Origin: Clostridiales bacterium
GTDB lineage: Bacteria; Actinomycetota; Coriobacteriia; Anaerosomatales; SLCP01
NCBI GenBank assembly: GCA_018333995.1
Contig: JAGXSG010000016.1
Location: 62,001 to 126,000 of the forward strand
Direction of reading: 5' to 3'
Length of the DNA stretch: 64,000 nt
Shown one piece after another: positions 1 through 64,000 of the stretch; position 1 is the first letter of the stretch; the number at the start of each line of letters is the position of its first letter. The notes beneath the pieces were generated by a model. The model did not search any database and was not told the origin of the DNA. It was given only the letters and a program-made list of their open reading frames with translations. Made by a program: the position numbers and the translations under genes.

Positions 1-73
1 GCACTCGACGAGACATGCCCTCGACGCGTAGACTGCGGGAGTACCCGTACCAGTATCCGGAAAGGAGCGCGAC

Positions 74-448
74 ATGAGACGGACGCTGCTTGGGTGTGTG
101 CTTGCCGGAATGCTGTCCGGGACGCTCTTCCTCACTGGATGCGGACCCGCGACGCCAGAAGAGGGAGCGGAGTCTGGCGGCAGTGACACGATCGTCCGTA
201 TCGCCGACGAGCGCATTCTCGGACAATGGACGGGTGATGACGGAGTAGTTGAGTTCCGCACCGACGGCACGCTGGTGCTCGACGACGGATCCGAAGTGCC
301 GTTCGCGATGCCCAATCCGGACCGTATCGATGTCGAGTTCGCTGCGGGAACCCGCACATTCAACATTACATGGGACGGCGACGACCGCCACGGCGTACTG
401 GCTACCGACAGCACGACGACCACCCCCACTTGGTACGTCCGCAAGTAG
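74..448 (+). CDS. Small lipoprotein, unknown function
   Basis: A 124-residue exported lipoprotein. Residues 1-23 form a signal peptide (MRRTLL then a hydrophobic run) ending in the lipobox LTGC, so Cys23 should be lipid-modified and anchor the protein on the outer face of the membrane. The mature part has a W-x-G-x-x-G-x-V-x-F pattern followed by a DGT motif, like small lipocalin-type beta domains that start GxW...F..DGT; that resemblance is only suggestive. AAAGGAG lies 8 bases before the ATG. The next gene, also a lipoprotein, begins 15 bases downstream, so the two are probably co-transcribed. No specific family is recognised. Confidence 0.75.
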   Translation: MRRTLLGCVLAGMLSGTLFLTGCGPATPEEGAESGGSDTIVRIADERILGQWTGDDGVVEFRTDGTLVLDDGSEVPFAMPNPDRIDVEFAAGTRTFNITWDGDDRHGVLATDSTTTTPTWYVRK

Positions 449-462
449 CGGACCACCGGCGC

Positions 463-1578
463 ATGAACGGTCGCCTTCGCCGCATCTTCACCGTAGCGCT
501 TGCGGCCATCACCCTCACAACCACGGTGGCGTGCGGCCTCGACGGCGGGCACCTGTTGTCGGCAGGCGTCATCTACCCCTCCATCACGCCCGACATGACA
601 GCGGCGGGAACACGGGCCGTTTCACACACCTTCCGGTTCGAGGGCCGCGAACGGACGATCTCGGTAGCCGTCGCCGAGTCCCTCTACCAGGGAGCCCGGT
701 CATCCACCAAGAGTGCCGTGCGCTTTGGAGGATCTGGTTCCGGCGAGTGGATCGACGAGTACTACCCGGCATTCATCTGGGACACCGAACAAGATCCGTT
801 CTTCTCCGACCTTCTTGCGCCCCTGCGAGACATCCGCACGAGCGAGACACTCGATTTGGACCGGTACGCTGAACTCTTAGTGGCGTTCGTCCAATCGTTT
901 GAGTACCGGACTGGCCCTGATGAGCTCGAGCCCAAGTTTCCGGTCGAGACATTTGCCGATCGCTCGGGCGACTGCGATGACAAGGCGTTGTTGCTCGCCG
1001 GACTTCTCGCCCGCGAGGGCTACGATGTCGCAATCATGCTCTTCGAGCCTGAGCAGCACGTCGCCGTCGGAGTGCGCACGAAGGGTCCTTGTTACCGAGG
1101 AACCGGCTACGCGTTCATCGAAACCACCAGCCCCGGATACATCGGCATGGTGCCAAGTGAGCTCGACGGGGGCATCACGTTGGAGAGCGCGCCGCGAGTC
1201 ATCCCTATCGGTGAGGGCACCGTCGCGTACGAATCGGGACACGAGGTCGCCGCGATTCTCGCCCTGCTCGCTAACGCAGATGAGCGCATCACGGAACTCA
1301 GAGACGCCGTTTCGCGAGCTGACACGGAGATCGCAGCCGCTCGATCGCATGTCGACGCCGAGCAGGCGCGGCTGGAATCGCTCCGCGCTGGGGGCCGCCT
1401 TGACGAGCATGATGCGGGCGTCTCGGCATACAACAGCCTTGTTTCGGAGTTCAACGCCTCCGTCGAGACGCGCAACGCCATCGCGAATGACTTCAACCGC
1501 TGGGTCGAGATTCAGGCACTGATCGTCGATTCGGCCCATGACCGGCCAGCCGCGTATCGTGCCGCACGGTCGTTTTAA
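463..1578 (+). CDS. Lipoprotein with transglutaminase-like domain
   Basis: A 371-residue lipoprotein. The ATG at 463 is chosen because it is followed directly by a signal peptide ending in the lipobox TVAC (Cys24); the open frame extends further upstream but would bury the signal. The middle carries a transglutaminase/cysteine-protease-like core: SGDCDDKA with Cys171, EQHVAVGV with His199, and FIETT with Glu220, matching a Cys-His-Glu triad order. Residues from about 265 to the end are rich in Ala, Glu and Arg and look like a coiled coil. The domain suggests a surface cysteine protease or cross-linking enzyme, but the substrate cannot be told. It follows another lipoprotein gene at 15 bases. 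Confidence 0.75.
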   Translation: MNGRLRRIFTVALAAITLTTTVACGLDGGHLLSAGVIYPSITPDMTAAGTRAVSHTFRFEGRERTISVAVAESLYQGARSSTKSAVRFGGSGSGEWIDEYYPAFIWDTEQDPFFSDLLAPLRDIRTSETLDLDRYAELLVAFVQSFEYRTGPDELEPKFPVETFADRSGDCDDKALLLAGLLAREGYDVAIMLFEPEQHVAVGVRTKGPCYRGTGYAFIETTSPGYIGMVPSELDGGITLESAPRVIPIGEGTVAYESGHEVAAILALLANADERITELRDAVSRADTEIAAARSHVDAEQARLESLRAGGRLDEHDAGVSAYNSLVSEFNASVETRNAIANDFNRWVEIQALIVDSAHDRPAAYRAARSF

Positions 1579-1606
1579 GCCATGATGGCCGACGGCAAGG
1601 CGATGT

Positions 1607-1969
1607 CTACGCTGGCACCCTCGCGATGACGCGTTCGATTTGAGCGTGATGGTGTCTGATGATTTCTCGCGGCGTCCCCCACGCCGACGCGCTCGCCGCT
1701 AGCACTTCAATGGCACCTTCAAGACTCTGCCGAGTGGGAGCGCTGTAGTCTCCACCGGCCGACTTGAACGCGCCCCTGACCGCACTCACCACGCTCCTCC
1801 TGAGACCCTCTTCATCGATCGGCAGACCGAGATCACCCTTCGCTTGTACGAAAGTCTCTCTCTGCGCGGCCATAAAACACTCTACGAGAAGATCCCGTGC
1901 ACGCAGTGCGTCAAGTCCCTTGAGTTCAGCCTCACTGACGACCCATCGGTGGCACGTACGAGTGTCCAT
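1607..1969 (-). CDS. Conserved-looking small cytosolic protein, function unknown
   Basis: A 120-residue protein, predicted soluble and largely helical. The ATG at 1969 has a GGGGG stretch 7 bases upstream; the frame is open further upstream but that part has no sensible composition. The protein has the character of a conserved family (an LLVECFMAAQRETF helix near residue 30, an SAWGTPREIIRHHH segment near the C terminus), and the His-rich tail helix might bind a metal. I cannot assign a domain. It is convergent with the lipoprotein pair and lies downstream of the SDR gene on the same strand, about 150 bases away, so it could have its own promoter. Confidence 0.6.
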   Translation of the reverse strand: MDTRTCHRWVVSEAELKGLDALRARDLLVECFMAAQRETFVQAKGDLGLPIDEEGLRRSVVSAVRGAFKSAGGDYSAPTRQSLEGAIEVLAASASAWGTPREIIRHHHAQIERVIARVPA

Positions 1970-2119
1970 CGTCACACCCCCATCGCAACATGACGCGCTC
2001 CGGCGGCTCTCCCTCGCCCCCAGGTCGATAGTGTCAGGCGCGCCGTACCAAAGTGTGACCATCATACCCCTGGGGGCACTCCTTCTTCTGTGACGAATGA
2101 ACAACTGGGCAGGACGCGG

Positions 2120-2995
2120 TTATTGCGGGCAGGTAAGACACCCACACCCGGACAGCTCTCGCGATAGCTCCCAGAGACGGGCCTGCTCTTGCTCATCACG
2201 GCTGGCAGCCGACGAACGATGGTGACGGCCGTTGAAGAAGTAACCGCCTGTGACGCCCTCGACGTCCGGTGAGGCCGCGAGCCATATCACGGTTTCAGCG
2301 GCCTCCTGGACGCTTCTGGCCGTCAGGGGCGAGAGCGCTCCGATCACGCGGCCCCACGCGCCGTATCCGCGAACAGCGAGCCCGGTCCCCGTCATCCCCG
2401 GGTGCACCGCGTTACACGTGACCCCCATTGGCGCGAGTCTCCGCGCCTGCTCATAGCACCACATGATGCCTGCCAACTTCGAGTGCGCGTACGCCGCAAA
2501 CGGGTTCCATCCGTCACGGAGGGTGAGGTCATCAAACCGGATCCCGCGCCTGGCCGCGTAGTGCGCGTCGCTCGAGACGTGAACCACGCGAGATGGGGAA
2601 GACGCCCACATCAGCGGCTGCAGCACGCGCCAAAGCATGAAATGCGCAAGGTGATTGACTTGAAAAGTTAGCTCATTGCCATGCTCAGAGATGAGTCGCT
2701 GCGGATTGATCACCGCTGCGTTTAGCACGAGAATGTCGAGCCGGTCGTATCGGTGCACGTACTCATTTGCCGCGGCGCACACCGCGAACAGGTCGGTGAA
2801 GTCCGCGACGAGAACTTCCACCCGGTCCGTACCGGTCTGTTCGGCGATCAGATCCCTCGCGGCCTCACCACGCCGCTGGGTGCGCGCGTGCACCACGACG
2901 TCAGCGCCCATGCGCGCAAGCTCGCGCGCGGTGACAAAGCCGATACCGCTGGTCGCACCGGTTACAAGTGCCCGCTTGAACCGCAACCCGTCCAT
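2120..2995 (-). CDS. Short-chain dehydrogenase/reductase (SDR), retinol-dehydrogenase-like
   Basis: A 291-residue NAD(P)-dependent oxidoreductase. The cofactor motif TGATSGIG is at residues 12-19, NAA at 92-94, Asn114 in the active-site helix, Ser141/142, and the catalytic pair Tyr169-x-x-x-Lys173 in AYAHSK. HAR after the second strand suggests NADP preference. The pattern matches the retinol dehydrogenase/WW-oxidoreductase-like SDR group, whose members act on various alcohols, ketones or lipids; the substrate here is unknown. The C terminus ends in an unusual Cys-rich GCGCLTCPQ. GGAGAGG precedes the ATG. A good -10 (TATACT) lies on the minus strand at 3027-3032, so it is likely transcribed separately from typA upstream. 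Confidence 0.85.
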   Translation of the reverse strand: MDGLRFKRALVTGATSGIGFVTARELARMGADVVVHARTQRRGEAARDLIAEQTGTDRVEVLVADFTDLFAVCAAANEYVHRYDRLDILVLNAAVINPQRLISEHGNELTFQVNHLAHFMLWRVLQPLMWASSPSRVVHVSSDAHYAARRGIRFDDLTLRDGWNPFAAYAHSKLAGIMWCYEQARRLAPMGVTCNAVHPGMTGTGLAVRGYGAWGRVIGALSPLTARSVQEAAETVIWLAASPDVEGVTGGYFFNGRHHRSSAASRDEQEQARLWELSRELSGCGCLTCPQ

Positions 2996-3061
2996 CGACG
3001 CCTCTCCGTCGTGAACTACCCCCAGGAGTATACAGCGCGCTGGTGATTAATACTAGATAAT

Positions 3062-4903
3062 CTACCCTCGAGTGTCCGTATCCACCGCGCCCGTTCCGCT
3101 CTTCTCGCTCTTTTTGCGGTCGCTGGCGTCGAGAACCCGCTTTCGTAACCTGATTGAGCGAGGGGTGACCTCCACGAGCTCGTCGTCCTCGATGTACTCA
3201 AGCGCCTCTTCGAGTGTGAACCTCACCGGCGGCGCAAGGATGATTCCCATGTCCTTGGTCGAAGCGCGGATGTTGGTGAGCTGCTTGGCCTTGGAGACAT
3301 TGACGATGAGATCCCCGGCCTTTGCGTTTTCGCCAACGACCATCCCCGCATAACACTCGTCTCCCGGTGCGACAAAAAGCGTGCCGCGCTGCTGGAGCGA
3401 GTCGAGCGCGTACGCGGCCGCCCTGTCGGTCCCCATAGCGATGAGCGAACCGTTTTGACGTCCGCCGAGCTCCCCGCGGTACGGACCGTACGCGTTGAAG
3501 TGGTGGAAGAGCGTAGCCTCCCCGCGTGTCGCGTTAAGGATGCGAGTACGCAAGCCCATCACGCCACGCGACGGGATCGAGAACTCGAGGTGGACCTGGT
3601 TGTCACGCTGCACCATGTCGAGCATCTCTCCACCACGCGCGCCAAACGCTTCGATCACCTTGCCGGCGTACTCGCTGGGCACATCGACAACGGCAAGTTC
3701 ATAGGGCTCGAGCACGTCGCCGCCCTCACGCCGGTAGATGACCTGCGGACGGCCCACCTGGAACTCATAGCCCTCACGCCGCATCGTCTCCATGAGTACC
3801 GAAAGGTGCAGGACCCCTCGGCCGGCCACCTCTACCCCGGTTCGGTCCTCGACCTCCCGGATACGCATCGAGATGTTCGCCTCGGCCTCGCGCATGAGAC
3901 GCTCTTTGAGCTGGCGTCCGCCTACGATCTCGCCCTCACGTCCCACGAACGGACTCGTGTTCGCCGAGAAAACCACCGCCATTGTGGGATCTTCGACGTG
4001 AATCGGGCCGAGCGTAACCGGTGCCGTGCGGCATGTGAGCATGTCGCCGATATCGACCCCGTCAACACCTACCACCGCGACGATGTCGCCCGCATGCACG
4101 TCGGTCGCCTCGACCCGCCCGAGCGCTTCGAACGTGTACAGCTGCTTGGCGGTCGCCTCGTAGCGGCTCCCGTCGTTTTTGATGACAAGCACCCGATCGC
4201 CCGTGCGCATCGTGCCCGAGAAGATGCGACCGATTCCGATCCTGCCCACGTAATCCGAGTAGCCGATCGTGCACACCTGCATCGCTACCGGCCCGTCGAC
4301 ATCGACATCAGGGGCGGGGATGTGCTCAAGCACGGCATCAAGGAGCGGAGTCATATCGGTGCCGCCATCGTCCGGCTGAAAGCGCGCGTAACCCTCGGCA
4401 GCCGACGCGAACACCGTTGAGAAGTCGAGTTGCGCGTCATCAGCACCGAGCTCAACCATCAGATCGAACACGGCGTCGACCGCCTCGTGGGGACGAGCGC
4501 CGGGCCGGTCGATCTTGTTGATGACTACAAGCGGTGTCAGCCCGTGCTCAAGCGCTTTCCGAAGCACAAACCGCGTCTGCGGCATTGGGCCCTCGAAAGC
4601 GTCCACGATGAGCAGAACACCATCGGCCATCTTGAGGACACGCTCAACCTCGCCGCCGAAGTCAGCGTGTCCCGGAGTGTCGATGACGTTGATCTTCACA
4701 TCGCGCCAGCGGATCGAGATGTTCTTTGCGAGAATCGTAATGCCACGCTCACGCTCCTGGTCGCCACTATCAAGAACTCGCTCGACAACCTGCTGGTTCT
4801 CGCGGAACACCTCGGTGGTGTGCAAGAGCCTGTCGACCAACGTGGTCTTACCGTGGTCGACATGAGCGATGATCGCGATGTTGCGTATGTCCTCGGCGCG
4901 CAT
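3062..4903 (-). CDS. typA: Ribosome-associated GTPase TypA/BipA
   Basis: A 613-residue translational GTPase of the EF-G/LepA class that binds the ribosome and helps 50S assembly and growth under stress. The G1 motif AHVDHGKT is at residues 13-20, G3 DTPGHADFG near residue 78 and G4 NKIDR near 130, followed by EF-G-like domains II, III and V and the TypA-specific C-terminal part (GRQNGSLIAM, LTNIRAST). The start is placed at the ATG at 4903, which has GAAAGG about 10 bases upstream and gives the canonical MRAEDIRNIAIIAHVDHG start; the open frame reaches 4960. Full length for the family. Confidence 0.96.
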   Translation of the reverse strand: MRAEDIRNIAIIAHVDHGKTTLVDRLLHTTEVFRENQQVVERVLDSGDQERERGITILAKNISIRWRDVKINVIDTPGHADFGGEVERVLKMADGVLLIVDAFEGPMPQTRFVLRKALEHGLTPLVVINKIDRPGARPHEAVDAVFDLMVELGADDAQLDFSTVFASAAEGYARFQPDDGGTDMTPLLDAVLEHIPAPDVDVDGPVAMQVCTIGYSDYVGRIGIGRIFSGTMRTGDRVLVIKNDGSRYEATAKQLYTFEALGRVEATDVHAGDIVAVVGVDGVDIGDMLTCRTAPVTLGPIHVEDPTMAVVFSANTSPFVGREGEIVGGRQLKERLMREAEANISMRIREVEDRTGVEVAGRGVLHLSVLMETMRREGYEFQVGRPQVIYRREGGDVLEPYELAVVDVPSEYAGKVIEAFGARGGEMLDMVQRDNQVHLEFSIPSRGVMGLRTRILNATRGEATLFHHFNAYGPYRGELGGRQNGSLIAMGTDRAAAYALDSLQQRGTLFVAPGDECYAGMVVGENAKAGDLIVNVSKAKQLTNIRASTKDMGIILAPPVRFTLEEALEYIEDDELVEVTPRSIRLRKRVLDASDRKKSEKSGTGAVDTDTRG

Positions 4904-5060
4904 GACATGAAGCCTTTCGAAGAGTGGGTACCCGATATGCGAACCGACGATCACGGGCACCCGGGACAGCGGATAAGGGTAGCACGCCTAGCGGCGGAGT
5001 GACGAACCCGATCGGCCGTAGTCATAGTCCAATATGCGCACGCGGTCGCTGAAACGGTCA

Positions 5061-5090
5061 TTGTACGTGAGCGTACCGTTCGTGTAGACT
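5061..5090 (+). promoter_or_regulatory. Candidate sigma-70-type promoter of rubrerythrin
   Basis: TTGTAC at 5061-5066 and TAGACT at 5085-5090 are separated by 18 bases, 38 bases before the rubrerythrin ATG. This is a plausible vegetative promoter seen by eye only. Confidence 0.45.
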
Positions 5091-5128
5091 TTCAAATCGT
5101 AATGGTTCCGAACAATGGAGGATGACGA

Positions 5129-5701
5129 ATGAGCATCAGGGGCACCCGTACTGAGCAGAACCTGCTGAAGTCGTTCGCAGGTGAGTCCCAGGCGCGCAAC
5201 CGCTACACCTTCTACGCGTCGATCGCGAAGCAGGAGGGCTACGAGCAAATTGCCGCGCTCTTCCTCGAGACCGCCGAGAACGAGAAGGAGCATGCGAAGG
5301 TCTTCTACAAGTACCTTGAAGGCGGCGAGGTCGAGATCACCGCGGCGTATCCCGCGGGCACGCTCGGAAGTACCGCGGAAAACCTGCTCCACGCCGCCGA
5401 TGGCGAGAAGATGGAGTGGGGAACTCTCTACCCGGACTTCGCGGCCACAGCCGATGCGGAGGGTTTCCCCGAGATAGCCGAGTCGTTCAGGGAGATCGCC
5501 GAAGTCGAGGAGTTCCACGAGTCCCGCTACCGTACACTCCTGGCAAACGTCGAGGGAGGCACAGTGTTTATGCGTGCAGAGACCGTCAAGTGGCACTGTC
5601 GCAACTGCGGCTACGTCCACGAGGGTCCCGAGGCGCCCGAGCTCTGTCCCGCATGCGCGCACCCGCGCGCGCACTACGAGATCCTCGCCGAGAACTACTA
5701 G
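5129..5701 (+). CDS. rbr: Rubrerythrin
   Basis: A 190-residue rubrerythrin, a cytosolic non-haem di-iron peroxidase that removes hydrogen peroxide in anaerobes using electrons from rubredoxin or NADH-linked reductases. The ferritin-like four-helix part has the expected di-iron ligands: Glu19 in FAGES, Glu52 and His55 in ENEKEH, and Glu/His in EVEEFHE (125-131). The C-terminal rubredoxin-like domain has Cys157-x2-Cys160 and Cys173-x2-Cys176. A strong GGAGG precedes the ATG at 5129. It is a single-gene unit with its own promoter and a 15-bp hairpin after the stop. Confidence 0.97.
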
Positions 5702-5723
5702 GCGCTGGACCCGCACCGTTCAA

Positions 5724-5760
5724 TGAAGGAGGGGTCCGCGCGGAACGGACCCCTCCTTCA
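5724..5760. terminator. Perfect 15-bp hairpin between convergent genes
   Basis: TGAAGGAGGGGTCCG (5724-5738) is perfectly complementary to 5746-5760 with a 7-base loop. It lies between the convergent rubrerythrin and aldo-keto reductase genes and can serve both strands. No T-tract follows on the plus strand, so it is a terminator-like stem rather than a textbook intrinsic terminator. Confidence 0.7.
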
Positions 5761-5791
5761 ACGGTGTCGAATCACGTTCGCGGCTTTTCGC

Positions 5792-6628
5792 TCAGCTCCT
5801 CGCAAACTCGTCCGGATGCGTCCCCGAGCGGCCGTCCTCTCCGCGATCAAGCACGTCGATCGCGGCTTTCTCGGTGTCTGAGAGGGCAAAGCTGAACACA
5901 TCGGCGTTCTCCCGGATACGCGACGGCGTCACCGACTTGGGAATCGCGATCCCACCGTTTTGGAGCACCCAGCGGATAGCGACCTGCGCTGGGGTCACGG
6001 AGTGCCTGGCGGCTATGTCGAGCAACACGGGGTCGTCGAGCAAGCGACCGCGAGCGATCGGCGCCCACGCCTCGAGCGCGATACCATCACGCCGCAGCCG
6101 GTCGCGGAGCGCCGGTTGCTGGAGATACGGGTGGTGCTCGACCTGATCGACCATCGGCGCGATCTCGGCCACCTGGGCAAGCCCGTCCAGGTGAGAACCG
6201 AGGAAGTTGCACACACCGATAGCTCGTGCCTTGCCTGACTCGAAAGCCCGCTCCATCCCTCGCCATGTGGAAGCGTAGAGTCGGCTGATCGGCCAGTGCA
6301 CGAGGTAGAGGTCTACATAGTCGAGTCCGAGCCGCCCAAGCGAGCGCTCGAGCGCGGTGAGCACACCCTGCTCGCCTTGCTCATCGTTCCAGCACTTCGT
6401 TGCGATGAAGACCTCGCCGCGGGCGATACCGCTGTCGCGAAGTGCTCGTCCCACCTCGGCCTCGTTGCCGTAAAGCGACGCTGTGTCGATGCTGCGATAC
6501 CCCACATCGAGCGCCTCTCGCACAGACGTGTACGCCTCATCGCCGCGAATCTTAAACGTCCCAAAACCAAGAACCGGCATCTCCACACCGTTTGCCAGCG
6601 TGACCGTAGTGTCGATCGAAAGCTCCAT
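5792..6628 (-). CDS. Aldo/keto reductase
   Basis: A 278-residue NADPH-dependent aldo-keto reductase (AKR5-like, related to 2,5-diketo-gluconate reductases and YvgN-type methylglyoxal reductases). The catalytic tetrad is complete: Asp48, Tyr53 (DTASLYGNE), Lys78 (IATKCWN) and His111 (LVHWP). The cofactor-binding C-terminal segment contains [13 protein letters not shown]. The ATG at 6628 is chosen because GAGGAGG is just upstream and it gives the family's typical N terminus; the frame is open for another 49 codons. The gene is divergent from ogt, with an 18-bp palindrome between them. Its natural substrate is unknown, though reactive aldehydes fit the neighbouring repair gene. Confidence 0.92.
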
Positions 6629-6661
6629 CGGCCGACCACCTCCTCGCCTCTCTATTCCCGA

Positions 6662-6679
6662 ACCGTGCACGTGCACGGT
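6662..6679. promoter_or_regulatory. 18-bp perfect palindrome in the divergent AKR/ogt promoter region
   Basis: ACCGTGCACGTGCACGGT is a perfect inverted repeat of 9-base half-sites. It sits in the 90-base gap between the aldo-keto reductase (minus) and ogt (plus), near where the -35 region of either gene would be expected. It looks like an operator for a dimeric regulator shared by both genes; the regulator is unknown. Confidence 0.55.
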
Positions 6680-6718
6680 ACTCTTCGTACAGAATCGCAC
6701 CGCGACCAAGGAGCGCGC

Positions 6719-7237
6719 ATGCCCCCCACCGACGAACGGATCCGTTACGCCACCACCCGCACGACGCTCGGCCAACTACTCGTCGCCTGCAGCGACGCAG
6801 GCATCTGCGCGGTCTCGCTCGGGAACAACGATGCCGAGCTCCTCGCCGGACTCAAGAGCCGGTTCCCACGCGCACAGATCGAACCGGCCAACTCTGCAAT
6901 GGAGTTCCCGGTCGAGGCGATCGCGACAATCGTCGAGGAACCCGCCTCGGCACGTCCGGATACGCTGTCGCTTGACATGCGCGGGACTCCATTCCAGCTC
7001 TCTGTGTGGAGCGCGCTCACCGAAATAGAGCCCGGAACGACCATCACGTACGGCGAACTCGCGCGGCGCGTGGGGCGCCCAACTGCGGTCCGTGCCGTCG
7101 CGCGAGCGTGTGGCGCGAATCCTGTCGGCGTTCTCGTCCCGTGCCACCGCGTGATCGGCGCTGACGGCTCACTCACCGGATACGCCTCTGGGGTGGAGCG
7201 CAAAGCCGCTCTGCTCGAACGCGAAGGTGTTCGGTAG
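6719..7237 (+). CDS. ogt: Methylated-DNA--protein-cysteine S-methyltransferase
   Basis: A 172-residue O6-alkylguanine-DNA alkyltransferase. It transfers the alkyl group from O6-methylguanine to its own cysteine in a suicide reaction. The active-site motif PCHRVIG is intact with Cys142. The DNA-binding helix contains [25 protein letters not shown], including the arginine finger and the helix-turn-helix of the family, followed by [19 protein letters not shown]. The ATG at 6719 follows AAGGAG; the frame is open upstream across the divergent gene but that part is antisense. N-terminal half is short and typical for Ogt rather than Ada. Confidence 0.95.
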
Positions 7238-7279
7238 CCCTCAAAGCCGCCCCTTCGCGGCACTGCGCGGTGCCCATGC

Positions 7280-9187
7280 CTACCCGTCCGCGCGCTCAAC
7301 CGGACACGCGAGCAGCGCACGCAGTTCCGCAAGTGACTCATCGCTGCCAAGCGCGAACAGCTCGTCTTTGGCGTCGATGATCGTCCTCCCGGTGGGAACG
7401 AAGACCCGCTCTCCTCGTTTCAACATGACGACGAGCGGCTTGCTCGGTCCGCCAAGATCGAGTAAGCGTGCGCCCACCCCCGGTGAGCAGTCTTCGACGA
7501 TGAGCCGCTCGACGGTGATGCCTATATCTTCGGGCGTACGCACGTCGATGGGAAATGCCTGGCCTGTGAGGAGATCGACCGCCTGGTCGGCCGCGTCGAC
7601 AAACGGCAGCAGCACGAGGTCGGCGCCGGAGGCCTTGAGTTTCTCGGCTTCCGCGTCTGAATGCGCTGTCAGCGCGACCTTGCCCTGGTAGCCGTGCACT
7701 CGGAGCGCGTGCAGGAGCGACAGGTTGACGTCCATGACAGGCGTTGTGCTCACGATCCAGCGTGCCTGCCCAAGCGGCAGTGTCCCGGTAAGCTCAGGGT
7801 CGTCCGCATCCCCGTACTGGGTCGGCACTCCACGACTGCGCGCCTCGCGTATCGCCGCAGGGTCGAAGTCCACGCCGAGGACGTGCAGCCCGCGCCCCAG
7901 GAGGCCATCGGCGACTCGCGATCCAAACCTGCCAAGACCGAACACGATCGCATCGACGCGTGCGGGTCCGATGTCGCCCTCCTCGGCGGCGATCTCACGA
8001 AACGGCCGCTGCCGTTCGAAAAACCGCAGCGGCCTCTCGAACCGGTCGTAGATCGAGTGAGAGTACAAGATGAGGTAGGTGGAAAGCGCGATTGTGATTA
8101 TGCCTACCACCGTGATCAGGCCGAGCGTCTCGGAGCCGATGTGACCGAGTGAGACGCCGAGCGCCGCTAAAATGAGTGAGAACTCACTGATCTGCGCGAC
8201 GGTCAACCCGGCAAGGAAGCCGGTGCGGCGTCGATACCCCATGAAGCCCATGATGCCCACCACGATAAGCGGGTTTCCAACGAGCACAAACACCGAAAGC
8301 ACGAGCGCCGGAACGATCTGATCGCCGATGGTCGTGACGTCCAGCTTGCTTCCCAGGTCGATAAAGAAGAACAGCAGGAGGAAGTCGCGAACGCTCGTCA
8401 AACGAGAAGCGATCGCCTCGCGAAACTTGGTAGACGCGAGCGAGAACCCCGCAAGGAACGCCCCAACCTCCTTACTGAAACCAAGACCGTCCCCGAGCGC
8501 GGCGAGCGAAATCGCCCACGCTATCGCCGTCATCACGAGCAGCTCCGGAGAGCGCGCGACCCGCTCGAGAACCCGGGGGATGACAAAGCGCATGAGAACC
8601 ATGATGAGTGCGACAAACGCCGCGCCCGTTAGAAGCACCCTCAGCAGCACAGATGGCAACGCGACGCCGTCGTCACCGCCAAAGGCGGAAAGCACGATCA
8701 TGACGATCACGACGACTATGTCTTGCACGATCAAGAACCCGACCGCGATGCGTCCGTGCAGCGAATCGATCTCGCGTTTGTCCGACAACAATTTGACGAT
8801 GATGATCGTGCTAGAAAAGGTGAGGGCGACGGCGATGTAGATCGCCGCGGTGGTTCCATAGCCAAGCATGAGCGCGATGACGAACCCGACACCTGACGTG
8901 AACGCCACCTGGCCCAGACCAGTCGCAAGCGCAACCGGGCCGACGCTCGAGATGAGTCCAATATCGAGCTTCAAGCCCACGACAAACAGCAGAATCGCAA
9001 TGCCGATGCTTGCGAACAGCTCGATTTGGCTGGTGGCCGTCACCCAGCCGAGCACTGCGGGACCCACAAAGATGCCTGCCGCGATGTAGGAGATGATGAG
9101 CGGCTGGCGCAGGGCGGTTCCTATCGCCCCAAACACGCCGGCGATTGCAAGCGTCGCAGCTATCTCGTAATAGACACTCGCGAACAA
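7280..9187 (-). CDS. Kef-type (CPA2) cation/proton antiporter with TrkA-N and TrkA-C domains
   Basis: A 635-residue monovalent cation:proton antiporter-2 family membrane protein. About twelve hydrophobic segments cover residues 5-390 (LIISYIAAGIFVGP, and FSKEVGAFLAGFSLA, typical of Kef/CPA2). Then follows a Rossmann TrkA-N domain with FGLGRFGSRVADGL and an acidic strand end (VLGVDFD), and a TrkA-C regulatory domain at the C terminus. Such proteins move K+ or Na+ against protons under nucleotide control. The likely start is the TTG at 9187: AGGGGAG lies 7 bases upstream and the signal-like hydrophobic N terminus begins there. An ATG at 9223 in frame has no good ribosome site. It lies 79 bases downstream of a TetR gene on the same strand. 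Confidence 0.88.
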   Translation of the reverse strand: MFASVYYEIAATLAIAGVFGAIGTALRQPLIISYIAAGIFVGPAVLGWVTATSQIELFASIGIAILLFVVGLKLDIGLISSVGPVALATGLGQVAFTSGVGFVIALMLGYGTTAAIYIAVALTFSSTIIIVKLLSDKREIDSLHGRIAVGFLIVQDIVVVIVMIVLSAFGGDDGVALPSVLLRVLLTGAAFVALIMVLMRFVIPRVLERVARSPELLVMTAIAWAISLAALGDGLGFSKEVGAFLAGFSLASTKFREAIASRLTSVRDFLLLFFFIDLGSKLDVTTIGDQIVPALVLSVFVLVGNPLIVVGIMGFMGYRRRTGFLAGLTVAQISEFSLILAALGVSLGHIGSETLGLITVVGIITIALSTYLILYSHSIYDRFERPLRFFERQRPFREIAAEEGDIGPARVDAIVFGLGRFGSRVADGLLGRGLHVLGVDFDPAAIREARSRGVPTQYGDADDPELTGTLPLGQARWIVSTTPVMDVNLSLLHALRVHGYQGKVALTAHSDAEAEKLKASGADLVLLPFVDAADQAVDLLTGQAFPIDVRTPEDIGITVERLIVEDCSPGVGARLLDLGGPSKPLVVMLKRGERVFVPTGRTIIDAKDELFALGSDESLAELRALLACPVERADG

Positions 9188-9266
9188 GCAGGAACTCCCC
9201 TGGATCGAAGGCGTCGGATCCATTGTACGCCAACCCGGCTTCGCGTCCCGCCGCCGCGCGGGATAC

Positions 9267-9809
9267 CTACGCCAGCAGTTTGCGCACGACCGCGACGACC
9301 TCGATCTCCGGCTCGACTTCTGTGTCGTGCTGCAGCAAGCGTGTCCCCGCGAGGATGATTCCACCGATAAACGTCACGGTCATTGCGGTCGACCCGGACA
9401 CGTGGAACTCTCCGCTCTTCACACCTGACTCGACCCATTCCGAGATCAGCTCAGTGTAGGCGCTCAGAAACACCCTCTCTCCGATCTCGAACCGCTCTGC
9501 AAACTCACTCGTCTTGTGCTCTCGCCACCAGTCGCGGGTCGTACGGAAGATGATGCCGATGAGTCCTTCGATCTTCTCGGCACACGTGCCAAGACCGTCG
9601 AGCGCTCCGGTGATCCGCGTCTTCTCCTCGACAGCCATCTCCTGCAAGACGTGCCGGAAAATGTCATCTTTGCTCTTAAAGTGCACGTACACGGTCTTCT
9701 TGGAGATGTGGAGCTCACGAGCAATGTCTTCAACAGATGTTGTGCGGAGGCCAACATCTTCGATGTGCCGTCGGAAACTCGCGACGATCTCGCTCTTGGT
9801 AACAGCCAC
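9267..9809 (-). CDS. TetR family transcriptional regulator
   Basis: A 180-residue TetR/AcrR-type repressor. The N-terminal helix-turn-helix is clear: a TTSVEDIARELHISKKTVYVHFKSKDD-type stretch at residues about 23-49, with the family's YxHFxSKxx signature. The rest is the helical ligand-binding and dimer domain, without a recognisable ligand class. The start is a GTG at 9809 with GGAGG 8 bases upstream. A GAAAC-N9-GTTTC inverted repeat 24 bases upstream is a probable autoregulatory operator. The antiporter gene follows on the same strand, so the regulator may control it. Confidence 0.9.
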   Translation of the reverse strand: MAVTKSEIVASFRRHIEDVGLRTTSVEDIARELHISKKTVYVHFKSKDDIFRHVLQEMAVEEKTRITGALDGLGTCAEKIEGLIGIIFRTTRDWWREHKTSEFAERFEIGERVFLSAYTELISEWVESGVKSGEFHVSGSTAMTVTFIGGIILAGTRLLQHDTEVEPEIEVVAVVRKLLA

Positions 9810-9832
9810 TCGTTCGACCTCCGTCCCCCAAG

Positions 9833-9851
9833 GAAACCGTTCTTACGTTTC
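9833..9851. promoter_or_regulatory. Candidate TetR operator
   Basis: GAAAC (9833-9837), 9 bases, GTTTC (9847-9851), with a further GTTTCC copy at 9853-9858 that pairs with the GGAAAC at 9832-9837. It lies 24-42 bases upstream of the tetR GTG on the minus strand, where an autorepressor would bind. Confidence 0.45.
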
Positions 9852-9951
9852 AGTTTCCATTATCGCTCCTGCTCGAAGGCCGGTCAACGCGCTCGCGGCC
9901 GCGTCTGTAGCCGAGAGGTGACGATGCGATGGCGACAGGCGGCTCCGCCCC

Positions 9952-9996
9952 AAAAAGGGAGCGGGCCGTCGCCGGCGGGATGAACCGGTGACGGCC
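9952..9996 (-). terminator. Intrinsic terminator after the 33-residue ORF
   Basis: On the minus strand, GGCCGTCACCGG (9985-9996) pairs with CCGGCGACGGCC (9964-9975) with one G-T pair, and a T5 tract follows at 9952-9956 after a short GC spacer. It lies 30 bases beyond the stop of the small ORF and points the same way. Confidence 0.6.
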
Positions 9997-10026
9997 GCGC
10001 GGGAGCAGCGGGAGACGTGTCGCGGA

Positions 10027-10128
10027 TCAGAACACGGACGCGACTATGGCGGCAACGACCGCCAATCCTGCAATGAGGAGCGTGCGGCCGAGATACACGG
10101 CCCTGTCGCTGAAGCTGTCCTGCATCAT
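10027..10128 (-). CDS. 33-residue single-pass membrane peptide
   Basis: A short ORF: MMQDSFSDRA start, then a hydrophobic segment LLIAGLAVVAAIVASVF reaching the C terminus. Support comes from AAGGAG 9 bases before the ATG at 10128 and a terminator hairpin with a T5 tract just downstream, so it has the parts of a complete transcription unit. The residue pattern (charged N terminus, single membrane-spanning helix) is like regulatory membrane microproteins. It is divergent from the LysR regulator. No family is recognised, and function is unknown. Confidence 0.5.
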   Translation of the reverse strand: MMQDSFSDRAVYLGRTLLIAGLAVVAAIVASVF

Positions 10129-10238
10129 CGGTGATCACTCCTTCGCAACTGAACGGGCTTCTTCCTGTCTACCAGTATCGGCTATGGATTCTTTCAGTCA
10201 TATAGCCAACCACTTGATATTCATTTAAGATATACTTC

Positions 10239-11168
10239 ATGTTCAACATCCAGCGCATGCGCATCCTGCGGGAAGTGGCGGCCCGTGGCGGGATCTCGGC
10301 GGCGGCAGAAGCTCTCTACCTGTCGCCGTCGGCAGTCTCACAGCAGATGGCGGTATTAGAGCGAGAAGTAGGCATCCCACTGCTCGAAAGAGTGGGACGC
10401 GGCGTGCGGGTGACGGCTGCGGGCGAGCGGCTCGTCGCCCACACCGAGCGAGTCCTTACGGTGCTCGAAGAGGCCCGCGCCGATCTTGAGGACATTTCCG
10501 CGGGTATCGCGGGCCCGCTCCACACCTGTGCGTTTCCCACCGCGGCACGCGCGTTGCTCGTCCCCGCGCTGGCGCGCCTGCGCGCGAACCACCCACGGAT
10601 CCGTCCCACCATGAACGACCTGGAACCCGAGGAGAGCGTCCCGCTTCTCAAGCTCGGTGAGCTCGACGTCATCATCTCGTACGGTTTCGATCGCTTGCCT
10701 GAGCGTCCCGACCCAGGGATCGAACGCCTCCACCTCATGACCGAACCGCTCGACATCGCCCTGTCCGCGTCACATCCGTACGCGAACTCCTCACGCGCGA
10801 TCAGCCTTGCCGTCCTGAGTTCCGAGCAGTGGGTAGTCGGGCGCGACGGATCACCATTTATGGATGTCATGATCAAACTGGGAGGCGAATCGGGCTTCGA
10901 ACCGCGGATCGATCTGCACTCAAACGACTACCAGGTCATACTTGCAGCCGTGGCCGCCGGACTCGGTGTGGCGCTCGTGCCACCGCTTGCTCGTTTCGCC
11001 GAGTATCCCGGTGTCGTATTCCGGCGGCCCGACGACATCACCGTAAACCGTCACGTCGTCGCCGTCATCCGCAGCGGCAGCGGCCGCTTGCCAGCGATAG
11101 CGGCCGCTCTCGATGAGCTCAGAGCGGTTGCCCGCGAGATCGAGACGAACGTCACCCCTCCCCGATAG
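10239..11168 (+). CDS. LysR family transcriptional regulator
   Basis: A 309-residue LysR-type regulator. The N-terminal winged helix-turn-helix includes ISAAAEALYLSPSAVSQQMA at residues 19-38 and the family's REVGIPLLER wing, followed by the linker helix and a type 2 periplasmic-binding fold that senses an effector. The start is not well marked: no ribosome site precedes the ATG at 10239, and the TATACT at 10231-10236 nearly touches it, so the true start may be the ATG at 10257 or the message may be leaderless. An AT-rich ATATT/AAGATAT dyad at 10217-10232 resembles a T-N11-A LysR box. The 33-residue membrane ORF is divergent. The effector is unknown. Confidence 0.9.
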   Translation: MFNIQRMRILREVAARGGISAAAEALYLSPSAVSQQMAVLEREVGIPLLERVGRGVRVTAAGERLVAHTERVLTVLEEARADLEDISAGIAGPLHTCAFPTAARALLVPALARLRANHPRIRPTMNDLEPEESVPLLKLGELDVIISYGFDRLPERPDPGIERLHLMTEPLDIALSASHPYANSSRAISLAVLSSEQWVVGRDGSPFMDVMIKLGGESGFEPRIDLHSNDYQVILAAVAAGLGVALVPPLARFAEYPGVVFRRPDDITVNRHVVAVIRSGSGRLPAIAAALDELRAVAREIETNVTPPR

Positions 11169-11577
11169 CCGCGATGAACTCCGCGATGCGCTCGGCGTCG
11201 TTTCCTTCAGCCAGCGGTTCCGCCGCTTGAAGTACGGTGAGGGCGCGCCCGCGCTCGGCCTCGGCCCTTTCCGGTTCTCGCGCGAGCTCAAAAGCGTCGG
11301 CGCGCGCCGATAGTACTTCACCCAGCAACCGAGCCCTCACGACGTCGAGCTGTCCGCCAGACGAAAGAAACGTCACGAGTCCGTCACCTGTAAGCGCGTC
11401 GGCGAGAGTGATGGGCGTGTCGAGCAACGCCTCCACCGCGTCGCGCGCGATCTCAAGCGAATCATCCGGACGCTGTTCGCGCACAGCGTGCACCATCGCC
11501 CGGAGCATCTGCCCCACTGACGCGATCAGGCGCAAGATGTAATCGCGTTCGTACACGTCCGCCCTAAGTGCCGTCAT
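11152..11577 (-). CDS. DUF6483-like small helical protein
   Basis: A 141-residue, helical, soluble protein. The N-terminal pattern ERDYILRLIASVGQMLRAMV recalls the DUF6483 family (short proteins starting xxDYIxRxI), which have no known function; the call rests on memory of that motif. The C-terminal half is Glu/Ala-rich with AEAERGRALTVLQ, like a TPR-type helix pair. Its stop overlaps the convergent LysR stop by 17 bases. It lies at the 3' side of the copper operon on the same strand, 70 bases after the preceding gene, so it could be read through from there. Confidence 0.6.
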   Translation of the reverse strand: MTALRADVYERDYILRLIASVGQMLRAMVHAVREQRPDDSLEIARDAVEALLDTPITLADALTGDGLVTFLSSGGQLDVVRARLLGEVLSARADAFELAREPERAEAERGRALTVLQAAEPLAEGNDAERIAEFIAAIGEG

Positions 11578-11647
11578 GGCCTACGTCAACAACCAGGATA
11601 CCCGAACCTGACTCCTGCCAACTGACGATCCTGAACCTCCGAAATAT

Positions 11648-12115
11648 TCACTTGATGGCCACTCGCCGTGCGACCTCCTCGAAACCGACAAAGTACGGTT
11701 TGTCCGGACTCTTGTGGAACATGTCCATCGCAAACTCGAACTCTCCGCGCGCGCCGCGGTCGGCGTGCAACGCGACAAAGAGGGTGTCGGTAAGCATTTC
11801 GTCGTCGAGCTCAACGCGAACTTCCTTCGAGACACCACGTGGCACCGCGGCAAGACCGACGCGCATCCCCGGAGACCCGTTGTCATCGAGGTGGACCACC
11901 AGCCACGAGTCGTCAGGAGCAAGGACCTCCTCTACCATGATCGCGTCCGTTGCGCCAGGCTGGTCCTCAGTCTCAAGAGCAACGTTATCCTCGGCCACGA
12001 TCACGCCGACCATCATGTAATCTTTCGCTTGCGACTCGGCGAACACAGCCGCCGTGAACGCTCCAAAAAGCGCCACGCCAAGGACTCCGAGCGCTATGGA
12101 TACCGATCTTTTCAT
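11648..12115 (-). CDS. Exported protein at the end of the copper operon (DUF7282-like)
   Basis: A 155-residue exported protein. Residues 1-27 are a signal peptide or anchor (MKRSVSIALGVLGVALFGAF, then AVFAESQA). The mature part has two weakly repeated beta segments: one with EDNVALETEDQPG and SWLVVHLDDNG, then KEVRVELDDEMLTDTLFVALHAD. This resembles the DUF7282 domain found in exported proteins, often near metal or cupredoxin genes; low certainty. AAAGGAG is 7 bases before the ATG at 12115. It follows copA by 19 bases, so it should be co-transcribed and probably works in the cell envelope with the cupredoxins. Confidence 0.6.
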   Translation of the reverse strand: MKRSVSIALGVLGVALFGAFTAAVFAESQAKDYMMVGVIVAEDNVALETEDQPGATDAIMVEEVLAPDDSWLVVHLDDNGSPGMRVGLAAVPRGVSKEVRVELDDEMLTDTLFVALHADRGARGEFEFAMDMFHKSPDKPYFVGFEEVARRVAIK

Positions 12116-12134
12116 CGGACATCTCCTTTCGTGT

Positions 12135-14726
12135 CTATGCCGTCCGGCGCAAGCTCGGGCGGAATCGGCGGAGAAGGAGCGAGCTCGTGACGACGCTGAC
12201 GCTGGACAAGGCCATCGCCGCGCCCGCCAACTCGGGTCGCAATAAGCCGAGCGCGGCGATCGGGATGCCGAGCGAGTTGTAGCCAAGCGCCCAGACAAAG
12301 TTCCAGCGAATGCGCCGGATGGTCGCCCGTGACAACTCGATTGCGGTGACAACATCACGCAGGTCGTCCTTCATGAGCACGATACCGCCGGTCTCCATCG
12401 CCACATCCGTACCCGCCCCCATCGCGATGCCGATGTCCGCCTGAGCGAGCGCGGGGGTGTCGTTGATGCCATCGCCGACCATCGCCACACGTCTACCCGC
12501 CGCCTGCAACGCGGCGACCTCGGCGGCCTTGTGCTCTGGAAGCACCTCTGCGAGAACGTGGTCCGCCGGGATTCCGGCGGCTTGCGCAATCGCTTCGGCG
12601 GTCCGGCGATTGTCGCCGGTGATCATGTAGACATCGACACCCATCTCAAGCAGACGTGCGACTGCGGCGCGGGAGCTCTCCTTGAGTGTGTCCGCGACCG
12701 CGATAAGCCCCGCTGGCGCACCGTCAATCGCAGCTATCATGACCGTCTTGCCTTCGAGCTCGAGCGCTCCAAGACGAGAAAGGTACGCGCCTAAATCGCA
12801 CGACTCGTGCTCCATGAGTCTGCGATTGCCGAGCACCACCCGCCTGCCATCGACAACGCCGCGCACCCCGTGACCAGGTATCGCCTCGAAACCTGTCACA
12901 GAGGGCAGATCGAGCCCCGCCGCTTTCGCATGCGCAACGATCGCCTCAGCGAGCGGGTGCTCACTCGATCGCTCGAGCGCGGCGGAAAGCCTCAAGAACT
13001 CCTCGGCATCAAAAGCTTCTGAGAATACTTCGTACTCCGTAACGACCGGACGGCCATAAGTGAGCGTGCCTGTCTTGTCGAAGATGATCGCGTCGACCTC
13101 GTGTGTGGTCTCGAGGGCTTCTCCGCTCTTGATGAGGATACCGTTCTCGGCGCCCTTGCCGGTCCCGACCATGATCGCGGTCGGCGTGGCGAGCCCGAGA
13201 GCGCACGGACATGCGATGACGAGCACCGCCGTAGCAACAAGCAGGGCCTTGACGAACGGAGTGAACTCTCCGATCGCACCCGGAAACATCGCTGGACCGA
13301 GGAAGAGCCAGACAGCAAACGTCACGAACGCGATCGCGACTACCGCCGGCACGAAGACTGAGCTGATGCGGTCGGCAAAACGCTGTATCGGCGCTTTCGA
13401 GCCCTGCGCGTCCTCAACGAGCCGGATGATCTGCGCTAGCGCGGTGTCCCTGCCTACCTTGGTCGCACGGAATCTCAGTGCGCCCAACTTGTTCATGGTC
13501 GCGCCGATGACCGTGTCGCCCTCGTGTTTCTCGACGGGGATCGACTCGCCGGTAAGCATCGACTCGTCCACCGACGATCTTCCCTCGACAACTACGCCAT
13601 CAACCGGAATCTTCTCCCCCGGCCGCACGATGACCACATCTCCTACCGCAACGTGCTCAACGGGAATGTCGATCTCCTCACCGCCCCGCACCACGCGCGC
13701 GGTCTTGGCGGCCAGCCCCATGAGCTTCTTGATCGCGTCTCCCGTCTTTCCCTTCGCACGCGCTTCAAGCAACTTGCCGAGCAGGACGAAGGTGATAAGC
13801 ATCGCGGCGACCTCGTAGAATACGGGCTCCTCCACCAGCCAAAAGGTCGCGACGACGCTGTAGAAGTATGCCGCCGAAGTGCCGATCGCGATTAGGGTAT
13901 CCATGTTGCCGACCCGTCGCTTGATCGCGTGCCAGAATCCTCGGTAGAACTGGGCACCCGCCACGAACTGTACCGGCGTAGCAAGCACGAGGCCCATGTA
14001 CTTCATGACCATGTGCGGATCCCATGCGCCCCCCACCCACTCGGCGAGCCACGACGCCACCATGACGGGAACGACGTCCATGAACGGCGGCACCATCGTG
14101 AAAAGGAGTGCCGGAATCGCGAGTGACGCGCTCATCACGAGAAGCGCGCGCTGGTGGCGAAGGTGCCGCTGTTGCGCCTCCTTCTGCGCGTCGCGTGCGC
14201 CATCGGCCGTCGTACCCCCGTCCGGTCCAGTGACCACAGTGGCGGCGTAGCCAGCGCCTTTCACCGCGCCAACGATCTGGTCAACGCTGACCATGCCGGG
14301 GTCGAACGTCACGACCACCGTCTCAGTAGCCAGGTTGACCGCCGCCCGAGAGATGCCCTCGATCCTGCCAAGCGTCTTTTCGATAACAGCAACACACGAC
14401 GCGCACGTCATGCCCGTGACCGCAAGCGTGATCCCCGCCTCCTGCGGTGTGCCCCCCGAGCTGCCAGGGCCGTCACTTCCCGCGTGTATGGGTGCCGCTT
14501 CAAGAGGGATGGCTGAGTACCCCACCGCGCGCACCGCCTCGAGAACCGCTTCTGCATCGACGAGGGTCGGGTCGATCGTCACCGCCGCCCGTTCGGTCGC
14601 GAGGTTCACATCGACGCGCTCCACACCTTCGATGCGGCCGAGCGTCTTTTCGATGACGGCAACGCACGACGCGCACGTCATCCCTCCGACGCCGATCTTG
14701 ACTTCCTGCCTCTCATCTACGCTCAC
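12135..14726 (-). CDS. copA: Copper-exporting P1B-type ATPase CopA
   Basis: An 863-residue Cu(I) efflux ATPase of the inner membrane. Two N-terminal heavy-metal-associated domains each carry GMTCASC (Cys18/21 and Cys108/111). Then eight membrane segments, the TGES actuator loop, the metal-gating Cys506-Pro-Cys508 motif, the phosphorylation site DKTGT at Asp550, the SSEHPLA nucleotide-binding motif and GDGIND at 751-756. The last two membrane helices hold YN (ALGYNS) and MxxSS (MALSS), which with CPC define Cu(I)-specific P1B-1 pumps. The start is GTG at 14726. It lies 10 bases after the cupredoxin gene and is the core of the operon. Confidence 0.97.
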
Positions 14727-14736
14727 CGTGCGTCAC

Positions 14737-15255
14737 CTACTCCACGACAATCGAGCCGAATACCATCTCCATACCACAAGAAAACCCGTACTCCCCGGGC
14801 ACGAGCGCTGGAATGCGCACCGTCTTGGGGCCACTCACCAAATCCTCGAAGAATCCGAGTTCCTCAGACATGACCTGAGCCATGCAGCCGAACCCCTGGC
14901 TAAACGTGATCTCAAGCGGTACTCCCGCAATCGCCCGGATCACGTTCGGGTCGTATCCGGCGCTCGCGTCAACCATGATGCGCTGCACGTCGCCCTCTAC
15001 TACCGCAACACCTTCCACGACCTCACCACTCCCGGCGTTTCCGCAACACGCGCACCCAGCACCCGAGCCTCCAGCACCCGGCGCCGAGACGCTTGTGGAC
15101 CCGTCGGGCGCCCACTCAGGAGAGCTCTTGGCGACGGCGAATCGGTAGCTCGCAAAAAATACGATCGCCAGCAGCGCCGCGACTAGAATGTAGCGCATCA
15201 TCGCAGTCGAATCGCCCAACGGCCCGCCGCGTTCATTTATCGATGTCTGTGCCAT
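14737..15255 (-). CDS. Membrane-anchored cupredoxin-like protein
   Basis: A 172-residue envelope protein. One membrane helix (YILVAALLAIVFFASYRFAVA, about residues 20-40), a Gly/Ser/Ala linker with a CACCGN cluster, then a cupredoxin fold of about 90 residues. The domain has GVPLEITFSQGFGCMAQVMSEE and a C-terminal PGEYGFSCGMEMVFGSI segment, where a Cys and two Met could bind copper; there is no classical His-Cys-His set, as in the EfeO/cupredoxin_1 group. The ATG at 15255 is preferred, with AAAGGA 8 bases upstream, over an ATG 6 bases earlier. Probably passes copper within the envelope for CopA or for storage. Confidence 0.8.
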   Translation of the reverse strand: MAQTSINERGGPLGDSTAMMRYILVAALLAIVFFASYRFAVAKSSPEWAPDGSTSVSAPGAGGSGAGCACCGNAGSGEVVEGVAVVEGDVQRIMVDASAGYDPNVIRAIAGVPLEITFSQGFGCMAQVMSEELGFFEDLVSGPKTVRIPALVPGEYGFSCGMEMVFGSIVVE

Positions 15256-15319
15256 GATCATGTTCCTTTCACCGTGCGCCGTGAGGCGCGTATCTTTCCT
15301 TGAGTGCCGCACGTCCCTG

Positions 15320-16606
15320 CTACGCAAACTGCCCGCCCATCGCGAGGCCGGCGATGACCGCCGCTCCGGCAAGCACGATAATGAGTACTATCGTGCCCAG
15401 CGGAAACCCGAACAGTGCCGTCTCGCTCGCCACCGGTGATGAAGCGCATTCTGTCGCCTGGCCCGGCCGTGCGACACCCCCGGCACGTCGCGGGCGTGTC
15501 GCGTACAAGCCGATAAGTACGGCGACGATGGCCACAAACGCCACGAGGGGTGTTCGATCCGTCGTAGCGACTGCCGCTCCTACCTGAAGCGTACCGGACA
15601 TCATTCCCATCTGACAGGTGAGAGAGTACGATCCGGCCGCCGTTGCCGGAATCTCGACGGCGGTGATGCCAAAGGGTGTGAGATCCTGCAACACTCCGAT
15701 CTGCGGGATCCATAGCTGATCCGAGCATACATTTGCTTCCTGACGATCCACGATGAGCCGCACCGGCTGATCCGCCGGGATCGCTACGACCGCGGGCTGA
15801 AACCGGGTGTTGACGATCGACAGCGGAATCTCGACTACCCCGTCTTCGCCCACCTCGAAGTCAACGAGTAGCTCGACAGCGGGCCCGCCCACGATCGCTT
15901 CCCGGATAGAGGTGGCGGTCACCGGAGATCCCAGCATCATCGCTCCTCGATCTAACATGACCAGGCCAAGCACGATCACGATCACGGCCGCGAATAGCAT
16001 CATGCGCGCCTTGAAACGCGCGCTCAACATCCCTGAGACAGTTCCGAAACCAAGCATGAGTGGCGCGGTTCCAACTCCGAAGCCAAGCATGACGAGCGCC
16101 CCGGCAAGCGGTGACCCCGCACCGGCCGCAGCGAGCTGGGCGGCTTGTAGCGGACCGCAAGGCATGAGTCCAGTGAGCAATCCAAAGGTGAGCGGGGTAG
16201 CAATGCTCGATTTCCCCTGCTCGGCGTCGGACACGGCCTTTCGCCGCGTACGTTGAAGTGCGCGCACAAGGAACGCCGGAGGTCTGAGCGCCAACGACCG
16301 GAGCCCCGGCACCCGCCCAGTCATGCTGACGCCGAGCAGAATCATGAACGCTCCGGCTAGAGCCATGACCCAGCCCCGGACGCCATCCAAATCGAAGGCC
16401 GAGCCGATCACGCCTAGCGCGAGCCCGACGATTACGTAACTGACTATCTTCGCGCTTTGATACGCAAGGTGCGGGGTGAGCCGCTGTGCGATGGTGCCGT
16501 CAGTCGTTCCTTTGATCGCGTAACTGACCACCATGAAGCCGCACATCGTCACACAGTGAACACTGGTGATGAGCCCCACACCCAACCAGGGAAGAAAGAA
16601 ATCCAC
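15320..16606 (-). CDS. TauE/SafE (UreH/DsbD-2)-type membrane protein fused to a cupredoxin domain
   Basis: A 428-residue polytopic protein. Residues 1-240 form six membrane segments with the two signature half-motifs GLITSVHCVTMCG (near residue 11) and GLLTGLMPCGPL (near residue 150) of the UreH-2/DsbD-2 group, often linked to copper or thiol transport. Residues about 255-370 are a cupredoxin-like domain with a CSDQLWIPQIG Cys and a C-terminal LTCQMGMMSG copper-binding-like segment. One or two membrane helices follow. The start is GTG at 16606 with GAGGAG 6 bases upstream, which removes a poor N-terminal extension. The fusion suggests that copper taken from or handed to the outside domain crosses the same polypeptide. 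Confidence 0.8.
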   Translation of the reverse strand: MDFFLPWLGVGLITSVHCVTMCGFMVVSYAIKGTTDGTIAQRLTPHLAYQSAKIVSYVIVGLALGVIGSAFDLDGVRGWVMALAGAFMILLGVSMTGRVPGLRSLALRPPAFLVRALQRTRRKAVSDAEQGKSSIATPLTFGLLTGLMPCGPLQAAQLAAAGAGSPLAGALVMLGFGVGTAPLMLGFGTVSGMLSARFKARMMLFAAVIVIVLGLVMLDRGAMMLGSPVTATSIREAIVGGPAVELLVDFEVGEDGVVEIPLSIVNTRFQPAVVAIPADQPVRLIVDRQEANVCSDQLWIPQIGVLQDLTPFGITAVEIPATAAGSYSLTCQMGMMSGTLQVGAAVATTDRTPLVAFVAIVAVLIGLYATRPRRAGGVARPGQATECASSPVASETALFGFPLGTIVLIIVLAGAAVIAGLAMGGQFA

Positions 16607-16678
16607 CTTCTGCTCCTCGTACGTGTAGACACGGACGGACAACCGCATGTCTGATGACACACGGCAGGGCAGAAGGAA

Positions 16679-17053
16679 TCAGATACGTAAGCGCGTCCCA
16701 GACGGGTTCTCGAACGAGATCGGAACCTCCGTCGCGGTAGAGCGCGCGTAAGTCGGCAGCGCTAGGTCCGCACATCGAAGCCCTGGGTTGAAATCAGCGG
16801 TCTCCGGTGCCTGCGGCACGGGAATCCCGTCTGGCGTGTCTGCGGCCGTCAGGTAGCTCTCGCACGGATGAGCGCCCGGCGTGTCCTCGCAAGGCCCATC
16901 AGCCGCATTGCCGCCACACGAATGAGAGAGTCCAGCTGGCTCGGCCCCACCACCGCACTCCGGCATCGTGCAGACCGGAGAGAGCGCGAAGAGAAGTGTG
17001 GCCACGACCCCGAACTGCACCAAGCTCATTATCGTGTTATGCACTCGAAACAC
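16679..17053 (-). CDS. Cys-rich exported protein heading the copper operon
   Basis: A protein of about 124 residues with an N-terminal signal-like helix (MSLVQFGVVATLLFALSP) followed by a Cys-rich segment: CTMPECGGG, HSCGG, GPCE, HPCES and later RCAD. That is about seven cysteines in the first 70 mature residues, with some His, which is a plausible copper or other soft-metal binding pattern. The start is unsure: GGGAGG lies 4 bases before the GTG at 17053, 13 before the GTG at 17044, while the ATG at 17029 has no clear site. The gene is 72 bases upstream of the TauE/SafE-cupredoxin gene on the same strand. No known family is recognised. Confidence 0.6.
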   Translation of the reverse strand: MFRVHNTIMSLVQFGVVATLLFALSPVCTMPECGGGAEPAGLSHSCGGNAADGPCEDTPGAHPCESYLTAADTPDGIPVPQAPETADFNPGLRCADLALPTYARSTATEVPISFENPSGTRLRI

Positions 17054-17186
17054 GAAACCTCCCGGACACCGACTGAACACACATTAACAGCACGCTACGT
17101 GCCAACGCTGAGGGGGCCCCTTCACGGCGGCCCCCTGCTCACTGGCTACTGTACATTCCGCGAGTGCTCGACTCGCTGTAGTCACT

Positions 17187-17999
17187 CTACTTCACGCCCA
17201 GTTTCCGCAACCCCACTCCTAGCGCTGCCACGCCACCCGCGATCGCCGAGAGGGACCCGAAGTCCAGCCCCGTGTAGGGGAGGAACGGCTCGGGATCCTC
17301 CTTCTCGACTACCGGATCTTCCGTGAACGGGAGGAACGGCTCGTCCTCGGTCACCGGAGGATCATCACCGGCGGGGGGATCGTCACCGACGGGGGGGTCA
17401 TCGACCGGCGGGTCGTCAACGGGGGGGTCGTCGACCGGTGGGTCATCGACCGGCGGGTCGTCAACGGGGGGGTCGTCGACCGGTGGGTCATCGACCGGCG
17501 GGTCATCGACGGGGGGGTCATCTCCACCGGGAGGGTCGTCTCCGCCGGGGGGGTCATCCGGCGTCTCGTTGCGAGCCACATGGCTCAGAACAAGATTGTT
17601 AAAATCCTCGGAATCGACCATCGCGTACGCCGATACGATGACATCATCGGCCGGGGTGCCAACGTAGAAGTGCTGCATCCTGCCTTGACCCGAAGGTTGG
17701 CCGGTCGCCATCTTCATCCCGGCGCTCGCGAAGGTTACGTAAAGCGTGCCTCCTGTGGTGCCGCTATCAAGTCCGTTGAGCACGAAGTGCCATACGACCG
17801 GATCTGTCAGCCCGCCATCGTCGCTCTCCGTGTTAAACGTCGCGCTGTTCGCTCCGACATGGGAGCTGTGCAAGTTGACCTGTGTGAGAGCAACTGCAGG
17901 TGCATGAAGCATGAGTAGGACAGCTGCTGCGAGGGCAAGCGCCATCATGGCCCTGCTCCGCGGACGTGCAGCCATCGCTCGAGTCATCGAGGTCTTCAT
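17187..17999 (-). CDS. LPxTG surface protein with Pro/Asp tandem repeats
   Basis: A 270-residue cell-wall protein. It has a signal peptide (residues 1-38, ALALAAAVLLMLHAPAVA), a mature domain of about 110 residues with a beta-rich pattern (VNLHSSHVGANSATF, GTLYVTFASAG), then a stretch of DDPPV pentapeptides (about 160-215), and a sorting signal LPYTG followed by a hydrophobic helix and a short R-K tail. A sortase would cleave LPYT-G and attach it to peptidoglycan; no sortase gene is in the window. A second LPFTE lies just before. The ATG at 17999 has GGAGG 9 bases upstream. The repeat acts as a rigid wall-spanning stalk. Confidence 0.85.
   Translation of the reverse strand: MKTSMTRAMAARPRSRAMMALALAAAVLLMLHAPAVALTQVNLHSSHVGANSATFNTESDDGGLTDPVVWHFVLNGLDSGTTGGTLYVTFASAGMKMATGQPSGQGRMQHFYVGTPADDVIVSAYAMVDSEDFNNLVLSHVARNETPDDPPGGDDPPGGDDPPVDDPPVDDPPVDDPPVDDPPVDDPPVDDPPVDDPPVDDPPVGDDPPAGDDPPVTEDEPFLPFTEDPVVEKEDPEPFLPYTGLDFGSLSAIAGGVAALGVGLRKLGVK
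17398..17502. repeat. 15-bp tandem repeats with a 45-bp higher-order period
   Basis: Seven 15-bp units coding the DDPPV repeats of the LPxTG protein. The units fall in an A-B-C order: TCATCGACCGGCGGG (A), TCGTCAACGGGGGGG (B) and TCGTCGACCGGTGGG (C). The block 17398-17442 is repeated exactly at 17443-17487 and starts again at 17488. This indicates recent 45-bp slippage or duplication inside an older 15-bp array. Confidence 0.9.
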
Positions 18000-18073
18000 G
18001 ACTGCTCGCCTCCTTCCAGAAATACGCCGCACTATCAATACCTACTGCGTACGTACCCCAGACTTAGTATACG

Positions 18074-18511
18074 CTAACTGTTTTCGGTGATTTCCGTCAC
18101 ACTTTCTCCATCGGTCCTGTCAAGCCGGAGCGCCAATGAGTTCAGACAGTACCGCTGCCCGCCAGGGGGCGGACCATCGGGAAACACGTGGCCGAGATGC
18201 CCGTCACACCGTGCACACCGCACCTCAGTCCTCGCCATACCGTAAGAGTGATCCTCGACCTCCACGACCGCGTTCGGACGTGCCGGGCTAGCGAACGAAG
18301 GCCAGCCGGATCCGGAATGGTACTTGTCGGCCGATGAGAACAGCTTCGCACCGCATCCCGCGCACCGGTACACTCCGTCCTCTTCGGTGTCGACGTATTC
18401 GCCACTCCCCGCCGGCTCTGTACCAGCCCGTCGCAAAATGCGAAACCTCTCGGGGGCAAGAATGACTCTCCACTCGTCATCGCTGAGCACGATCCGCTCT
18501 CGCGCGTCCAT
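18074..18511 (-). CDS. msrB: Peptide-methionine (R)-S-oxide reductase
   Basis: A 145-residue MsrB, which reduces methionine-R-sulfoxide in proteins using thioredoxin-type electron donors. The structural zinc is bound by Cys50-x2-Cys53 and Cys99-x2-Cys102, the substrate pocket motif SGSGWPSF is at 66-73, GHVF at 107-110, and the catalytic Cys122 lies in RYCLNS. No selenocysteine is involved. The ATG at 18511 has AGGAG 6 bases upstream; the GTG directly before it has too short a spacing. Single-gene unit between the LPxTG gene and the radical SAM gene. Confidence 0.96.
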   Translation of the reverse strand: MDARERIVLSDDEWRVILAPERFRILRRAGTEPAGSGEYVDTEEDGVYRCAGCGAKLFSSADKYHSGSGWPSFASPARPNAVVEVEDHSYGMARTEVRCARCDGHLGHVFPDGPPPGGQRYCLNSLALRLDRTDGESVTEITENS

Positions 18512-18618
18512 CACACTCTCCTATCGTTGCGATACGACCTTTCGCAGGCGCTTTTGATTTGACCTCGAGCCGTCAGGCCCAACCCGGCGATCTCTAAGGT
18601 CGATCTCGGTGCCCCCCC

Positions 18619-19905
18619 TCACCCGCACTCGCCAAAGAACATCTTGAGCTCTTCGGGAGGCAGCGCTTCCCGCGCTTGATCGCGAAGGCCGTTCACGCCG
18701 ATGAAGAACTGTCGCATCATCGCAACGGCAAGGTAGCGGCCCGTGCGGGTCAGCGTGAGCCGCACGGCATCATCAACCGCAAACGCCCTGTTCATACGCA
18801 TGAACGCCATCTCCATCGGCAAACCCCGCTCGACACTCACCCCAAAGTCCCGGGCAAACGCGACCTTGTCCAGCGCGAGACCAAAGAGGCCCATGAGGAA
18901 CCGGTAGCGCATTCGATCGCGCCGAGTGAACTCGCGGTACGCGGTCACGCCAGAAAGCCCCGCGTCGATCCTGCGGGTGTACTCGCCGAGTGAGAACGTG
19001 TTGACATACAGCGAGCCGTTGAGAAACGAAAACGAGCCCGAACCGACACCCACGTAGTCCTCGTAGTCGACGATGTACTCATCGATCATGCCGCCACCGG
19101 TCCGGGAGAACGTCCATGCGCTCGCAGGTTCAAACGTGTCGGCGAGGATCTCACTGAGAATCTCGTAGTACCTGGCCTCACGCGAGTACGAGACCTTGCC
19201 CACGCTCCGCCTGAGGGACCCCTCGACCACGGGTGATGCCATGAGGGGGTAGAAAGTGGTCTGGTTAGCCTGACTCACTTTGAGCATCTCGACGTCGCGC
19301 GCCAGCATCGCCTCAGTCTGAGAGGGAAAGTTGAAAATCATGTCGACGTTGAGGGAGTGAAACCGTCCCTCTACCGATTGGAGCCGCTCCAAAATCTCCT
19401 CTCCCGAGCCGTACTTGTCGTAACGGTCCATCTGTTTGAGGAGCGCGTCGTCAAACGATTGCACCCCAACGCTGAAACGGTCGACTCGATCGACGAGCGG
19501 ATCGACCACGCGAGGGATGAGGTGGTCCGGATTTGTCTCGCTCGAAACCTCCCGGATCGGAAAGATGCTCCGCGCGAGGTCTATTGTCTCGCAGAGCTCC
19601 TCGACGATTACCGTCGGTGTCCCGCCCCCCACGTACATCGATGTGCACTTGAAGCCTTGTTCCGCCACGAAGCGCATCTCCTCACGGAGACGCTTGAAGT
19701 ACGCCACAGCCCTGTCCTGCTCAAACGGAAATCGGTTGAACGAGCAGTAGGGACACAGCCGCACGCAGAATGGGACATGGACGTAGAGCAGGTATTCAGC
19801 CCCGACCGCCGGGCCGGGCAACCGGGACTCGTGATATGGCTTGAGACTGAGAGTCCGCGCGTTCTCGCGACGCATTACTGCCGAGAGCACCCGTTCCGCG
19901 AGCAC
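18619..19905 (-). CDS. Radical SAM coproporphyrinogen III oxidase family protein (HemW/HutW-like)
   Basis: A 428-residue radical SAM enzyme. The [4Fe-4S] motif Cys47-x3-Cys51-x2-Cys54-x-Phe is at CVRLCPYCSF, followed by the SAM-binding GGGTPT near 92 and a VGVQSFDD segment as in HemN/HemW proteins. It lacks the HemN-specific N-terminal features, so it is not a confirmed coproporphyrinogen dehydrogenase; HemW-type haem chaperone or haem-degrading HutW/ChuW relatives are possible. The GTG start at 19905 is one base after the purD stop, so translation is probably coupled to purD. No other haem gene lies close. Confidence 0.8.
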   Translation of the reverse strand: MLAERVLSAVMRRENARTLSLKPYHESRLPGPAVGAEYLLYVHVPFCVRLCPYCSFNRFPFEQDRAVAYFKRLREEMRFVAEQGFKCTSMYVGGGTPTVIVEELCETIDLARSIFPIREVSSETNPDHLIPRVVDPLVDRVDRFSVGVQSFDDALLKQMDRYDKYGSGEEILERLQSVEGRFHSLNVDMIFNFPSQTEAMLARDVEMLKVSQANQTTFYPLMASPVVEGSLRRSVGKVSYSREARYYEILSEILADTFEPASAWTFSRTGGGMIDEYIVDYEDYVGVGSGSFSFLNGSLYVNTFSLGEYTRRIDAGLSGVTAYREFTRRDRMRYRFLMGLFGLALDKVAFARDFGVSVERGLPMEMAFMRMNRAFAVDDAVRLTLTRTGRYLAVAMMRQFFIGVNGLRDQAREALPPEELKMFFGECG

Positions 19906-19906
19906 G

Positions 19907-21193
19907 TCACGCCTGCCATGTGGCTCGACCGCGCATTGCCTTCGCGCCGATGTCGGAACGGTAGAACATGCCCTCGAACCCGATCAGCGCCACCGCCTCG
20001 TACGCCCGCTCCCTCGCCGAGGCAAAATCCGGACCCAGTGCGGTCACGTTGAGAACTCGGCCGCCCGCGGACAGCAATGTGCCGCCGGGTGTCAGCCGCG
20101 TCCCCGCATGATAGACGGTGACTCCGGAAAGCGCCGCTGCGTCATCGATGCCGGCTATCACCATGTCGGCGTCGTAGTCGCCCGGATATCCGCCACTCGC
20201 CAACACGACCGACACCGCCCACTCATCGCGCCAGCCCACATCAAGATCGGCGAGACGGCCTTCCGCGGCGGCAAGCAGGGTTTCCGCGAGGTCACCTGCG
20301 AATCTCGGCAGGATGACCTGGGTTTCCGGGTCACCGAAGCGGGCGTTGAACTCGAGGAGCTTGGGGCCCGCATCCGTGAGGATGAATCCTCCGTAGAGTA
20401 CGCCGCGGTACTCGATGTCCTCTACGGCCAGGCCCTCCACCGCAGCGTACATCGTGGCGAGCATAGTCTCGTGCTCGGCCTCCGTGACGATGGGAACCGG
20501 CGAGTACACGCCCATGCCGCCGGTGTTTGGACCTTGGTCGTCCTCGTAGGCACGCTTGTGATCCTGCACAGGCGCCATCGGCACCATGGTGTGTCCGTCG
20601 GTGATCACGAGCAATGAGCACTCGGGGCCGGTCAGGTACTCCTCGATCAGCACGGTCGACCCGGCGTCACCAAATCGGCCCGAGAAGCACTCCCTCACCG
20701 CCGCGCGCGCGGCCCCCGCGTCCATCGCGACCGTCACGCCTTTGCCCGCCGCAAGTCCGTCCGCCTTCACAACGATCGGTACGCCGACCTCCTCAAGGTA
20801 CGCGAGTGCTGGCTCTAGCGCCGAGAAGGACCGTGCCGCGCCCGTGGGCAGGCCGTGACGCCGCATGAACTCTTTGGCGAACTCTTTCGATCCCTCAAGA
20901 CGAGCCCCCTGCGCGCCCGGTCCAAACACAGGGACTCCCGCTTCACGGACCACATCGGCTACACCGGCCACGAGTGGCGCCTCCGGTCCTATGACCACCA
21001 GGTCGATCCCGCGCTCGATCGCAAAGGACGCTACCGCTAGGCCGTCCTCGATTGGGAGGTCGACGTTCTCTGCCAGCGCCGCGGTCCCGCCGTTTCCAGG
21101 CGCGACAAATACGCTGGTCACACGGGGCGAGGCGACGAGTGACGCCACGATGGCGTGTTCGCGGCCTCCGCCACCGAGTACGAGGATGCGCAT
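19907..21193 (-). CDS. purD: Phosphoribosylamine--glycine ligase
   Basis: A 428-residue GAR synthetase, the ATP-grasp enzyme of purine synthesis that joins 5-phosphoribosylamine with glycine. The N terminus MRILVLGGGGREHAI is typical; later motifs include GPEAPLVAGVAD, FMRRHGLPTGAARSF, VVKADGLAAGKGVTVA (ATP-grasp loop), QDHKRAYEDDQGPNTGGMG and a LEFNARFGDPETQ metal site. The ATG at 21193 has GGGAG 5 bases upstream; the frame runs open for another 98 codons without sense. The radical SAM gene follows after one base. purA lies 2 kb away in the same orientation. Confidence 0.97.
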   Translation of the reverse strand: MRILVLGGGGREHAIVASLVASPRVTSVFVAPGNGGTAALAENVDLPIEDGLAVASFAIERGIDLVVIGPEAPLVAGVADVVREAGVPVFGPGAQGARLEGSKEFAKEFMRRHGLPTGAARSFSALEPALAYLEEVGVPIVVKADGLAAGKGVTVAMDAGAARAAVRECFSGRFGDAGSTVLIEEYLTGPECSLLVITDGHTMVPMAPVQDHKRAYEDDQGPNTGGMGVYSPVPIVTEAEHETMLATMYAAVEGLAVEDIEYRGVLYGGFILTDAGPKLLEFNARFGDPETQVILPRFAGDLAETLLAAAEGRLADLDVGWRDEWAVSVVLASGGYPGDYDADMVIAGIDDAAALSGVTVYHAGTRLTPGGTLLSAGGRVLNVTALGPDFASARERAYEAVALIGFEGMFYRSDIGAKAMRGRATWQA

Positions 21194-21335
21194 GGAAACT
21201 CCCTCTGTCTGGGCTTGCGGCGCATACGACGTTACAGGAGCGCCGAGCTCGATTGTAGCGAAGGACGGCGGATGAACGCCATGAATGGGGAATCTACTCG
21301 TTCGTATCAACATGCACATGCAAAGGAGGTCGTCG

Positions 21336-21515
21336 ATGGAAGTAGCAGACAAGGTGCTCGAAACGATGAAGAAGGCCGGCGAGCCGCTCAACGCCGGCGC
21401 GATCGCCGAGCTTTCGGGCCTCGACCGCAAAGAGGTCGACAAAGCGATGAACGAACTTAAGAAGTCGGAGCGCATCGAGTCGCCCAAGCGCTGCTACTGG
21501 CAGCCGCGAATCTGA
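21336..21515 (+). CDS. Small winged-helix protein, likely transcriptional regulator
   Basis: A 59-residue protein that is almost only a winged helix: [13 protein letters not shown], then [17 protein letters not shown] and [23 protein letters not shown], ending CYWQP. It resembles small single-domain wHTH proteins common in archaea and anaerobes. AAAGGAGG lies 6 bases before the ATG at 21336; upstream ATGs in frame have no such site. It is divergent from purD with 142 bases between them. A 9-bp hairpin follows. DNA binding is inferred from the fold pattern only. Confidence 0.75.
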
Positions 21516-21525
21516 GTCGCCAGTA

Positions 21526-21559
21526 AGGGAGCGGTCGCGAGAACACGGCGCCGCTCCCT
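21526..21559 (+). terminator. Hairpin after the small winged-helix gene
   Basis: AGGGAGCGG (21526-21534) pairs with CCGCTCCCT (21551-21559). It lies 11 bases after the stop and between convergent genes. There is no T-tract, so terminator function is likely but not certain. Confidence 0.5.
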
Positions 21560-21564
21560 CGCGA

Positions 21565-23100
21565 TCACACCGCTTCGGGGGCGGGGACCGCGCGCTTCTC
21601 GGTTACCTTGTACGAGAACGGCATCCCGAGCATCAAGCGGGTCTGCGCCCTGAGCGCCGGCAGCGTTCCAAGATAGAACCCAACAACCGGTAGAGTCAGC
21701 CACGCTACCGCCAACTCGAAAATGACGGAAACAGGCCTGCGGTCCGCCGGTGGCGGCGTACGGATGAGTTCAGCGATTACGGTGGTCACAAGAGCGGCGG
21801 CGCCTACGACAAATATCTCCCGTAAGTACGGCACCCCCGGATGCACCATGATGATCCGCGTCAGGTCGTTGGTGAAGAGCGGTTCCGCATAGCCCAGAAG
21901 CAGGTAGGTGCTCACAATGAAAAACCACGCTGTGGCCCGTGAGACGTGGTCGTGCAAGACCTGTCCGAACCGAAACACGGCGCGACGATGCCACCACCGC
22001 TGCTGCACCATGCGCGCGAGCAGGAATCCGGCATCCTCGGCACCCCACGAGTGGCGCATCACCTGATCGTGCCGGGCTTTGAGCCCGGCCAAGAACGTCT
22101 CCCCGTCGACAGCGTCGCCCTTCGTGGGCAGAAACACAGGGGTCAAGCCGACGTCTCCGCCGCGCTCGAACATCACGTTTAGGTACGCGTGCCAGTCCTC
22201 GGAGATGACCATCGGATCCCAAAGGCCGCACTCGACAGCGGTCCTGAAGCTCAGGGTGTAGGTGGATATGGGAAGCGGTTCGTAAAACGGCATGGCCAGC
22301 TCGGCCATCTGCCCAGCGTGTGCGATCCAAGCAGTGACCCGGATCGGTGCCGGAACCTGCCAGAGGTTGTTGTCAAAATGTAGCGGTGCCTGCCAGAACC
22401 TGCCGTAGCGGCGCTGGTCGTTGGCGAAGAGGTCCGAGACGGCCTCGAAATACAGCGGGTGAAGAACCGAATCGGCGTCGCACGAGGTGACGGTGATGCG
22501 CTCCGCCGCGATGCCTCGCTCGCCTACAAGCACGGGATACACTTCGCTCGCCGCCCACGACATGTTGGATGACTTTCCAGGGATCTCACCGGGGAGATCG
22601 GGCGGGTGCACCGTGACGAAGATCTCCGCGAACGCCACCGCGTACTTCTCGGCAAGGGCGGCGCCCTTCTCGCGCGCTCCTACTTCGCGCTCCTCCATCG
22701 CGATGACGGGAATGACCCGTTCGCGAGCACGGTGCTGAACGCTGAGCGCGTCGAGTGTGCGCTCCAGTATCTCGATCGGCTCTTTGTAAGTGGGGATGAT
22801 CACGACGTGGTAGACGTCGGCGGGCGCGAACCCCGCTGGTCCGGGGACCGAATCATATGACGCCCAATCGGTGCGTTCCCACTCACGCACCCGTGCGCGC
22901 CCTATCGCGTAGAACACGAGACTCAAGACCATCCGGGCAACGAAGTAGCACATGAACGCGGATGTAATTACGACCCATGAGCGCGGGTAGGCGATGAAGC
23001 CGACCATGGCGACGGTAACGATAGACCATGTGAGCACTCCGGGCAGCGCGTACGCCGCCCGATAGCGATGCTTATATGTGCCAGTCCACGACTTGACCAC
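21565..23100 (-). CDS. Processive family 2 glycosyltransferase, membrane bound
   Basis: A 511-residue GT2 enzyme. Two membrane segments near the N terminus (residues 17-65), a cytosolic GT-A domain from about 95 to 400, and three or four membrane segments at the end. The sugar-nucleotide motifs are present: VVIIPTYKEP, TSCDADSV (DxD-type metal site), VISEDW (catalytic ED) and QQRWW (QxxRW), the set of cellulose/hyaluronan-synthase-like processive enzymes. The product is unknown; no partner polysaccharide genes are close. The GTG at 23100 has AAGGAG 5 bases upstream and is preferred to the GTG at 23106. Confidence 0.85.
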   Translation of the reverse strand: MVKSWTGTYKHRYRAAYALPGVLTWSIVTVAMVGFIAYPRSWVVITSAFMCYFVARMVLSLVFYAIGRARVREWERTDWASYDSVPGPAGFAPADVYHVVIIPTYKEPIEILERTLDALSVQHRARERVIPVIAMEEREVGAREKGAALAEKYAVAFAEIFVTVHPPDLPGEIPGKSSNMSWAASEVYPVLVGERGIAAERITVTSCDADSVLHPLYFEAVSDLFANDQRRYGRFWQAPLHFDNNLWQVPAPIRVTAWIAHAGQMAELAMPFYEPLPISTYTLSFRTAVECGLWDPMVISEDWHAYLNVMFERGGDVGLTPVFLPTKGDAVDGETFLAGLKARHDQVMRHSWGAEDAGFLLARMVQQRWWHRRAVFRFGQVLHDHVSRATAWFFIVSTYLLLGYAEPLFTNDLTRIIMVHPGVPYLREIFVVGAAALVTTVIAELIRTPPPADRRPVSVIFELAVAWLTLPVVGFYLGTLPALRAQTRLMLGMPFSYKVTEKRAVPAPEAV

Positions 23101-23259
23101 AAACACTCCTTTTTGCCCCGAGGTAAACCCGAGGTCGAGCGGGCTATCATCTGACTATGCCCGTCATTATCCGCTAGGAGATATATTGTAAAGATTCCGT
23201 TACGCGACCTGACGGCGCAGTAACCCCCATCGCAACCACAAACGCCTTACGACACTGCT

Positions 23260-24549
23260 TTACGGGCGCGACTCCCAACGCCGGATGATCGTCTGCTCGC
23301 GACTCGGGCCAACGGCGATCATCGCCACGGGGACATCCGCAAGGTCTTCGATAAAGCCGATGTAATCACGCGCCTCTTGGGGCAGGTCGCTGAACTCGCG
23401 GCACGCGGTGATATCGGTTTTCCACCCAGGAAGGTCCTCGTAGATGGGCCTTGCGCGGTGGAACACGCTCTGGTGACAGGGGAGCTCATTGTAGCGATGC
23501 CCATCGTACTCGTACGCGACACACACCCGGATTGTCTCAAGCTGGCTCAAAACGTCGAGCTTCGTAATGATGAGTTGGGTGATGCCGTTCACCTGCACCG
23601 CGTACCGGACGATCACTCCGTCGTACCAGCCGGCACGCCGCTCACGACCTGTGGTTGTGCCGTACTCGTGCCCAACCTCGATGAGGTGTGCGCCGGTCTC
23701 GTCAGAGAGCTCCGTGGGAAACGGTCCCGAGCCGACGCGGGTGATGTAGGCTTTCGCGATGCCCAGAACTCTGTCGATGCGTTTTGGGCCGACGCCTGCA
23801 CCTGTGCACGCACCGCCCGCAACGGGGCTCGACGACGTCACGAAAGGATACGTACCGTGGTCGAGATCGAGCAGTGTGCCCTGGGCGCCCTCGAACAAAA
23901 CCCACTGTCCAGAGTCGAGCGCTTTGTTGACGACGAGAGACGTGTCGGCGATGTGCGGCTTGATTCGCTCTGCGTACGGAAGGTACTCCTCGGCGATCTG
24001 ATCGACGGTGTACGTGGGGAGCCCGTATATCTTGCCGAGAATCTCGTTCTTCTCCGTCAAGGCGGCGTCGAGCTTCTTGCGGAAGATGTGCTCGTCGGTG
24101 AGGTCTTGGACGCGGATGCCCATGCGCGACGACTTGTCCATGTACGCAGGACCAATGCCACGTCGGGTCGTGCCGATCTCGAGCGACCCGAGACGCCGCT
24201 CACTCGCCCCGTCGAGATCGCGGTGGTACGGCATGATGAGGTGCGCGTTGCAGCTGATGAGAAGCTTGTGCGTCGACAGCCCATCCATCTCGAGCCGGTC
24301 TATCTCCTCGAGCAGCACCTTGGGATCGATCACGCAGCCGTTAGCGATGACCGGTGTGATATGCGGGTACATGATGCCGCTTGGGATGAGGTGCAGCTTG
24401 AGCGTGCGGCCGCCGTGGATAACGGTATGCCCCGCGTTGTTGCCCCCTTGGAACCGCACGACGTAATCGAAATCGTCTGCGATGAGGTCAGTGATCTTGC
24501 CCTTGCCTTCGTCGCCCCACTGGGCGCCGACGAGCACTATGCCGGCCAT
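23260..24549 (-). CDS. purA: Adenylosuccinate synthase
   Basis: A 429-residue enzyme that makes adenylosuccinate from IMP and aspartate with GTP, the first step to AMP. The start MAGIVLVGAQWGDEGKGKITD carries the GDEGKGK P-loop, then QGGNNAGHTV, GTTRRGIGPAY, FEGAQGTLLDLDHGTYPFVTSS and a TTGRERRAGW segment, all standard. The ATG at 24549 has GGGAG 8 bases upstream; a further 33 upstream codons are open but have no typical sequence. Full length, single-gene spacing from its neighbours. Confidence 0.97.
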   Translation of the reverse strand: MAGIVLVGAQWGDEGKGKITDLIADDFDYVVRFQGGNNAGHTVIHGGRTLKLHLIPSGIMYPHITPVIANGCVIDPKVLLEEIDRLEMDGLSTHKLLISCNAHLIMPYHRDLDGASERRLGSLEIGTTRRGIGPAYMDKSSRMGIRVQDLTDEHIFRKKLDAALTEKNEILGKIYGLPTYTVDQIAEEYLPYAERIKPHIADTSLVVNKALDSGQWVLFEGAQGTLLDLDHGTYPFVTSSSPVAGGACTGAGVGPKRIDRVLGIAKAYITRVGSGPFPTELSDETGAHLIEVGHEYGTTTGRERRAGWYDGVIVRYAVQVNGITQLIITKLDVLSQLETIRVCVAYEYDGHRYNELPCHQSVFHRARPIYEDLPGWKTDITACREFSDLPQEARDYIGFIEDLADVPVAMIAVGPSREQTIIRRWESRP

Positions 24550-24741
24550 GTCGGTGACTCCCGCTCCCGTTCGGTCCCGCGGACCCTCGCCGCCGCTCCC
24601 GGACCGGGCGCTTCGCCGGTCGAGGCGAGCGCGCAACCGCCCGCACACAGGCGGGCGATGGCGTAAGTATGCCCGACCCGCGCCAAGATGACCAGAGTCG
24701 GCGTGCAGAGTGGAAGCAGAGTCGCTAGCGCGGTATCAAGG

Positions 24742-25770
24742 TCAGGCGGGACGTGAAGGGGCGGCGGCCTCATCCGGAGCGCCAAACACCTTGCCAGTGA
24801 GGCGCACGTACCACGCCGCGGCCTGAACCTGCACGACGTAGCCGACCGCAAGCACGAGGGCGGCCTCAGGGCCAAAACTGGCGATCGCAATCCCGAGAGC
24901 GATCGAAAGATTGCGCATCGCGGTGCCATACACGAGCGCTATGGCATCCGCGCGCCCAAACAGCAGGCGGCCCACGAGCGTTGAAAGCGCAAAGTTCGCC
25001 GCGTAAAAGATGATGAGCGGCGCAAGAATGAGTGCGGCAAGCGCCGGACGACCGGCAATCATCCCGGCCTGCAACCCGACCGCCACGAACACGATGCCGA
25101 GCACCCCGATTACGCTGACACCGGGAAACACGGGAGCGATGCGCGTAGCGAAACGCTCCTTGCCATATCGCTTAACGAGCACGGCGCGGGTGAACTGAGC
25201 CGCGATCATGGGCACCGCCACCACAAGCATAATCGTCGACGCGATGCCGAGTAGGTCAACACTCACTACCTGGCCAGCAAACACTTCAAGGTAGACGGGT
25301 GCTGCGAGCGAAGCCGCGATGAGTCCGATCACGGTCATCTTGACCGCCGCCGTCACGTTGCCTTTCGCAAAGCCGGTCCAAGAGATAGTCATCCCGCTCG
25401 TAGGGAAGAGGCCGGCGAGCACCATGCCTACGAACAAACCAGCGTCCGACGCGAAGAAGGCTCGTGCGAGAAGCCATGCGAAAACCGGAAGGACGGTGAA
25501 GTTGAGGGCCATCGCAACGGCCACCAAGCGAGTGTCCGCGGGCCCGAGCGCTTCGCGGATGCGGACGTTGATGAGCATCGGATAGACCATGAGCATCGTC
25601 AGCGGCAACACAGCCGCTTTGAGCGGTTCGAGGTCGAACGAAACCCCCAGCGCGAACCCGGCGATCATGCTGACCGGGATCGCCCACACTAACGACGAAG
25701 AAAGAAACTTCGAGATGGCGGTGAGCCGCCCTGACAATCCGGTCTCCATTCGACTCTGATTTCCTTCCAT
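24742..25770 (-). CDS. ACR3/bile acid:sodium symporter family transporter
   Basis: A 342-residue protein with about ten membrane segments. LTMLMVYPMLINVRI near the N terminus and a GLFPTSGMTISWTGFAKGN segment after the fourth helix match the bile acid:sodium symporter/arsenite permease (ACR3) superfamily. It lacks the cysteine in the fourth helix that arsenite-transporting ACR3 proteins use, as far as can be seen, so the substrate is uncertain. The ATG at 25770 has GGAG 4 bases upstream; the ATG at 25749 is an alternative. It follows the FAD oxidoreductase by 13 bases, so the two form an operon. Confidence 0.75.
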   Translation of the reverse strand: MEGNQSRMETGLSGRLTAISKFLSSSLVWAIPVSMIAGFALGVSFDLEPLKAAVLPLTMLMVYPMLINVRIREALGPADTRLVAVAMALNFTVLPVFAWLLARAFFASDAGLFVGMVLAGLFPTSGMTISWTGFAKGNVTAAVKMTVIGLIAASLAAPVYLEVFAGQVVSVDLLGIASTIMLVVAVPMIAAQFTRAVLVKRYGKERFATRIAPVFPGVSVIGVLGIVFVAVGLQAGMIAGRPALAALILAPLIIFYAANFALSTLVGRLLFGRADAIALVYGTAMRNLSIALGIAIASFGPEAALVLAVGYVVQVQAAAWYVRLTGKVFGAPDEAAAPSRPA

Positions 25771-25783
25771 ACCTCTCCGAGCT

Positions 25784-27157
25784 CTAGCGTGCCGCCGCAA
25801 TAGCGCGCGCTGCGACAACACCGCTCGCGCTCGACTGGATGAGTCCTCTCGTCACTCCCGCCCCGTCGCCAATCGCGTACAAACCGGTTATCGAGGTTTG
25901 CAGGTCAGGGCCGACTTCGAGCTTTGAGGAGTAGAACTTGACCTCGATGCCATAGAGTAACGTACCCGGAGCGTTCACGCCGGGCGCGAGCACATCGAGC
26001 GCTTCGAGGAACTCGAGTATGCCGGTCAAATGTCGATAGGGCACAACATTAGAGAGGTCACCCGGGGTCGCGGTTGCCATCGTGGGCATCACGGTCGACT
26101 CGGCGATCCGCTCGGGGGTGGAACGGCGGCCAGCCATGAGATCTCCCAAGCGCTGCACCAAGATGCCCTCTCCGAGCAGATTGGCAAGCCGAGCGATGGA
26201 GCGCCCGTACGTGGTGGGCTCCCTGAACGGATACGTGAACGCTTGACTTACGAGAACCGCGAAGTTGGTGCGGTCCGTCTTGTCATCGGCGTATGAGTGA
26301 CCATTCACAGTGATGACATCACCGTACGATTCTGCGGTCACCTCCCCGTACGGATTCATGCAAAACGTGCGCACCTTGTCACCGAACGAGCGTGACCGAT
26401 ATGTGAGCTTAGCCTCGTAGAGGTGGTCCGTAAGCGGTTCCATGACCGTGGCGGGCACCTCGACCCGCACACCGATGTCGACAGCGTTGTTGGCCCGTCC
26501 GATGCCAAGAAGGGCAGCTTGGCGCGTCAGCCAGTCAGCGCCCTCACGACCCGGCGCGGCGATCACTGCGCCTGCGTGCAGCGTGGTCCCGTCCTCCAGC
26601 TCTACGCCGGTAACGCGACCCTCCTTGGCCACGACGGATTTCGCCGCCGTCTCCGTCAGGATACGCACCCCGTGCTCCAAAAGATTGACCCTGGCCGCAT
26701 CGAGCACCTTGGGCGATCGGTCCGTTCCGAGGTGACGGATGCGCATGGGAGTCAGGTGCATGCCGGCGAGTTCCGCAGCCCGCTCAAGCCGCTTTGCCTC
26801 GTTGGGGTCCGGAGTGTAGACGCGCTTGCTAGCTCCAAATTCGCACCACAAGCCATCGACGTACCCGATGAGAGTATCGAGTTCCTGGGTGCCGATGTAA
26901 TCGCCGAGCCAGCCGCCCACTTCACCAGTGAGCGTGAGCTTTCCGTCAGAAAACGCTCCCGCTCCACCCCAACCCGTCATGATGTCGCAGGTAGGGCAAG
27001 ACACGCACCCCCGCTCACGCGCCGGACACCGGCGCTCTGCAAGATTCTTGCCCTTCTCGACGACGATGATTTCGAACCCGCCGAGACGTGACAGCTCGAG
27101 TGCCGCGAAGATGCCAGCGGGGCCAGCACCTATGACCACCACCCGATCGAGCGCCAT
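25784..27157 (-). CDS. FAD-dependent oxidoreductase (COG2509-like)
   Basis: A 457-residue flavoprotein. The dinucleotide-binding GAGPAG is at residues 10-15, with an acidic strand end VVEKG. Then comes a Cys-rich segment CPARERGCVSCPTC (Cys44, 51, 54, 57), followed by the family signature GWGGAGAFSDGKL, and the C-terminal FAD motif GLYAIGDGAGVTRGL. COG2509 enzymes are uncharacterised dehydrogenases. The four-Cys set could hold an Fe-S cluster or zinc. The ATG at 27157 has GGAGG 8 bases upstream, preferred over an ATG 7 codons earlier. The transporter follows after 13 bases; the pair may oxidise or reduce and move one substrate. Confidence 0.85.
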   Translation of the reverse strand: MALDRVVVIGAGPAGIFAALELSRLGGFEIIVVEKGKNLAERRCPARERGCVSCPTCDIMTGWGGAGAFSDGKLTLTGEVGGWLGDYIGTQELDTLIGYVDGLWCEFGASKRVYTPDPNEAKRLERAAELAGMHLTPMRIRHLGTDRSPKVLDAARVNLLEHGVRILTETAAKSVVAKEGRVTGVELEDGTTLHAGAVIAAPGREGADWLTRQAALLGIGRANNAVDIGVRVEVPATVMEPLTDHLYEAKLTYRSRSFGDKVRTFCMNPYGEVTAESYGDVITVNGHSYADDKTDRTNFAVLVSQAFTYPFREPTTYGRSIARLANLLGEGILVQRLGDLMAGRRSTPERIAESTVMPTMATATPGDLSNVVPYRHLTGILEFLEALDVLAPGVNAPGTLLYGIEVKFYSSKLEVGPDLQTSITGLYAIGDGAGVTRGLIQSSASGVVAARAIAAAR

Positions 27158-27245
27158 CGCCTCGCCCTCCGTCGTCATACGGTCCGCTCAATCGATCGCG
27201 GCAGTCTCGCTCAGCAACCGCTACGAGCCGAACCGCCGGGCACGA

Positions 27246-28619
27246 CTACACGTGATCCGTGTAGTCGATGAACCTGGTGTAGGGCTCGTGGAAGACGAGT
27301 CTGACCGTATCAGTAGGTCCATTACGATGCTTTGCCACGACAATCTCGGCCATGCCTTTCCCCGGCCGATCGTCATCATCGTCTGCACGCGGATCAGTGT
27401 TGCGATCAATGAACATGACCACGTCAGCGTCTTGCTCGATAGCCCCCGACTCCCTAAGGTCCGACAGTTGCGGGCGCTTGTTTGCCCGCTGTTCGACGGC
27501 GCGAGAAAGCTGCGACAGCGCGAGCACGGGAACGTTCAGCTCCTTGGCCAGGATCTTGAGGCCGCGGGATATCTCGGCGATCTCAGTCTGCCGATTCTCC
27601 GACCTGCGATGATTGGGTTGCATGAGTTGGAGGTAGTCAACGATGACGAGTCCGTTCTTCGCGTTACGAAGCTGACGCCTCGCTTTTGCGCGCACTTCCA
27701 GAATCGAGATCGAAGGCGTGTCGTCAACGTAGATCTCAAGCTCGGCAAGGGTGCCCATCGCACGATGGATATTGACCCAATCGTGGTCCTTTATCCGGCC
27801 TGTGCGGACGTCTTGCGAGTTAATCCGCGCCTCAGAACACAAAACGCGCTGAATGAGCTGCTCGGCGCTCATCTCGAGTGAGAACAACGCTACACTCGCC
27901 CCCGCTTTGGCCGCGTTGACTGCGATGTTGAGAGCAAACGCCGTCTTGCCCACTGAGGGGCGCGCTGCCAGGATGATCAGATCTCCCCGGTGCATGCCAG
28001 CCAGCAACTTGTCGAGATCCCTGAAACCGCTTGGCACGCCGGTGATGTGCTCCTTGCGCTCGAACAACTCCTCAAGTTGACTGAACGACCTCTTCAGTAG
28101 ATCTTCGATGTCCCGGAAGTTGTTAGATATCCGCTTGTTGGTCACAGCGAAAATGAGCGCCTCGGCCTCCTGGACGACCTCCTTCATATCGTCAGGCGCC
28201 TCATAGCCAAGCGCGGTGACCTTGCCCGCGGCCGCGATGAGCTCGCGCAGCATCGCCGTTCGCTGGACTATCTCAGCGTAGCGCAGAGCGTTCGCTGCGG
28301 TAGGCACCACGCCGGTGATGTCAAGCAGGTACGCCTTGCCCCCTGCCGCCTCGAGCATCCCTGCGGTCTCAAGCCGGTCAGCAACACTCAGCTGATCGAT
28401 CGGAACCGCCCTCGTGTGCAAGTACTCTACAGCCTCGAAGATACGTTGGTGGGCAGGACGGTAGAAGTCGCGCGCCGAAAGCAGTGAAAGCACCACCTCG
28501 ACCGCCTCGGAAGAGAGAAACGTCGATCCTAAAACCGCCTGCTCAGCCTCTACGTTGTGGGGCGGAATGAGTTTTGAGAACGGCGTCGCGACCGCAAGCG
28601 TGCGAGCTGATTCGCTCAC
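27246..28619 (-). CDS. dnaB: Replicative DNA helicase DnaB
   Basis: A 457-residue hexameric helicase that unwinds DNA at the replication fork. N-terminal helical domain (residues 15-120, PPHNVEAEQAVLGS), linker, then the RecA-like ATPase with Walker A ARPSVGKTAFALN near residue 218, the EMSAEQLIQR region, Walker B GLVIVDYLQLM and QLSRAVEQRANKRP. No intein is inserted. The GTG at 28619 has GAGGAGGG 3-4 bases upstream. It lies in the classical rpsF-ssb-rpsR-rplI-dnaB order, separated from rplI by 247 bases holding a hairpin and DnaA-box-like repeats. Confidence 0.97.
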   Translation of the reverse strand: MSESARTLAVATPFSKLIPPHNVEAEQAVLGSTFLSSEAVEVVLSLLSARDFYRPAHQRIFEAVEYLHTRAVPIDQLSVADRLETAGMLEAAGGKAYLLDITGVVPTAANALRYAEIVQRTAMLRELIAAAGKVTALGYEAPDDMKEVVQEAEALIFAVTNKRISNNFRDIEDLLKRSFSQLEELFERKEHITGVPSGFRDLDKLLAGMHRGDLIILAARPSVGKTAFALNIAVNAAKAGASVALFSLEMSAEQLIQRVLCSEARINSQDVRTGRIKDHDWVNIHRAMGTLAELEIYVDDTPSISILEVRAKARRQLRNAKNGLVIVDYLQLMQPNHRRSENRQTEIAEISRGLKILAKELNVPVLALSQLSRAVEQRANKRPQLSDLRESGAIEQDADVVMFIDRNTDPRADDDDDRPGKGMAEIVVAKHRNGPTDTVRLVFHEPYTRFIDYTDHV

Positions 28620-28713
28620 GTGCCCTCCTCGGAATCTGCTGGCGAAGCGTATTCTTCACCCGGACAATCCGATTCTAACCAACGGTTCTGACATGGGAAG
28701 CGGAGTGCTCAAA

Positions 28714-28773
28714 CCATCCACAGCCGCGCACCGGCGCAACCTGTCGGGACTCGGGTTATCCGCAGAATCCACA
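28714..28773. promoter_or_regulatory. Cluster of DnaA-box-like 9-mers upstream of dnaB
   Basis: CCATCCACA (28714-28722), TTATCCGCA (28756-28764) and GAATCCACA (28765-28773) differ from the TTATCCACA consensus by two, one and two bases; the last two abut. They lie in the gap between rplI and dnaB. This could be DnaA control of dnaB, or chance in GC-rich sequence. Confidence 0.3.
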
Positions 28774-28797
28774 GATGTCCGATCACTTTCCCAGCGC

Positions 28798-28836
28798 ACG
28801 ACGGGACGCCTCTGCGCGCGGAGGACGTCCCGTCGT
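28798..28836 (-). terminator. Strong hairpin between rplI and dnaB
   Basis: ACGACGGGACG (28798-28808) is complementary to 28826-28836, and an inner CCTC/GAGG adds 4 bp. It lies 31 bases beyond the rplI stop on the minus strand. There is no T-tract. It may attenuate read-through from the ribosomal genes into dnaB. Confidence 0.55.
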
Positions 28837-28866
28837 GTCTGGTGCGTTACAGTGGCCGGAAGCCGT

Positions 28867-29460
28867 TCAGGTTCCGCTCTCCTCGCCGGAATCAGTGATT
28901 CCAGCAGAATCCGTCTCGGCTTCGGCCACCTCGGCGTCACTGGCTTCAATCGGCGCTTCGCTCACGGCCTCCTCGGCAGGAGGCTCAGCTATACGCTTCT
29001 GAGCGACCGGTGCGCCCTCGGCGATGACCTCAACAAGCACTTCGGCCTTTACGTCACGGTAGATCTGAACCGTGACCGTATAGGTGCCGAGCTGCTTGAT
29101 GTGGCCGTGCACGTCCATTTTGCGCCGGTCGACTTTCGTCGCGAGTTGCCCGGTAATCGCATCTTCAATCATCTGCGTCGTGATGGAACCGAACAACCGG
29201 CCCTCCTCACCCGCCTTCGCCTCGATTGTGACCTTCTTTGCGTCGAGAGCCGCGGCGACCGAGCGGGCCTCCGCGAAACGCGACTCTTCCCGCGCGAGGA
29301 TGTTGCCCTTGCGCGCGGCAAGCTGCTTGAGATTGCCGGGGGTCGCCTCGATAGCGAGCTTACGAGGCAGCAGGTAGTTGACAGCGTAGCCACGGGCGAC
29401 ATCGACGACGTCACCCTCGCCACCTTTCCCCTTGATCTCTTGCGTCAGGATGACCTTCAT
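28867..29460 (-). CDS. rplI: 50S ribosomal protein bL9 with acidic C-terminal extension
   Basis: A 197-residue bL9. The N-terminal rRNA-binding domain starts MKVILTQEIKGKGGEGDVVDV and keeps GYAVNYLLPRKLA; a long helix follows and then the C-terminal domain (RLFGSITTQMIEDAI, DRRKMDVHGHIKQLGTY). Standard bL9 is about 150 residues, so this one has about 47 extra residues rich in Glu, Ala and Asp after residue 150. AAGGAG lies 6 bases before the ATG at 29460. It is in the rpsF-ssb-rpsR-(DUF2232)-rplI operon, 57 bases after the membrane gene. Confidence 0.96.
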   Translation of the reverse strand: MKVILTQEIKGKGGEGDVVDVARGYAVNYLLPRKLAIEATPGNLKQLAARKGNILAREESRFAEARSVAAALDAKKVTIEAKAGEEGRLFGSITTQMIEDAITGQLATKVDRRKMDVHGHIKQLGTYTVTVQIYRDVKAEVLVEVIAEGAPVAQKRIAEPPAEEAVSEAPIEASDAEVAEAETDSAGITDSGEESGT

Positions 29461-29517
29461 CACGTACTCCTTCTCTGTTTCCAGCGCGAATGCGCCAGAC
29501 GGCACATTCTGTCCACA

Positions 29518-30477
29518 CTACTCCGGATCTTGTCGTTCCCTGGCTCCGTCATCCGGTGCGTCTTCCCTAGGCAGCTTGCGAAAGTTCGCGAACAGGTCGA
29601 CTAGTCCCAGCATGCTCACAACAGGAATGAGCGCCTCGACAACCACTAGTAGACCGAGGCCGCTGACACGCCCGAACCGTCCCACACCTATCCGGCGGTA
29701 GAGGGCGGCAGCAACCCCCAGCCCCTGCGCCAGGAGCGGGAGTCTTACCATGATGAGCAGGTTCAGGCCGGCGGCAAACGTCCAGTTTGCCGCATCACCC
29801 GTCACCCTGTTCGCCGCGAGCAGCATCAGGCCCGCAATGAACGCCCATAGCACGTGGGGGCTCACGTCGAGTTCCGCCAAGCCCGGAAGGCGCTTCACTT
29901 CCGCCCCCGCTCGCGCGGCCGCCCAGCCCGCTGTCATGACAGCCGCGGTGGCCGTGAGGATGGCTGCGGTGAAATAGTCCGCTGGCCAGAGCGCCACAAG
30001 GAGTTCCACAAGCTCAGGTCTGCCTAGACCGAACACGCCCTCCACATCTACCATCACGTTCCCGGCGGTAAGCGCGAGCGCGTCGTTCACGATCTCGGTG
30101 CGCAGGAGAAGCAGTGTCGTCCCAGCCTGCCACGCGCGCGCGATATCCGCCGCGAGGGCGGCGACTCCAACAACTAGCGTCAATCCCGCGACCATCCCAA
30201 GCGCGGAGCGCACCTTCATCTGCGCGATCGCAAAATACAGCGCCGCGAACACAGGTGCGAGCATGACGGCATAGACCGGGGCGGCGAACGCTCCGGTGGC
30301 GACCGCAAGTCCGGCGGCAATCGCCGCCGACCTGTTGCGCCCGGTCCAGAGCAGTCCCGCCAGTCCCGCAGCCGCCAACGGCACCCCCACGAACGCGAAC
30401 ACCGGCGCGACAACCCCGCCTATCGCTACGGTCGCGATAAGCATCACCGTGTCACGCGTGTGCACGGTCGAGGTCAC
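29518..30477 (-). CDS. DUF2232 (YybS-like) membrane protein
   Basis: A 319-residue polytopic membrane protein with about eight hydrophobic segments and a short charged C-terminal tail. Between rpsR and rplI many Gram-positive bacteria have a DUF2232/YybS membrane gene of this size, and the ARAGAEVKRLPGLAELDVSPHVLWAFIAGL segment fits that family. The function is unknown. The start is placed at the GTG at 30477, with GAGGA 9 bases upstream and only 13 bases after the rpsR stop; the longer frame overlaps rpsR. Confidence 0.75.
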   Translation of the reverse strand: MTSTVHTRDTVMLIATVAIGGVVAPVFAFVGVPLAAAGLAGLLWTGRNRSAAIAAGLAVATGAFAAPVYAVMLAPVFAALYFAIAQMKVRSALGMVAGLTLVVGVAALAADIARAWQAGTTLLLLRTEIVNDALALTAGNVMVDVEGVFGLGRPELVELLVALWPADYFTAAILTATAAVMTAGWAAARAGAEVKRLPGLAELDVSPHVLWAFIAGLMLLAANRVTGDAANWTFAAGLNLLIMVRLPLLAQGLGVAAALYRRIGVGRFGRVSGLGLLVVVEALIPVVSMLGLVDLFANFRKLPREDAPDDGARERQDPE

Positions 30478-30490
30478 AGTGCGATCCTCT

Positions 30491-30760
30491 TCACCGACCG
30501 CGCCGCCCGTCAATTTTGCCACTGATGACCGGCACGGCATATGGAACGAGCGCCATCTCGCGAGCGCGCTTGACCGCCATGGACAGCTGGTGCTGGTGTT
30601 GGGCGCAGTTCCCTGTGACACGCCGCGGCTTGATCTTGCCGCGATCAGTCATGAACTTGCGCAACATCTGGACGTCTTTGTAATCGATGTACCCGGTCTT
30701 GTCTTTGCAGAACGCGCAGTACTTGCGCCGCGGTCTGCGTGCGTAATCGGACACTCTCAT
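30491..30760 (-). CDS. rpsR: 30S ribosomal protein bS18
   Basis: An 89-residue bS18. The N terminus has [16 protein letters not shown], where the two Cys are part of a possible zinc-binding form, followed by [35 protein letters not shown], the core rRNA-binding and bS6-contact sequence. AAAGGAGG lies 3-4 bases before the ATG at 30760. It follows ssb by 89 bases in the operon. Confidence 0.97.
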
Positions 30761-30849
30761 GTCCTCCTTTCGCTCCTTCAGGAGCGGAGTGGTCACTTCC
30801 GTGCGGGCGTCCGGGCGGGAGGGGTCCGGCCCAGTACGCCTCAGGTGCG

Positions 30850-31263
30850 TTAGAACGGAATCTCGTCGTCTGAGGGCAGATCCGGCGCTGGGCCGGCATC
30901 GTACGCCTGCCTTGAACCAGCGGAGGCGGAGTCTCTCGACGACATGAACTCCAGGTCGTCGACTGCTACCTCGACCTTCGAGCGTTTCTCTCCCTGCTGA
31001 TTCTCCCAGCTGCGATAGCGAAGCTTTCCTTCGATCGCCACCTTTGTCCCTTTGGCCAAATACTTCGCTACAGCCTCGGCCCTAGAACCGAACATCACGC
31101 AGTCGATGAAGTTGGGATAGTCCTCCCACTCGCCCGTCTGCTGATTCTTGCGCCTGTCGTTCACGGCCACGCCCAGGTTCAACACGGCCATCCCTCCAGG
31201 TGTCGAACGCAACTCTGGGTCGCGAGTGAGGTTCCCGCTAATGACGACCCTATTGATGCTCAT
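30850..31263 (-). CDS. ssb: Single-stranded DNA-binding protein
   Basis: A 137-residue SSB. The OB fold spans residues 1-110 ([58 protein letters not shown]-like), then a Ser/Ala/Gly-rich tail that ends in the acidic tip DDEIPF used to bind partner proteins. It lies between rpsF and rpsR as in most bacteria, 62 bases after rpsF. Confidence 0.97.
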
Positions 31264-31325
31264 CGCTTACCACCACCTGATCTCTCGAAACGGATGCCTT
31301 GTCCGGCGCTCCGGGCACGCTGAAG

Positions 31326-31619
31326 CTACTCGCGATCTTCGCGTCGGAGGATCATGTACCGGAGTACCGGGTCGGTGATGTGCAGCACGCGATCGATCTC
31401 AGCGATCGCGGCGGGGGACGTGTGAAAGTCGATGAGCACATAGTCACCCTCCGCGTTGTCGTCAACCTCGAACGCGAGACGGCGCTTGCCCCATAGATCG
31501 ACGTTGTCGACGACCCCGCCGTCGGCGGTGACGAGACCCTGCGCCTTCTCGACGACCCCCTCACGGGCGTCGTCCTCGAGACGCGGATCCAGCAAAAGCA
31601 GCATTTCGTAAGCCTTCAT
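31326..31619 (-). CDS. rpsF: 30S ribosomal protein bS6
   Basis: A 97-residue bS6 with the family's MKAYEMLLLLDPRL start, WGKRRLAFEVDDNAEGDYVLIDF centre and a VLRYMILRRED end. It binds bS18 and 16S rRNA and is the first gene of the operon. GAGGAGG lies 7 bases before the ATG at 31619. A CCCGGG hairpin in its leader sits where the bS6:bS18 autoregulatory RNA is usually found. Confidence 0.97.
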   Translation of the reverse strand: MKAYEMLLLLDPRLEDDAREGVVEKAQGLVTADGGVVDNVDLWGKRRLAFEVDDNAEGDYVLIDFHTSPAAIAEIDRVLHITDPVLRYMILRREDRE

Positions 31620-31645
31620 TAATTCACCTCCTCTGGGCTAGTGGC

Positions 31646-31673
31646 CCCGGGACTATGAAGGCAACGGCCCGGG
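31646..31673 (-). promoter_or_regulatory. rpsF leader hairpin, candidate bS6:bS18 autoregulatory site
   Basis: Two CCCGGG copies (31646-31651 and 31668-31673) pair in the transcript, extended by a G-C and a U-G pair to 8 bp, and the strand after the first arm begins CCG as in the bulge of known bS6:bS18-binding leaders. It lies 27 bases before the rpsF start. By position and the CCG it is a plausible autoregulatory RNA; the structure was not computed. Confidence 0.35.
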
Positions 31674-31699
31674 ACAGGAAATGAAGCTCTGGCAGTGTA

Positions 31700-32779
31700 T
31701 CATCGGACCACCACTGCCGCAACATCCTCAGGTGCGACGTCGTTTGCGCTGCGTGCAGCAGCGCCACCACGCCAGATCGGCCACAGCATTCCGAGACCAA
31801 GCGCGAGCCCGAACGCCGTGAGAAGCCCGCGCCGGACGAGTGCGCTAACAGCATTGGGAGCCGCAGAGTCCGATCCGTCGGCTGATTTGGTCCGGTACGC
31901 GGGGACAGACGCACTCGCCGGGACTCGCGTCGCCACCCCCGGCACCGGCGGGATCGGTTTATCTGCCACAGCCAGGTGGTTCGCACGCGCGCCAATGTGG
32001 ACCTGCGGCACTCCGGAGTTTGAAGGCGTCGCAGGGCGAACAACCGGAGCGGCCGGTGCCGCCTCTGGAGCCACGTGCGGGACAATCGTGCCGCTCACGG
32101 TGTGTGGGCCCTCCACGATACGCGTGTCCGGGATGAAGGCGCCCCCAGCCGCTCCGGATGACACAGCGGCCGGTGCGGTGATTTGGGCACCCGAAGGAGA
32201 TTGCGCCGAGTGGGGCGTCGAAGCGGGGGCAGGGACCGTCTCGGCGGCGCGTTCTGGAGCCGTGACGGGCTCTGGGCTTGATGGCGTCTGCGCAACCGGC
32301 GAAGCAAGATACTTCATCGGGTCCACATAAAGATCGCCGATCCGCGCCCCGACGTGAAGGTGCGCGACAGGCGTCGAGCGATCGCCCGTCGCGGCCAGCA
32401 TTCCAAGCATGCCCCCAGTCTCCACACGGTTGCCGGTCTTGACCGAGACCTCCGCGAGCGGCAGATAGGTGAGCCGGAATCCTTCTGACTCGATAGTGAC
32501 CGCGAGCATGGTCGCCCCTTCGCCGGCTGGAATCCGGCCAGCAAACGTCACCGTACCCGCGCGTGCGGCATAAATACTCGCTCCCGCAGGAGCTGCGAGG
32601 TCGATACCGCGGTGCGTGAGCGCCTGACCGCTCTCGCTTTGGTACGAGGCGCCGAAGCCGAGCAGCACCTCCGCTGGCCCCTCGAGTGGCCATCCCTCAG
32701 AGACCTGAGCGGCCATCGCGGGAGCAGCCACCCACGCGCATGACACAAGCACCATCAGTAAGACAACGAACCGCTTCAC
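31700..32779 (-). CDS. Exported M23 family metallopeptidase with C-terminal membrane anchor
   Basis: A 359-residue exported zinc peptidase, probably a peptidoglycan endopeptidase. Signal peptide at residues 1-23 (VVLLMVLVSCAWVAAPAMA). The LytM/M23 domain follows at once: the zinc ligands are His56 and Asp60 in THRGIDLA and His142 in AHLHVG (with His140 as the second catalytic His), so it appears active. Residues about 160-310 are a Pro/Ala-rich linker with T/V/P composition that spans the wall, and a hydrophobic helix near 330 anchors the C terminus. The GTG at 32779 has GGGAGG 6 bases upstream. Confidence 0.88.
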   Translation of the reverse strand: MKRFVVLLMVLVSCAWVAAPAMAAQVSEGWPLEGPAEVLLGFGASYQSESGQALTHRGIDLAAPAGASIYAARAGTVTFAGRIPAGEGATMLAVTIESEGFRLTYLPLAEVSVKTGNRVETGGMLGMLAATGDRSTPVAHLHVGARIGDLYVDPMKYLASPVAQTPSSPEPVTAPERAAETVPAPASTPHSAQSPSGAQITAPAAVSSGAAGGAFIPDTRIVEGPHTVSGTIVPHVAPEAAPAAPVVRPATPSNSGVPQVHIGARANHLAVADKPIPPVPGVATRVPASASVPAYRTKSADGSDSAAPNAVSALVRRGLLTAFGLALGLGMLWPIWRGGAAARSANDVAPEDVAAVVVR

Positions 32780-32936
32780 GGCGCACCTCCCTAGCGTTGC
32801 CGCGCAGGAGGTGGGGATGCGGCATGTCGGGCGAATCGAACATGTGTTCGTGTTCAGGATAGCGCCCTGGCCCGCCCGGCGCAAGCCCCCCGCCAAAATA
32901 AGACGACCGCGCATGGGACGGCCGTCGTTGATCGCG

Positions 32937-33012
32937 TGGAGCGGGCAACGGGTCTCGAACCCGCGACCTACAGCTTGGGAAGCTGTCGCTCTACCAACTG
33001 AGCTATGCCCGC
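32937..33012 (-). tRNA. tRNA-Gly(CCC)
   Basis: A complete 76-nt cloverleaf on the minus strand. The acceptor stem GCGGGCA pairs with TGCCCGC, the D arm is GCTC...GAGC, the anticodon stem ACAGC/GCTGT holds loop TTCCCAA with anticodon CCC, and the T arm is GCGGG-TTCGAAC-CCGTT-type. The CCA tail is encoded. It reads GGG glycine codons. Confidence 0.95.
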
Positions 33013-33078
33013 GCTGAAACGTGTCGCATTGTACGTCAGCGCCGAGCCAAGCGGCAAACGCCGCTCATCCAAGCCGGA

Positions 33079-33747
33079 CTACTTCCCCGTTAGCACCCGC
33101 TTGAGCTCCCGTTCCCGCTCAACCGCGGTGAACGCTATGATCGTGTCGCCTGGCTGCAGTTCCGTGTCGCCGCGAACTGTCACCACCTCATCCTCGCCGC
33201 GTACTATTGCAACGAGAACGCACTCTGCTGGCAGGTTCAAATCGGCGATCCGCTTTCCGCATACGACACACTGGTCGGTTGGCAACTCGATCTCGACGAT
33301 CGCCATGTTGCCCTTACGCAGCGCGATAAGCGTGCGGATATCGCCGACCGTCGCCTCCTCCTCAATCATGCGAGAGATAATTGTGGTCGAGGAAATTGCC
33401 TCGATCCCAAGCTTGTTGAAGATGTGCTCGTTTTTTGGGTTGTTGACTCGGGCGATCGCGCGCGGCACAGCAAATGCGACCTTCGCGAGCTGACAAGCGA
33501 CCAAGTTGTCGTCGTCGTCGCCTGTGGACGCGACGAAGACATCGGCGCGCCCGGTTCCAGCATCCTCCTGAAACAACGAATCGCAACCGTCGCCGTGGAT
33601 TATGAGCGCGTGTCTGGGAAGCTCCGCGACAAGCCGCTCGACGATCTCGGCTCGCTTCTCGATGATCGCCACATCGTGGCCAGCGTTAAGCATTGTCCGG
33701 GCAAGGTAGGCAGCGACCTTTCCGCCACCGTTGATGACGATGTACAT
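33079..33747 (-). CDS. TrkA-type K+ transport regulatory protein (NAD-binding), second of pair
   Basis: A 222-residue cytosolic protein of the TrkA/KtrA family, which binds NAD(H) or nucleotides and gates K+ transporters at the membrane. The N-terminal Rossmann motif is GGGKVAAYLA with an acid (IEKR) at the end of strand 2. A TrkA-C domain occupies the C terminus (VTVRGDTELQPGDTIIAF). The CVVCGKRIADLNLP segment holds a Cys pair. It starts 3 bases after the first TrkA-type gene, so the two are one operon. No TrkH/KtrB pore gene is present. Confidence 0.9.
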   Translation of the reverse strand: MYIVINGGGKVAAYLARTMLNAGHDVAIIEKRAEIVERLVAELPRHALIIHGDGCDSLFQEDAGTGRADVFVASTGDDDDNLVACQLAKVAFAVPRAIARVNNPKNEHIFNKLGIEAISSTTIISRMIEEEATVGDIRTLIALRKGNMAIVEIELPTDQCVVCGKRIADLNLPAECVLVAIVRGEDEVVTVRGDTELQPGDTIIAFTAVERERELKRVLTGK

Positions 33748-33750
33748 CGA

Positions 33751-34395
33751 TCACTCCTCGGCCATGTATCGCTCGACCTTGGCGTAGACCTCATCCTTCA
33801 CGGCCGCCACGATGATGTCGCCCTCGTGAAGGATAGCCTCGGGCTCGGGCACGAACATCTCGTCGCCACGCGCGACCGCGGAGATGCGGAAACGTCGCAC
33901 GATCTCAACTTCTTCGACACGCTTGCCCTCGACCTCGCCGGACGCCTTGAACTGGACGAGTTCAACGTCGCCGAGTTGCGTGACGTGGTGACCGTGCCCA
34001 GAGCGCATCTTATCGAGGAGCGTCTCGGCGACGAGCGTGGTGCCACACACGTAGTCGAGACCGAGCTGTTGATACGTGCGCTCCCGCATCGGGTTGTAGA
34101 GCCGAGCAACCACGTGAGGCACGCCGAATATCTTGCGAGCGACTTCGGCGGCCATGAGATTGGTGTTGTCGAGGTTGGTCACCGCCGCGAACGCGTCGGC
34201 TGCGCGAATGCCCGCTTCCTCTAAGACCTCTTCATCGAAGCCGAGCCCCTTGATCGTGACCCCGTTAAACGCCGTACCGAGCCTCTTGAACGCCTCCGCA
34301 TCACGGTCGATGACGACAACGTTGTGCCCTTCGACGGAAAGCAGGGTGCCGAGTTGGGAGCCTACGCGTCCACATCCGACGACGACCACGTTCAT
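33751..34395 (-). CDS. TrkA-type K+ transport regulatory protein, first of pair
   Basis: A 214-residue Rossmann-fold TrkA-N protein with GCGRVGSQL at residues 7-15, an acid at strand 2 (VVIDRD) and a C-terminal TrkA-C-type domain (EGDIIVAAVKDEV). It differs clearly in sequence from its neighbour, so the pair are not a recent copy. Together they may form a heteromeric ring on a Trk/Ktr channel encoded elsewhere. Confidence 0.9.
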   Translation of the reverse strand: MNVVVVGCGRVGSQLGTLLSVEGHNVVVIDRDAEAFKRLGTAFNGVTIKGLGFDEEVLEEAGIRAADAFAAVTNLDNTNLMAAEVARKIFGVPHVVARLYNPMRERTYQQLGLDYVCGTTLVAETLLDKMRSGHGHHVTQLGDVELVQFKASGEVEGKRVEEVEIVRRFRISAVARGDEMFVPEPEAILHEGDIIVAAVKDEVYAKVERYMAEE

Positions 34396-34484
34396 CTCGC
34401 CCGCCTACCTCCACGACCTCGTGCGACAACGGACGCCGTGGCGCTTCGCCACCGGCGCCCGCCGTGCCGCACATCTCGATTACA

Positions 34485-34631
34485 CTACTTGCCGATCTTG
34501 AAGATCTTGGTGTTGCACTCGGGACAGATGCCCTGCGTCGCGGGGCGGCCGTTCTTCATCGTGATCTCCTGAGCATCCCGGATCTCACGCTTGGACTTGC
34601 ACTTCACACAGTACCCTTCCTTCGCGGCCAT
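34485..34631 (-). CDS. Small zinc ribbon protein, DUF5679-like
   Basis: A 48-residue protein: MAAKEGYCVKCKSKREI, then ITMKNGRPATQGICPECN, ending TKIFKIGK. Two CxxC pairs form a zinc ribbon; the sequence fits DUF5679, a family of about 50 residues with unknown function common in actinobacteria, chloroflexi and archaea. AGGAG lies 6 bases before the ATG at 34631. It is a free-standing small gene between the TrkA pair and the DUF1461 gene. Confidence 0.85.
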   Translation of the reverse strand: MAAKEGYCVKCKSKREIRDAQEITMKNGRPATQGICPECNTKIFKIGK

Positions 34632-34739
34632 GCAGCGCTCCTCTCATGTCCTGTAGTGAAACGGCGCCGGCGAACTCGGGTCGGCACCGTATCCCCCTTC
34701 AGGCACACACCGTGCCCGACATGCAGTGTACACCTTGTT

Positions 34740-35444
34740 TCACACTTGTGATGCATCACCGGTACCCACTCGCGCCCTAACCTGCCGGGCGGTAACACCG
34801 AGAATTACCGCTCCGAGCGCCACGAGCGCCCCCCACGAGGCGCCCGAGACGATCCAAAACGGCAGCGGGAACAGCTCTATCAGCAATTCACCCAGGGGGA
34901 AGAGCCACGTGTCGCCTTCAAAGAACAGCGCGTGGAAGATGGTGAACGCGCGATCGAAATCGGCAATCATCGCGAGAGCGGCCACGCCGAGCGGGCCTGC
35001 GAGCGCGAGAGCGGCCCACCTCATCGAGCGCGCCAGAGCACGCATGCGGCGCGCCTGCAGGCCCGTGAGTCCCCACGTTACCCACGCCACCGCGATCGCG
35101 ATCGCGACCCACATAGCCAACCGGGCGCGTGCAATCACGTCGCGTACATCGTCGAGATGAGCGACCGCTCGCTCGCCGAACGCCGCCCGCCCGTCGGGAA
35201 GCGTACCGGGCAACTCGACGTTTGGCTCACCGGCCACGTGGGCCCGGACCTGCTCGGCTAACACGAGTGTCTCTTCTGAAGGGAGGCCGGCAAGCTCAGG
35301 CGCACCGACCGCGAGCACGAGAACCCGAGTGTAGGCGGGCACGAGCAGCACATGGAGCGAGACGCCGAGGACAGCAAGTACGAAAGCAAAAGCGCCCACC
35401 GCGCCCGCAGCGCCCGCAGCGAATCCGAGAGCTCGCGTCACCAT
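34740..35444 (-). CDS. DUF1461/TIGR01906 integral membrane protein
   Basis: A 234-residue membrane protein with about four segments: one at the N terminus, three from residue 105 on. AVAHLDDVRD, and IFHALFFEGDTWLFP near residue 180, are the hallmarks of the TIGR01906/DUF1461 family, whose function is not known. The ATG at 35444 overlaps the stop of the upstream diguanylate cyclase by one base (TGATG), so the two are translationally coupled. Confidence 0.8.
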   Translation of the reverse strand: MVTRALGFAAGAAGAVGAFAFVLAVLGVSLHVLLVPAYTRVLVLAVGAPELAGLPSEETLVLAEQVRAHVAGEPNVELPGTLPDGRAAFGERAVAHLDDVRDVIARARLAMWVAIAIAVAWVTWGLTGLQARRMRALARSMRWAALALAGPLGVAALAMIADFDRAFTIFHALFFEGDTWLFPLGELLIELFPLPFWIVSGASWGALVALGAVILGVTARQVRARVGTGDASQV

Positions 35445-36652
35445 CACGCCGCCATCACAACGCGATTGCCGCCTGCCTCGACCGCGTGGTAAAGGGCCTC
35501 ATCGGCGGCCGTGAGGAGTCCGTCAGCGGTCTGCCCCTGCCGCGGAAAGCCAGCCACTCCAACGCTGACGGTCACGCCGACGCCCTTCACGAGGGTGCGC
35601 TCGGCCGCAGCCCGGACCGCTTCGGCAACGTGGAGCGCATCATCGTCGTCAGGGGGTCCGCCCGAGCATCCCTCGCTCAGCAAAATGGCGAACTCCTCGC
35701 CACCAAAACGAGCTACGAAGTTGGTCTCGAATGTCATCGCCTCGCCACACTTCTCGAGAGATTCGTTGAATGCCGAGCCGAGCTCCGCGAGAAGCGCGTC
35801 GCCCATGTCGATACCAAAGAGGTCGTTGAACGCGCCAAAGCCGTCGATGTCGACGATTGCGACGTACAGGGAACGGTCGTCGCGCTCCGCTCGCATGATC
35901 TCGCTACCGAGCGCTCGCATGAAGTAGCCGCGCTCGTATAGACCGGTCTTCTCGTCGATGATGGCGCTTGCGGCGATGTGGGCCTCTCGCGAGCTCAGCG
36001 CGACCGTCATCAACGTCGCCACCATGGCGGCGCCTCCAAACATGGCGACCTGCCACATGAAGCGTACTGTGACGTACACCGCGTCCGTCCGCAGCGCCTC
36101 ATCCGTAAAAGGGACGACAACGTGCGGCAGCAGACCCCAAAGCTCACCGAAAAGGACCACGCCGTAAGTGATCGCACAGAACGCAGCGACCAGCCACGTG
36201 TCTCTGGCGCGCGGCAATATGAACGCCGCTTCGAGGATGAAAAGCAGGTAAAGCGCGTAGAACCAGGAGGCCACACCCCCTGAGTAGTACACAAGCACGC
36301 CGGTGACCAGAACATCGAAGAGTAGTTGAGCGTGGTTGAGGAACGCGATGTTGCCGAGCCGCCGGTACGTCAGATGGTAGTACGCGTTGTACGCAACGAC
36401 AAAGACTACGGCAAGCGCCGGCACCCGCATATTGGTCAGGAGTTCCTCCCACGGGAACTGAAGCGAGTACACACTGACCGAGACCGCCGAGAAGAGCGCA
36501 AGCAGCGCGACTATCGCCCAACGCACCCTGATGACGAGCCCCACACGCTCAATGTTGGCCTGAAGCGCCTCGATGTCGTAGCGGGTGGGTTGCTCACGCC
36601 ATGTAACCTTGGCACTTCTTATGAGGGCTCTCGTGAACCGGCTCGTGCTCAA
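35444..36652 (-). CDS. Membrane-anchored diguanylate cyclase (GGDEF)
   Basis: A 402-residue c-di-GMP synthase. The N-terminal half has five or six membrane segments of an uncharacterised sensor type (residues 40-205), then a GGDEF domain with RFGGEEFAIL, where the active loop is GGEEF, and IDGFGAFND before it. The RxxD inhibitory site is not obvious. The TTG at 36652 is the likely start, with CGGAG 7 bases upstream. It is divergent from the CcsA-type gene; the DUF1461 gene is coupled to it. The signal that drives it is not known. Confidence 0.88.
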   Translation of the reverse strand: MSTSRFTRALIRSAKVTWREQPTRYDIEALQANIERVGLVIRVRWAIVALLALFSAVSVSVYSLQFPWEELLTNMRVPALAVVFVVAYNAYYHLTYRRLGNIAFLNHAQLLFDVLVTGVLVYYSGGVASWFYALYLLFILEAAFILPRARDTWLVAAFCAITYGVVLFGELWGLLPHVVVPFTDEALRTDAVYVTVRFMWQVAMFGGAAMVATLMTVALSSREAHIAASAIIDEKTGLYERGYFMRALGSEIMRAERDDRSLYVAIVDIDGFGAFNDLFGIDMGDALLAELGSAFNESLEKCGEAMTFETNFVARFGGEEFAILLSEGCSGGPPDDDDALHVAEAVRAAAERTLVKGVGVTVSVGVAGFPRQGQTADGLLTAADEALYHAVEAGGNRVVMAA

Positions 36653-36694
36653 CGGGCGTCTCCGAAAATGGGCCTACAACGCGACGGCTGAATC

Positions 36695-36702
36695 AGTATA
36701 CT
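36695..36702. promoter_or_regulatory. Palindromic AGTATACT, candidate shared -10 for divergent genes
   Basis: AGTATACT reads as TATACT on both strands and lies between the diguanylate cyclase and the CcsA-type gene, 33 bases from the plus start and 42 from the minus start. A clear -35 is not visible on either strand. Confidence 0.35.
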
Positions 36703-36734
36703 GGAGCGACGCGCTCACGACGGAGTAGGTGCCT

Positions 36735-37700
36735 ATGAACCCCGCCGCGACAAGGACTGAGTTCGCCGCCATCATCGACACTCTTGCGGCGTTCGGAACA
36801 CCGCTACAGGTACTCATGCCTGTAGGAGCCGCAATACTGCTCGCACTCGCGCTCGTCCCCGCATGGCAGCGCTACCTGGGCCCGGCGGTAACCGGCACCA
36901 CCATCCTGCTTCTTTTGGGTTATGCGTTGCTCGCATGGTTCCACTGGCGCGTGTGGGAGCTAGCCGTGGTGGTGAGTCCCGAAACTGGCGCGATCAGCGG
37001 ACGTGTCGCGGTTCCTCTGTGGATTGAGTCTGTGAAGCTCTACGTCTGGGCGCTCACCGTCGCGCTCATGGCCGTGTGCATCAAGCGTCACCGCGCAGAG
37101 CTGCTGCCGGGCGTGTCAGTTATCCTCTCGATTCTCATCGCCGGCGCGGCCGTGTGGGGCAAGCCGTTCACTGAGCCGCTACCCAGATTCCTCAACCAGT
37201 ACTTTGGATATCTCGCCGCGATGGACAGCGGTAACTTTATGATCGCCATGAACGCGTACCAGGGAATGGAGGGGGCACGGCAGTTCTACTACAACACGAT
37301 CTACATGTGGATCCACCCTCCGGCTCTGTTCTTCGCGTACGGCACGTTTGCGATATCGTTCGTGGCCACGGTGCTCATGATCATGCGCCGCCACTCAAGC
37401 TACGAGACAACGGCGTACCGGTGGGCCCGCCTCGGCTATCTGCCGCTTACCGCCGGCATGTTGCTCGGCTTCCCGTGGGCCATCATCGCGTGGCAAGGAG
37501 AGTCGTGGTGGTGGTCGGGCAAGGTCAACATGTCCATCATGCTCTGGGTGCTCTACACCGCCCACCTGCACGCTCGTCTGTACCTGCGTCGCCAAGGGAT
37601 GTGGCGGTGGGTGGCCGCGCTGTCGATCCTATCGTTCCTGGTCCTGCTCTTGACATACCTTGCCACCTACTTCGTTCCTGGAGCTCACAGCGTAGTCTGA
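36735..37700 (+). CDS. CcsA/CcmF-like cytochrome c biogenesis protein
   Basis: A 321-residue membrane protein of the haem-handling superfamily. About eight membrane segments; His194 in MWIHPPALFFAYG and His277/His279 in TAHLHARLYL match the conserved membrane haem-ligand histidines of CcsA/CcmF, and a Trp-rich segment ESWWWSGKVNM (258-260 WWW) takes the place of the WWD haem-binding motif. It should present haem for attachment to CxxCH cytochromes on the outer face. The usual ResB partner is absent; the next gene is an unknown membrane protein. The ATG at 36735 has GGAG 9 bases upstream. A CxxCH protein lies 3 kb downstream. Confidence 0.8.
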   Translation: MNPAATRTEFAAIIDTLAAFGTPLQVLMPVGAAILLALALVPAWQRYLGPAVTGTTILLLLGYALLAWFHWRVWELAVVVSPETGAISGRVAVPLWIESVKLYVWALTVALMAVCIKRHRAELLPGVSVILSILIAGAAVWGKPFTEPLPRFLNQYFGYLAAMDSGNFMIAMNAYQGMEGARQFYYNTIYMWIHPPALFFAYGTFAISFVATVLMIMRRHSSYETTAYRWARLGYLPLTAGMLLGFPWAIIAWQGESWWWSGKVNMSIMLWVLYTAHLHARLYLRRQGMWRWVAALSILSFLVLLLTYLATYFVPGAHSVV

Positions 37701-37719
37701 GGAAAGGACTGGTCCGCCG

Positions 37720-38364
37720 ATGAAGACGCCCGCACACCTACGCCAGTGGGACTACGCGCTGACCGTCGTGACCGTAGCGCTCCTCGGCACGCTTGGGTTG
37801 CAGTCGTTCATCGGCACGGCCTACGTATGGTGGGCGGAAAGTGTGATACCCGGCTGGCAGATCTCGGGCTATCCGGACTTCATGTTGGTAATGAACGTGA
37901 TCGCGGCGCCACAGGTCATCGCTCTCGTAATCGTGATGGGACTGTGTGTGCCAAAGAGACTTTTTGATCGCACCGCGCTCGTCATCGTCTCGGCAGCGAT
38001 GCTCGGAGCCGGAGTGGCGGCGTGGGCATGGACCGGCGACGCGCAGACCGGACTCGCGGTATTCTTGGCCCTCTCCGCCCTCATTCAGGTGGCGGTTGTC
38101 GCTCTAACCGTCGCCGGTGTGCGCGGTCCGTCGTACCTCACAGAGGGCCGACTCGTAAAAACCGGCTCGGGCCTGCTCCACCTAGGCTTCATCGCTTTTG
38201 CGTACGTGGTGGTCGCCCTCCAGGACTCGGTGTTCATGTTGCCAGCGTTCTGGATCGCAACATTTTTCACGATCGCGGGCACTCTCATGGCGTTCTACGC
38301 CGACAAGCTGGCGTTCAAGAAGACTGTGCGTGTCGAAGTGGACCGCTCGTTCGAAGCGGTATGA
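37720..38364 (+). CDS. Membrane protein paired with the CcsA-type gene, function unknown
   Basis: A 214-residue protein with about six membrane segments. It has a conserved-looking His in TGSGLLHLGFIAFAYVV and several Trp and Tyr residues near helix ends, which could be haem-related. It begins 19 bases after the CcsA-type gene with GGAAAGGA upstream, so it is likely co-expressed and may serve as a partner in cytochrome assembly, in place of a ResB. No family is recognised. That role is an inference from context. Confidence 0.6.
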   Translation: MKTPAHLRQWDYALTVVTVALLGTLGLQSFIGTAYVWWAESVIPGWQISGYPDFMLVMNVIAAPQVIALVIVMGLCVPKRLFDRTALVIVSAAMLGAGVAAWAWTGDAQTGLAVFLALSALIQVAVVALTVAGVRGPSYLTEGRLVKTGSGLLHLGFIAFAYVVVALQDSVFMLPAFWIATFFTIAGTLMAFYADKLAFKKTVRVEVDRSFEAV

Positions 38365-38434
38365 TCGTCTTCGCCTCACACGTTGACCCGTCGACACCTT
38401 ATTAAGTCCTGAGCCGCTCCCGGCGGTTTCCTGT

Positions 38435-40174
38435 CTACAACGCCCGCACGAGCTCGGTGACGAAGCGTGCCGCATTCTCGAGGTTATCCTCGGAAATATT
38501 GTCTACCGTGTCGGTCTCCCAGTGCCAGTTGGGCAAGCGTCCGTTGACGTCGAACGCCATCACGCTCATCGCGCGCATCCGGCGCGCGAGCGCGGGAGTA
38601 GCGTCGGTCGAAAGTCCCTTGTAGGCGCGTGCGCGCACCGGCAAACCATTTTCTGAGGCGACACGTTTTCCCGCACTCAAGAGGCGCCTGTCACTCCGAT
38701 ACCGTCGCGCCATGCCCTCTTCGGTGACCATGTGCAGCGTGCCCGCGCCAAGGTTGTCAAGGTTGATGATGAGCGCCCGCCTGAGCTCGTCCGGATACGC
38801 CGCAATCAGCGCTTGCATCCCACGTGTGCCGACCTCTTCTGAACCGGTCGCGACAAACCATATCTCCTTGTCGGCGAGCGCGCGGTCAACCCTCTCGGTC
38901 ACGCGGCGGCGGATGCGCGACGCCTCGGCGGCCGCGTACTCAGGATCGCCGAGCGGGTCATCGCTGGCACGCCCTCCCTTGAAGCCAAACCCGTCATCAT
39001 CATCGTCCTCGGCAAAGTTCTCCCACGAGCCGATCTTGCGGCCTTCATTCCGAGGATCGAAGCTTCCGCCGATCCCGAGCCATCCATCAATATCCTCATC
39101 GCGCTCATCCCGCTTCTTCCGCCCGCCGAGCAGCCCCTTGAGCTTGGAGCCGATGCGGCCCCTGTCACGGCGCTCGTGCTCGCCGTCCTCATCTGACTCG
39201 ACGTCTTCGAGGGGCCTTCTCGGCACGGAGGACGCCGGGCCTCCAACCGCATCGAACTCCACTGTGTCTAGTGAGGAGTTGGATCTGGGCGTCTCGGCCC
39301 AACGGAAATCGTCTGGAAGCGTCGTGAGGTCAGGCTCGCCGGACTCCGCACCGATGTACTCAATCTCCGCGCCCGCGGGCACCACGCCCGCTTCGTAAGC
39401 CGTGCCGACATCCCGGCGAATCCGTGGGAACGCCCCTGTGCCGCTCGTCTCCTCGGCAGGCTCCGTGACGCGAGCGAGCACATCGAGCATGACGGCGACC
39501 CCGCTCGCGTTGTCGTTGGCTCCCTCGGTGGGCCCCATAGCGATTTCGCGGTGAACGTTGATGAGCAGCGGCACCAAGAGGTAAGCGCTCGCCGCGATTG
39601 TCACATACCACAGCCACGGATCCCAGTTTTGGGTGAGGGGAAGCGCGCCGAGAAGGGCAAGCGCTGGAACCGCGAACGTACACCCCTTCATGAGGGCGAA
39701 CGTCGCCGAGAAGTTCTTGACCATCGACGGAGCAAACGCGAGCGAAGCGCGCGCGCTGTCGTAGTGGGCGACGATGACGACCCGCACCGGCCGCTCGCCC
39801 CGACGGGCGCGAGGGACATGCCGGGCGATGACGTTTTGACTCGGGCCCTTAGGCGGAAGCCATCCGGAAAGGCCAAAGCGTGTGTCGAGATCCATCCACA
39901 TGAGAAACGCCGTGAGCGCCGCGACGGCAAACGCGGGCCACCTGAGAAACTCCCAGCCAGAGGCGACCGCGGCGGCAATCGTGAGGAGATGGTAGATCGC
40001 GTACGCCCATGAGTACGTCCGCGGGCTATCGAACTCCTGACGCTCGATCTCGACGGCGCGGGTACGAAACACCGACTCGATGTAGTCGGCCGCTTCCGCC
40101 TCGGCGTCAGTGGTCGCGGGTCTCGGTCCGATGGTGTCTGACAGGTGGCGCAGGTGCTCGATCGCGTGGGACAT
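38435..40174 (-). CDS. M28 family metallopeptidase with membrane segments and a large acidic insert
   Basis: A 579-residue protein. After a cytosolic N terminus (SHAIEHLRHL, IGPRPATTDAE), two membrane helices at about 85-130, then the first part of an M28 aminopeptidase domain (HYDSAR near 137), two more hydrophobic stretches (about 160-205), and GANDNASG near 212. About 190 residues of acidic, Arg/Glu-rich sequence then separate this from the second part, which has the catalytic GSEEVG near 437 and later DATPALARR. The zinc ligands His, Asp and Glu are in place. The start at 40174 has GGAGG 5 bases upstream. The substrate is not known. Confidence 0.8.
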   Translation of the reverse strand: MSHAIEHLRHLSDTIGPRPATTDAEAEAADYIESVFRTRAVEIERQEFDSPRTYSWAYAIYHLLTIAAAVASGWEFLRWPAFAVAALTAFLMWMDLDTRFGLSGWLPPKGPSQNVIARHVPRARRGERPVRVVIVAHYDSARASLAFAPSMVKNFSATFALMKGCTFAVPALALLGALPLTQNWDPWLWYVTIAASAYLLVPLLINVHREIAMGPTEGANDNASGVAVMLDVLARVTEPAEETSGTGAFPRIRRDVGTAYEAGVVPAGAEIEYIGAESGEPDLTTLPDDFRWAETPRSNSSLDTVEFDAVGGPASSVPRRPLEDVESDEDGEHERRDRGRIGSKLKGLLGGRKKRDERDEDIDGWLGIGGSFDPRNEGRKIGSWENFAEDDDDDGFGFKGGRASDDPLGDPEYAAAEASRIRRRVTERVDRALADKEIWFVATGSEEVGTRGMQALIAAYPDELRRALIINLDNLGAGTLHMVTEEGMARRYRSDRRLLSAGKRVASENGLPVRARAYKGLSTDATPALARRMRAMSVMAFDVNGRLPNWHWETDTVDNISEDNLENAARFVTELVRAL

Positions 40175-40275
40175 GCGGTCCTCCGGGTCCATGCGGCACG
40201 CGCCTGCGACGTGCCGCTCCATCCGAAGACATGATACTGCACCGCGAATCCGGTAGCAGAACCGCGCGCGCGGAG

Positions 40276-40614
40276 TTACTGGCCGCCCATCCCAGGGGAG
40301 TCGCCCGCGTGGCACGAGCGGCACTCACTCATCCGGTACTTTGAGTGCCGCTCGACCACCTCGGGGTTGTCGCTGTGACAGCGGCATCCGGGGATCTGGA
40401 CCGCGAACGGAGCCTTCTCCTCGGCAGGCGCGGGAACGACGGGCGCATCGGCGCCTTGCGAAGCGGGAACCGGCGTCGAAGCCTGAGCCTGCGCTGCGGG
40501 GACGTCTCCGTTCGAGACAGATGGCGCCTGCGGAGTGCCGAACGCAAACGCCAGAGCTGCCGCAACGATCGCAAAGCCCACCGCACCTGCCACGATAGCG
40601 ACTGCTTTCTTCAC
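40276..40614 (-). CDS. Membrane-anchored small haem protein, CxxCH
   Basis: A 112-residue protein. An N-terminal signal anchor (residues 3-26), a Pro/Ala/Gln-rich linker to about residue 70, then a short domain IPGCRCHSDNPE...CRSCHAGDSP. Cys98-x2-Cys101-His102 is a canonical c-haem attachment site; Cys77-x-Cys79-His80 is a CxCH variant that may or may not carry haem. The GTG at 40614 lies 2 bases after the hcp stop, so it is probably coupled to hcp. It may carry electrons to Hcp-linked reactions or bind NO. Length is too short for a known cytochrome family. Confidence 0.6.
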   Translation of the reverse strand: MKKAVAIVAGAVGFAIVAAALAFAFGTPQAPSVSNGDVPAAQAQASTPVPASQGADAPVVPAPAEEKAPFAVQIPGCRCHSDNPEVVERHSKYRMSECRSCHAGDSPGMGGQ

Positions 40615-40616
40615 AA

Positions 40617-42245
40617 CTACGCCGCTTCCGTGCCGAGGATGGTCGCGAGGTCTTCTGCGGCCGTCTCGGCGATCGGTTTGATGTCGAAGGTGTCGACGAG
40701 CACCTGCAGCACGTTGGGGGTGACGAACGCGGGCAGGGTCGGCCCGAGGCGGATGTCGGTGATGCCGAGGTGCAGCAGGGTGAGCAGGATGGCCACGGCC
40801 TTCTGCTCGTACCACGACAGGATCATCGAGAGCGGCAGGTCGTTCACGCCGACCTCAAACGCGTCCGCGAGGGCTACCGCGATCTTGATCGCCGAATACG
40901 CGTCGTTGCACTGACCCACGTCGAGCAGGCGCGGGATGCCGCCGATGTCCCCGAGCTGCTTGTCGAAGAAGCGGAACTTGCCGCATGCGAGCGTGAGCAC
41001 CACGGTGTCCGCCGGGGCCTGCTCGACGAAGTCGGTGTAGTAGTTGCGGCCCGGCTTGGCGCCGTCACACCCGCCCACGAGGAAGAAGTGCTTGATCGCG
41101 CCACCCTTGACGGCCTCGATGACCTGGGGCGCGACACCGAGCACCGTGTTACGGCCGAAACCGACCAAGACACTGCCGCCATCGGTCTCATCGGCGAAGC
41201 CACTCATGGCAAGCGCCTTCTCGATGACCGCCGAGAAGTCACCCTCGACGTGCGGCACGCCGGGGAACTGGACCGGGCCGCTCGTAAAGAGGCGCTCTTT
41301 GTACTCGTCACGCGGAGGCATGAGGCAGTTCGTGGTCATGAGAATGGCACCGGGGAAGGCGGCGAACTCCTTGTGCTGGTTCTGCCACGCGGTGCCCCAG
41401 TGGCCGTAGAAGTGCGCATGCTTCTTGAGCTCGGGGTACGCGTGCGCCGGGAGCATCTCGCCATGCGTGTAGATGTCGATGCCCTTGCCCTCGGTCTGCT
41501 CGAGCAACAGCGAAAGGTCGAGCAGGTCGTGACCGGAGATGAGAATCGCCTTGCCCGCCCTGTGGCCGAGCGGGACCTCAGTCGGAACCGGGTGCCCGTA
41601 GGTGCCGGTGTTGCCCGCGTCAAGCAGCTCCATCGTGCGCAGGTTCACCGCGCCGCACTCGAGCGCGAGGGCTACCCACGCCCCGAGGTCGAGCGAGCCG
41701 TCACCAAGAGCGTCGAGCGCCTTGAACAGGTACGCATAGACCTCAGGATCCTCCTGGCCGAGGACACGTGCGTGGTGCGCGTACGCGGCTACCCCTTTGA
41801 GACCGTACAACGTGGTTTGTTGGAGCGCCTGGACGTCCTCGTCGCGCGTCGTGTCCCACGGCCTGCCGAGCTCGATGCCCTGCTCAACTTTGCCCTCAAC
41901 GCCCGGAAACGGCCTCAGGTCGACAAACGCCCCGGCCGCCGCGGCCGCGCTCGACTCACGAGCGAGCTCATTGCGCAAGCGCACAGCCTCGTCGATCTTC
42001 TCGGCAATCGACGCCGGGTCGAAGTCGACGTTGGTCAGGGTTGTGAATAGCGCGTCTGCGACGAAACGGCCGGCATCCGCAGTGTCAAGTCCGCGGCGTG
42101 CCGCATCAATCGCTACTGTCGCAAGGCCGCGGCACGCGTTGACAAGCAAATCTTGCAGCGCGGCTACGTCCTCCTTCTTGCCGCACGCACCAACAGTGGT
42201 GCATGCGATTCCCTTCGCGGTCTGCTCACACTGGTTACAAAACAT
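40617..42245 (-). CDS. hcp: Hydroxylamine reductase / hybrid cluster protein Hcp
   Basis: A 542-residue hybrid-cluster protein that acts on NO and hydroxylamine in anaerobes. The N-terminal cluster ligands are MFCNQCEQTAKGIACTTVGAC: Cys3, Cys6, Cys15 and Cys21. The hybrid cluster residues include His and Cys in the AGKAILISGHDL and AILMTTNCLM regions, VLTLACGKFRFF and a QCNDAYSA segment. The ATG at 42245 has AGGG 8 bases upstream; a TTG 2 codons earlier is less likely. It follows the ferredoxin by 36 bases and precedes the haem peptide. Confidence 0.96.
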   Translation of the reverse strand: MFCNQCEQTAKGIACTTVGACGKKEDVAALQDLLVNACRGLATVAIDAARRGLDTADAGRFVADALFTTLTNVDFDPASIAEKIDEAVRLRNELARESSAAAAAGAFVDLRPFPGVEGKVEQGIELGRPWDTTRDEDVQALQQTTLYGLKGVAAYAHHARVLGQEDPEVYAYLFKALDALGDGSLDLGAWVALALECGAVNLRTMELLDAGNTGTYGHPVPTEVPLGHRAGKAILISGHDLLDLSLLLEQTEGKGIDIYTHGEMLPAHAYPELKKHAHFYGHWGTAWQNQHKEFAAFPGAILMTTNCLMPPRDEYKERLFTSGPVQFPGVPHVEGDFSAVIEKALAMSGFADETDGGSVLVGFGRNTVLGVAPQVIEAVKGGAIKHFFLVGGCDGAKPGRNYYTDFVEQAPADTVVLTLACGKFRFFDKQLGDIGGIPRLLDVGQCNDAYSAIKIAVALADAFEVGVNDLPLSMILSWYEQKAVAILLTLLHLGITDIRLGPTLPAFVTPNVLQVLVDTFDIKPIAETAAEDLATILGTEAA

Positions 42246-42281
42246 GTTCAAGTCCCTTCGTCGCCAACGATACCGTCGCCC

Positions 42282-42671
42282 CTACCCGTGTATGAGAGCG
42301 GGGATACACCTCGTGCACACCCACGTGCTGTCGCCCCCGGTGCGAACCGGCAAGAGCGGGCGATCGTCCTCAGACACGCCGCACCTGAAGCAGTGCTGAG
42401 CAAGATAGTTCGCCTTCTTCTCGGCGATGATCGGTTCGGCCGCCGCGTGATCAAACGGCACGGTCTCACGCAACTCGAGTGTGAGAGCGCCCGTAGGACA
42501 CACGCCGAGACAAAAGCCGGCGCCGTCACAGAGCTCCTCACGGATGACTGTTGCTTTGCCGTCGACGATCTCGATGGCGCCTTCGGCGCACGGCGAGACG
42601 CACAGGCCGCAGCCGTTGCAGAGTTCCTCATCGATGCGGACGATTTGGCGCGTAACGGTCGTAGTGCTCAT
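42282..42671 (-). CDS. Ferredoxin-type protein of the hcp operon, with C-terminal zinc-ribbon-like motif
   Basis: A 129-residue iron-sulfur protein, the likely electron donor to Hcp. The first cluster has a full set Cys18, 21, 24 and 28; the second has Cys48, then Ala51 in place of the second Cys, then Cys54 and Cys58, so it probably binds a 3Fe-4S cluster or a variant, a form common next to hcp genes. A C-terminal CFRC...CTRC pair (94/97, 119/122) may bind zinc or another cluster. The ATG at 42671 has AGGA upstream at 7 bases. It lies between ygbA and hcp on the same strand. Confidence 0.85.
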   Translation of the reverse strand: MSTTTVTRQIVRIDEELCNGCGLCVSPCAEGAIEIVDGKATVIREELCDGAGFCLGVCPTGALTLELRETVPFDHAAAEPIIAEKKANYLAQHCFRCGVSEDDRPLLPVRTGGDSTWVCTRCIPALIHG

Positions 42672-42726
42672 GTGAGTTTCCTCTCAGTAGTGGCGCTAGA
42701 TGTCAGAACGGTGTCGCGTCATGGGG

Positions 42727-43167
42727 TCAGAAAGGTGGTCCGGGCGGTGTCCCCCGGGAGTCGCGCGCAGCGCGCGCGTGGCGGCGGCCCTCGATGAAGT
42801 GTTTGACGGAATCGATCGCATGCCCGCGCAGCATCGAGCGAGGGCCTGCGTAGCGCATGACATCACGCATACGCTCGCGCATGTCAGCCCTGTAACAGTG
42901 CGTGTCGCAGTAGCTGCAAAACGGTTTGGGGTCCTTAGGGCAAAGCGCGCGCCGCTTCTCCGCGTACGCGAGAAGCTCGGCGCACTCATCACACACGAAT
43001 GGAGGACGCGTACCGTATACGCCAAGGACGGCGCCGGGTGAGCTGAGCGGAGCGCGCGCGGCCTGGGGATGGTTCCCCTTGCAGTAGATGGCAGAGAAGT
43101 CGCCTAAAAGTCGCGTGTCCTTCGCGACATCGGTTCTTGCCATCTGCTGGGTGAAACGGTCGTTCAC
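42727..43167 (-). CDS. ygbA: Nitrous-oxide-stimulated promoter family protein (YgbA-like)
   Basis: A 146-residue Cys-rich protein of the YgbA family, made in response to NO/nitrosative stress and needed for growth recovery. Conserved segments are IYCKGNH (Cys29), VCDECAELLAYAEKR (Cys59, Cys62), CPKDPKPFCSYCDTHCYR (Cys76, 84, 87, 91) and VMRYAGPRSMLRGHA. The GTG at 43167 has GAGGG 8 bases upstream; the longer frame does not look like the family. It is the first gene of the operon and is divergent from the Crp/Fnr regulator. Its cysteines are probably involved in metal or NO sensing. Confidence 0.88.
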   Translation of the reverse strand: MNDRFTQQMARTDVAKDTRLLGDFSAIYCKGNHPQAARAPLSSPGAVLGVYGTRPPFVCDECAELLAYAEKRRALCPKDPKPFCSYCDTHCYRADMRERMRDVMRYAGPRSMLRGHAIDSVKHFIEGRRHARAARDSRGTPPGPPF

Positions 43168-43207
43168 TGCGGTGTCCCTCGCTACTCTTGCGTTCGCCCT
43201 CACGCGC

Positions 43208-43213
43208 AGAATA
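43208..43213 (-). promoter_or_regulatory. Candidate -10 of the ygbA-fdx-hcp operon
   Basis: TATTCT on the minus strand. With a start site 6-7 bases beyond it, near 43201-43202, the FNR-type palindrome is centred at about -41.5 to -42.5, the class II activation position. No -35 hexamer is seen, as expected for an activated promoter. Confidence 0.5.
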
Positions 43214-43236
43214 CGCAGGACGCATCACTGCTAACC

Positions 43237-43250
43237 TTGACGCGAGTCAA
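43237..43250. promoter_or_regulatory. FNR/CRP-family operator TTGACGCGAGTCAA
   Basis: TTGAC-GCGA-GTCAA is a perfect 14-bp palindrome with the N4 spacing of FNR-type sites (consensus TTGAT-N4-ATCAA). It lies between the divergent regulator and the ygbA-fdx-hcp operon, 25 bases before the regulator ATG and centred at about -42 from the inferred operon start. Confidence 0.7.
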
Positions 43251-43274
43251 TTACGCAGAGAATCTTGAGCGGGT

Positions 43275-44036
43275 ATGTCAGACATGCCAGTGAACCCAAT
43301 CGCCGAGGAGGCCGCGTTGAGCGCTCGTCCAGCCGAGATCCGTCCCGACCTGTGGAGCGCGCTGCGTGAGTGCCGCCTGTGGCGCGCCGCCTCAGACGAC
43401 GCAGTCACCGCGCTCGCCCGCCGCGCAACTGTCCGCAACGAACCGCGAGGGTCACTCCTTGTGCAAGAGGGCGATGCGGCGACATCGTTTGGCGTGATGG
43501 TGGCCGGAAAGGCTCGCGTGTACCACCTGGGCGCCGATGGCAAGCAGTTCCTCTTTGAGACGATGGGCGCGGGAGATCCGGTGGAAGCGGTGGCCGCTCT
43601 GAGCGGCGGACGTTATCCGGCGAACGTGGAAACGGTGACTCCGGCGACGATCGCGTGGCTCCCCCGCGAGGCGCTCATGGACCTTATAGCTGAATCACCT
43701 GATGTCGCGCGAGGCGTGATAGCCGACCTCGCGAACCGGGTCGTCAACTTCACCGCCGTCGTGCAGTCGCTCTCGCTCGATGTCCCATCACGGCTTGCCC
43801 GCTACCTCTTCCAGCGCGCACTCGCCGCAGGCAAACCATCGCCTCGCGGCCTCGAACTCGACCTCGGCATGGCGAAAAGTGAGCTCGCCGCAGCCATCGG
43901 AACCGTGCCCGAGACGCTCTCACGTGCGTTCGCGCGACTGCGCGACGACGGCGTCGTCGAAGTGCGTGGCGGCACGGTCACCGTGCTTGACGTGCGAGCC
44001 CTCGCCGAGCTTGGGAGCGGCTACAGCGAATCGTAG
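43275..44036 (+). CDS. Crp/Fnr family transcriptional regulator
   Basis: A 253-residue regulator of the CRP/FNR superfamily. The N-terminal cyclic-nucleotide-like beta-barrel spans residues 30-150, then a dimer helix and a winged helix-turn-helix with MAKSELAAAIGTVPETLSRAF and the VVEVRGGTVTVLD wing. It has one Cys in the N-terminal part, so it is not an Fe-S FNR; haem or another ligand, as in HcpR/Dnr proteins, is possible. The ATG at 43275 has only a weak GAGCGGG upstream; ATG at 43284 is an alternative. It is divergent from the hcp operon and the likely activator acting on the palindrome between them, and perhaps itself. Confidence 0.9.
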   Translation: MSDMPVNPIAEEAALSARPAEIRPDLWSALRECRLWRAASDDAVTALARRATVRNEPRGSLLVQEGDAATSFGVMVAGKARVYHLGADGKQFLFETMGAGDPVEAVAALSGGRYPANVETVTPATIAWLPREALMDLIAESPDVARGVIADLANRVVNFTAVVQSLSLDVPSRLARYLFQRALAAGKPSPRGLELDLGMAKSELAAAIGTVPETLSRAFARLRDDGVVEVRGGTVTVLDVRALAELGSGYSES

Positions 44037-44061
44037 CCGCCATCAATCGCCTCGCCGCACG

Positions 44062-45084
44062 CTACTCGGTTCCTGGTACCGGAGTTGTCTCGCGACCCGG
44101 TTCGGCATCTGGCTGGCCTCCGTCGGGCTCGCGTCCAGCTGCCTCGCGCAGACGCGCGTCAGCCTCAGTTGCCTTGGCCCGCGCGTCGAAGTAGTCCTCC
44201 GTGGCCTCAGCCGCGTGCCGCTCGTACGCGGCGGCAATAAGTTCGGCCGGCGACGCCGGTAGCGAAGCGGCCTTAACCGCGAGCGCCTTTTCGGCCGCGT
44301 TGTACTGTTCCGAAAGCGTGTTTGCCTCGGCGAGCCTGCCTGCAAGGTACGCCTGATCAGCTCGCTTGGAAATCTGAAGAGCGGCGTACTTTTCGTCGCA
44401 GTACTCTAAGTACGGGCCAAAATCGACTTCCGGAAAGCCTGTTGCGGCCTCGCTGAACAACTTCCTCGCATCGAGAATCTTCGCCTCGGCTTCACGAGTG
44501 AGAGTCGCCGAACGCGTCACTCCCTCGCGCGTGAGCTTGTTGTACTCCTGGACCGCCCTGACCGATATCTCTCCTGCTTCGACCGCGAGCGCCCACGCCG
44601 CAAGGGCGGGATCGAGCGCGGCTGCGGCCTTCACGTTGTACTCGAGGATGGTCTCGGCCGCGTCGAGCATGATGATTCGTGTGCGCGCCGACTCTTCAAG
44701 CGCGATCGCGTATTGCGCCTCGTTTTCTGGCAGGTCAACACGCGCTTGGCCGATGAGCCTGATCGCGGTGATGAGCTCTTCGCGAGCGCCCGGAACGCGC
44801 GGGATCAACTCTGCGGCACGCTCGCCCACTTCCCGATCGATCTCCGCCCGGACCACTTCATCGACCGCTAGCACGGTCGCGTCAGCGATCTCCACGTGCA
44901 CTGTCGCTTCATCGAGGCGCGCAACGGCTTCGTTTCTTGCCTGAATCTCCTCGTAGTACAGCCATCCGGCCACGCCCGCCACGGTCAGGGCCGCCAGTAC
45001 GACGACTCCGATGAAGACCTTACGGCCTGTCCCGGAAGTCCGGGGAGCGCTCGGAGCGGGGTCTGCGGGGTCGTGATTCTTCAT
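44062..45084 (-). CDS. Membrane-anchored coiled-coil protein, function unknown
   Basis: A 340-residue protein with a short cytosolic N terminus (Pro/Asp/Ser-rich), one membrane helix at about 22-44 (VFIGVVVLAALTVAGVAGWLYY), and a long extracytoplasmic helical part with heptad-like Ala/Glu/Leu patterns to about 300, then a Pro/Glu tail. The ATG at 45084 has GGGAG 8 bases upstream. It is convergent with the Crp/Fnr gene. The layout suggests a structural or sensor-like envelope protein; no domain is recognised. Confidence 0.6.
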   Translation of the reverse strand: MKNHDPADPAPSAPRTSGTGRKVFIGVVVLAALTVAGVAGWLYYEEIQARNEAVARLDEATVHVEIADATVLAVDEVVRAEIDREVGERAAELIPRVPGAREELITAIRLIGQARVDLPENEAQYAIALEESARTRIIMLDAAETILEYNVKAAAALDPALAAWALAVEAGEISVRAVQEYNKLTREGVTRSATLTREAEAKILDARKLFSEAATGFPEVDFGPYLEYCDEKYAALQISKRADQAYLAGRLAEANTLSEQYNAAEKALAVKAASLPASPAELIAAAYERHAAEATEDYFDARAKATEADARLREAAGREPDGGQPDAEPGRETTPVPGTE

Positions 45085-45165
45085 GGCCTGCTCTCCCTTC
45101 ACACTGTAAGCGCCAGCATACAGGGTCAGCTAACGCGTGTGCGTCATTTCGCTGTACGAACGAAA

Positions 45166-45193
45166 GCCGGGCATCCCAAAAGGAATGCCCGGC
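45166..45193 (-). terminator. Intrinsic terminator of the cold-shock gene
   Basis: On the minus strand GCCGGGCAT pairs with ATGCCCGGC around a short loop, with a TTTCGTT tract following. It lies 27 bases past the csp stop. Confidence 0.75.
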
Positions 45194-45220
45194 CGACGGG
45201 AACAGGAGTAGCGGCGACGC

Positions 45221-45424
45221 CTAGATGGCGCGCACCTGCGTAGCCTGCTTCTTGCCGTTCTGGCCCGTGGCCTCGGTGAACGAGACGGCCTGACCCTCAT
45301 CGAGAGTCTTGAAGCCATCCGACTGGATCTCCGAGAAGTGGACGAACAGGTCGTCTCCGTCCTCGCGCTCGATGAAACCATAGCCCTTGTCAGCGTTGAA
45401 CCACTTAACGGTACCTTCTGCCAT
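45221..45424 (-). CDS. Cold-shock protein
   Basis: A 67-residue single CSD protein: [21 protein letters not shown], then [10 protein letters not shown] and [21 protein letters not shown]. The RNP1 KGYGFI and RNP2 LFVHF motifs are intact, so it should bind single-stranded RNA/DNA as an RNA chaperone. The ATG at 45424 is preceded by GAGG at about 11 bases. The leader of up to about 130 bases between this gene and the next upstream, and the terminator after it, fit a single-gene csp unit that may be regulated by its leader. Confidence 0.95.
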
Positions 45425-45578
45425 GTAAAACCCATCCTCTCGCCCCAGCGGGGCAAAACAAAACGACCCGACACATCCGCCAGAATGCGGCGTGTCACGT
45501 CGCAATCCTATGGGCCCCATCGGCCCACCGTTTCGCAGTGTAACACATGTCGATTCACTGTGCTCATCAAGGTCGCCA

Positions 45579-46106
45579 TCAAGGTCGCACCGGAGCGCCT
45601 GAACCGGAATGGGCCCGTCGCCTGGTACCTTGCACGCGAGCAATCGCCGAGTGCGCATCGATGCTAACGCCGGGTTGACCAACGAGAAGGTTGACGATCG
45701 CAGCCGCCTCGCAAAGAGCGGAAAGTGCGACGAGATCGTCGTCGTAGTCAAGCGTGACACGAAACACCCCGTGGCCGTCAGCGGAGAAGTCCCAGCGGGT
45801 TTCGCCTTCGATGCCGCGTGGTGAACCGGCAAGCACCATGAGTTCGAGAGCGACGTGTTCGAGCACGTGCGGAAGCTCGGTGTTCGCGAGTTCGGCGATG
45901 ATGCCGTGTGGCGAACCGCACTCACACCGGTGACGGACAATCCCAGGAAACGCCGAGAGCACACGGTCCGCCAAGCCCGGAACCGTTGCGGTCCCAAAAC
46001 GTGTGCCCGGAGCAAGCCGCACGGTGGCTTCCACGCGAGCGTCCCCAACACGGACTCGCACGATTGAAAGCCGCGCGCCTGTTGTCTCACTCGGACCCGT
46101 CGCCAC
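45579..46106 (-). CDS. Isolated cyanophycin-synthetase N-domain-like protein
   Basis: A 175-residue protein. The segment [19 protein letters not shown], then [23 protein letters not shown], matches the N-terminal domain of cyanophycin synthetase (there HTAHLVEHVALELQ and a GVYRVVFEY strand). In that enzyme the domain sits before the ATP-grasp and Mur-ligase domains; here it stands alone, with no ATP-grasp or Mur ligase part near. The GTG start at 46106 overlaps the upstream gene by 20 bases. It may be a regulatory or orphan domain. The relationship is from memory of the motif. Confidence 0.55.
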
Positions 46107-46290
46107 ACCAGCACTTCCGCGTGCCGAGGTAGTATGCGAGCGAAGCGAGAAGCGCCATGCCGATTATGCCCGCAGCGACGAGCTTGACCGGGTCCGCATG
46201 TGTCACCCTGCGGACTTCCGCCCTCGCGAGCGCCTGAACCTCCTCGGCCCGGTGTCTCACATCGTCAATAGTCAGTCTGTCCTCAGACAT
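46087..46290 (-). CDS. Small single-pass membrane protein
   Basis: A 67-residue protein: a charged, helical N-terminal part ([19 protein letters not shown]), then a membrane helix [22 protein letters not shown] and a short RKCWCGDG tail with two Cys. The layout is like YtxH or DUF3618-type small proteins. The ATG at 46290 has GGGGG 5 bases upstream. It follows the holin-like gene by 11 bases and overlaps the next gene, so these three are one operon. Confidence 0.65.
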
Positions 46291-46301
46291 CCGTCCCCCC
46301 A

Positions 46302-46643
46302 TCATCGCTGCATGTTCTTAACTTTTAACACCACAAACACGGCCGAGCCGAGCACCAGCACGGCACCGATGGCGAGCAACGCTCCCGGCCATGTGAGCCA
46401 CTCCGCGAGAAGTAGCAGCAGGCCAACCGCGATGAAACATACCCCAAATACGAGCAGGGTCGCGGCGGCGGCGGCCGAGACGATCGTAAACCCGAGTTTC
46501 TGCAGCGGAAGCACGATCTTCTGACGGACTAGTGCCTCGGCCTCCTGGCGCAGCCAATCAACGACGGTCTGCAGCAAATCGGCTACCGCATCGATGACGG
46601 TACGCTGTTCAGGAACCTTGGCGGCCCCACCTTGCTCGGCCAT
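46302..46643 (-). CDS. Phage holin family / DUF1469-type membrane protein
   Basis: A 113-residue protein with an N-terminal amphipathic part (TVIDAVADLLQTVVDWLRQEAEAL), two membrane helices at about 50-75 and 80-105, and a short basic tail. This pattern matches the actinobacterial holin-superfamily-III (DUF1469-type) chromosomal proteins; despite the name these are not phage. GGAGG lies 7 bases before the ATG at 46643. It is the first of three co-oriented genes with the small membrane protein and the cyanophycin-synthetase-like domain. Confidence 0.7.
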   Translation of the reverse strand: MAEQGGAAKVPEQRTVIDAVADLLQTVVDWLRQEAEALVRQKIVLPLQKLGFTIVSAAAAATLLVFGVCFIAVGLLLLLAEWLTWPGALLAIGAVLVLGSAVFVVLKVKNMQR

Positions 46644-46703
46644 CGAGACACCTCCGCGAGATACGTCAATTCCGGCGCCCATGCGCCACATATAAGGTAC
46701 CCC

Positions 46704-46738
46704 AAAAACCAGCGCCGACCCGACTGGGCCGACGCTGG
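46704..46738 (-). terminator. Intrinsic terminator of the RlpA-like gene
   Basis: On the minus strand a 13-bp stem (with two G-T pairs, outer CCAGCG/CGCTGG) and AGTC loop at 46709-46738 is followed by a T5 tract at 46704-46708. It lies 21 bases beyond the stop at 46759. Confidence 0.85.
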
Positions 46739-46758
46739 TGGAGCGTGTGTGGATACGT

Positions 46759-47403
46759 TTACCTGCCGAGAATTCGGTAGTTGACCGTAGCGACCCCGGT
46801 AAACCCAAGCGCTTTCGCGGTACCAGGACCCAGATCCCATACCCGGCCCGCGATGTGCGGTCCCCGGTCATTGACGACGGCCGTGACGACGCGGCCCCTG
46901 TACTCAAACTGCACCTGCGTGCCAAACGGCAGCGTCTTGTGGGCGACGTTCATCATGCCCTGTGTGAGCACGGCGCCGCTTGCGGTCCGCCTACCGTAGA
47001 AGCCGGGACCATACCACGATGCGCGCGCCGACAGCCACGCGCCGGAGTCCGCCGCCCGGCTCGGTGCCGCGGGAGTTGCCGCACGCGGCTTGGCGACGAC
47101 CCTGGGCTTGGGGGCGGGCTTAGGCAGCGGCGCTTTCGCGCGCGCTGGCGGCGCCATTATGGCTGCCGGGATGGCAGTGCCATCGGCGACTGGCACTTTG
47201 TCATCCGCATCGATCACGGTGACGGCCGACGCCACTCTCTCGCCTACGCCGAGGAGTTGCTGAGGCGCCATCCGGGGCGCCGCATCAGCGTGTGCCGCGG
47301 GCAACACCCCAGCGGCGAACAACGCTGCCACCGCGAGCGCCGCGGTTGCGGCAAGCGCTGTTGCGGCGAATACGGGCATGACGATCGCTTTACTGGAACT
47401 CAC
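46759..47403 (-). CDS. RlpA-like double-psi beta-barrel protein, exported
   Basis: A 214-residue exported protein. Signal peptide or anchor at residues 5-35 (FAATALAATAALAVAALFAAG), a Pro/Ala/Lys-rich linker with PAPKPRVVAKP, then an RlpA-type DPBB domain at about 125-214: ASWYGPGFYGRRTASG, AHKTLPFGTQVQF, VVNDRGPHIAGRVWDLGPGTAKALG. RlpA-like enzymes act as lytic transglycosylases on peptidoglycan; the DRGP and Asp motifs are intact. The GTG at 47403 has GGAGG 5 bases upstream. A structured leader precedes it and a strong terminator follows it. Confidence 0.88.
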   Translation of the reverse strand: MSSSKAIVMPVFAATALAATAALAVAALFAAGVLPAAHADAAPRMAPQQLLGVGERVASAVTVIDADDKVPVADGTAIPAAIMAPPARAKAPLPKPAPKPRVVAKPRAATPAAPSRAADSGAWLSARASWYGPGFYGRRTASGAVLTQGMMNVAHKTLPFGTQVQFEYRGRVVTAVVNDRGPHIAGRVWDLGPGTAKALGFTGVATVNYRILGR

Positions 47404-47443
47404 ATACACCTCCGAGTCCGGGGACAGAACTAGGCGGCGGACA

Positions 47444-47515
47444 CGCGAGGCACGATAGGCACAGGGATATCCCTGAAAGAGGTGGTGCAAGAAGAGTGGG
47501 TGTAGCTGCCTCGCG
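47444..47515 (-). promoter_or_regulatory. Structured leader of the RlpA-like gene
   Basis: CGCGAGGCA (47444-47452) and TGCCTCGCG (47507-47515) form a 9-bp closing stem around 54 bases, and inside it CAGGGATATCCCTG (47462-47475) is a perfect 14-base palindrome. This lies 40-112 bases before the start codon. It looks like a cis-regulatory RNA. I could not match it to the c-di-AMP (ydaO) consensus or another known class. Confidence 0.45.
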
Positions 47516-47915
47516 CCGGCTTAGGGGGCCTGATGGCCGCCACCTGATGCCGATAGCACGGGTATGCTGTTGGCTTGGACCTCTTGTATGTTGAACTCGG
47601 TCGCCCGCGCGCCCCTAAGGCGCGGACCCGGCCGATCCGATCGGGTTTTGCGTCACACCCCGGGCGTCAGTCCGTACGGTCACCCCGATCGTCTCGTGAC
47701 CGCGCCGCCCCGGCGGGCGCCTTTCACACTACACACGAGGACGGATACTACCACGAGATGGCCAATACGGCAAAACCGCTGACCTTTCCGCTGGTCTTTC
47801 CAGCCGGAGCTTCACCGTGCCGCGCTCGCGAGCCATTGGGGATACACGACGTTTGCACGTCGCTCGAACGGGTATCTGAAGACGTGGTGCGACACCAGGC
47901 CGAAAGGAGTACCTG
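47516..47915. other. Intergenic region between divergent RlpA-like and ABC exporter genes
   Basis: About 400 bases with no supported gene. An open frame at 47575-47916 on the plus strand has an Arg/Pro-rich composition and no ribosome site. A small hairpin, ACCCG (47626-47630) and CGGGT (47642-47646) before TTTT at 47646-47649, could be a terminator or attenuator ahead of the exporter. AAAGGAG for the exporter ATPase begins at about 47900. No promoter stands out. Confidence 0.5.
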
Positions 47916-48776
47916 ATGACCGTCCCCGCCATCATGGTCGAGAACTTGAGCTTCTCATACGGCGACATAGAGGCGGTCAAGGACGTCAGCTTCGACGTCG
48001 CGCCCGGTGAGATCCTCGGATTCCTCGGCCCCAACGGCGCCGGCAAGTCCACAACGATCAAGATGCTGACCGGCCAGCTTCCCCCCAAGAGCGGACGCGC
48101 GGAGATCCTCGGGAGGGAGATAGGACGCGACGACCCGGTCTTACAGGCGCAAATCGGGGTCTGCTTCGAAGAGAAGAATCTCTACCTCAACATGTCGGCG
48201 CTTGAGAACCTTGACTTCTTCGCATCGCTGTACGGCATCAAGAACCCTGGCTCTCTCGAGGTGCTGCGCAGGGTGGGCCTGGGTGACCGCGCGAAAGATC
48301 GCCTCCACAGCTTCTCGAAGGGCATGCGCCAGCGCATGATGATCTCGCGAGCATTCATCAACAAGCCTAAGGTGCTCTTCCTGGACGAACCCACCGACGG
48401 GCTCGACCCGGTCACGTCGGCCCAGATCCGCATGACCATCAAGGAGGAGGCCGAGCGGGGCGCGGCGGTACTTCTCACGACGCACGAGATGTTTGAGGCC
48501 GATCAGCTCGCGGACCGTGTGGCGTTCATCAACGAAGGGAGAATCGTTGCGCTGGACTCCGCCGAGAACCTCAAGCTCAAGTACGGTACTCGCTCCGTAC
48601 GCATCCGGTTGCGCGACGGCGACGGCGTTCACGAGGAGCACATCCCACTCGGTGACGCGGGTTCCTCGGCCCGGATCGCCGAACTTGCGGCCTCACCGGA
48701 GCTCATGACGATTCACACCGAAGAAGCGACGTTGGAGGCGGTATTCATCAAGCTCACGGGCAGGGGGCTGGAGTAG
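47916..48776 (+). CDS. ABC transporter ATP-binding protein
   Basis: A 286-residue ABC ATPase. Walker A is GPNGAGKST near residue 38, the signature SFSKGMRQRM near 129, Walker B VLFLDEPTDGLDP near 152 and the switch His in TTHEM. The C-terminal 60 residues beyond the ATPase are a beta-rich accessory part typical of ABC-2-type exporters (NatA/CcmA-like). AAAGGAG precedes the ATG at 47916. The two permease genes follow with no gap and a 4-base overlap, so this is an intact three-gene exporter; its substrate is unknown. Confidence 0.93.
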   Translation: MTVPAIMVENLSFSYGDIEAVKDVSFDVAPGEILGFLGPNGAGKSTTIKMLTGQLPPKSGRAEILGREIGRDDPVLQAQIGVCFEEKNLYLNMSALENLDFFASLYGIKNPGSLEVLRRVGLGDRAKDRLHSFSKGMRQRMMISRAFINKPKVLFLDEPTDGLDPVTSAQIRMTIKEEAERGAAVLLTTHEMFEADQLADRVAFINEGRIVALDSAENLKLKYGTRSVRIRLRDGDGVHEEHIPLGDAGSSARIAELAASPELMTIHTEEATLEAVFIKLTGRGLE

Positions 48777-50024
48777 ATGGAGCCCACCGCCACCCGGTTA
48801 GGGATTCTCCGTGCGCTCCTGAGAAAGGAGATGGTCGCGTACTCGCGTGACAAGCTCTACCTGTTCCTGACCCTGCTCACGCTCGTGTTCGCAATCTCCG
48901 CATTCTGGATCATCCCCGATTCGGTGGACGAGACGGTTACCCTCGCGGTAGCTCCCCCCGTCGAGACCCTCGTCTCGCGAGGCGTCGACTCGCTCATTGA
49001 GATGGGGACTTCCCCGGAGCAACTCGCCGCGCTGACCTCAGCTGATCTCGCCGAGGAACAACCGGGTCTGCGTCTCCTTGAGTTCGAAAGCAAGGCCGAT
49101 CTTGCCGCCGTAATCGAAGGTTCCGCCGAGGCGTGGCGGACGGAAGATGGCGAGATAGTGGTGCGCGACGCTCGTGCGGGCGATCTGGACCAGGAGGGCG
49201 CTGAGCGCGTAAGCGTCGGGATCGGCGTCGCGTTTCCTGAAACGTTCATCGCCGATGTCGCTCGCGGCGCCGGCGATGTGACCGTCACCGTGTACTCTGA
49301 CGCCGCGGTGCCGGAGGAGATCGAAAGCGCGGTGAAGGGCTTTGTGCGCGAGGCGGCTTTCCAGCTCGCCGGAGAACAGCTACCCGTCGAGATGCCGTCT
49401 GCGGGTGTCATCGTGCTCGGAAAAGACCGCATGGGCGACCAGGTCTCCATGCGCGACAAGCTCATCCCGATGCTCGCCTTCATGATCCTCCTCATGGAGA
49501 CGTTCTCGATGGCTTCCCTCATCAGCGTAGAGGTCTTGAGGCGCACCGTGACCGCGGTGCTCGTCACACCCGCACGCATAGCCGACTTTCTTGCCGCGAA
49601 GTCAATATTCGGGACGGGCATGGCGCTCGTCCAAGGCGTCATCGTACTCGCCCTTCTGGGAGCGTTCACCGCACAAAACTGGTGGCTGCTGGTTCTGACC
49701 GTTCTTCTCGGCTCAATGATGTTTACCGGCGTCGCGATGATTGTCGGTGCCGCCGGCAAGGACTTCCTCGGCCAGCTGTTCTACGCAATGGTGTTCACCG
49801 TCCCGCTCATCATCCCGGCGGCCTCGGTACTCTTTCCCGGCACGGCCGCAACATGGGTGCAGGCAATCCCGACCTACCCCGTACTCGCCGCCCTTGTCGA
49901 CATCACGATATATGACGCTCGATGGGCCGGCGTTTGGCACTACTTCGCGTTCGCACTGGCGTGGGTTGCCGTGCTCTTTGGCGCTGGCCTGCTCACGCTG
50001 AAGCGGAAGGTGGAGTCGCTATGA
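48777..50024 (+). CDS. ABC-2 type permease, first subunit
   Basis: A 415-residue permease with an N-terminal membrane helix (residues 24-47), a large extracytoplasmic loop of about 180 residues, then five or six membrane segments from about 225 on. This is the NatB/YhaP-like ABC-2 layout. The ATG at 48777 starts directly after the stop of the ATPase gene, and the gene ends in a 4-base ATGA overlap with the second permease. Confidence 0.85.
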   Translation: MEPTATRLGILRALLRKEMVAYSRDKLYLFLTLLTLVFAISAFWIIPDSVDETVTLAVAPPVETLVSRGVDSLIEMGTSPEQLAALTSADLAEEQPGLRLLEFESKADLAAVIEGSAEAWRTEDGEIVVRDARAGDLDQEGAERVSVGIGVAFPETFIADVARGAGDVTVTVYSDAAVPEEIESAVKGFVREAAFQLAGEQLPVEMPSAGVIVLGKDRMGDQVSMRDKLIPMLAFMILLMETFSMASLISVEVLRRTVTAVLVTPARIADFLAAKSIFGTGMALVQGVIVLALLGAFTAQNWWLLVLTVLLGSMMFTGVAMIVGAAGKDFLGQLFYAMVFTVPLIIPAASVLFPGTAATWVQAIPTYPVLAALVDITIYDARWAGVWHYFAFALAWVAVLFGAGLLTLKRKVESL

Positions 50025-51085
50025 GCCTCTCTCGCATCTGGGCCGTGTTGCGTAAAGACCTCGCGCTTGGCCCTCGCTCTCCGTTCTTCCTCTACACGCT
50101 CGTACTGCCGATCGTGCTCACCGTGCTCTTCCAGTTCGCATTCGGCTCACTGTTCGAACCGCGCCCGCGCCTGGGCATCGTGGACTCGGACGGCTCGGCG
50201 ATTGTGACCATGCTTCGCCAGGCCGAGGGTATCGAGCTCACGCTCATAGCTGATGCGGTTGAGCTCAAGGAGCAAGTGGAGGCAAACGACCTCGACGCGG
50301 GGCTCGTGCTGCCCGCCGGCTTCGACGAAGCCGTTAGAGGCGGTGAGCGTCCGGTGCTCGAGTTCTACATCGGTGGCGAGAGCTACGCTTCGAACCGCGC
50401 GATCCTCACCGTGACGGCGCTCGACGCGATCCGAGCGCTTGAGGGTGATGCCGCTCCCGTCACCGTCGAGCTGGTGAGCTTGGGTGAAGAGGGGTTGCCC
50501 ATCACGCTCAGGCTCGTACCCATCATCATCTTCTATGCGCTCGTCCTTTCCGGTGTCTTTGTCCCGGGATCGAGCCTCGTCGAGGAGAAGGAGCGCGGAA
50601 CGCTCTCGGCGCTCCTCGTGAGCCCCGTGAAAGTGAGCGAGATCCTCGTCGCCAAGTGGAGCCTCGGCGTGCTCCTCACCTTCACGATGGCAATGCTCAC
50701 GCTCGTGCTCAACAGCGCAATCGGCGGCAATCCGTTCGACGTGGTGATAGTCATCCTTGTCGCCGCAATACTCACCTCAATGCTCGGCCTGCTCGTTGGC
50801 GTCGTTTCGAAGGACTCGACGATGATGTTTGGTCTCATCAAGGGAGTGGGCGTGTTCCTGTTCGCTCCCGTGCTCTGGTACCTCTTCCCCGATTGGCCGC
50901 AGTGGATCGCCAAGCTCTTCCCGCTCTACTGGATCATCGAACCGATCTGGCAGGTCTCGATCCTGGGCGGCTCGATCGTGGACGTGGCTGCAGAGCTCGC
51001 GATCGCGCTCGGCATGGCGATGGCCCTGCTCCCGCTCATCATCATGCTCGCCCGCCGCATGCAGGCGCAGATGGCCGCACGGTAG
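50021..51085 (+). CDS. ABC-2 type permease, second subunit
   Basis: A 354-residue permease with the same build as the first: one N-terminal membrane helix (FFLYTLVLPIVLTVLFQFA), an outer loop of about 140 residues, and six membrane segments with a VPGSSLVEEKERGTLSALLVSP motif typical of ABC-2 exporters. The ATG at 50021 overlaps the previous stop (ATGA). Likely forms a heterodimer with the first permease. A Ser/Thr kinase gene follows 68 bases later and could be in the same transcript. Confidence 0.87.
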   Translation: MSLSRIWAVLRKDLALGPRSPFFLYTLVLPIVLTVLFQFAFGSLFEPRPRLGIVDSDGSAIVTMLRQAEGIELTLIADAVELKEQVEANDLDAGLVLPAGFDEAVRGGERPVLEFYIGGESYASNRAILTVTALDAIRALEGDAAPVTVELVSLGEEGLPITLRLVPIIIFYALVLSGVFVPGSSLVEEKERGTLSALLVSPVKVSEILVAKWSLGVLLTFTMAMLTLVLNSAIGGNPFDVVIVILVAAILTSMLGLLVGVVSKDSTMMFGLIKGVGVFLFAPVLWYLFPDWPQWIAKLFPLYWIIEPIWQVSILGGSIVDVAAELAIALGMAMALLPLIIMLARRMQAQMAAR

Positions 51086-51153
51086 CGCCCGATCCCTCCT
51101 CGCTCTGTCGAGTCACGGTACAATGTGCGCGACCGTGACACGTCAGGGGGACC

Positions 51154-52887
51154 GTGGAACAGCAGCTCATCTGCGAGAGGTACCGGCCGCTCGCCGAGCT
51201 CGGCGAAGGTGGTTACGGCAGCGTCGTGCTGGCCTACGACACCCGCATTCAGCGACGTGTCGCGATCAAGCGCCTGCCGTTCGCCCGTATTCGCGGTAGC
51301 TCGGGCGAGCCCGTCGGTCTGGCTGAGGCTCGTACCGCCGCCCTGCTCAACCACCCCGCAATCGTCACAGTCCACGAGTGGGACACCGACGCTGACGAGG
51401 CATTCATCATCATGGAGCACGTCGACGGCGCGACCGTCGCCGATCTGCTCGAACTCTCCGGCGGCACGCTCTCGTTCGACGAAGCTGCCGCGATCCTCGA
51501 AGCCGTGGCTGACGCGGTCGCGTTCGCGCACGAAAACGGCGTCCTCCACCTCGATCTAAAGCCAGAAAACGTGCTCGTCACCACAGAAGGACGGGTCAAA
51601 GTGACCGACTTCGGTGTCGCCGCGCTTTCCTCGGCGGCCGGCTACGGTCACGGCGCGGGAGGGACGCTCGGCAATATGCCGATCGAACAACTCCGCGGCG
51701 AGCCGGTTGATGAGCGCACCGACACCTGGGCATTCGCGGTCCTCGCCTTCGAGTTGCTCACAGACGTAAACCCCTTTAGTGCCGACACATTCGAAGGCGC
51801 GATCTTTAACGCGGAGATCATCGAGCCGCCCGCGCCGAGTGAGTTCGCGCCGGAACTGCCGCGTGCGCTCGACGACATCATCCTCGCCGCCCTGGCAACC
51901 GATCCGCGCGATCGCTACCAGGACGTTCGTACGCTCGCTGGGCACTTGTTGCGACACCTCGGCGACCCGGTCACGGGTCGCCGGTCGCTCGCCGATCTCG
52001 TCGCGGCCGCGCTTGGCGACGAAGCGGCGGCGAGCGGCGAGCGCATGCCTGGCGTCTGGGACCGCCTCATGCCGAGCCTCCCGTTGCTCTCCGGCGGCAC
52101 CGCGGCGGTGGTAGCCGCGTGGCTCGCGTGGACGGGTCTGGCGCCTTTCGAACTCCCTATCGCCCCCGTGCTCGCCGCGGTCGCGCTCGCCGCCCTCGCC
52201 GCGGCGGTCGTGCCCGGTGCAGGTCTCGGTGTCGCCATCGCACTCCTCGCCGCCGGGCTCGTGCGAGCCGGGCTCGTGCTTCCCGGAGCTGGTGTCTTTA
52301 TCGCGGGGATGGTGGCGTGGTGGACCCTAGGACGCCGCGGCGCCGGTCTTCTGCCGATGTTCGCGGGGCCACCGCTTGCGGCGGTGTGGCTGGGACCGAG
52401 TGCGCCGCTCATTACGGGATTCACGACGCGACCGGTGCGGGCTGCGATACTGGGTTCGCTCACGGCGGCGCTAACCCTCGTCGCATCAACCCTGTCGGGC
52501 GCCGACGTTCCGTACGCTGACGTACGGTGGCACTTCTTCGTCGATCCGTGGGGCGCTTTTGCGCACCCAGACACGGGCGCGAGGCTGGCCGAGCTCATCT
52601 CGACTCCAGCGCCCCTCGCCGTCATCGCCGCATGGGGGCTCGCGGCCGCGATCATGTCGCTCGGATGCGCCCGGGCAAGCCGGAGCGGAGCCGTTCTTGG
52701 CGGGACGCTCGGCGTGGCAACACTGGCAGCGGGTCACTCGGCGGCTCAACTCATCACGACCGTCGTCAACGGCTCCGTTACATGGTCAGATGAGCTCTTG
52801 CCTGTGCGGCTGGCGGCCTCTTCTATACTGATGATGCTTCTCATCGCGGCGGGACCCCCCGTGCGCGGCGAGGAACAAGCGCCGTAG
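51154..52887 (+). CDS. Membrane Ser/Thr protein kinase without PASTA domains
   Basis: A 577-residue kinase. The N-terminal Hanks-type domain (1-270) has GEGGYGSVV, the ATP-binding Lys39, the catalytic loop HLDLKPEN (Asp134; the usual HRD Arg is Leu), DFG at 152-154 and GNMPIEQL in the activation segment. About ten hydrophobic segments fill residues 300-570, so the rest is a polytopic membrane domain rather than a single-pass sensor. The start is GTG at 51154 after AGGGGG. It is the first gene of the FHA/PP2C/SEDS-PBP/PASTA-kinase block and may fill the role of PknA. The membrane part matches no family I know. Confidence 0.85.
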   Translation: MEQQLICERYRPLAELGEGGYGSVVLAYDTRIQRRVAIKRLPFARIRGSSGEPVGLAEARTAALLNHPAIVTVHEWDTDADEAFIIMEHVDGATVADLLELSGGTLSFDEAAAILEAVADAVAFAHENGVLHLDLKPENVLVTTEGRVKVTDFGVAALSSAAGYGHGAGGTLGNMPIEQLRGEPVDERTDTWAFAVLAFELLTDVNPFSADTFEGAIFNAEIIEPPAPSEFAPELPRALDDIILAALATDPRDRYQDVRTLAGHLLRHLGDPVTGRRSLADLVAAALGDEAAASGERMPGVWDRLMPSLPLLSGGTAAVVAAWLAWTGLAPFELPIAPVLAAVALAALAAAVVPGAGLGVAIALLAAGLVRAGLVLPGAGVFIAGMVAWWTLGRRGAGLLPMFAGPPLAAVWLGPSAPLITGFTTRPVRAAILGSLTAALTLVASTLSGADVPYADVRWHFFVDPWGAFAHPDTGARLAELISTPAPLAVIAAWGLAAAIMSLGCARASRSGAVLGGTLGVATLAAGHSAAQLITTVVNGSVTWSDELLPVRLAASSILMMLLIAAGPPVRGEEQAP

Positions 52888-52907
52888 CGACGAGGGATAC
52901 GAACCAC

Positions 52908-53666
52908 ATGAGCCTCCTGTCAGATCTCGAGGACCGCATCGCCGCAGCTGTCGAAGGCGTGTTCGCAGGCGCGTTCCGCTCGCCTATCCAGCCCGCCGAG
53001 ATCGCTAAAGCGCTCGCCCGTGCGATGGACGACCGCACGGCTGTCGGCGTGGGCAAAGTCTACGCTCCCCACGTCTTCACCGTCGCGCTCTCCGAGGAAG
53101 ATGACGACGCGATCGGCCCGTTCCGGCCGACACTCGCAGGCGAGCTGGCAACCTTTCTCACCGGTCACGCCGCCGAGCGTGGCTACCATCTTGCGGCGCG
53201 TCCGCGGATCACATTTGCCGTTCACGACGACCTTAAGATCGGGCGCATCCGGGCGGCCGCTGAATCGGCGCCCGGCACCGAGCCCGAGCCCGACGCCGAT
53301 GCCGATGCGTCCCCCGAGCCCGAGCCACTCGAATCACGATCGCCCGCAGCGCCGCCGCCGCTCATCCCGTCGCCGCACACGATGGCGACGGTCACGGTGA
53401 GCGGCATCGAGCACGACGTCGTGCTGACCGGTGACCGGGTAACGGTGGGACGGCTTGCTTCGTGTGACATCACGCTCATCGATGCAAACGTATCGCGAGA
53501 GCACGCCGCGTTCGTGCGCGAGGGTACCGGTTGGGCTATCGAGGACCTAGGCTCCACCAACGGGACGATGCTCGAAGGTGAGCCTGTGACGTGGTCACGC
53601 CTGCGAGACGGTGACCGCGTAACACTCGGAACGAGCGAGCTTACCTACCACGAGCCGAGGAGATAG
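52908..53666 (+). CDS. fhaA: FhaA-like protein (DUF3662 and FHA domains)
   Basis: A 252-residue protein. Residues 1-110 are a DUF3662 domain (LSDLEDRIAAAVEGVFAGAF, QPAEIAKALARAMDD), then an acidic Pro/Glu linker to about 155, and a C-terminal FHA domain (TVGRLASCDITLIDANVSREHAAF, DLGSTNGTMLEG) that binds phosphothreonine. In mycobacteria FhaA binds the kinase and the MurJ-type flippase and links kinase signals to wall synthesis. It follows the kinase by 20 bases. Confidence 0.93.
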   Translation: MSLLSDLEDRIAAAVEGVFAGAFRSPIQPAEIAKALARAMDDRTAVGVGKVYAPHVFTVALSEEDDDAIGPFRPTLAGELATFLTGHAAERGYHLAARPRITFAVHDDLKIGRIRAAAESAPGTEPEPDADADASPEPEPLESRSPAAPPPLIPSPHTMATVTVSGIEHDVVLTGDRVTVGRLASCDITLIDANVSREHAAFVREGTGWAIEDLGSTNGTMLEGEPVTWSRLRDGDRVTLGTSELTYHEPRR

Positions 53667-53670
53667 ACCT

Positions 53671-54093
53671 GTGGTCGACATCGTCTTACTCGTTGGCAAG
53701 CTCGTTCTTCTCGCTCTCCTCTACCTGTTCCTTTTCGCGGCGGTGCGTGCGGGACTTGGATACGTCCGCGCCGCCGGACCCGCCGCCCCGGGCGCGCGGC
53801 TTGCCCTTGCGGTGGTCGAGGGTCCGCGGGCGCTCATGGGCACTCGCATCCCGATCGCGGGGCCGGTCGTCATCGGGCGTTCACCCGGCGCTGACATAGT
53901 GATCGCGGATGACTTCGTCTCTTCGACGCACGCGCGTGTGACCCCGGACACTGAGGGCGGAGCCGTCATCGAGGACCTCGGCTCGACAAACGGGACCGTC
54001 GTGAACGGTGTCCAGGTGGTGTCGGCCGTCACACTTTCAGCTGGTGACGTGATCGATCTTGGCACCGTCCGGCTCAAGGCGGTGAAAGAGTGA
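53671..54093 (+). CDS. fhaB: FhaB-like membrane FHA protein
   Basis: A 140-residue protein: one N-terminal membrane helix (residues 3-24), then a single FHA domain with VIGRSPGADIVIADDFVSSTHARV and DLGSTNGTVVNG. It corresponds to FhaB (FipA) of actinobacteria, which connects kinase signals to the division machinery. It starts at a GTG 4 bases after fhaA and overlaps the phosphatase start by 4 bases (GTGA). Confidence 0.9.
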   Translation: MVDIVLLVGKLVLLALLYLFLFAAVRAGLGYVRAAGPAAPGARLALAVVEGPRALMGTRIPIAGPVVIGRSPGADIVIADDFVSSTHARVTPDTEGGAVIEDLGSTNGTVVNGVQVVSAVTLSAGDVIDLGTVRLKAVKE

Positions 54094-55205
54094 GCGCGGT
54101 ATCTCGCAAGCGATGGTACGCCGGCCTGACCGACGTAGGCCGCGTCCGTACCCACAACGAAGACGCTGTCTTGCTCGAGCCGCCGCTTTTCGCTGTCGCT
54201 GACGGCTTGGGCGGACACGAAGCCGGCGAGGTCGCGAGCAGTGTGGCGCTCGGCGCGCTCGTCGAAGCCGCGCCCCGCAGGCCCGACGCCAAAGCTCTCG
54301 GCCGAGCGGTGCGAGCCGCAAACCGGGCGGTTATCTCGGCGGCGCGCGAGGGACTCGGACGCAATGGGATGGGCACGACCGTAACGGCTGCGCTCGTCGA
54401 GGGCACGCGCATCGCGATCGCCCACGTCGGCGACAGCCGGGCGTACCTTCTGCACGGTGACGGGTTGGAGCGCCTGACTGAAGACCACTCGCTCGTCGCG
54501 GACATGATCCGCTCGGGCACCATCACTGAAGAACAGTCGCGGACACACCCAAACCGAAGCGTCATCACCCGCGCGCTCGGCACCGACCCCAACATGTACC
54601 CTGACACCTTCGAGGTCGAAGCCGGAATCGGCGACCGTCTCCTGCTGTGCTCCGATGGACTCACGGGCATGCTTCCCGACGCCCGCATCGAAGAGATCCT
54701 CGACTCATACCGCGACCCCGAGATGGCTGTGCGCATGCTCGTCGACGCCGCCAACGAGGCGGGTGGGCACGACAATATCTCGGTAGCCGTGGTCGACATC
54801 GTCACCGGCCAGCATCGCTCGCCCGCAACTGAGCGACCCGGGCGCGGTTGGCTCTCCGCGCTCGTGTGGGTGTTCGCGGTTGTCGCCGTGCTCGGAATCG
54901 CGGTGTGGGGCACGTACCGCTACGCATACGACCGCGCGTACCTGGTGACTGAAGACCAGTACGTCGTGATCTACCGCGGCATACCCGGCGATTTCGCCGG
55001 CTTGCGTCTACGATGGCTCGAAGCCGAGACGACCGTCACCGCGAGCGCGCTCGATCCGGTAACCGCGCAACGCCTCGCGACAGGCGTGCCCGTGGAGAGC
55101 GTCGACGCCGCCTTCGAACTCATCGAGCTGTACCGGGCGCACCTCGAAACCCAAGGTGTCGACCCGAACGCCGGGCCTCCCCCCGCGGAGACCGGGACAC
55201 CGTAG
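54090..55205 (+). CDS. pstP: PP2C-type Ser/Thr protein phosphatase
   Basis: A 371-residue PPM phosphatase. The metal-binding and catalytic motifs are present in order: DVGRVRTHNEDAVL, VADGLGGHEAGEVAS, GMGTTVTAAL, HVGDSRAYLL, TEDHSLVADM, LCSDGLTGML and AGGHDNISVAVV. A membrane helix at about 250-272 and an outer tail of about 95 residues follow, as in PstP. It should remove phosphates placed by the block's kinases. GTG start at 54090, overlapping fhaB; the SEDS-PBP gene begins 2 bases after its stop. Confidence 0.95.
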   Translation: MSAVSRKRWYAGLTDVGRVRTHNEDAVLLEPPLFAVADGLGGHEAGEVASSVALGALVEAAPRRPDAKALGRAVRAANRAVISAAREGLGRNGMGTTVTAALVEGTRIAIAHVGDSRAYLLHGDGLERLTEDHSLVADMIRSGTITEEQSRTHPNRSVITRALGTDPNMYPDTFEVEAGIGDRLLLCSDGLTGMLPDARIEEILDSYRDPEMAVRMLVDAANEAGGHDNISVAVVDIVTGQHRSPATERPGRGWLSALVWVFAVVAVLGIAVWGTYRYAYDRAYLVTEDQYVVIYRGIPGDFAGLRLRWLEAETTVTASALDPVTAQRLATGVPVESVDAAFELIELYRAHLETQGVDPNAGPPPAETGTP

Positions 55206-55207
55206 CG

Positions 55208-57943
55208 GTGAGAACCCGCCGCCACACTGAGCTGCTCTTGCTCCTCGCGGCAGCGCCGGTGGTCCTACTCGTGTTCGGGCTTGTCAACGCGCGAGCGGCG
55301 GCCACGATCGGCTTTGCGGATCTTGCTGTGCCCGCGGGGCTTGTCGCCGCGTTCCTCGGCGCTCACCTCGCGGTCCGCCTCCTTGCGCCAGCCGCCGATC
55401 CGGTGTTGCTACCGCTCGCCGCGCTGCTCTCCGGCATCGGACTCGCATTCGTTACGCGCCTCGATCCTGAACTCGGCTCCCGGCAGCTCGTGTGGCTCCT
55501 CGTAAGTATCGGAGCGATGGTAGCAACCTTAGCCGCGGTGCGGTCGCTAGAGCGCGCCTCCCGGTTCAAGTACACGATCATGCTCGTCGCACTCGCCTTG
55601 CTTGTGCTGCCCACCCTCATCGGTGTCGAGGTCAACGGTGCCCGACTCTGGCTCAGGTTCGCCGGCTTGTCGTTCCAGCCCGGCGAAGTCGCCAAAGTGC
55701 TCATCGTCGTCTTTCTCGCCGCGTACTTGGCCGAGAAACGCGAGGTACTCTCGATATCGACCCGCCGAGTGCTCGGCGCGGGCGTGCCAGCGCTGCGCCA
55801 CCTCGGGCCCCTCGTGTTCATGTGGGCGATATCGTTATTCGTGCTCGTCACGCAGAAGGATCTCGGCTCGAGCTTGCTGTTCTTTGGACTGTTTCTCGTG
55901 ATGATCTTCGTCGCCACAGGACGGCTCGCCTACGTCATGGTTGGACTCGGACTGTTTGCCGCAGGCGCGGCCGTGGCCTACCAACTCTTCGGCCACGTGC
56001 AGTCCAGGGTCGCCATCTGGATCGACCCGTTCGCCGATCCGACCGGTCGCGGCTACCAGCTCGTCCAGTCGCTCTTCGCGCTCGCGGCCGGTCAGATGAC
56101 GGGCGTAGGCGTCGGGCGCGGACTCCCTGAACGCATCCCGTTTGTGGAGACCGACTTCATCTTCACCTCGATCGCAGAAGAACTCGGTCTGCTCGGCGGC
56201 GCGGCTCTCATCATTGCTTACCTGCTCTTCTGCATGCGTGGCCTGGCGACGGCTGCGCGAGCGCGCTCCGACATGGCGGCATTCACCGCAGCGGGACTTG
56301 TCGCTGCGTTTGGACTTCAGACCTTCGTCATCATCGGCGGAGTCACGCGCCTCATTCCCCTCACCGGCATCACGCTCCCGTTTGTGAGCTACGGCGGGTC
56401 ATCGATGCTCGCCAACTTCATGCTACTCGGACTGTTGCTGCGCGCTGGCGACGCCGGGACGGGCCGAGCCGCCGAGATAATCACCCTCGCCAGCGACGGC
56501 GGAGCGCTCGGCAGGGTCGCACTCGCGCGGCGGCTTGCGGGCGTGGCCACGCTGATTGGCGTACTGCTTGCGGCACTTGTCGTCAACCTCACCTACCTGC
56601 AGGTCGTGGTCGCTCGCGACCTCGACAGCCACCCCGCCAACACGCGCGGTCTCGCCTCCGAGATCCGGTCGCCGAGAGGCTCGATCGTAACCGCGGACGC
56701 CGTTGTTCTCGCGGATTCCGTAGCAAACGGCGAGCTGTACGCACGCCGCTATCCGCAGGGCTCGCTCGCGGCTCACGTCGTCGGATATCACACCCTCACG
56801 TACGGACGGGCTGGCATCGAGTCCTCCATGAACGGCGCGCTCACCGGGCAGCGGGTCTTTCGCACCTTCCGCGATGCGGTGGATGCCGCAGCCGGGTTGC
56901 CAGTGGCCGGCAACGACATCTGGCTCACCATCGACTCCCGGGTACAACAGGCCGCCGAGCAAGCGCTCGCGGGACGTCGCGGGTCGGTGGTCGCGCTCGA
57001 TCCGCGAACGGGCGCGGTGCTCGCGATGGCCTCGGTGCCCGCGTACGACCCGAACACAATCGATGCCGAGTGGGACGCGCTTTCCTCGGCAGAGGGATCC
57101 CCGCTGTTCGATCGAAGCATCCAGGGCCTCTACCCGCCTGGCTCCACGTACAAGATCGTGACGCTTACCGGAGCACTTGCGGCGAACACCGTCTCCGCCC
57201 AGACCACGTACACAGCCCCTGGGCGCCTTGAGATCGGAGGCGCTCCGGTCACCAACTACGAGGGCGGCGAGTACGGTGTCACCGACGTGCGCACCGCGAC
57301 GATGCGTTCGATCAACACCGTCTTCGCGCAGATCGCCGTAGACATGGGCGCCCGGGAGCTCGTCTCGGCGAGTGAGAGGTTTGGGGTGGGCAAGACCCCG
57401 CCGCTGGAGATCGAGGCGCGTGCGTCGCTCATGCCTGTCCCCGGCGAGATGACGACGTGGGAAACCGCGTGGGCGGGCGTGGGCCAGCCGGTGGGAGAGC
57501 ACGAAAGCCCGCCTGGGCCGCAGACCACGCCGCTTCAGATGGCGCTGGTGGCGGCGGGGATAGCCAACGACGGCAACGTGATGCGGCCTCATCTCGTGCA
57601 GCGTGTCACCGACTGGGCCGGACGCGTGATCACGACGACCGAACCGCGTCGCTGGACTACCGCGGCGGACCCGGCGGTCGCGGCGACCGTGCGCGACATC
57701 ATGGTCGCGTCGGTAGAGTCCGGCACGGGTACCCGCGCGCGTATCCCCGGCGTCGCGGTGGCGGGCAAGACGGGGACCGCGCAGGCGGGGCGCACCGTCG
57801 AATCGCACGCGTGGTTCATCGGGTTCGCCCCCGCGAACGATCCGCAGGTCGCGGTGGCCGTCATCGTGGAGAAAGCAGGGCCTGGCGGGCGGATCGCGGC
57901 ACCGGTCGCCCGCTCAGTGATCGAAGCGGCGCTCGCGCGGTGA
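55208..57943 (+). CDS. RodA/FtsW-type SEDS glycosyltransferase fused to a class B penicillin-binding protein
   Basis: A single 911-residue frame holding both septal/elongation peptidoglycan synthesis activities. Residues 1-420 are a SEDS polytopic protein with IDPFADPTGRGYQLVQSL and ETDFIFTSIAEELG motifs of RodA/FtsW. A membrane helix near 440-460 then starts the PBP: a dimerisation region and the transpeptidase with GSTYK (Ser646, Lys649), SIN (701-703) and KTGTAQ (Lys854). There is no stop or frameshift between, and no sign of a second start. In other actinobacteria rodA and pbpA are neighbouring genes at this place. The GTG at 55208 lies 2 bases after pstP. Confidence 0.93.
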   Translation: MRTRRHTELLLLLAAAPVVLLVFGLVNARAAATIGFADLAVPAGLVAAFLGAHLAVRLLAPAADPVLLPLAALLSGIGLAFVTRLDPELGSRQLVWLLVSIGAMVATLAAVRSLERASRFKYTIMLVALALLVLPTLIGVEVNGARLWLRFAGLSFQPGEVAKVLIVVFLAAYLAEKREVLSISTRRVLGAGVPALRHLGPLVFMWAISLFVLVTQKDLGSSLLFFGLFLVMIFVATGRLAYVMVGLGLFAAGAAVAYQLFGHVQSRVAIWIDPFADPTGRGYQLVQSLFALAAGQMTGVGVGRGLPERIPFVETDFIFTSIAEELGLLGGAALIIAYLLFCMRGLATAARARSDMAAFTAAGLVAAFGLQTFVIIGGVTRLIPLTGITLPFVSYGGSSMLANFMLLGLLLRAGDAGTGRAAEIITLASDGGALGRVALARRLAGVATLIGVLLAALVVNLTYLQVVVARDLDSHPANTRGLASEIRSPRGSIVTADAVVLADSVANGELYARRYPQGSLAAHVVGYHTLTYGRAGIESSMNGALTGQRVFRTFRDAVDAAAGLPVAGNDIWLTIDSRVQQAAEQALAGRRGSVVALDPRTGAVLAMASVPAYDPNTIDAEWDALSSAEGSPLFDRSIQGLYPPGSTYKIVTLTGALAANTVSAQTTYTAPGRLEIGGAPVTNYEGGEYGVTDVRTATMRSINTVFAQIAVDMGARELVSASERFGVGKTPPLEIEARASLMPVPGEMTTWETAWAGVGQPVGEHESPPGPQTTPLQMALVAAGIANDGNVMRPHLVQRVTDWAGRVITTTEPRRWTTAADPAVAATVRDIMVASVESGTGTRARIPGVAVAGKTGTAQAGRTVESHAWFIGFAPANDPQVAVAVIVEKAGPGGRIAAPVARSVIEAALAR

Positions 57944-58042
57944 GACGCGCGGTGAGGCGTGATAAGAGAGTGCGTCGATGCGATAGAATAGCTGGGATGA
58001 GACGCCGCTGTCACTCGGCGGCCGACAGCTTGGAGCACGCAC

Positions 58043-59935
58043 GTGGATGACATGGTATTCGGACGTAGATACCGGGTGACCGAGAAGATCGGTTCGGGGG
58101 GCATGGCGGATGTCTTCAAGGCCGTCGACGAGGTGCTCGGCCGTACCGTCGCTGTCAAAGTCCTCCACGCTCGCTACGCTGCCGACCCCGGGTTTGTGGC
58201 CCGCTTCCGCCAGGAGGCGCAGTCCGCGGCGAACCTGTCCCACCCCGGCATCGTCAACATGTACGACTGGGGCCGTGACGGCGAGACGTACTACATCGTC
58301 ATGGAGTACGTGCGCGGCACCGACCTCAAGCACCTCATCGAGGAGCGCGGCCCGATCGACCCGATGAACGCCGCCGAATACGCCTCGCAAGTGTGCGCGG
58401 CGCTCGCCGTCGCTCACGGATACGACATCATCCACCGGGACATCAAGCCGCACAACATCGTGCTCACGCCTGACGGCGCGGTCAAAGTCATGGACTTTGG
58501 CATCGCGCGAGCGGGCAACACGACCATGACGCAGACCGGCTCAGTGCTCGGAACGGCGCACTACGTGAGCCCCGAGCAGGCACAAGGCCGCGCGCTCGGC
58601 CCCGCGAGCGATCTGTACTCGCTCGGCATCGTGCTCTACGAGCTCACTACCGGGCGGCTCCCGTTCGATGCGGACACACCGGTCGCCGTCGCGCTCAAGC
58701 AGGTAAACGAGCAGCCGGTTTCGCCGCGCCAGCTCAACCCGCAGATCCCCGCGTCACTCGAAGCGGTCATCATGCGAGCGCTCCAGAAGGATCCGGCGGC
58801 CCGCTACGCGTCCGCCGAGGAGATGCGCGCGGACCTGAAGCGAGTTCTTAGCGGGGGCGTCGTCGAGGCGGTCGCCGCGGTGGCCGCAACCGGTGCGCCG
58901 ACGGGCGAGATGTCGTCACACACATCTGTCATGCCCGCGGTCGGCTCTGGCGGAAGAGGCGCATCCGCCCCTTCTACGCCGGGCTCAGGGCCTCCGCGCA
59001 TAAGGCCGGTGCCACAGCGCCGCAACCCATGGCCGTGGATCGCGGCAATCGCACTCGTGCTCATCGCAGGACTCAGTGCCGCGTGGGCGATGGGCGCATT
59101 CGATATCACGCCAAAGGTTCCCGCGCCAGACCTTACCGGAAAGACCGTCGATCAGGCGCGTGAAGCACTCGAAGAGGTGGGCCTCACCCTCGGCACGATC
59201 GAGGAATCGCACAGCGATGAGTACGAGCCCGGTCTGGTAATCGACCAGTCGCCCGAACCCGGCATATCGATCCAGGAGGGTTCAGAGGTTGCCGTAACCG
59301 TTAGTCTCGGCGCAAACGTGTCCGAGGTACCCAACGTTGTCGATCTTCCTGAGAGCGAGGCCATCCGGATGTTGCGAGACGCCGGATTCGACTTCGATCC
59401 CCGCCGCGAATACAACGTGGACGTCGCGGCCGATACCGTCTTCAAGCAGGAGCCTGCTGCGGGGGCAATGGCCGCTCCCGGCGCAATCGTGACGATTTTC
59501 GTAAGCCGCGGCTCGGAACTGCGCCGGGTACCCGATGTCGTCGAGCGGACGGCTGAGCAGGCGACAGCGGACCTCGAGGCGGCTGGATTCAAGGTCGCGG
59601 TAGCCGAGGAGTTCAGCGACACGGTGCGCGAGGGCCGTGTGGTCAGCCAAAGCCCAGACGGCGGCGTATCGATCGACGTCGGATCGACGGTGACGATCCG
59701 CATATCGCAAGGACCAAACACCGTGACTGTTCCGGATGTCATCGGCAAGACGGAAGCCGAGGCGCGAAGCGCCCTTGCCGCTGTCAACCTGCGAACAGAG
59801 GTCACCTACCAAGAAGACCCGCGCGACGGTGTCGTGCTCACCCAAAGCCCAATACCGGGCGCCACCGCGCGCCCCAATGATCAGGTGCGCATCACTGTTG
59901 GCAAAGCCCCCGCGGTCGATGGCGGCGGCGAGTAG
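58043..59935 (+). CDS. pknB: PASTA-domain Ser/Thr protein kinase (PknB-like)
   Basis: A 630-residue single-pass kinase. The kinase domain (1-265) has GSGGMADVF, Lys39, HRDIKPHN with catalytic Asp133, DFGIA and GTAHYVSPEQ. A juxtamembrane linker, a membrane helix near 328-350 (WIAAIALVLIAGLSAAWAMG), and four outer PASTA repeats at about 355-625 follow, each with a P-x-V/L and a Q-x-P-x-x-G pattern, which bind muropeptides or lipid II. The GTG at 58043 has TTGGAG 7 bases upstream. It lies 99 bases after the SEDS-PBP gene and closes the cell-wall signalling block. Confidence 0.96.
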   Translation: MDDMVFGRRYRVTEKIGSGGMADVFKAVDEVLGRTVAVKVLHARYAADPGFVARFRQEAQSAANLSHPGIVNMYDWGRDGETYYIVMEYVRGTDLKHLIEERGPIDPMNAAEYASQVCAALAVAHGYDIIHRDIKPHNIVLTPDGAVKVMDFGIARAGNTTMTQTGSVLGTAHYVSPEQAQGRALGPASDLYSLGIVLYELTTGRLPFDADTPVAVALKQVNEQPVSPRQLNPQIPASLEAVIMRALQKDPAARYASAEEMRADLKRVLSGGVVEAVAAVAATGAPTGEMSSHTSVMPAVGSGGRGASAPSTPGSGPPRIRPVPQRRNPWPWIAAIALVLIAGLSAAWAMGAFDITPKVPAPDLTGKTVDQAREALEEVGLTLGTIEESHSDEYEPGLVIDQSPEPGISIQEGSEVAVTVSLGANVSEVPNVVDLPESEAIRMLRDAGFDFDPRREYNVDVAADTVFKQEPAAGAMAAPGAIVTIFVSRGSELRRVPDVVERTAEQATADLEAAGFKVAVAEEFSDTVREGRVVSQSPDGGVSIDVGSTVTIRISQGPNTVTVPDVIGKTEAEARSALAAVNLRTEVTYQEDPRDGVVLTQSPIPGATARPNDQVRITVGKAPAVDGGGE

Positions 59936-60023
59936 GCGGCTCGCGGCGGCATTGTGCTCACAGATTATTCCGCGCCCTGGAGCGAGCCGGGCTTCTCGGC
60001 TACCATGTACGAGCGCGTCATGG

Positions 60024-60099
60024 GCCCCCGTAGCTCAGGGGATAGAGCACAGGTTTCCTAAACCTGGTGTCGCACGTTCGAATCGTGCCGGGGGCACCA
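60024..60099 (+). tRNA. tRNA-Arg(CCT)
   Basis: A complete 76-nt tRNA on the plus strand. The acceptor stem GCCCCCG pairs with CGGGGGC, the anticodon stem CAGGT/ACCTG holds loop TTCCTAA with anticodon CCT, the T loop is TTCGAAT, and the CCA tail is encoded. It reads the AGG arginine codon. Confidence 0.95.
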
Positions 60100-60111
60100 C
60101 AGAAATTGCAG

Positions 60112-60138
60112 GCGGGAGAGGACAAGCCCCTCTCCCGC
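60112..60138 (+). terminator. Terminator hairpin after tRNA-Arg
   Basis: GCGGGAGAGG (60112-60121) pairs with CCTCTCCCGC (60129-60138) around a 7-base loop, with a TTCCTGTTT tract after it. It lies 12 bases beyond the tRNA end. Confidence 0.75.
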
Positions 60139-60239
60139 TTCCTGTTTCCCAAACCTCGTACCGGCCCAACACGCAGGCTGAACGTTCGGCCTTGTTGCCG
60201 CCGGGATGGGCGATCACCGTCAACGACGTGGACAGACGG

Positions 60240-60872
60240 TTACGCGATGCCCGTCTGGCGCCAGACCCCCGCAGCCAGCGAAAAAGACGGCAGGTACCAC
60301 GTGAACGCCCCGGCGAAGTGTCCCACCATGTCCCGCCGCATGAACGTTCCCAGGGTGTCGCCCGAGTCGAGTGTCATGACCACAACCCACCCCACGATCA
60401 CCATGACGGTTGCCAGCACCGCCAGATGCACTAACCCCCTCGCGCTGAATCCTTGCCGGATCGTGCTGATGAACGAGAACGCCATCGGTGCCGCAAGGAT
60501 GATGACCGTGATCGCCGAGAGAACCGTCATGACCGCGAAGTTCTCAGGGACGAGAAAGACGCTCAGTGGGATCACGATCAACATCATCGCCAAGAACAGC
60601 AAGGTGACGCCGGTCAACGCGACGAGCGGAGCAAGCACCGCGCTGCGGATAGCGAGTGTGCGCGCGTCGTCTCTGGAATCGGTGGCAAAAACGACCGCGG
60701 GTCCAAGAACAAATGGGCCGACGATGAGCGCAAGGTAGGCTGGGGTGAACACATCTATCGAAAGAGTGTCGATCAGGAACAGCGCCGGGGCGAGAAGAAG
60801 AGCGGTACACGCGTAGACGAGCCCGTAGGTGCCAAGCACACGCGGTGCGAAACCTTGTGGCGGAAAGTCCAC
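60240..60872 (-). CDS. Polytopic membrane protein, possibly Yip1-like
   Basis: A 210-residue protein with five membrane segments spread evenly from residue 15 to 205. The size and spacing recall Yip1-domain proteins, but no specific motif is clear. The GTG at 60872 has AGGAG 5 bases upstream. It is convergent with tRNA-Arg and its terminator. The function is unknown. Confidence 0.55.
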   Translation of the reverse strand: MDFPPQGFAPRVLGTYGLVYACTALLLAPALFLIDTLSIDVFTPAYLALIVGPFVLGPAVVFATDSRDDARTLAIRSAVLAPLVALTGVTLLFLAMMLIVIPLSVFLVPENFAVMTVLSAITVIILAAPMAFSFISTIRQGFSARGLVHLAVLATVMVIVGWVVVMTLDSGDTLGTFMRRDMVGHFAGAFTWYLPSFSLAAGVWRQTGIA

Positions 60873-60939
60873 TCTGTCTCCTCTCGAAGGCGCTGAAGCC
60901 CTACTGAAGCTACCATCGCATCCGAGCTGAAGACATGAC

Positions 60940-61566
60940 CTACGTCAAACCGTACTCCTCAAGCGTGTCGAGCACCTCATCGTCACTTGTCTGGCCGAAC
61001 TCGCGATAAAACTGCCCGACCGCGTAAAAGATCTTGGGCCTCTCCACCGCGACGACCTCATCGGCAAAAAGCGACACCTCTTTGACCGCCCCGGCGGCAA
61101 TCACCGGCGCTGCGAGGATTACGCGCGCGGCACCGTGCGAACGTACGTAGCGCAAAGCCGCCAGCGCGGTAAGTCCGGTGGCGATCCCGTCATCGACCAC
61201 GATTGCGGTCATACCAGCGAGCTCGGGCTGAATTCGACCGCCGCGATACAGGTCTACCCGAGCAGAGACACGTTCCCGGGCGCCGCGGGCGAGGCGCTCG
61301 AGCTCGGAGATCTCGTAGCCGGCCGCAGGATTGGGCGTCACCCGTCCGTCGGCGTCCACGGCGCCTACCGCATACTCGGGGTTGCCCGGAGCGCCGATCT
61401 TACTCGCGACCACCACGTCAAGCGGTAGGTCGAGCAAGCGGGCAATCTCCCCGCCCACGACAACGCCGCCACGCGGAATACCGAGCAAGATGACATCGTC
61501 GCGCCTCGCATGCCCGCCGAGAAGCTCCGCCAAGCGCCGACCAGCGTCGTGCCGATCCCGGAACAT
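60940..61566 (-). CDS. Phosphoribosyltransferase family protein
   Basis: A 208-residue protein of the type I PRTase fold. The PRPP loop IVVDDGIATG is at about residue 120, with GIPRGGVVVGGEIA near 30 and SKIGAPGNPEYAVGAV near 55 (the hood/loop I region of the orphan-type PRTases in this size class). Such proteins often pair with hydrolases or esterases and their substrate is not known. The ATG at 61566 has GGGG 6 bases upstream. The zinc-ribbon GNAT gene is 70 bases upstream on the same strand. Confidence 0.88.
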   Translation of the reverse strand: MFRDRHDAGRRLAELLGGHARRDDVILLGIPRGGVVVGGEIARLLDLPLDVVVASKIGAPGNPEYAVGAVDADGRVTPNPAAGYEISELERLARGARERVSARVDLYRGGRIQPELAGMTAIVVDDGIATGLTALAALRYVRSHGAARVILAAPVIAAGAVKEVSLFADEVVAVERPKIFYAVGQFYREFGQTSDDEVLDTLEEYGLT

Positions 61567-61636
61567 GAATCACCCCGCTTCAACAGGGGAACTCTTCTAC
61601 GAGGTTATGCCCTTTTCGCGACGCGTGGAGCGCGAG

Positions 61637-62239
61637 TTATCCGGCCGAGACCGAGCGGCGCAGATGAATCTCGTCTCTCGAGGGGATGCCGGAAAATCCA
61701 GCGACAGACGCGCCGGCGCGATCGGCAAGCAGGCCCACGGCTACTTCAGCTATGACGAAACCGTGACGCTGATAGAAGTAGAGTAGAGGGATGTCGTCGT
61801 TTGAGACCGCGACGCGAATCGATGGCAGCGCACGCTCGCTCGCGAACCCGACCGCCGCCCTCAGCAACGCGGCACCGACACCCTGGCCTTGATACTCGGG
61901 ATAGACAGAGAGCAGCACGATCACCGCATCGCCGCGATCTACGGCCACTGAGAGCAGACCCGCCAGCTTCCCCTCAGCGTCTGCGATGAGGTTCTCGCCC
62001 GTGAGCACGTCGAATGTGCGATCGAACACGTCGACCTCGGTCTCCCCGAGGGCGCGATCGCAGATCTCTTCGATATCGCGGCGATCGGCCGGGGTTGCCT
62101 GCCGGACCTCAAACGTCACCGTGTCGGGAGTCTGGTGCTCGGCGCACGTGACCGTCATCCTCGCCTCGTTGAGCGGCAGATCGTTGCTGCACGTTGGACA
62201 GCGATATTGCGGATAAGGCAGATCGAAATCGTGAAGCAT
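61637..62239 (-). CDS. GNAT acetyltransferase with N-terminal zinc ribbon
   Basis: A 200-residue protein. The first 45 residues hold YRCPTCSNDLPL and VTCAEH, a CxxC...C-x-x-H zinc-ribbon-like module. Then comes a GNAT domain: VRQATPADRRDIEEICDRAL, the acetyl-CoA loop SVYPEYQGQGVGAALL, and a VAVSNDDIPLLYFYQRHGF strand-helix. The substrate is unknown; zinc ribbons on GNATs may guide them to nucleic acids or proteins. The ATG at 62239 is preferred, with GGAG 9 bases upstream; the longer frame is low in sense. The PRTase gene follows on the same strand. Confidence 0.8.
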   Translation of the reverse strand: MLHDFDLPYPQYRCPTCSNDLPLNEARMTVTCAEHQTPDTVTFEVRQATPADRRDIEEICDRALGETEVDVFDRTFDVLTGENLIADAEGKLAGLLSVAVDRGDAVIVLLSVYPEYQGQGVGAALLRAAVGFASERALPSIRVAVSNDDIPLLYFYQRHGFVIAEVAVGLLADRAGASVAGFSGIPSRDEIHLRRSVSAG

Positions 62240-62382
62240 GATCCACGGCTCCAGAGTATTCGTCGGGACGTTACCGTTATACCGTTTCTTAGCGCCGGAC
62301 GCACGCGCGCTTGTCCTGATATCCTGCTGCACAAGCACGGCCGCGTGCCGCCGCGACTCGTTCGCAAGCCCAAAGGAGCCCC

Positions 62383-62964
62383 GTGTCGAGCTCGCCCGCA
62401 GACAAGCACGCGTGCCGCGCCCTCGGCCAAGCCGCGCGCCGCCGCGTGCCTGATGGCGACCGGGCGCACCTCGCCGCCACCGCCGCGACACGGCTTCTCG
62501 CGTTACCGGAGATCGCTGGCGCACGCACCGTTCTGGCATACGCGGCGTGCGCTGAGGAGATCGACCCGGCGTCCGCCATCACCGCGTTGCGCGAGAGAGG
62601 AACCGCCATCGCGTACCCGCGGCTCGCCGGGCCAGGACGCCTCACCCTCCACCTCGTCATCGACGACACCACTCTTGTGACCGGTGCCTTCGAGATACGC
62701 GAACCGCCACCCGGCGCCCCAGAAATCAGCCCGACAGAGATTGACGCGGTGATCGTGCCCGGCGTGGCGTTCGACACGGCATGCGAACGCGTCGGCCACG
62801 GCGCCGGCTATTACGATCGGCTACTGCCCACGCTCGACCGCGCGTTCACGGTGGGGTACGCGTTCGACGAGCAGGTTCTTGACGCGATTCCTGCCGAGGA
62901 CCACGACTTCCGTCTCGACGCCCTTGTGACCCCCACGAAAACGCTAAGACGCACGATCGCCTGA
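62383..62964 (+). CDS. 5-formyltetrahydrofolate cyclo-ligase
   Basis: A 193-residue MTHFS-type enzyme that converts 5-formyl-THF to 5,10-methenyl-THF using ATP. The conserved segments are SSPADKHACRALGQAARRR at the N terminus, and near the C terminus DAVIVPGVAFDTACERVGHGAGYYDRLL, the ATP and folate site of the family, ending in an ALVTPTKTLRR segment. The GTG at 62383 has AAAGGAG 4 bases upstream. It converges on the deacetylase gene with 8 bases between stops. Confidence 0.94.
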   Translation: MSSSPADKHACRALGQAARRRVPDGDRAHLAATAATRLLALPEIAGARTVLAYAACAEEIDPASAITALRERGTAIAYPRLAGPGRLTLHLVIDDTTLVTGAFEIREPPPGAPEISPTEIDAVIVPGVAFDTACERVGHGAGYYDRLLPTLDRAFTVGYAFDEQVLDAIPAEDHDFRLDALVTPTKTLRRTIA

Positions 62965-62972
62965 CACGCGGC

Positions 62973-64000
62973 CTACCGCACCAGCTCATCTATCGTGAGA
63001 AAGACGTATCCGCGCGCCTTGAGCTCAACGATGAGGCGCGGCAGCAGCTCGACGGTCTGAGCCCGGTCGCCTCCTCCGTCGTGCAGCAATACGACCGACC
63101 CCGGCGCTATTGCCCTCAGTAGCTCGCCGAGCATGGGATCAACGCCGGGCTTGCGCCAATCCTGGGGGTCGACATCCCACATGACCAATCGCATGCCGAG
63201 ACGCTCGGCCTCCCGCATGACCTCCGCGTCAATCGCTCCTCCCGGTGGCCGGAACCACGTGGGGGCGATTCCCGTCACGTTCTTGAGCGCTCGATTGCCC
63301 TCTGTTATCTCACGAGAGACTTCCTGGGGGGACAGCCGCGTGAGCCTTGCGTGAGAGTAGGTGTGGTTGGCGACAGTGTGCCCATCGTTCACGACGCGTC
63401 GCGTCAGCGTCGGGTATCGCTCGGCGAGATAGCCGACCATGAAAAACGTCGCCCGCACCTCGTGTGCACGGAGGATGTCGAGAATCGCTTCCGTGTGTCC
63501 CGGCCACGGTCCGTCGTCGAACGTGAGGGCGACCACCTTTGATCCGGGCGCTGGCACGTAGCGCCGGATGAGCATCGGCTCCATGGGCACGGATATCCGA
63601 TCGGAGACGTGCTTGCCCGACAGCACTCCCACCACCGTCTCGCGCACGCCTACGACCCCAGGCGCCTCAAGGGAGACAAGCGGTCCCTTGCCGATCCGCT
63701 CGACGGCAACCGGTATGGGTGTCTCGACGACCTCGGTCGCTTCTGTGACGTCACTTCCGCGTCTGACAGAGACCGTGTCCCCGTCTCTGAGCCGAGCCGC
63801 ACTCCAAGCCAGACGTCCATTGTGAAAGACGACGGGCGGGTTGCCGCCGCCGCTTTCGATCACTTCGCCCTCGACATCTCGCAGGTCCCCGGGAACAGGC
63901 GTGATGAGGCCATCGGAGACAAGATCGCCAAAGGCCGTTCCCATCGGCACTCGAAGCTCCGCGCCTGAGGCGTACACCGTGACAGAGAACGCCGGCGCCG
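62973..64000 (-). CDS. Polysaccharide deacetylase (NodB homology), N-terminally cut by the window edge
   Basis: At least 342 residues; the frame stays open past the GTG at 63977 to the window end, so the true start lies outside. The first part has two beta-rich modules (ASGAELRVPMGTAFGDLV, ESGGGNPPVVFHNGR and VSVRRGSDVTEATE) of an unclear extracytoplasmic type. The NodB domain occupies the last 210 residues: LTFDDGPWPGHT, NHTYSHARL (metal His pair), WFRPPGGA, MWDVDPQDW and VLLHDGGGDR. It should remove acetyl groups from peptidoglycan or another glycan at the cell surface. It converges with the cyclo-ligase gene. Confidence 0.9.
   Translation of the reverse strand, partial: APAFSVTVYASGAELRVPMGTAFGDLVSDGLITPVPGDLRDVEGEVIESGGGNPPVVFHNGRLAWSAARLRDGDTVSVRRGSDVTEATEVVETPIPVAVERIGKGPLVSLEAPGVVGVRETVVGVLSGKHVSDRISVPMEPMLIRRYVPAPGSKVVALTFDDGPWPGHTEAILDILRAHEVRATFFMVGYLAERYPTLTRRVVNDGHTVANHTYSHARLTRLSPQEVSREITEGNRALKNVTGIAPTWFRPPGGAIDAEVMREAERLGMRLVMWDVDPQDWRKPGVDPMLGELLRAIAPGSVVLLHDGGGDRAQTVELLPRLIVELKARGYVFLTIDELVR

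Follow-up and report, generated by a model that had tools for sequence, protein, structure and literature searches.

A rodA–pbpA gene fusion encoding a SEDS polymerase and a class B PBP in one frame across the Coriobacteriia

Results

A SEDS domain and a complete transpeptidase share one reading frame

The window, by which we mean the whole stretch of 64,000 nucleotides that was analysed, comes from a draft genome of 1.95 Mb whose nearest relatives are Coriobacteriia. The region of interest lies on its + strand, where a single frame runs from a SEDS (FtsW/RodA) domain through a pedestal of the PbpA type into the complete transpeptidase of a class B PBP (bPBP), flanked by FHA, PP2C and PASTA-kinase genes identified by domain search. 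The features are as follows.

52908 to 53666, + strand: FhaA-like FHA-domain protein (domain search)
53671 to 54093, + strand: second FHA-domain protein (domain search)
54090 to 55205, + strand: PP2C phosphatase (PstP-like), directly upstream of the fused gene (domain search)
55208 to 57943, + strand: fused rodA–pbpA gene, GTG start, TGA stop, 911 amino acids, one stop-free frame
55208 to 56461, + strand: SEDS (RodA/FtsW) polymerase domain, residues 1-418 (PF01098, AlphaFold2 helices, matches to PDB RodA/FtsW chains)
55685 to 55696, + strand: SEDS cavity residues Glu160 and Lys163 (QPGEVAK), equivalent by alignment to Glu114 and Lys117 of Escherichia coli RodA
56153 to 56155, + strand: codon of the putative catalytic Asp316 (TDFIF), aligned with Asp262 of E. 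coli RodA (8tj3_B)
56462 to 56503, + strand: disordered cytoplasmic interdomain linker, residues ~419-432 (pLDDT <50; linker alignment)
56513 to 56608, + strand: N-terminal transmembrane helix of the bPBP, residues 436-467 (model helix; hydropathy 2.44)
56675 to 56920, + strand: PbpA-type pedestal (PBP_dimer_2), residues 490-571 (PF21922, E=3.4e-17)
56981 to 57925, + strand: transpeptidase domain, residues 592-906 (PF00905; motifs; PDB 4MNR and Atopobium parvulum entries)
57140 to 57154, + strand: SxxK motif, GSTYK, residues 645-649
57308 to 57316, + strand: SxN motif, SIN, residues 701-703
57767 to 57775, + strand: KTG motif, residues 854-856
58043 to 59935, + strand: PASTA-domain Ser/Thr kinase of the PknB type, immediately downstream of the fused gene (domain search)

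The open reading frame at 59736-60434 holds, at about 60000-60100 of the window, the peptide PVAQGIEHRFPKPGVARSNRAGGT, which is typical of a translated tRNA gene, and a tRNA gene probably lies there.

An earlier note, made from the letters of the window, had described a SEDS–class B PBP fusion in one 911-residue protein, and the uninterrupted frame, the motifs and three Pfam domains confirm it. The Pfam search placed FTSW_RODA_SPOVE (PF01098) at residues 91-413 (E=1.4e-74), the PbpA dimerisation domain at 490-571 and Transpeptidase (PF00905) at 592-906 (E=4.1e-58); a GT51 domain gave no match in the fused protein in the same search.

Residue conservation was scored in an alignment (A1) of 66 fused homologues, and the catalytic residues of the transpeptidase SxxK, SxN and KTG motifs show no variation across these sequences. 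For the SEDS half, D277 of the WxDPFADP stretch was entertained as a catalytic Asp lost in some lineages; this was rejected, as alignment with E. coli RodA gives D316. D316 is invariant (66/66 rows of A1), and a reading of the SEDS half as a dead polymerase was rejected on that ground; its E. coli counterpart, Asp262, is the catalytic SEDS Asp and lies in periplasmic loop 4 (PMC10449877). Of the two cavity residues, Glu160 is E in 66/66 and Lys163 is K in 61/66 and R in the remainder. The acidic residues 273 and 277 of the WxDPFxD stretch (56024-56038) vary in A1 (D/H/N and D/Y/E/N/H respectively), where Asp316 is invariant, and are still more variable among unfused orthologues from the PknB-linked SEDS subfamily.

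The transpeptidase is predicted to keep its own membrane anchor

An AlphaFold2 model of the fused protein, built with the 66 fused homologues, reached a pLDDT of 89 and a pTM of 0.80. Twelve long helices make up its SEDS part: ten are canonical, and the two at the N-terminus (2-30 and 36-59) are extra. Unfused actinobacterial orthologues, which align from residue 3-5, also cover the region of these two. PDB RodA/FtsW chains were matched by the SEDS half; among the 50 Foldseek matches shown, the transpeptidase half alone was matched. The transpeptidase had earlier been placed on the last SEDS helix, which the model does not bear out: the bPBP is predicted to have a transmembrane helix of its own (436-467), separate from the SEDS helices and joined to the last of them by a disordered cytoplasmic linker of about 15-20 residues, with pLDDT <50 at 419-432. 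In some Atopobiaceae and Collinsella-like genomes (L062, L085, L052, L057, L081) the linker reaches roughly 100 residues with conserved flanks, and the expanded form is possibly a regulatory segment.

One alternative is that the frame is fused and yet two proteins are made, either from an internal start or by proteolysis in the linker. The disorder and very variable length of the linker would fit this, as would the in-frame ATG, GTG or TTG that most relatives have somewhere near it. However, these codons fall at scattered positions, with an SD-like 4-mer upstream in just 11/66, and the candidates in the window lie only inside transmembrane helices and without an SD. No promoter was found within the fused gene, nor was a plausible ribosome-binding site with a start found before the PBP part of the window gene, and across the 66 relatives there was no conserved internal start preceded by an SD. 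A promoter and start yielding a separate PBP, which the earlier note had named as one case against a fusion, thus failed to appear when searched for, and we regard the production of two proteins as improbable. The fused gene implies a 1:1 synthesis ratio of SEDS and bPBP; the fixed 1:1 ratio claimed earlier holds in this respect, for synthesis from a single gene.

The fusion is one of three SEDS genes in its genome

The source genome has three SEDS genes, namely ftsW, rodA and the fusion. On contig C31 ftsW has an FtsI-like bPBP nearby, and on contig C28 rodA stands beside an mrdA-like bPBP, near mreB. Exactly three SEDS genes were counted in 93 of 100 class genomes, and MreB in all 100. Since separate ftsW, ftsI, rodA and mrdA are kept, the fusion would, on gene content, be a third SEDS–bPBP synthase beside FtsW–FtsI and RodA–PBP2. 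That it instead replaces the RodA–PBP2 elongasome pair as the sole elongation synthase could be argued from Corynebacterium glutamicum, in which RodA–PBP2b (pbpA) is the elongation SEDS–bPBP synthase (PMC8262863), but the retention of mreB with adjacent mrdA–rodA and of ftsW with ftsI in the same genome, and the counts of three SEDS genes and of MreB across the class, make this very unlikely.

The fused frame is shared across the class

Of 79 loci drawn from genome contigs, 77 belong to Coriobacteriia or group there, and in 77/77 of these the junction is read through in one frame. In the remaining two (L080 and L084) the SEDS and PBP are separate adjacent genes; both had given full-length tblastn matches, and as fusions they were rejected because each proved to be two genes read through a stop. 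Long frames in five further Actinomycetota genomes (G284, G253, G222, G208 and G328) were likewise rejected as fusions, being upstream extensions. One of the 77 loci (L042, JADIIM010000043.1) comes from a MAG named Aeromicrobium sp., whose protein is 66% identical to that of the window; this taxon label looks wrong.

The fused protein was matched at E<=1e-90 in 185/199 class genomes, with no stop in the matches listed. Ten genomes without a full-length match were checked: in six a contig ends at the locus, and in one of these the gene extends past the contig end; in the other four the neighbouring PASTA kinase, or what else makes up the locus, is missing too, so that no true loss of the fused gene was shown among the ten. 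Six draft genomes (G013, G014, G015, G027, G029 and G039) break exactly here, between the PP2C and kinase genes, and the fused locus may be hard to assemble. In a complete, one-contig genome (G080) the fused gene is broken (L152, G080:C1:2358000-2366000, reverse-complement ~5030-5280) by a stretch with Illumina Nextera adapter/P7 index sequence in it; the disruption was rejected as biology and put down to adapter contamination in the public assembly.

Because the junction is read through in 77/77 Coriobacteriia loci, the comparison excludes chance or a local sequencing error as the source of the fusion. An assembly or sequencing error that masks a stop codon or a shift of frame separating two genes, which the earlier note had allowed for at 56380-56640, can be set aside: other genomes do show errors at the locus, as the adapter in G080 illustrates, but 77/77 independent loci, isolate genomes included, keep the frame open and the sequence on either side of the linker is conserved.

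Two adjacent genes merged in place in Coriobacteriia, and the same pair fused again in Clostridia

The fused gene occupies the position of rodA and pbpA in other actinobacteria, as the earlier note had it; it lies between PP2C and PASTA kinase genes, with FHA genes alongside. Among relatives with full flanks, PP2C is directly upstream in 44/46 by strict coordinates and was matched in 46/46, and FHA genes and the PASTA kinase are present in 46/46 each. In other Actinomycetota the SEDS and PbpA genes are two adjacent or overlapping genes in 20/20 loci examined (L130–L148 and L080, of which L130 and L080 are one genome), and all four unfused actinomycetotal loci that were checked likewise have FHA/PP2C and PASTA-kinase neighbours. 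In a joint tree, a single clade (SH-aLRT 100) unites the Coriobacteriia fusions and adjoins an unfused lineage (L142). Because 77/77 class loci are fused and the other actinobacterial loci have two genes, we conclude from these comparisons that adjacent rodA and pbpA merged in situ a single time, no later than the base of Coriobacteriia. The earlier claim of a merger in place is supported in this way by the unfused adjacent genes of other Actinomycetota, and the matter it had left undecided, a unique case or a lineage trait, is settled in favour of a lineage trait, shared by the whole class Coriobacteriia and seen independently in Clostridia.

In Bacillota, 8 of the 30 best loci are fused (L162, L164–L169 and L177), and L162 stands apart from the rest on the tree. 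The joint tree requires at least three changes between the fused and unfused states, and an AU test rejected all fusions as a single clade (p-AU 6.7e-5). On this phylogenetic evidence the SEDS–PBP fusions of Clostridia are independent of that of Coriobacteriia, the same pair having been fused repeatedly. Those Clostridia fusions that have enough flanking sequence also adjoin PP2C, FHA and/or PASTA-type kinase genes.

Discussion

We propose that the fused gene very probably encodes a single-chain peptidoglycan synthase, a third SEDS–bPBP unit that arose from merged adjacent rodA and pbpA. In this organism the SEDS half would polymerise lipid II and the PbpA-type bPBP half would crosslink the new strand, functions that we infer from the conserved residues of the two halves. 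SEDS proteins have a cytoplasmic C-terminus and bPBPs a cytoplasmic N-terminus, a topology that is compatible with an end-to-end fusion. A short flexible cytoplasmic linker would run from the last SEDS helix to the separate membrane anchor of the bPBP, and a membrane contact of the RodA–PBP2 type, here presumably intramolecular, would thereby still be possible while stoichiometry and pairing are fixed. As to origin, the adjacent rodA and pbpA of a PP2C–rodA–pbpA–pknB cluster merged before Coriobacteriia diversified.

Control of the fusion probably lies with the adjacent PASTA kinase and PP2C phosphatase. The RodA–PBP2b synthase of Corynebacteriales acts in polar elongation and has an effect on the separation of daughter cells (PMC8262863), and by orthology the fusion, controlled by the PASTA kinase, most likely makes peptidoglycan at the poles or at new septa. 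A broader and decidedly speculative idea, which we hold to be rather unlikely as a whole, is that Coriobacteriia fixed one of three SEDS–bPBP pairs as an obligatory single chain, a natural equivalent, built on SEDS, of the bifunctional class A PBPs, in which the linker is regulatory, for example as a target of the PASTA kinase, and that repeated fusion is limited to the PknB-linked pair.

SEDS–bPBP enzymes are usually studied as two-protein complexes. A class in which one pair is welded together and FtsW–FtsI and RodA–PBP2 stay separate is a natural test of how permanent the pairing is, and the implication is that the PknB-linked pair can tolerate being associated 1:1 permanently. Structural and inhibitor work also gains a ready source of single-chain proteins, some of them from human-gut species.

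Natural SEDS–PBP fusions are, as a kind, rare and already known, and the novelty here is modest. The earlier note had implied more, which is too high an estimate given that natural fusions are in print and that PDB entries exist for the transpeptidase half. Such fusions were noted by Nygaard et al. (2023), citing the genome of Rhodococcus sp. RHA1, and synthetic SEDS–bPBP fusions are functional (PMC10449877). The former likewise join SEDS and PBP in a single frame but were reported without a survey. In the present case a whole class has the fusion as a fixed trait, and it recurs in Clostridia. Neither its fixation throughout the class nor its repeated origin appears to have been described, no account of either having been found in the open-licence papers searched.

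Transpeptidase halves of these proteins have been in the PDB since 2013, from Eggerthella lenta (4MNR) and from A. parvulum (4JBF, 4N1X, 4QJG, 4RA7 and others), as 'peptidoglycan glycosyltransferase' and with the periplasmic half alone solved; the titles of the A. parvulum entries name complexes with beta-lactams (penicillins and cephalosporins). Except for the first aligned residue, 4MNR agrees in every position with residues 469-917 of a Coriobacteriia fused protein (G102), and is therefore the transpeptidase half of a member of this fusion family. After these structures the next closest is PbpA of Mycobacterium tuberculosis (3upp_A), whose fold resembles that of the fusion's transpeptidase half with a TM score of 0.87 normalised by target.

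Among the closest known systems is the RodA–PbpA pair of Mycobacterium and Corynebacterium, encoded in a pstP–rodA–pbpA–pknA–pknB cluster that, like the fusion locus, has FHA, PP2C and PASTA-kinase neighbours. Its PbpA and the transpeptidase half of the fusion have the same type of pedestal (PF21922), and unfused actinobacterial SEDS orthologues can be aligned with the SEDS half of the fusion starting at the first residues of the latter. The mycobacterial and corynebacterial pair is, however, two polypeptides, whereas Coriobacteriia have one, together with a separate MreB–RodA–PBP2 set. The engineered E. coli RodA–PBP2 protein (8TJ3) has the same order, SEDS then PBP, with a linker between the termini and the bPBP helix kept, but is man-made, with a TSGSGSGS linker, and is of the MrdA type, whereas the fusion of Coriobacteriia is of the PbpA type.
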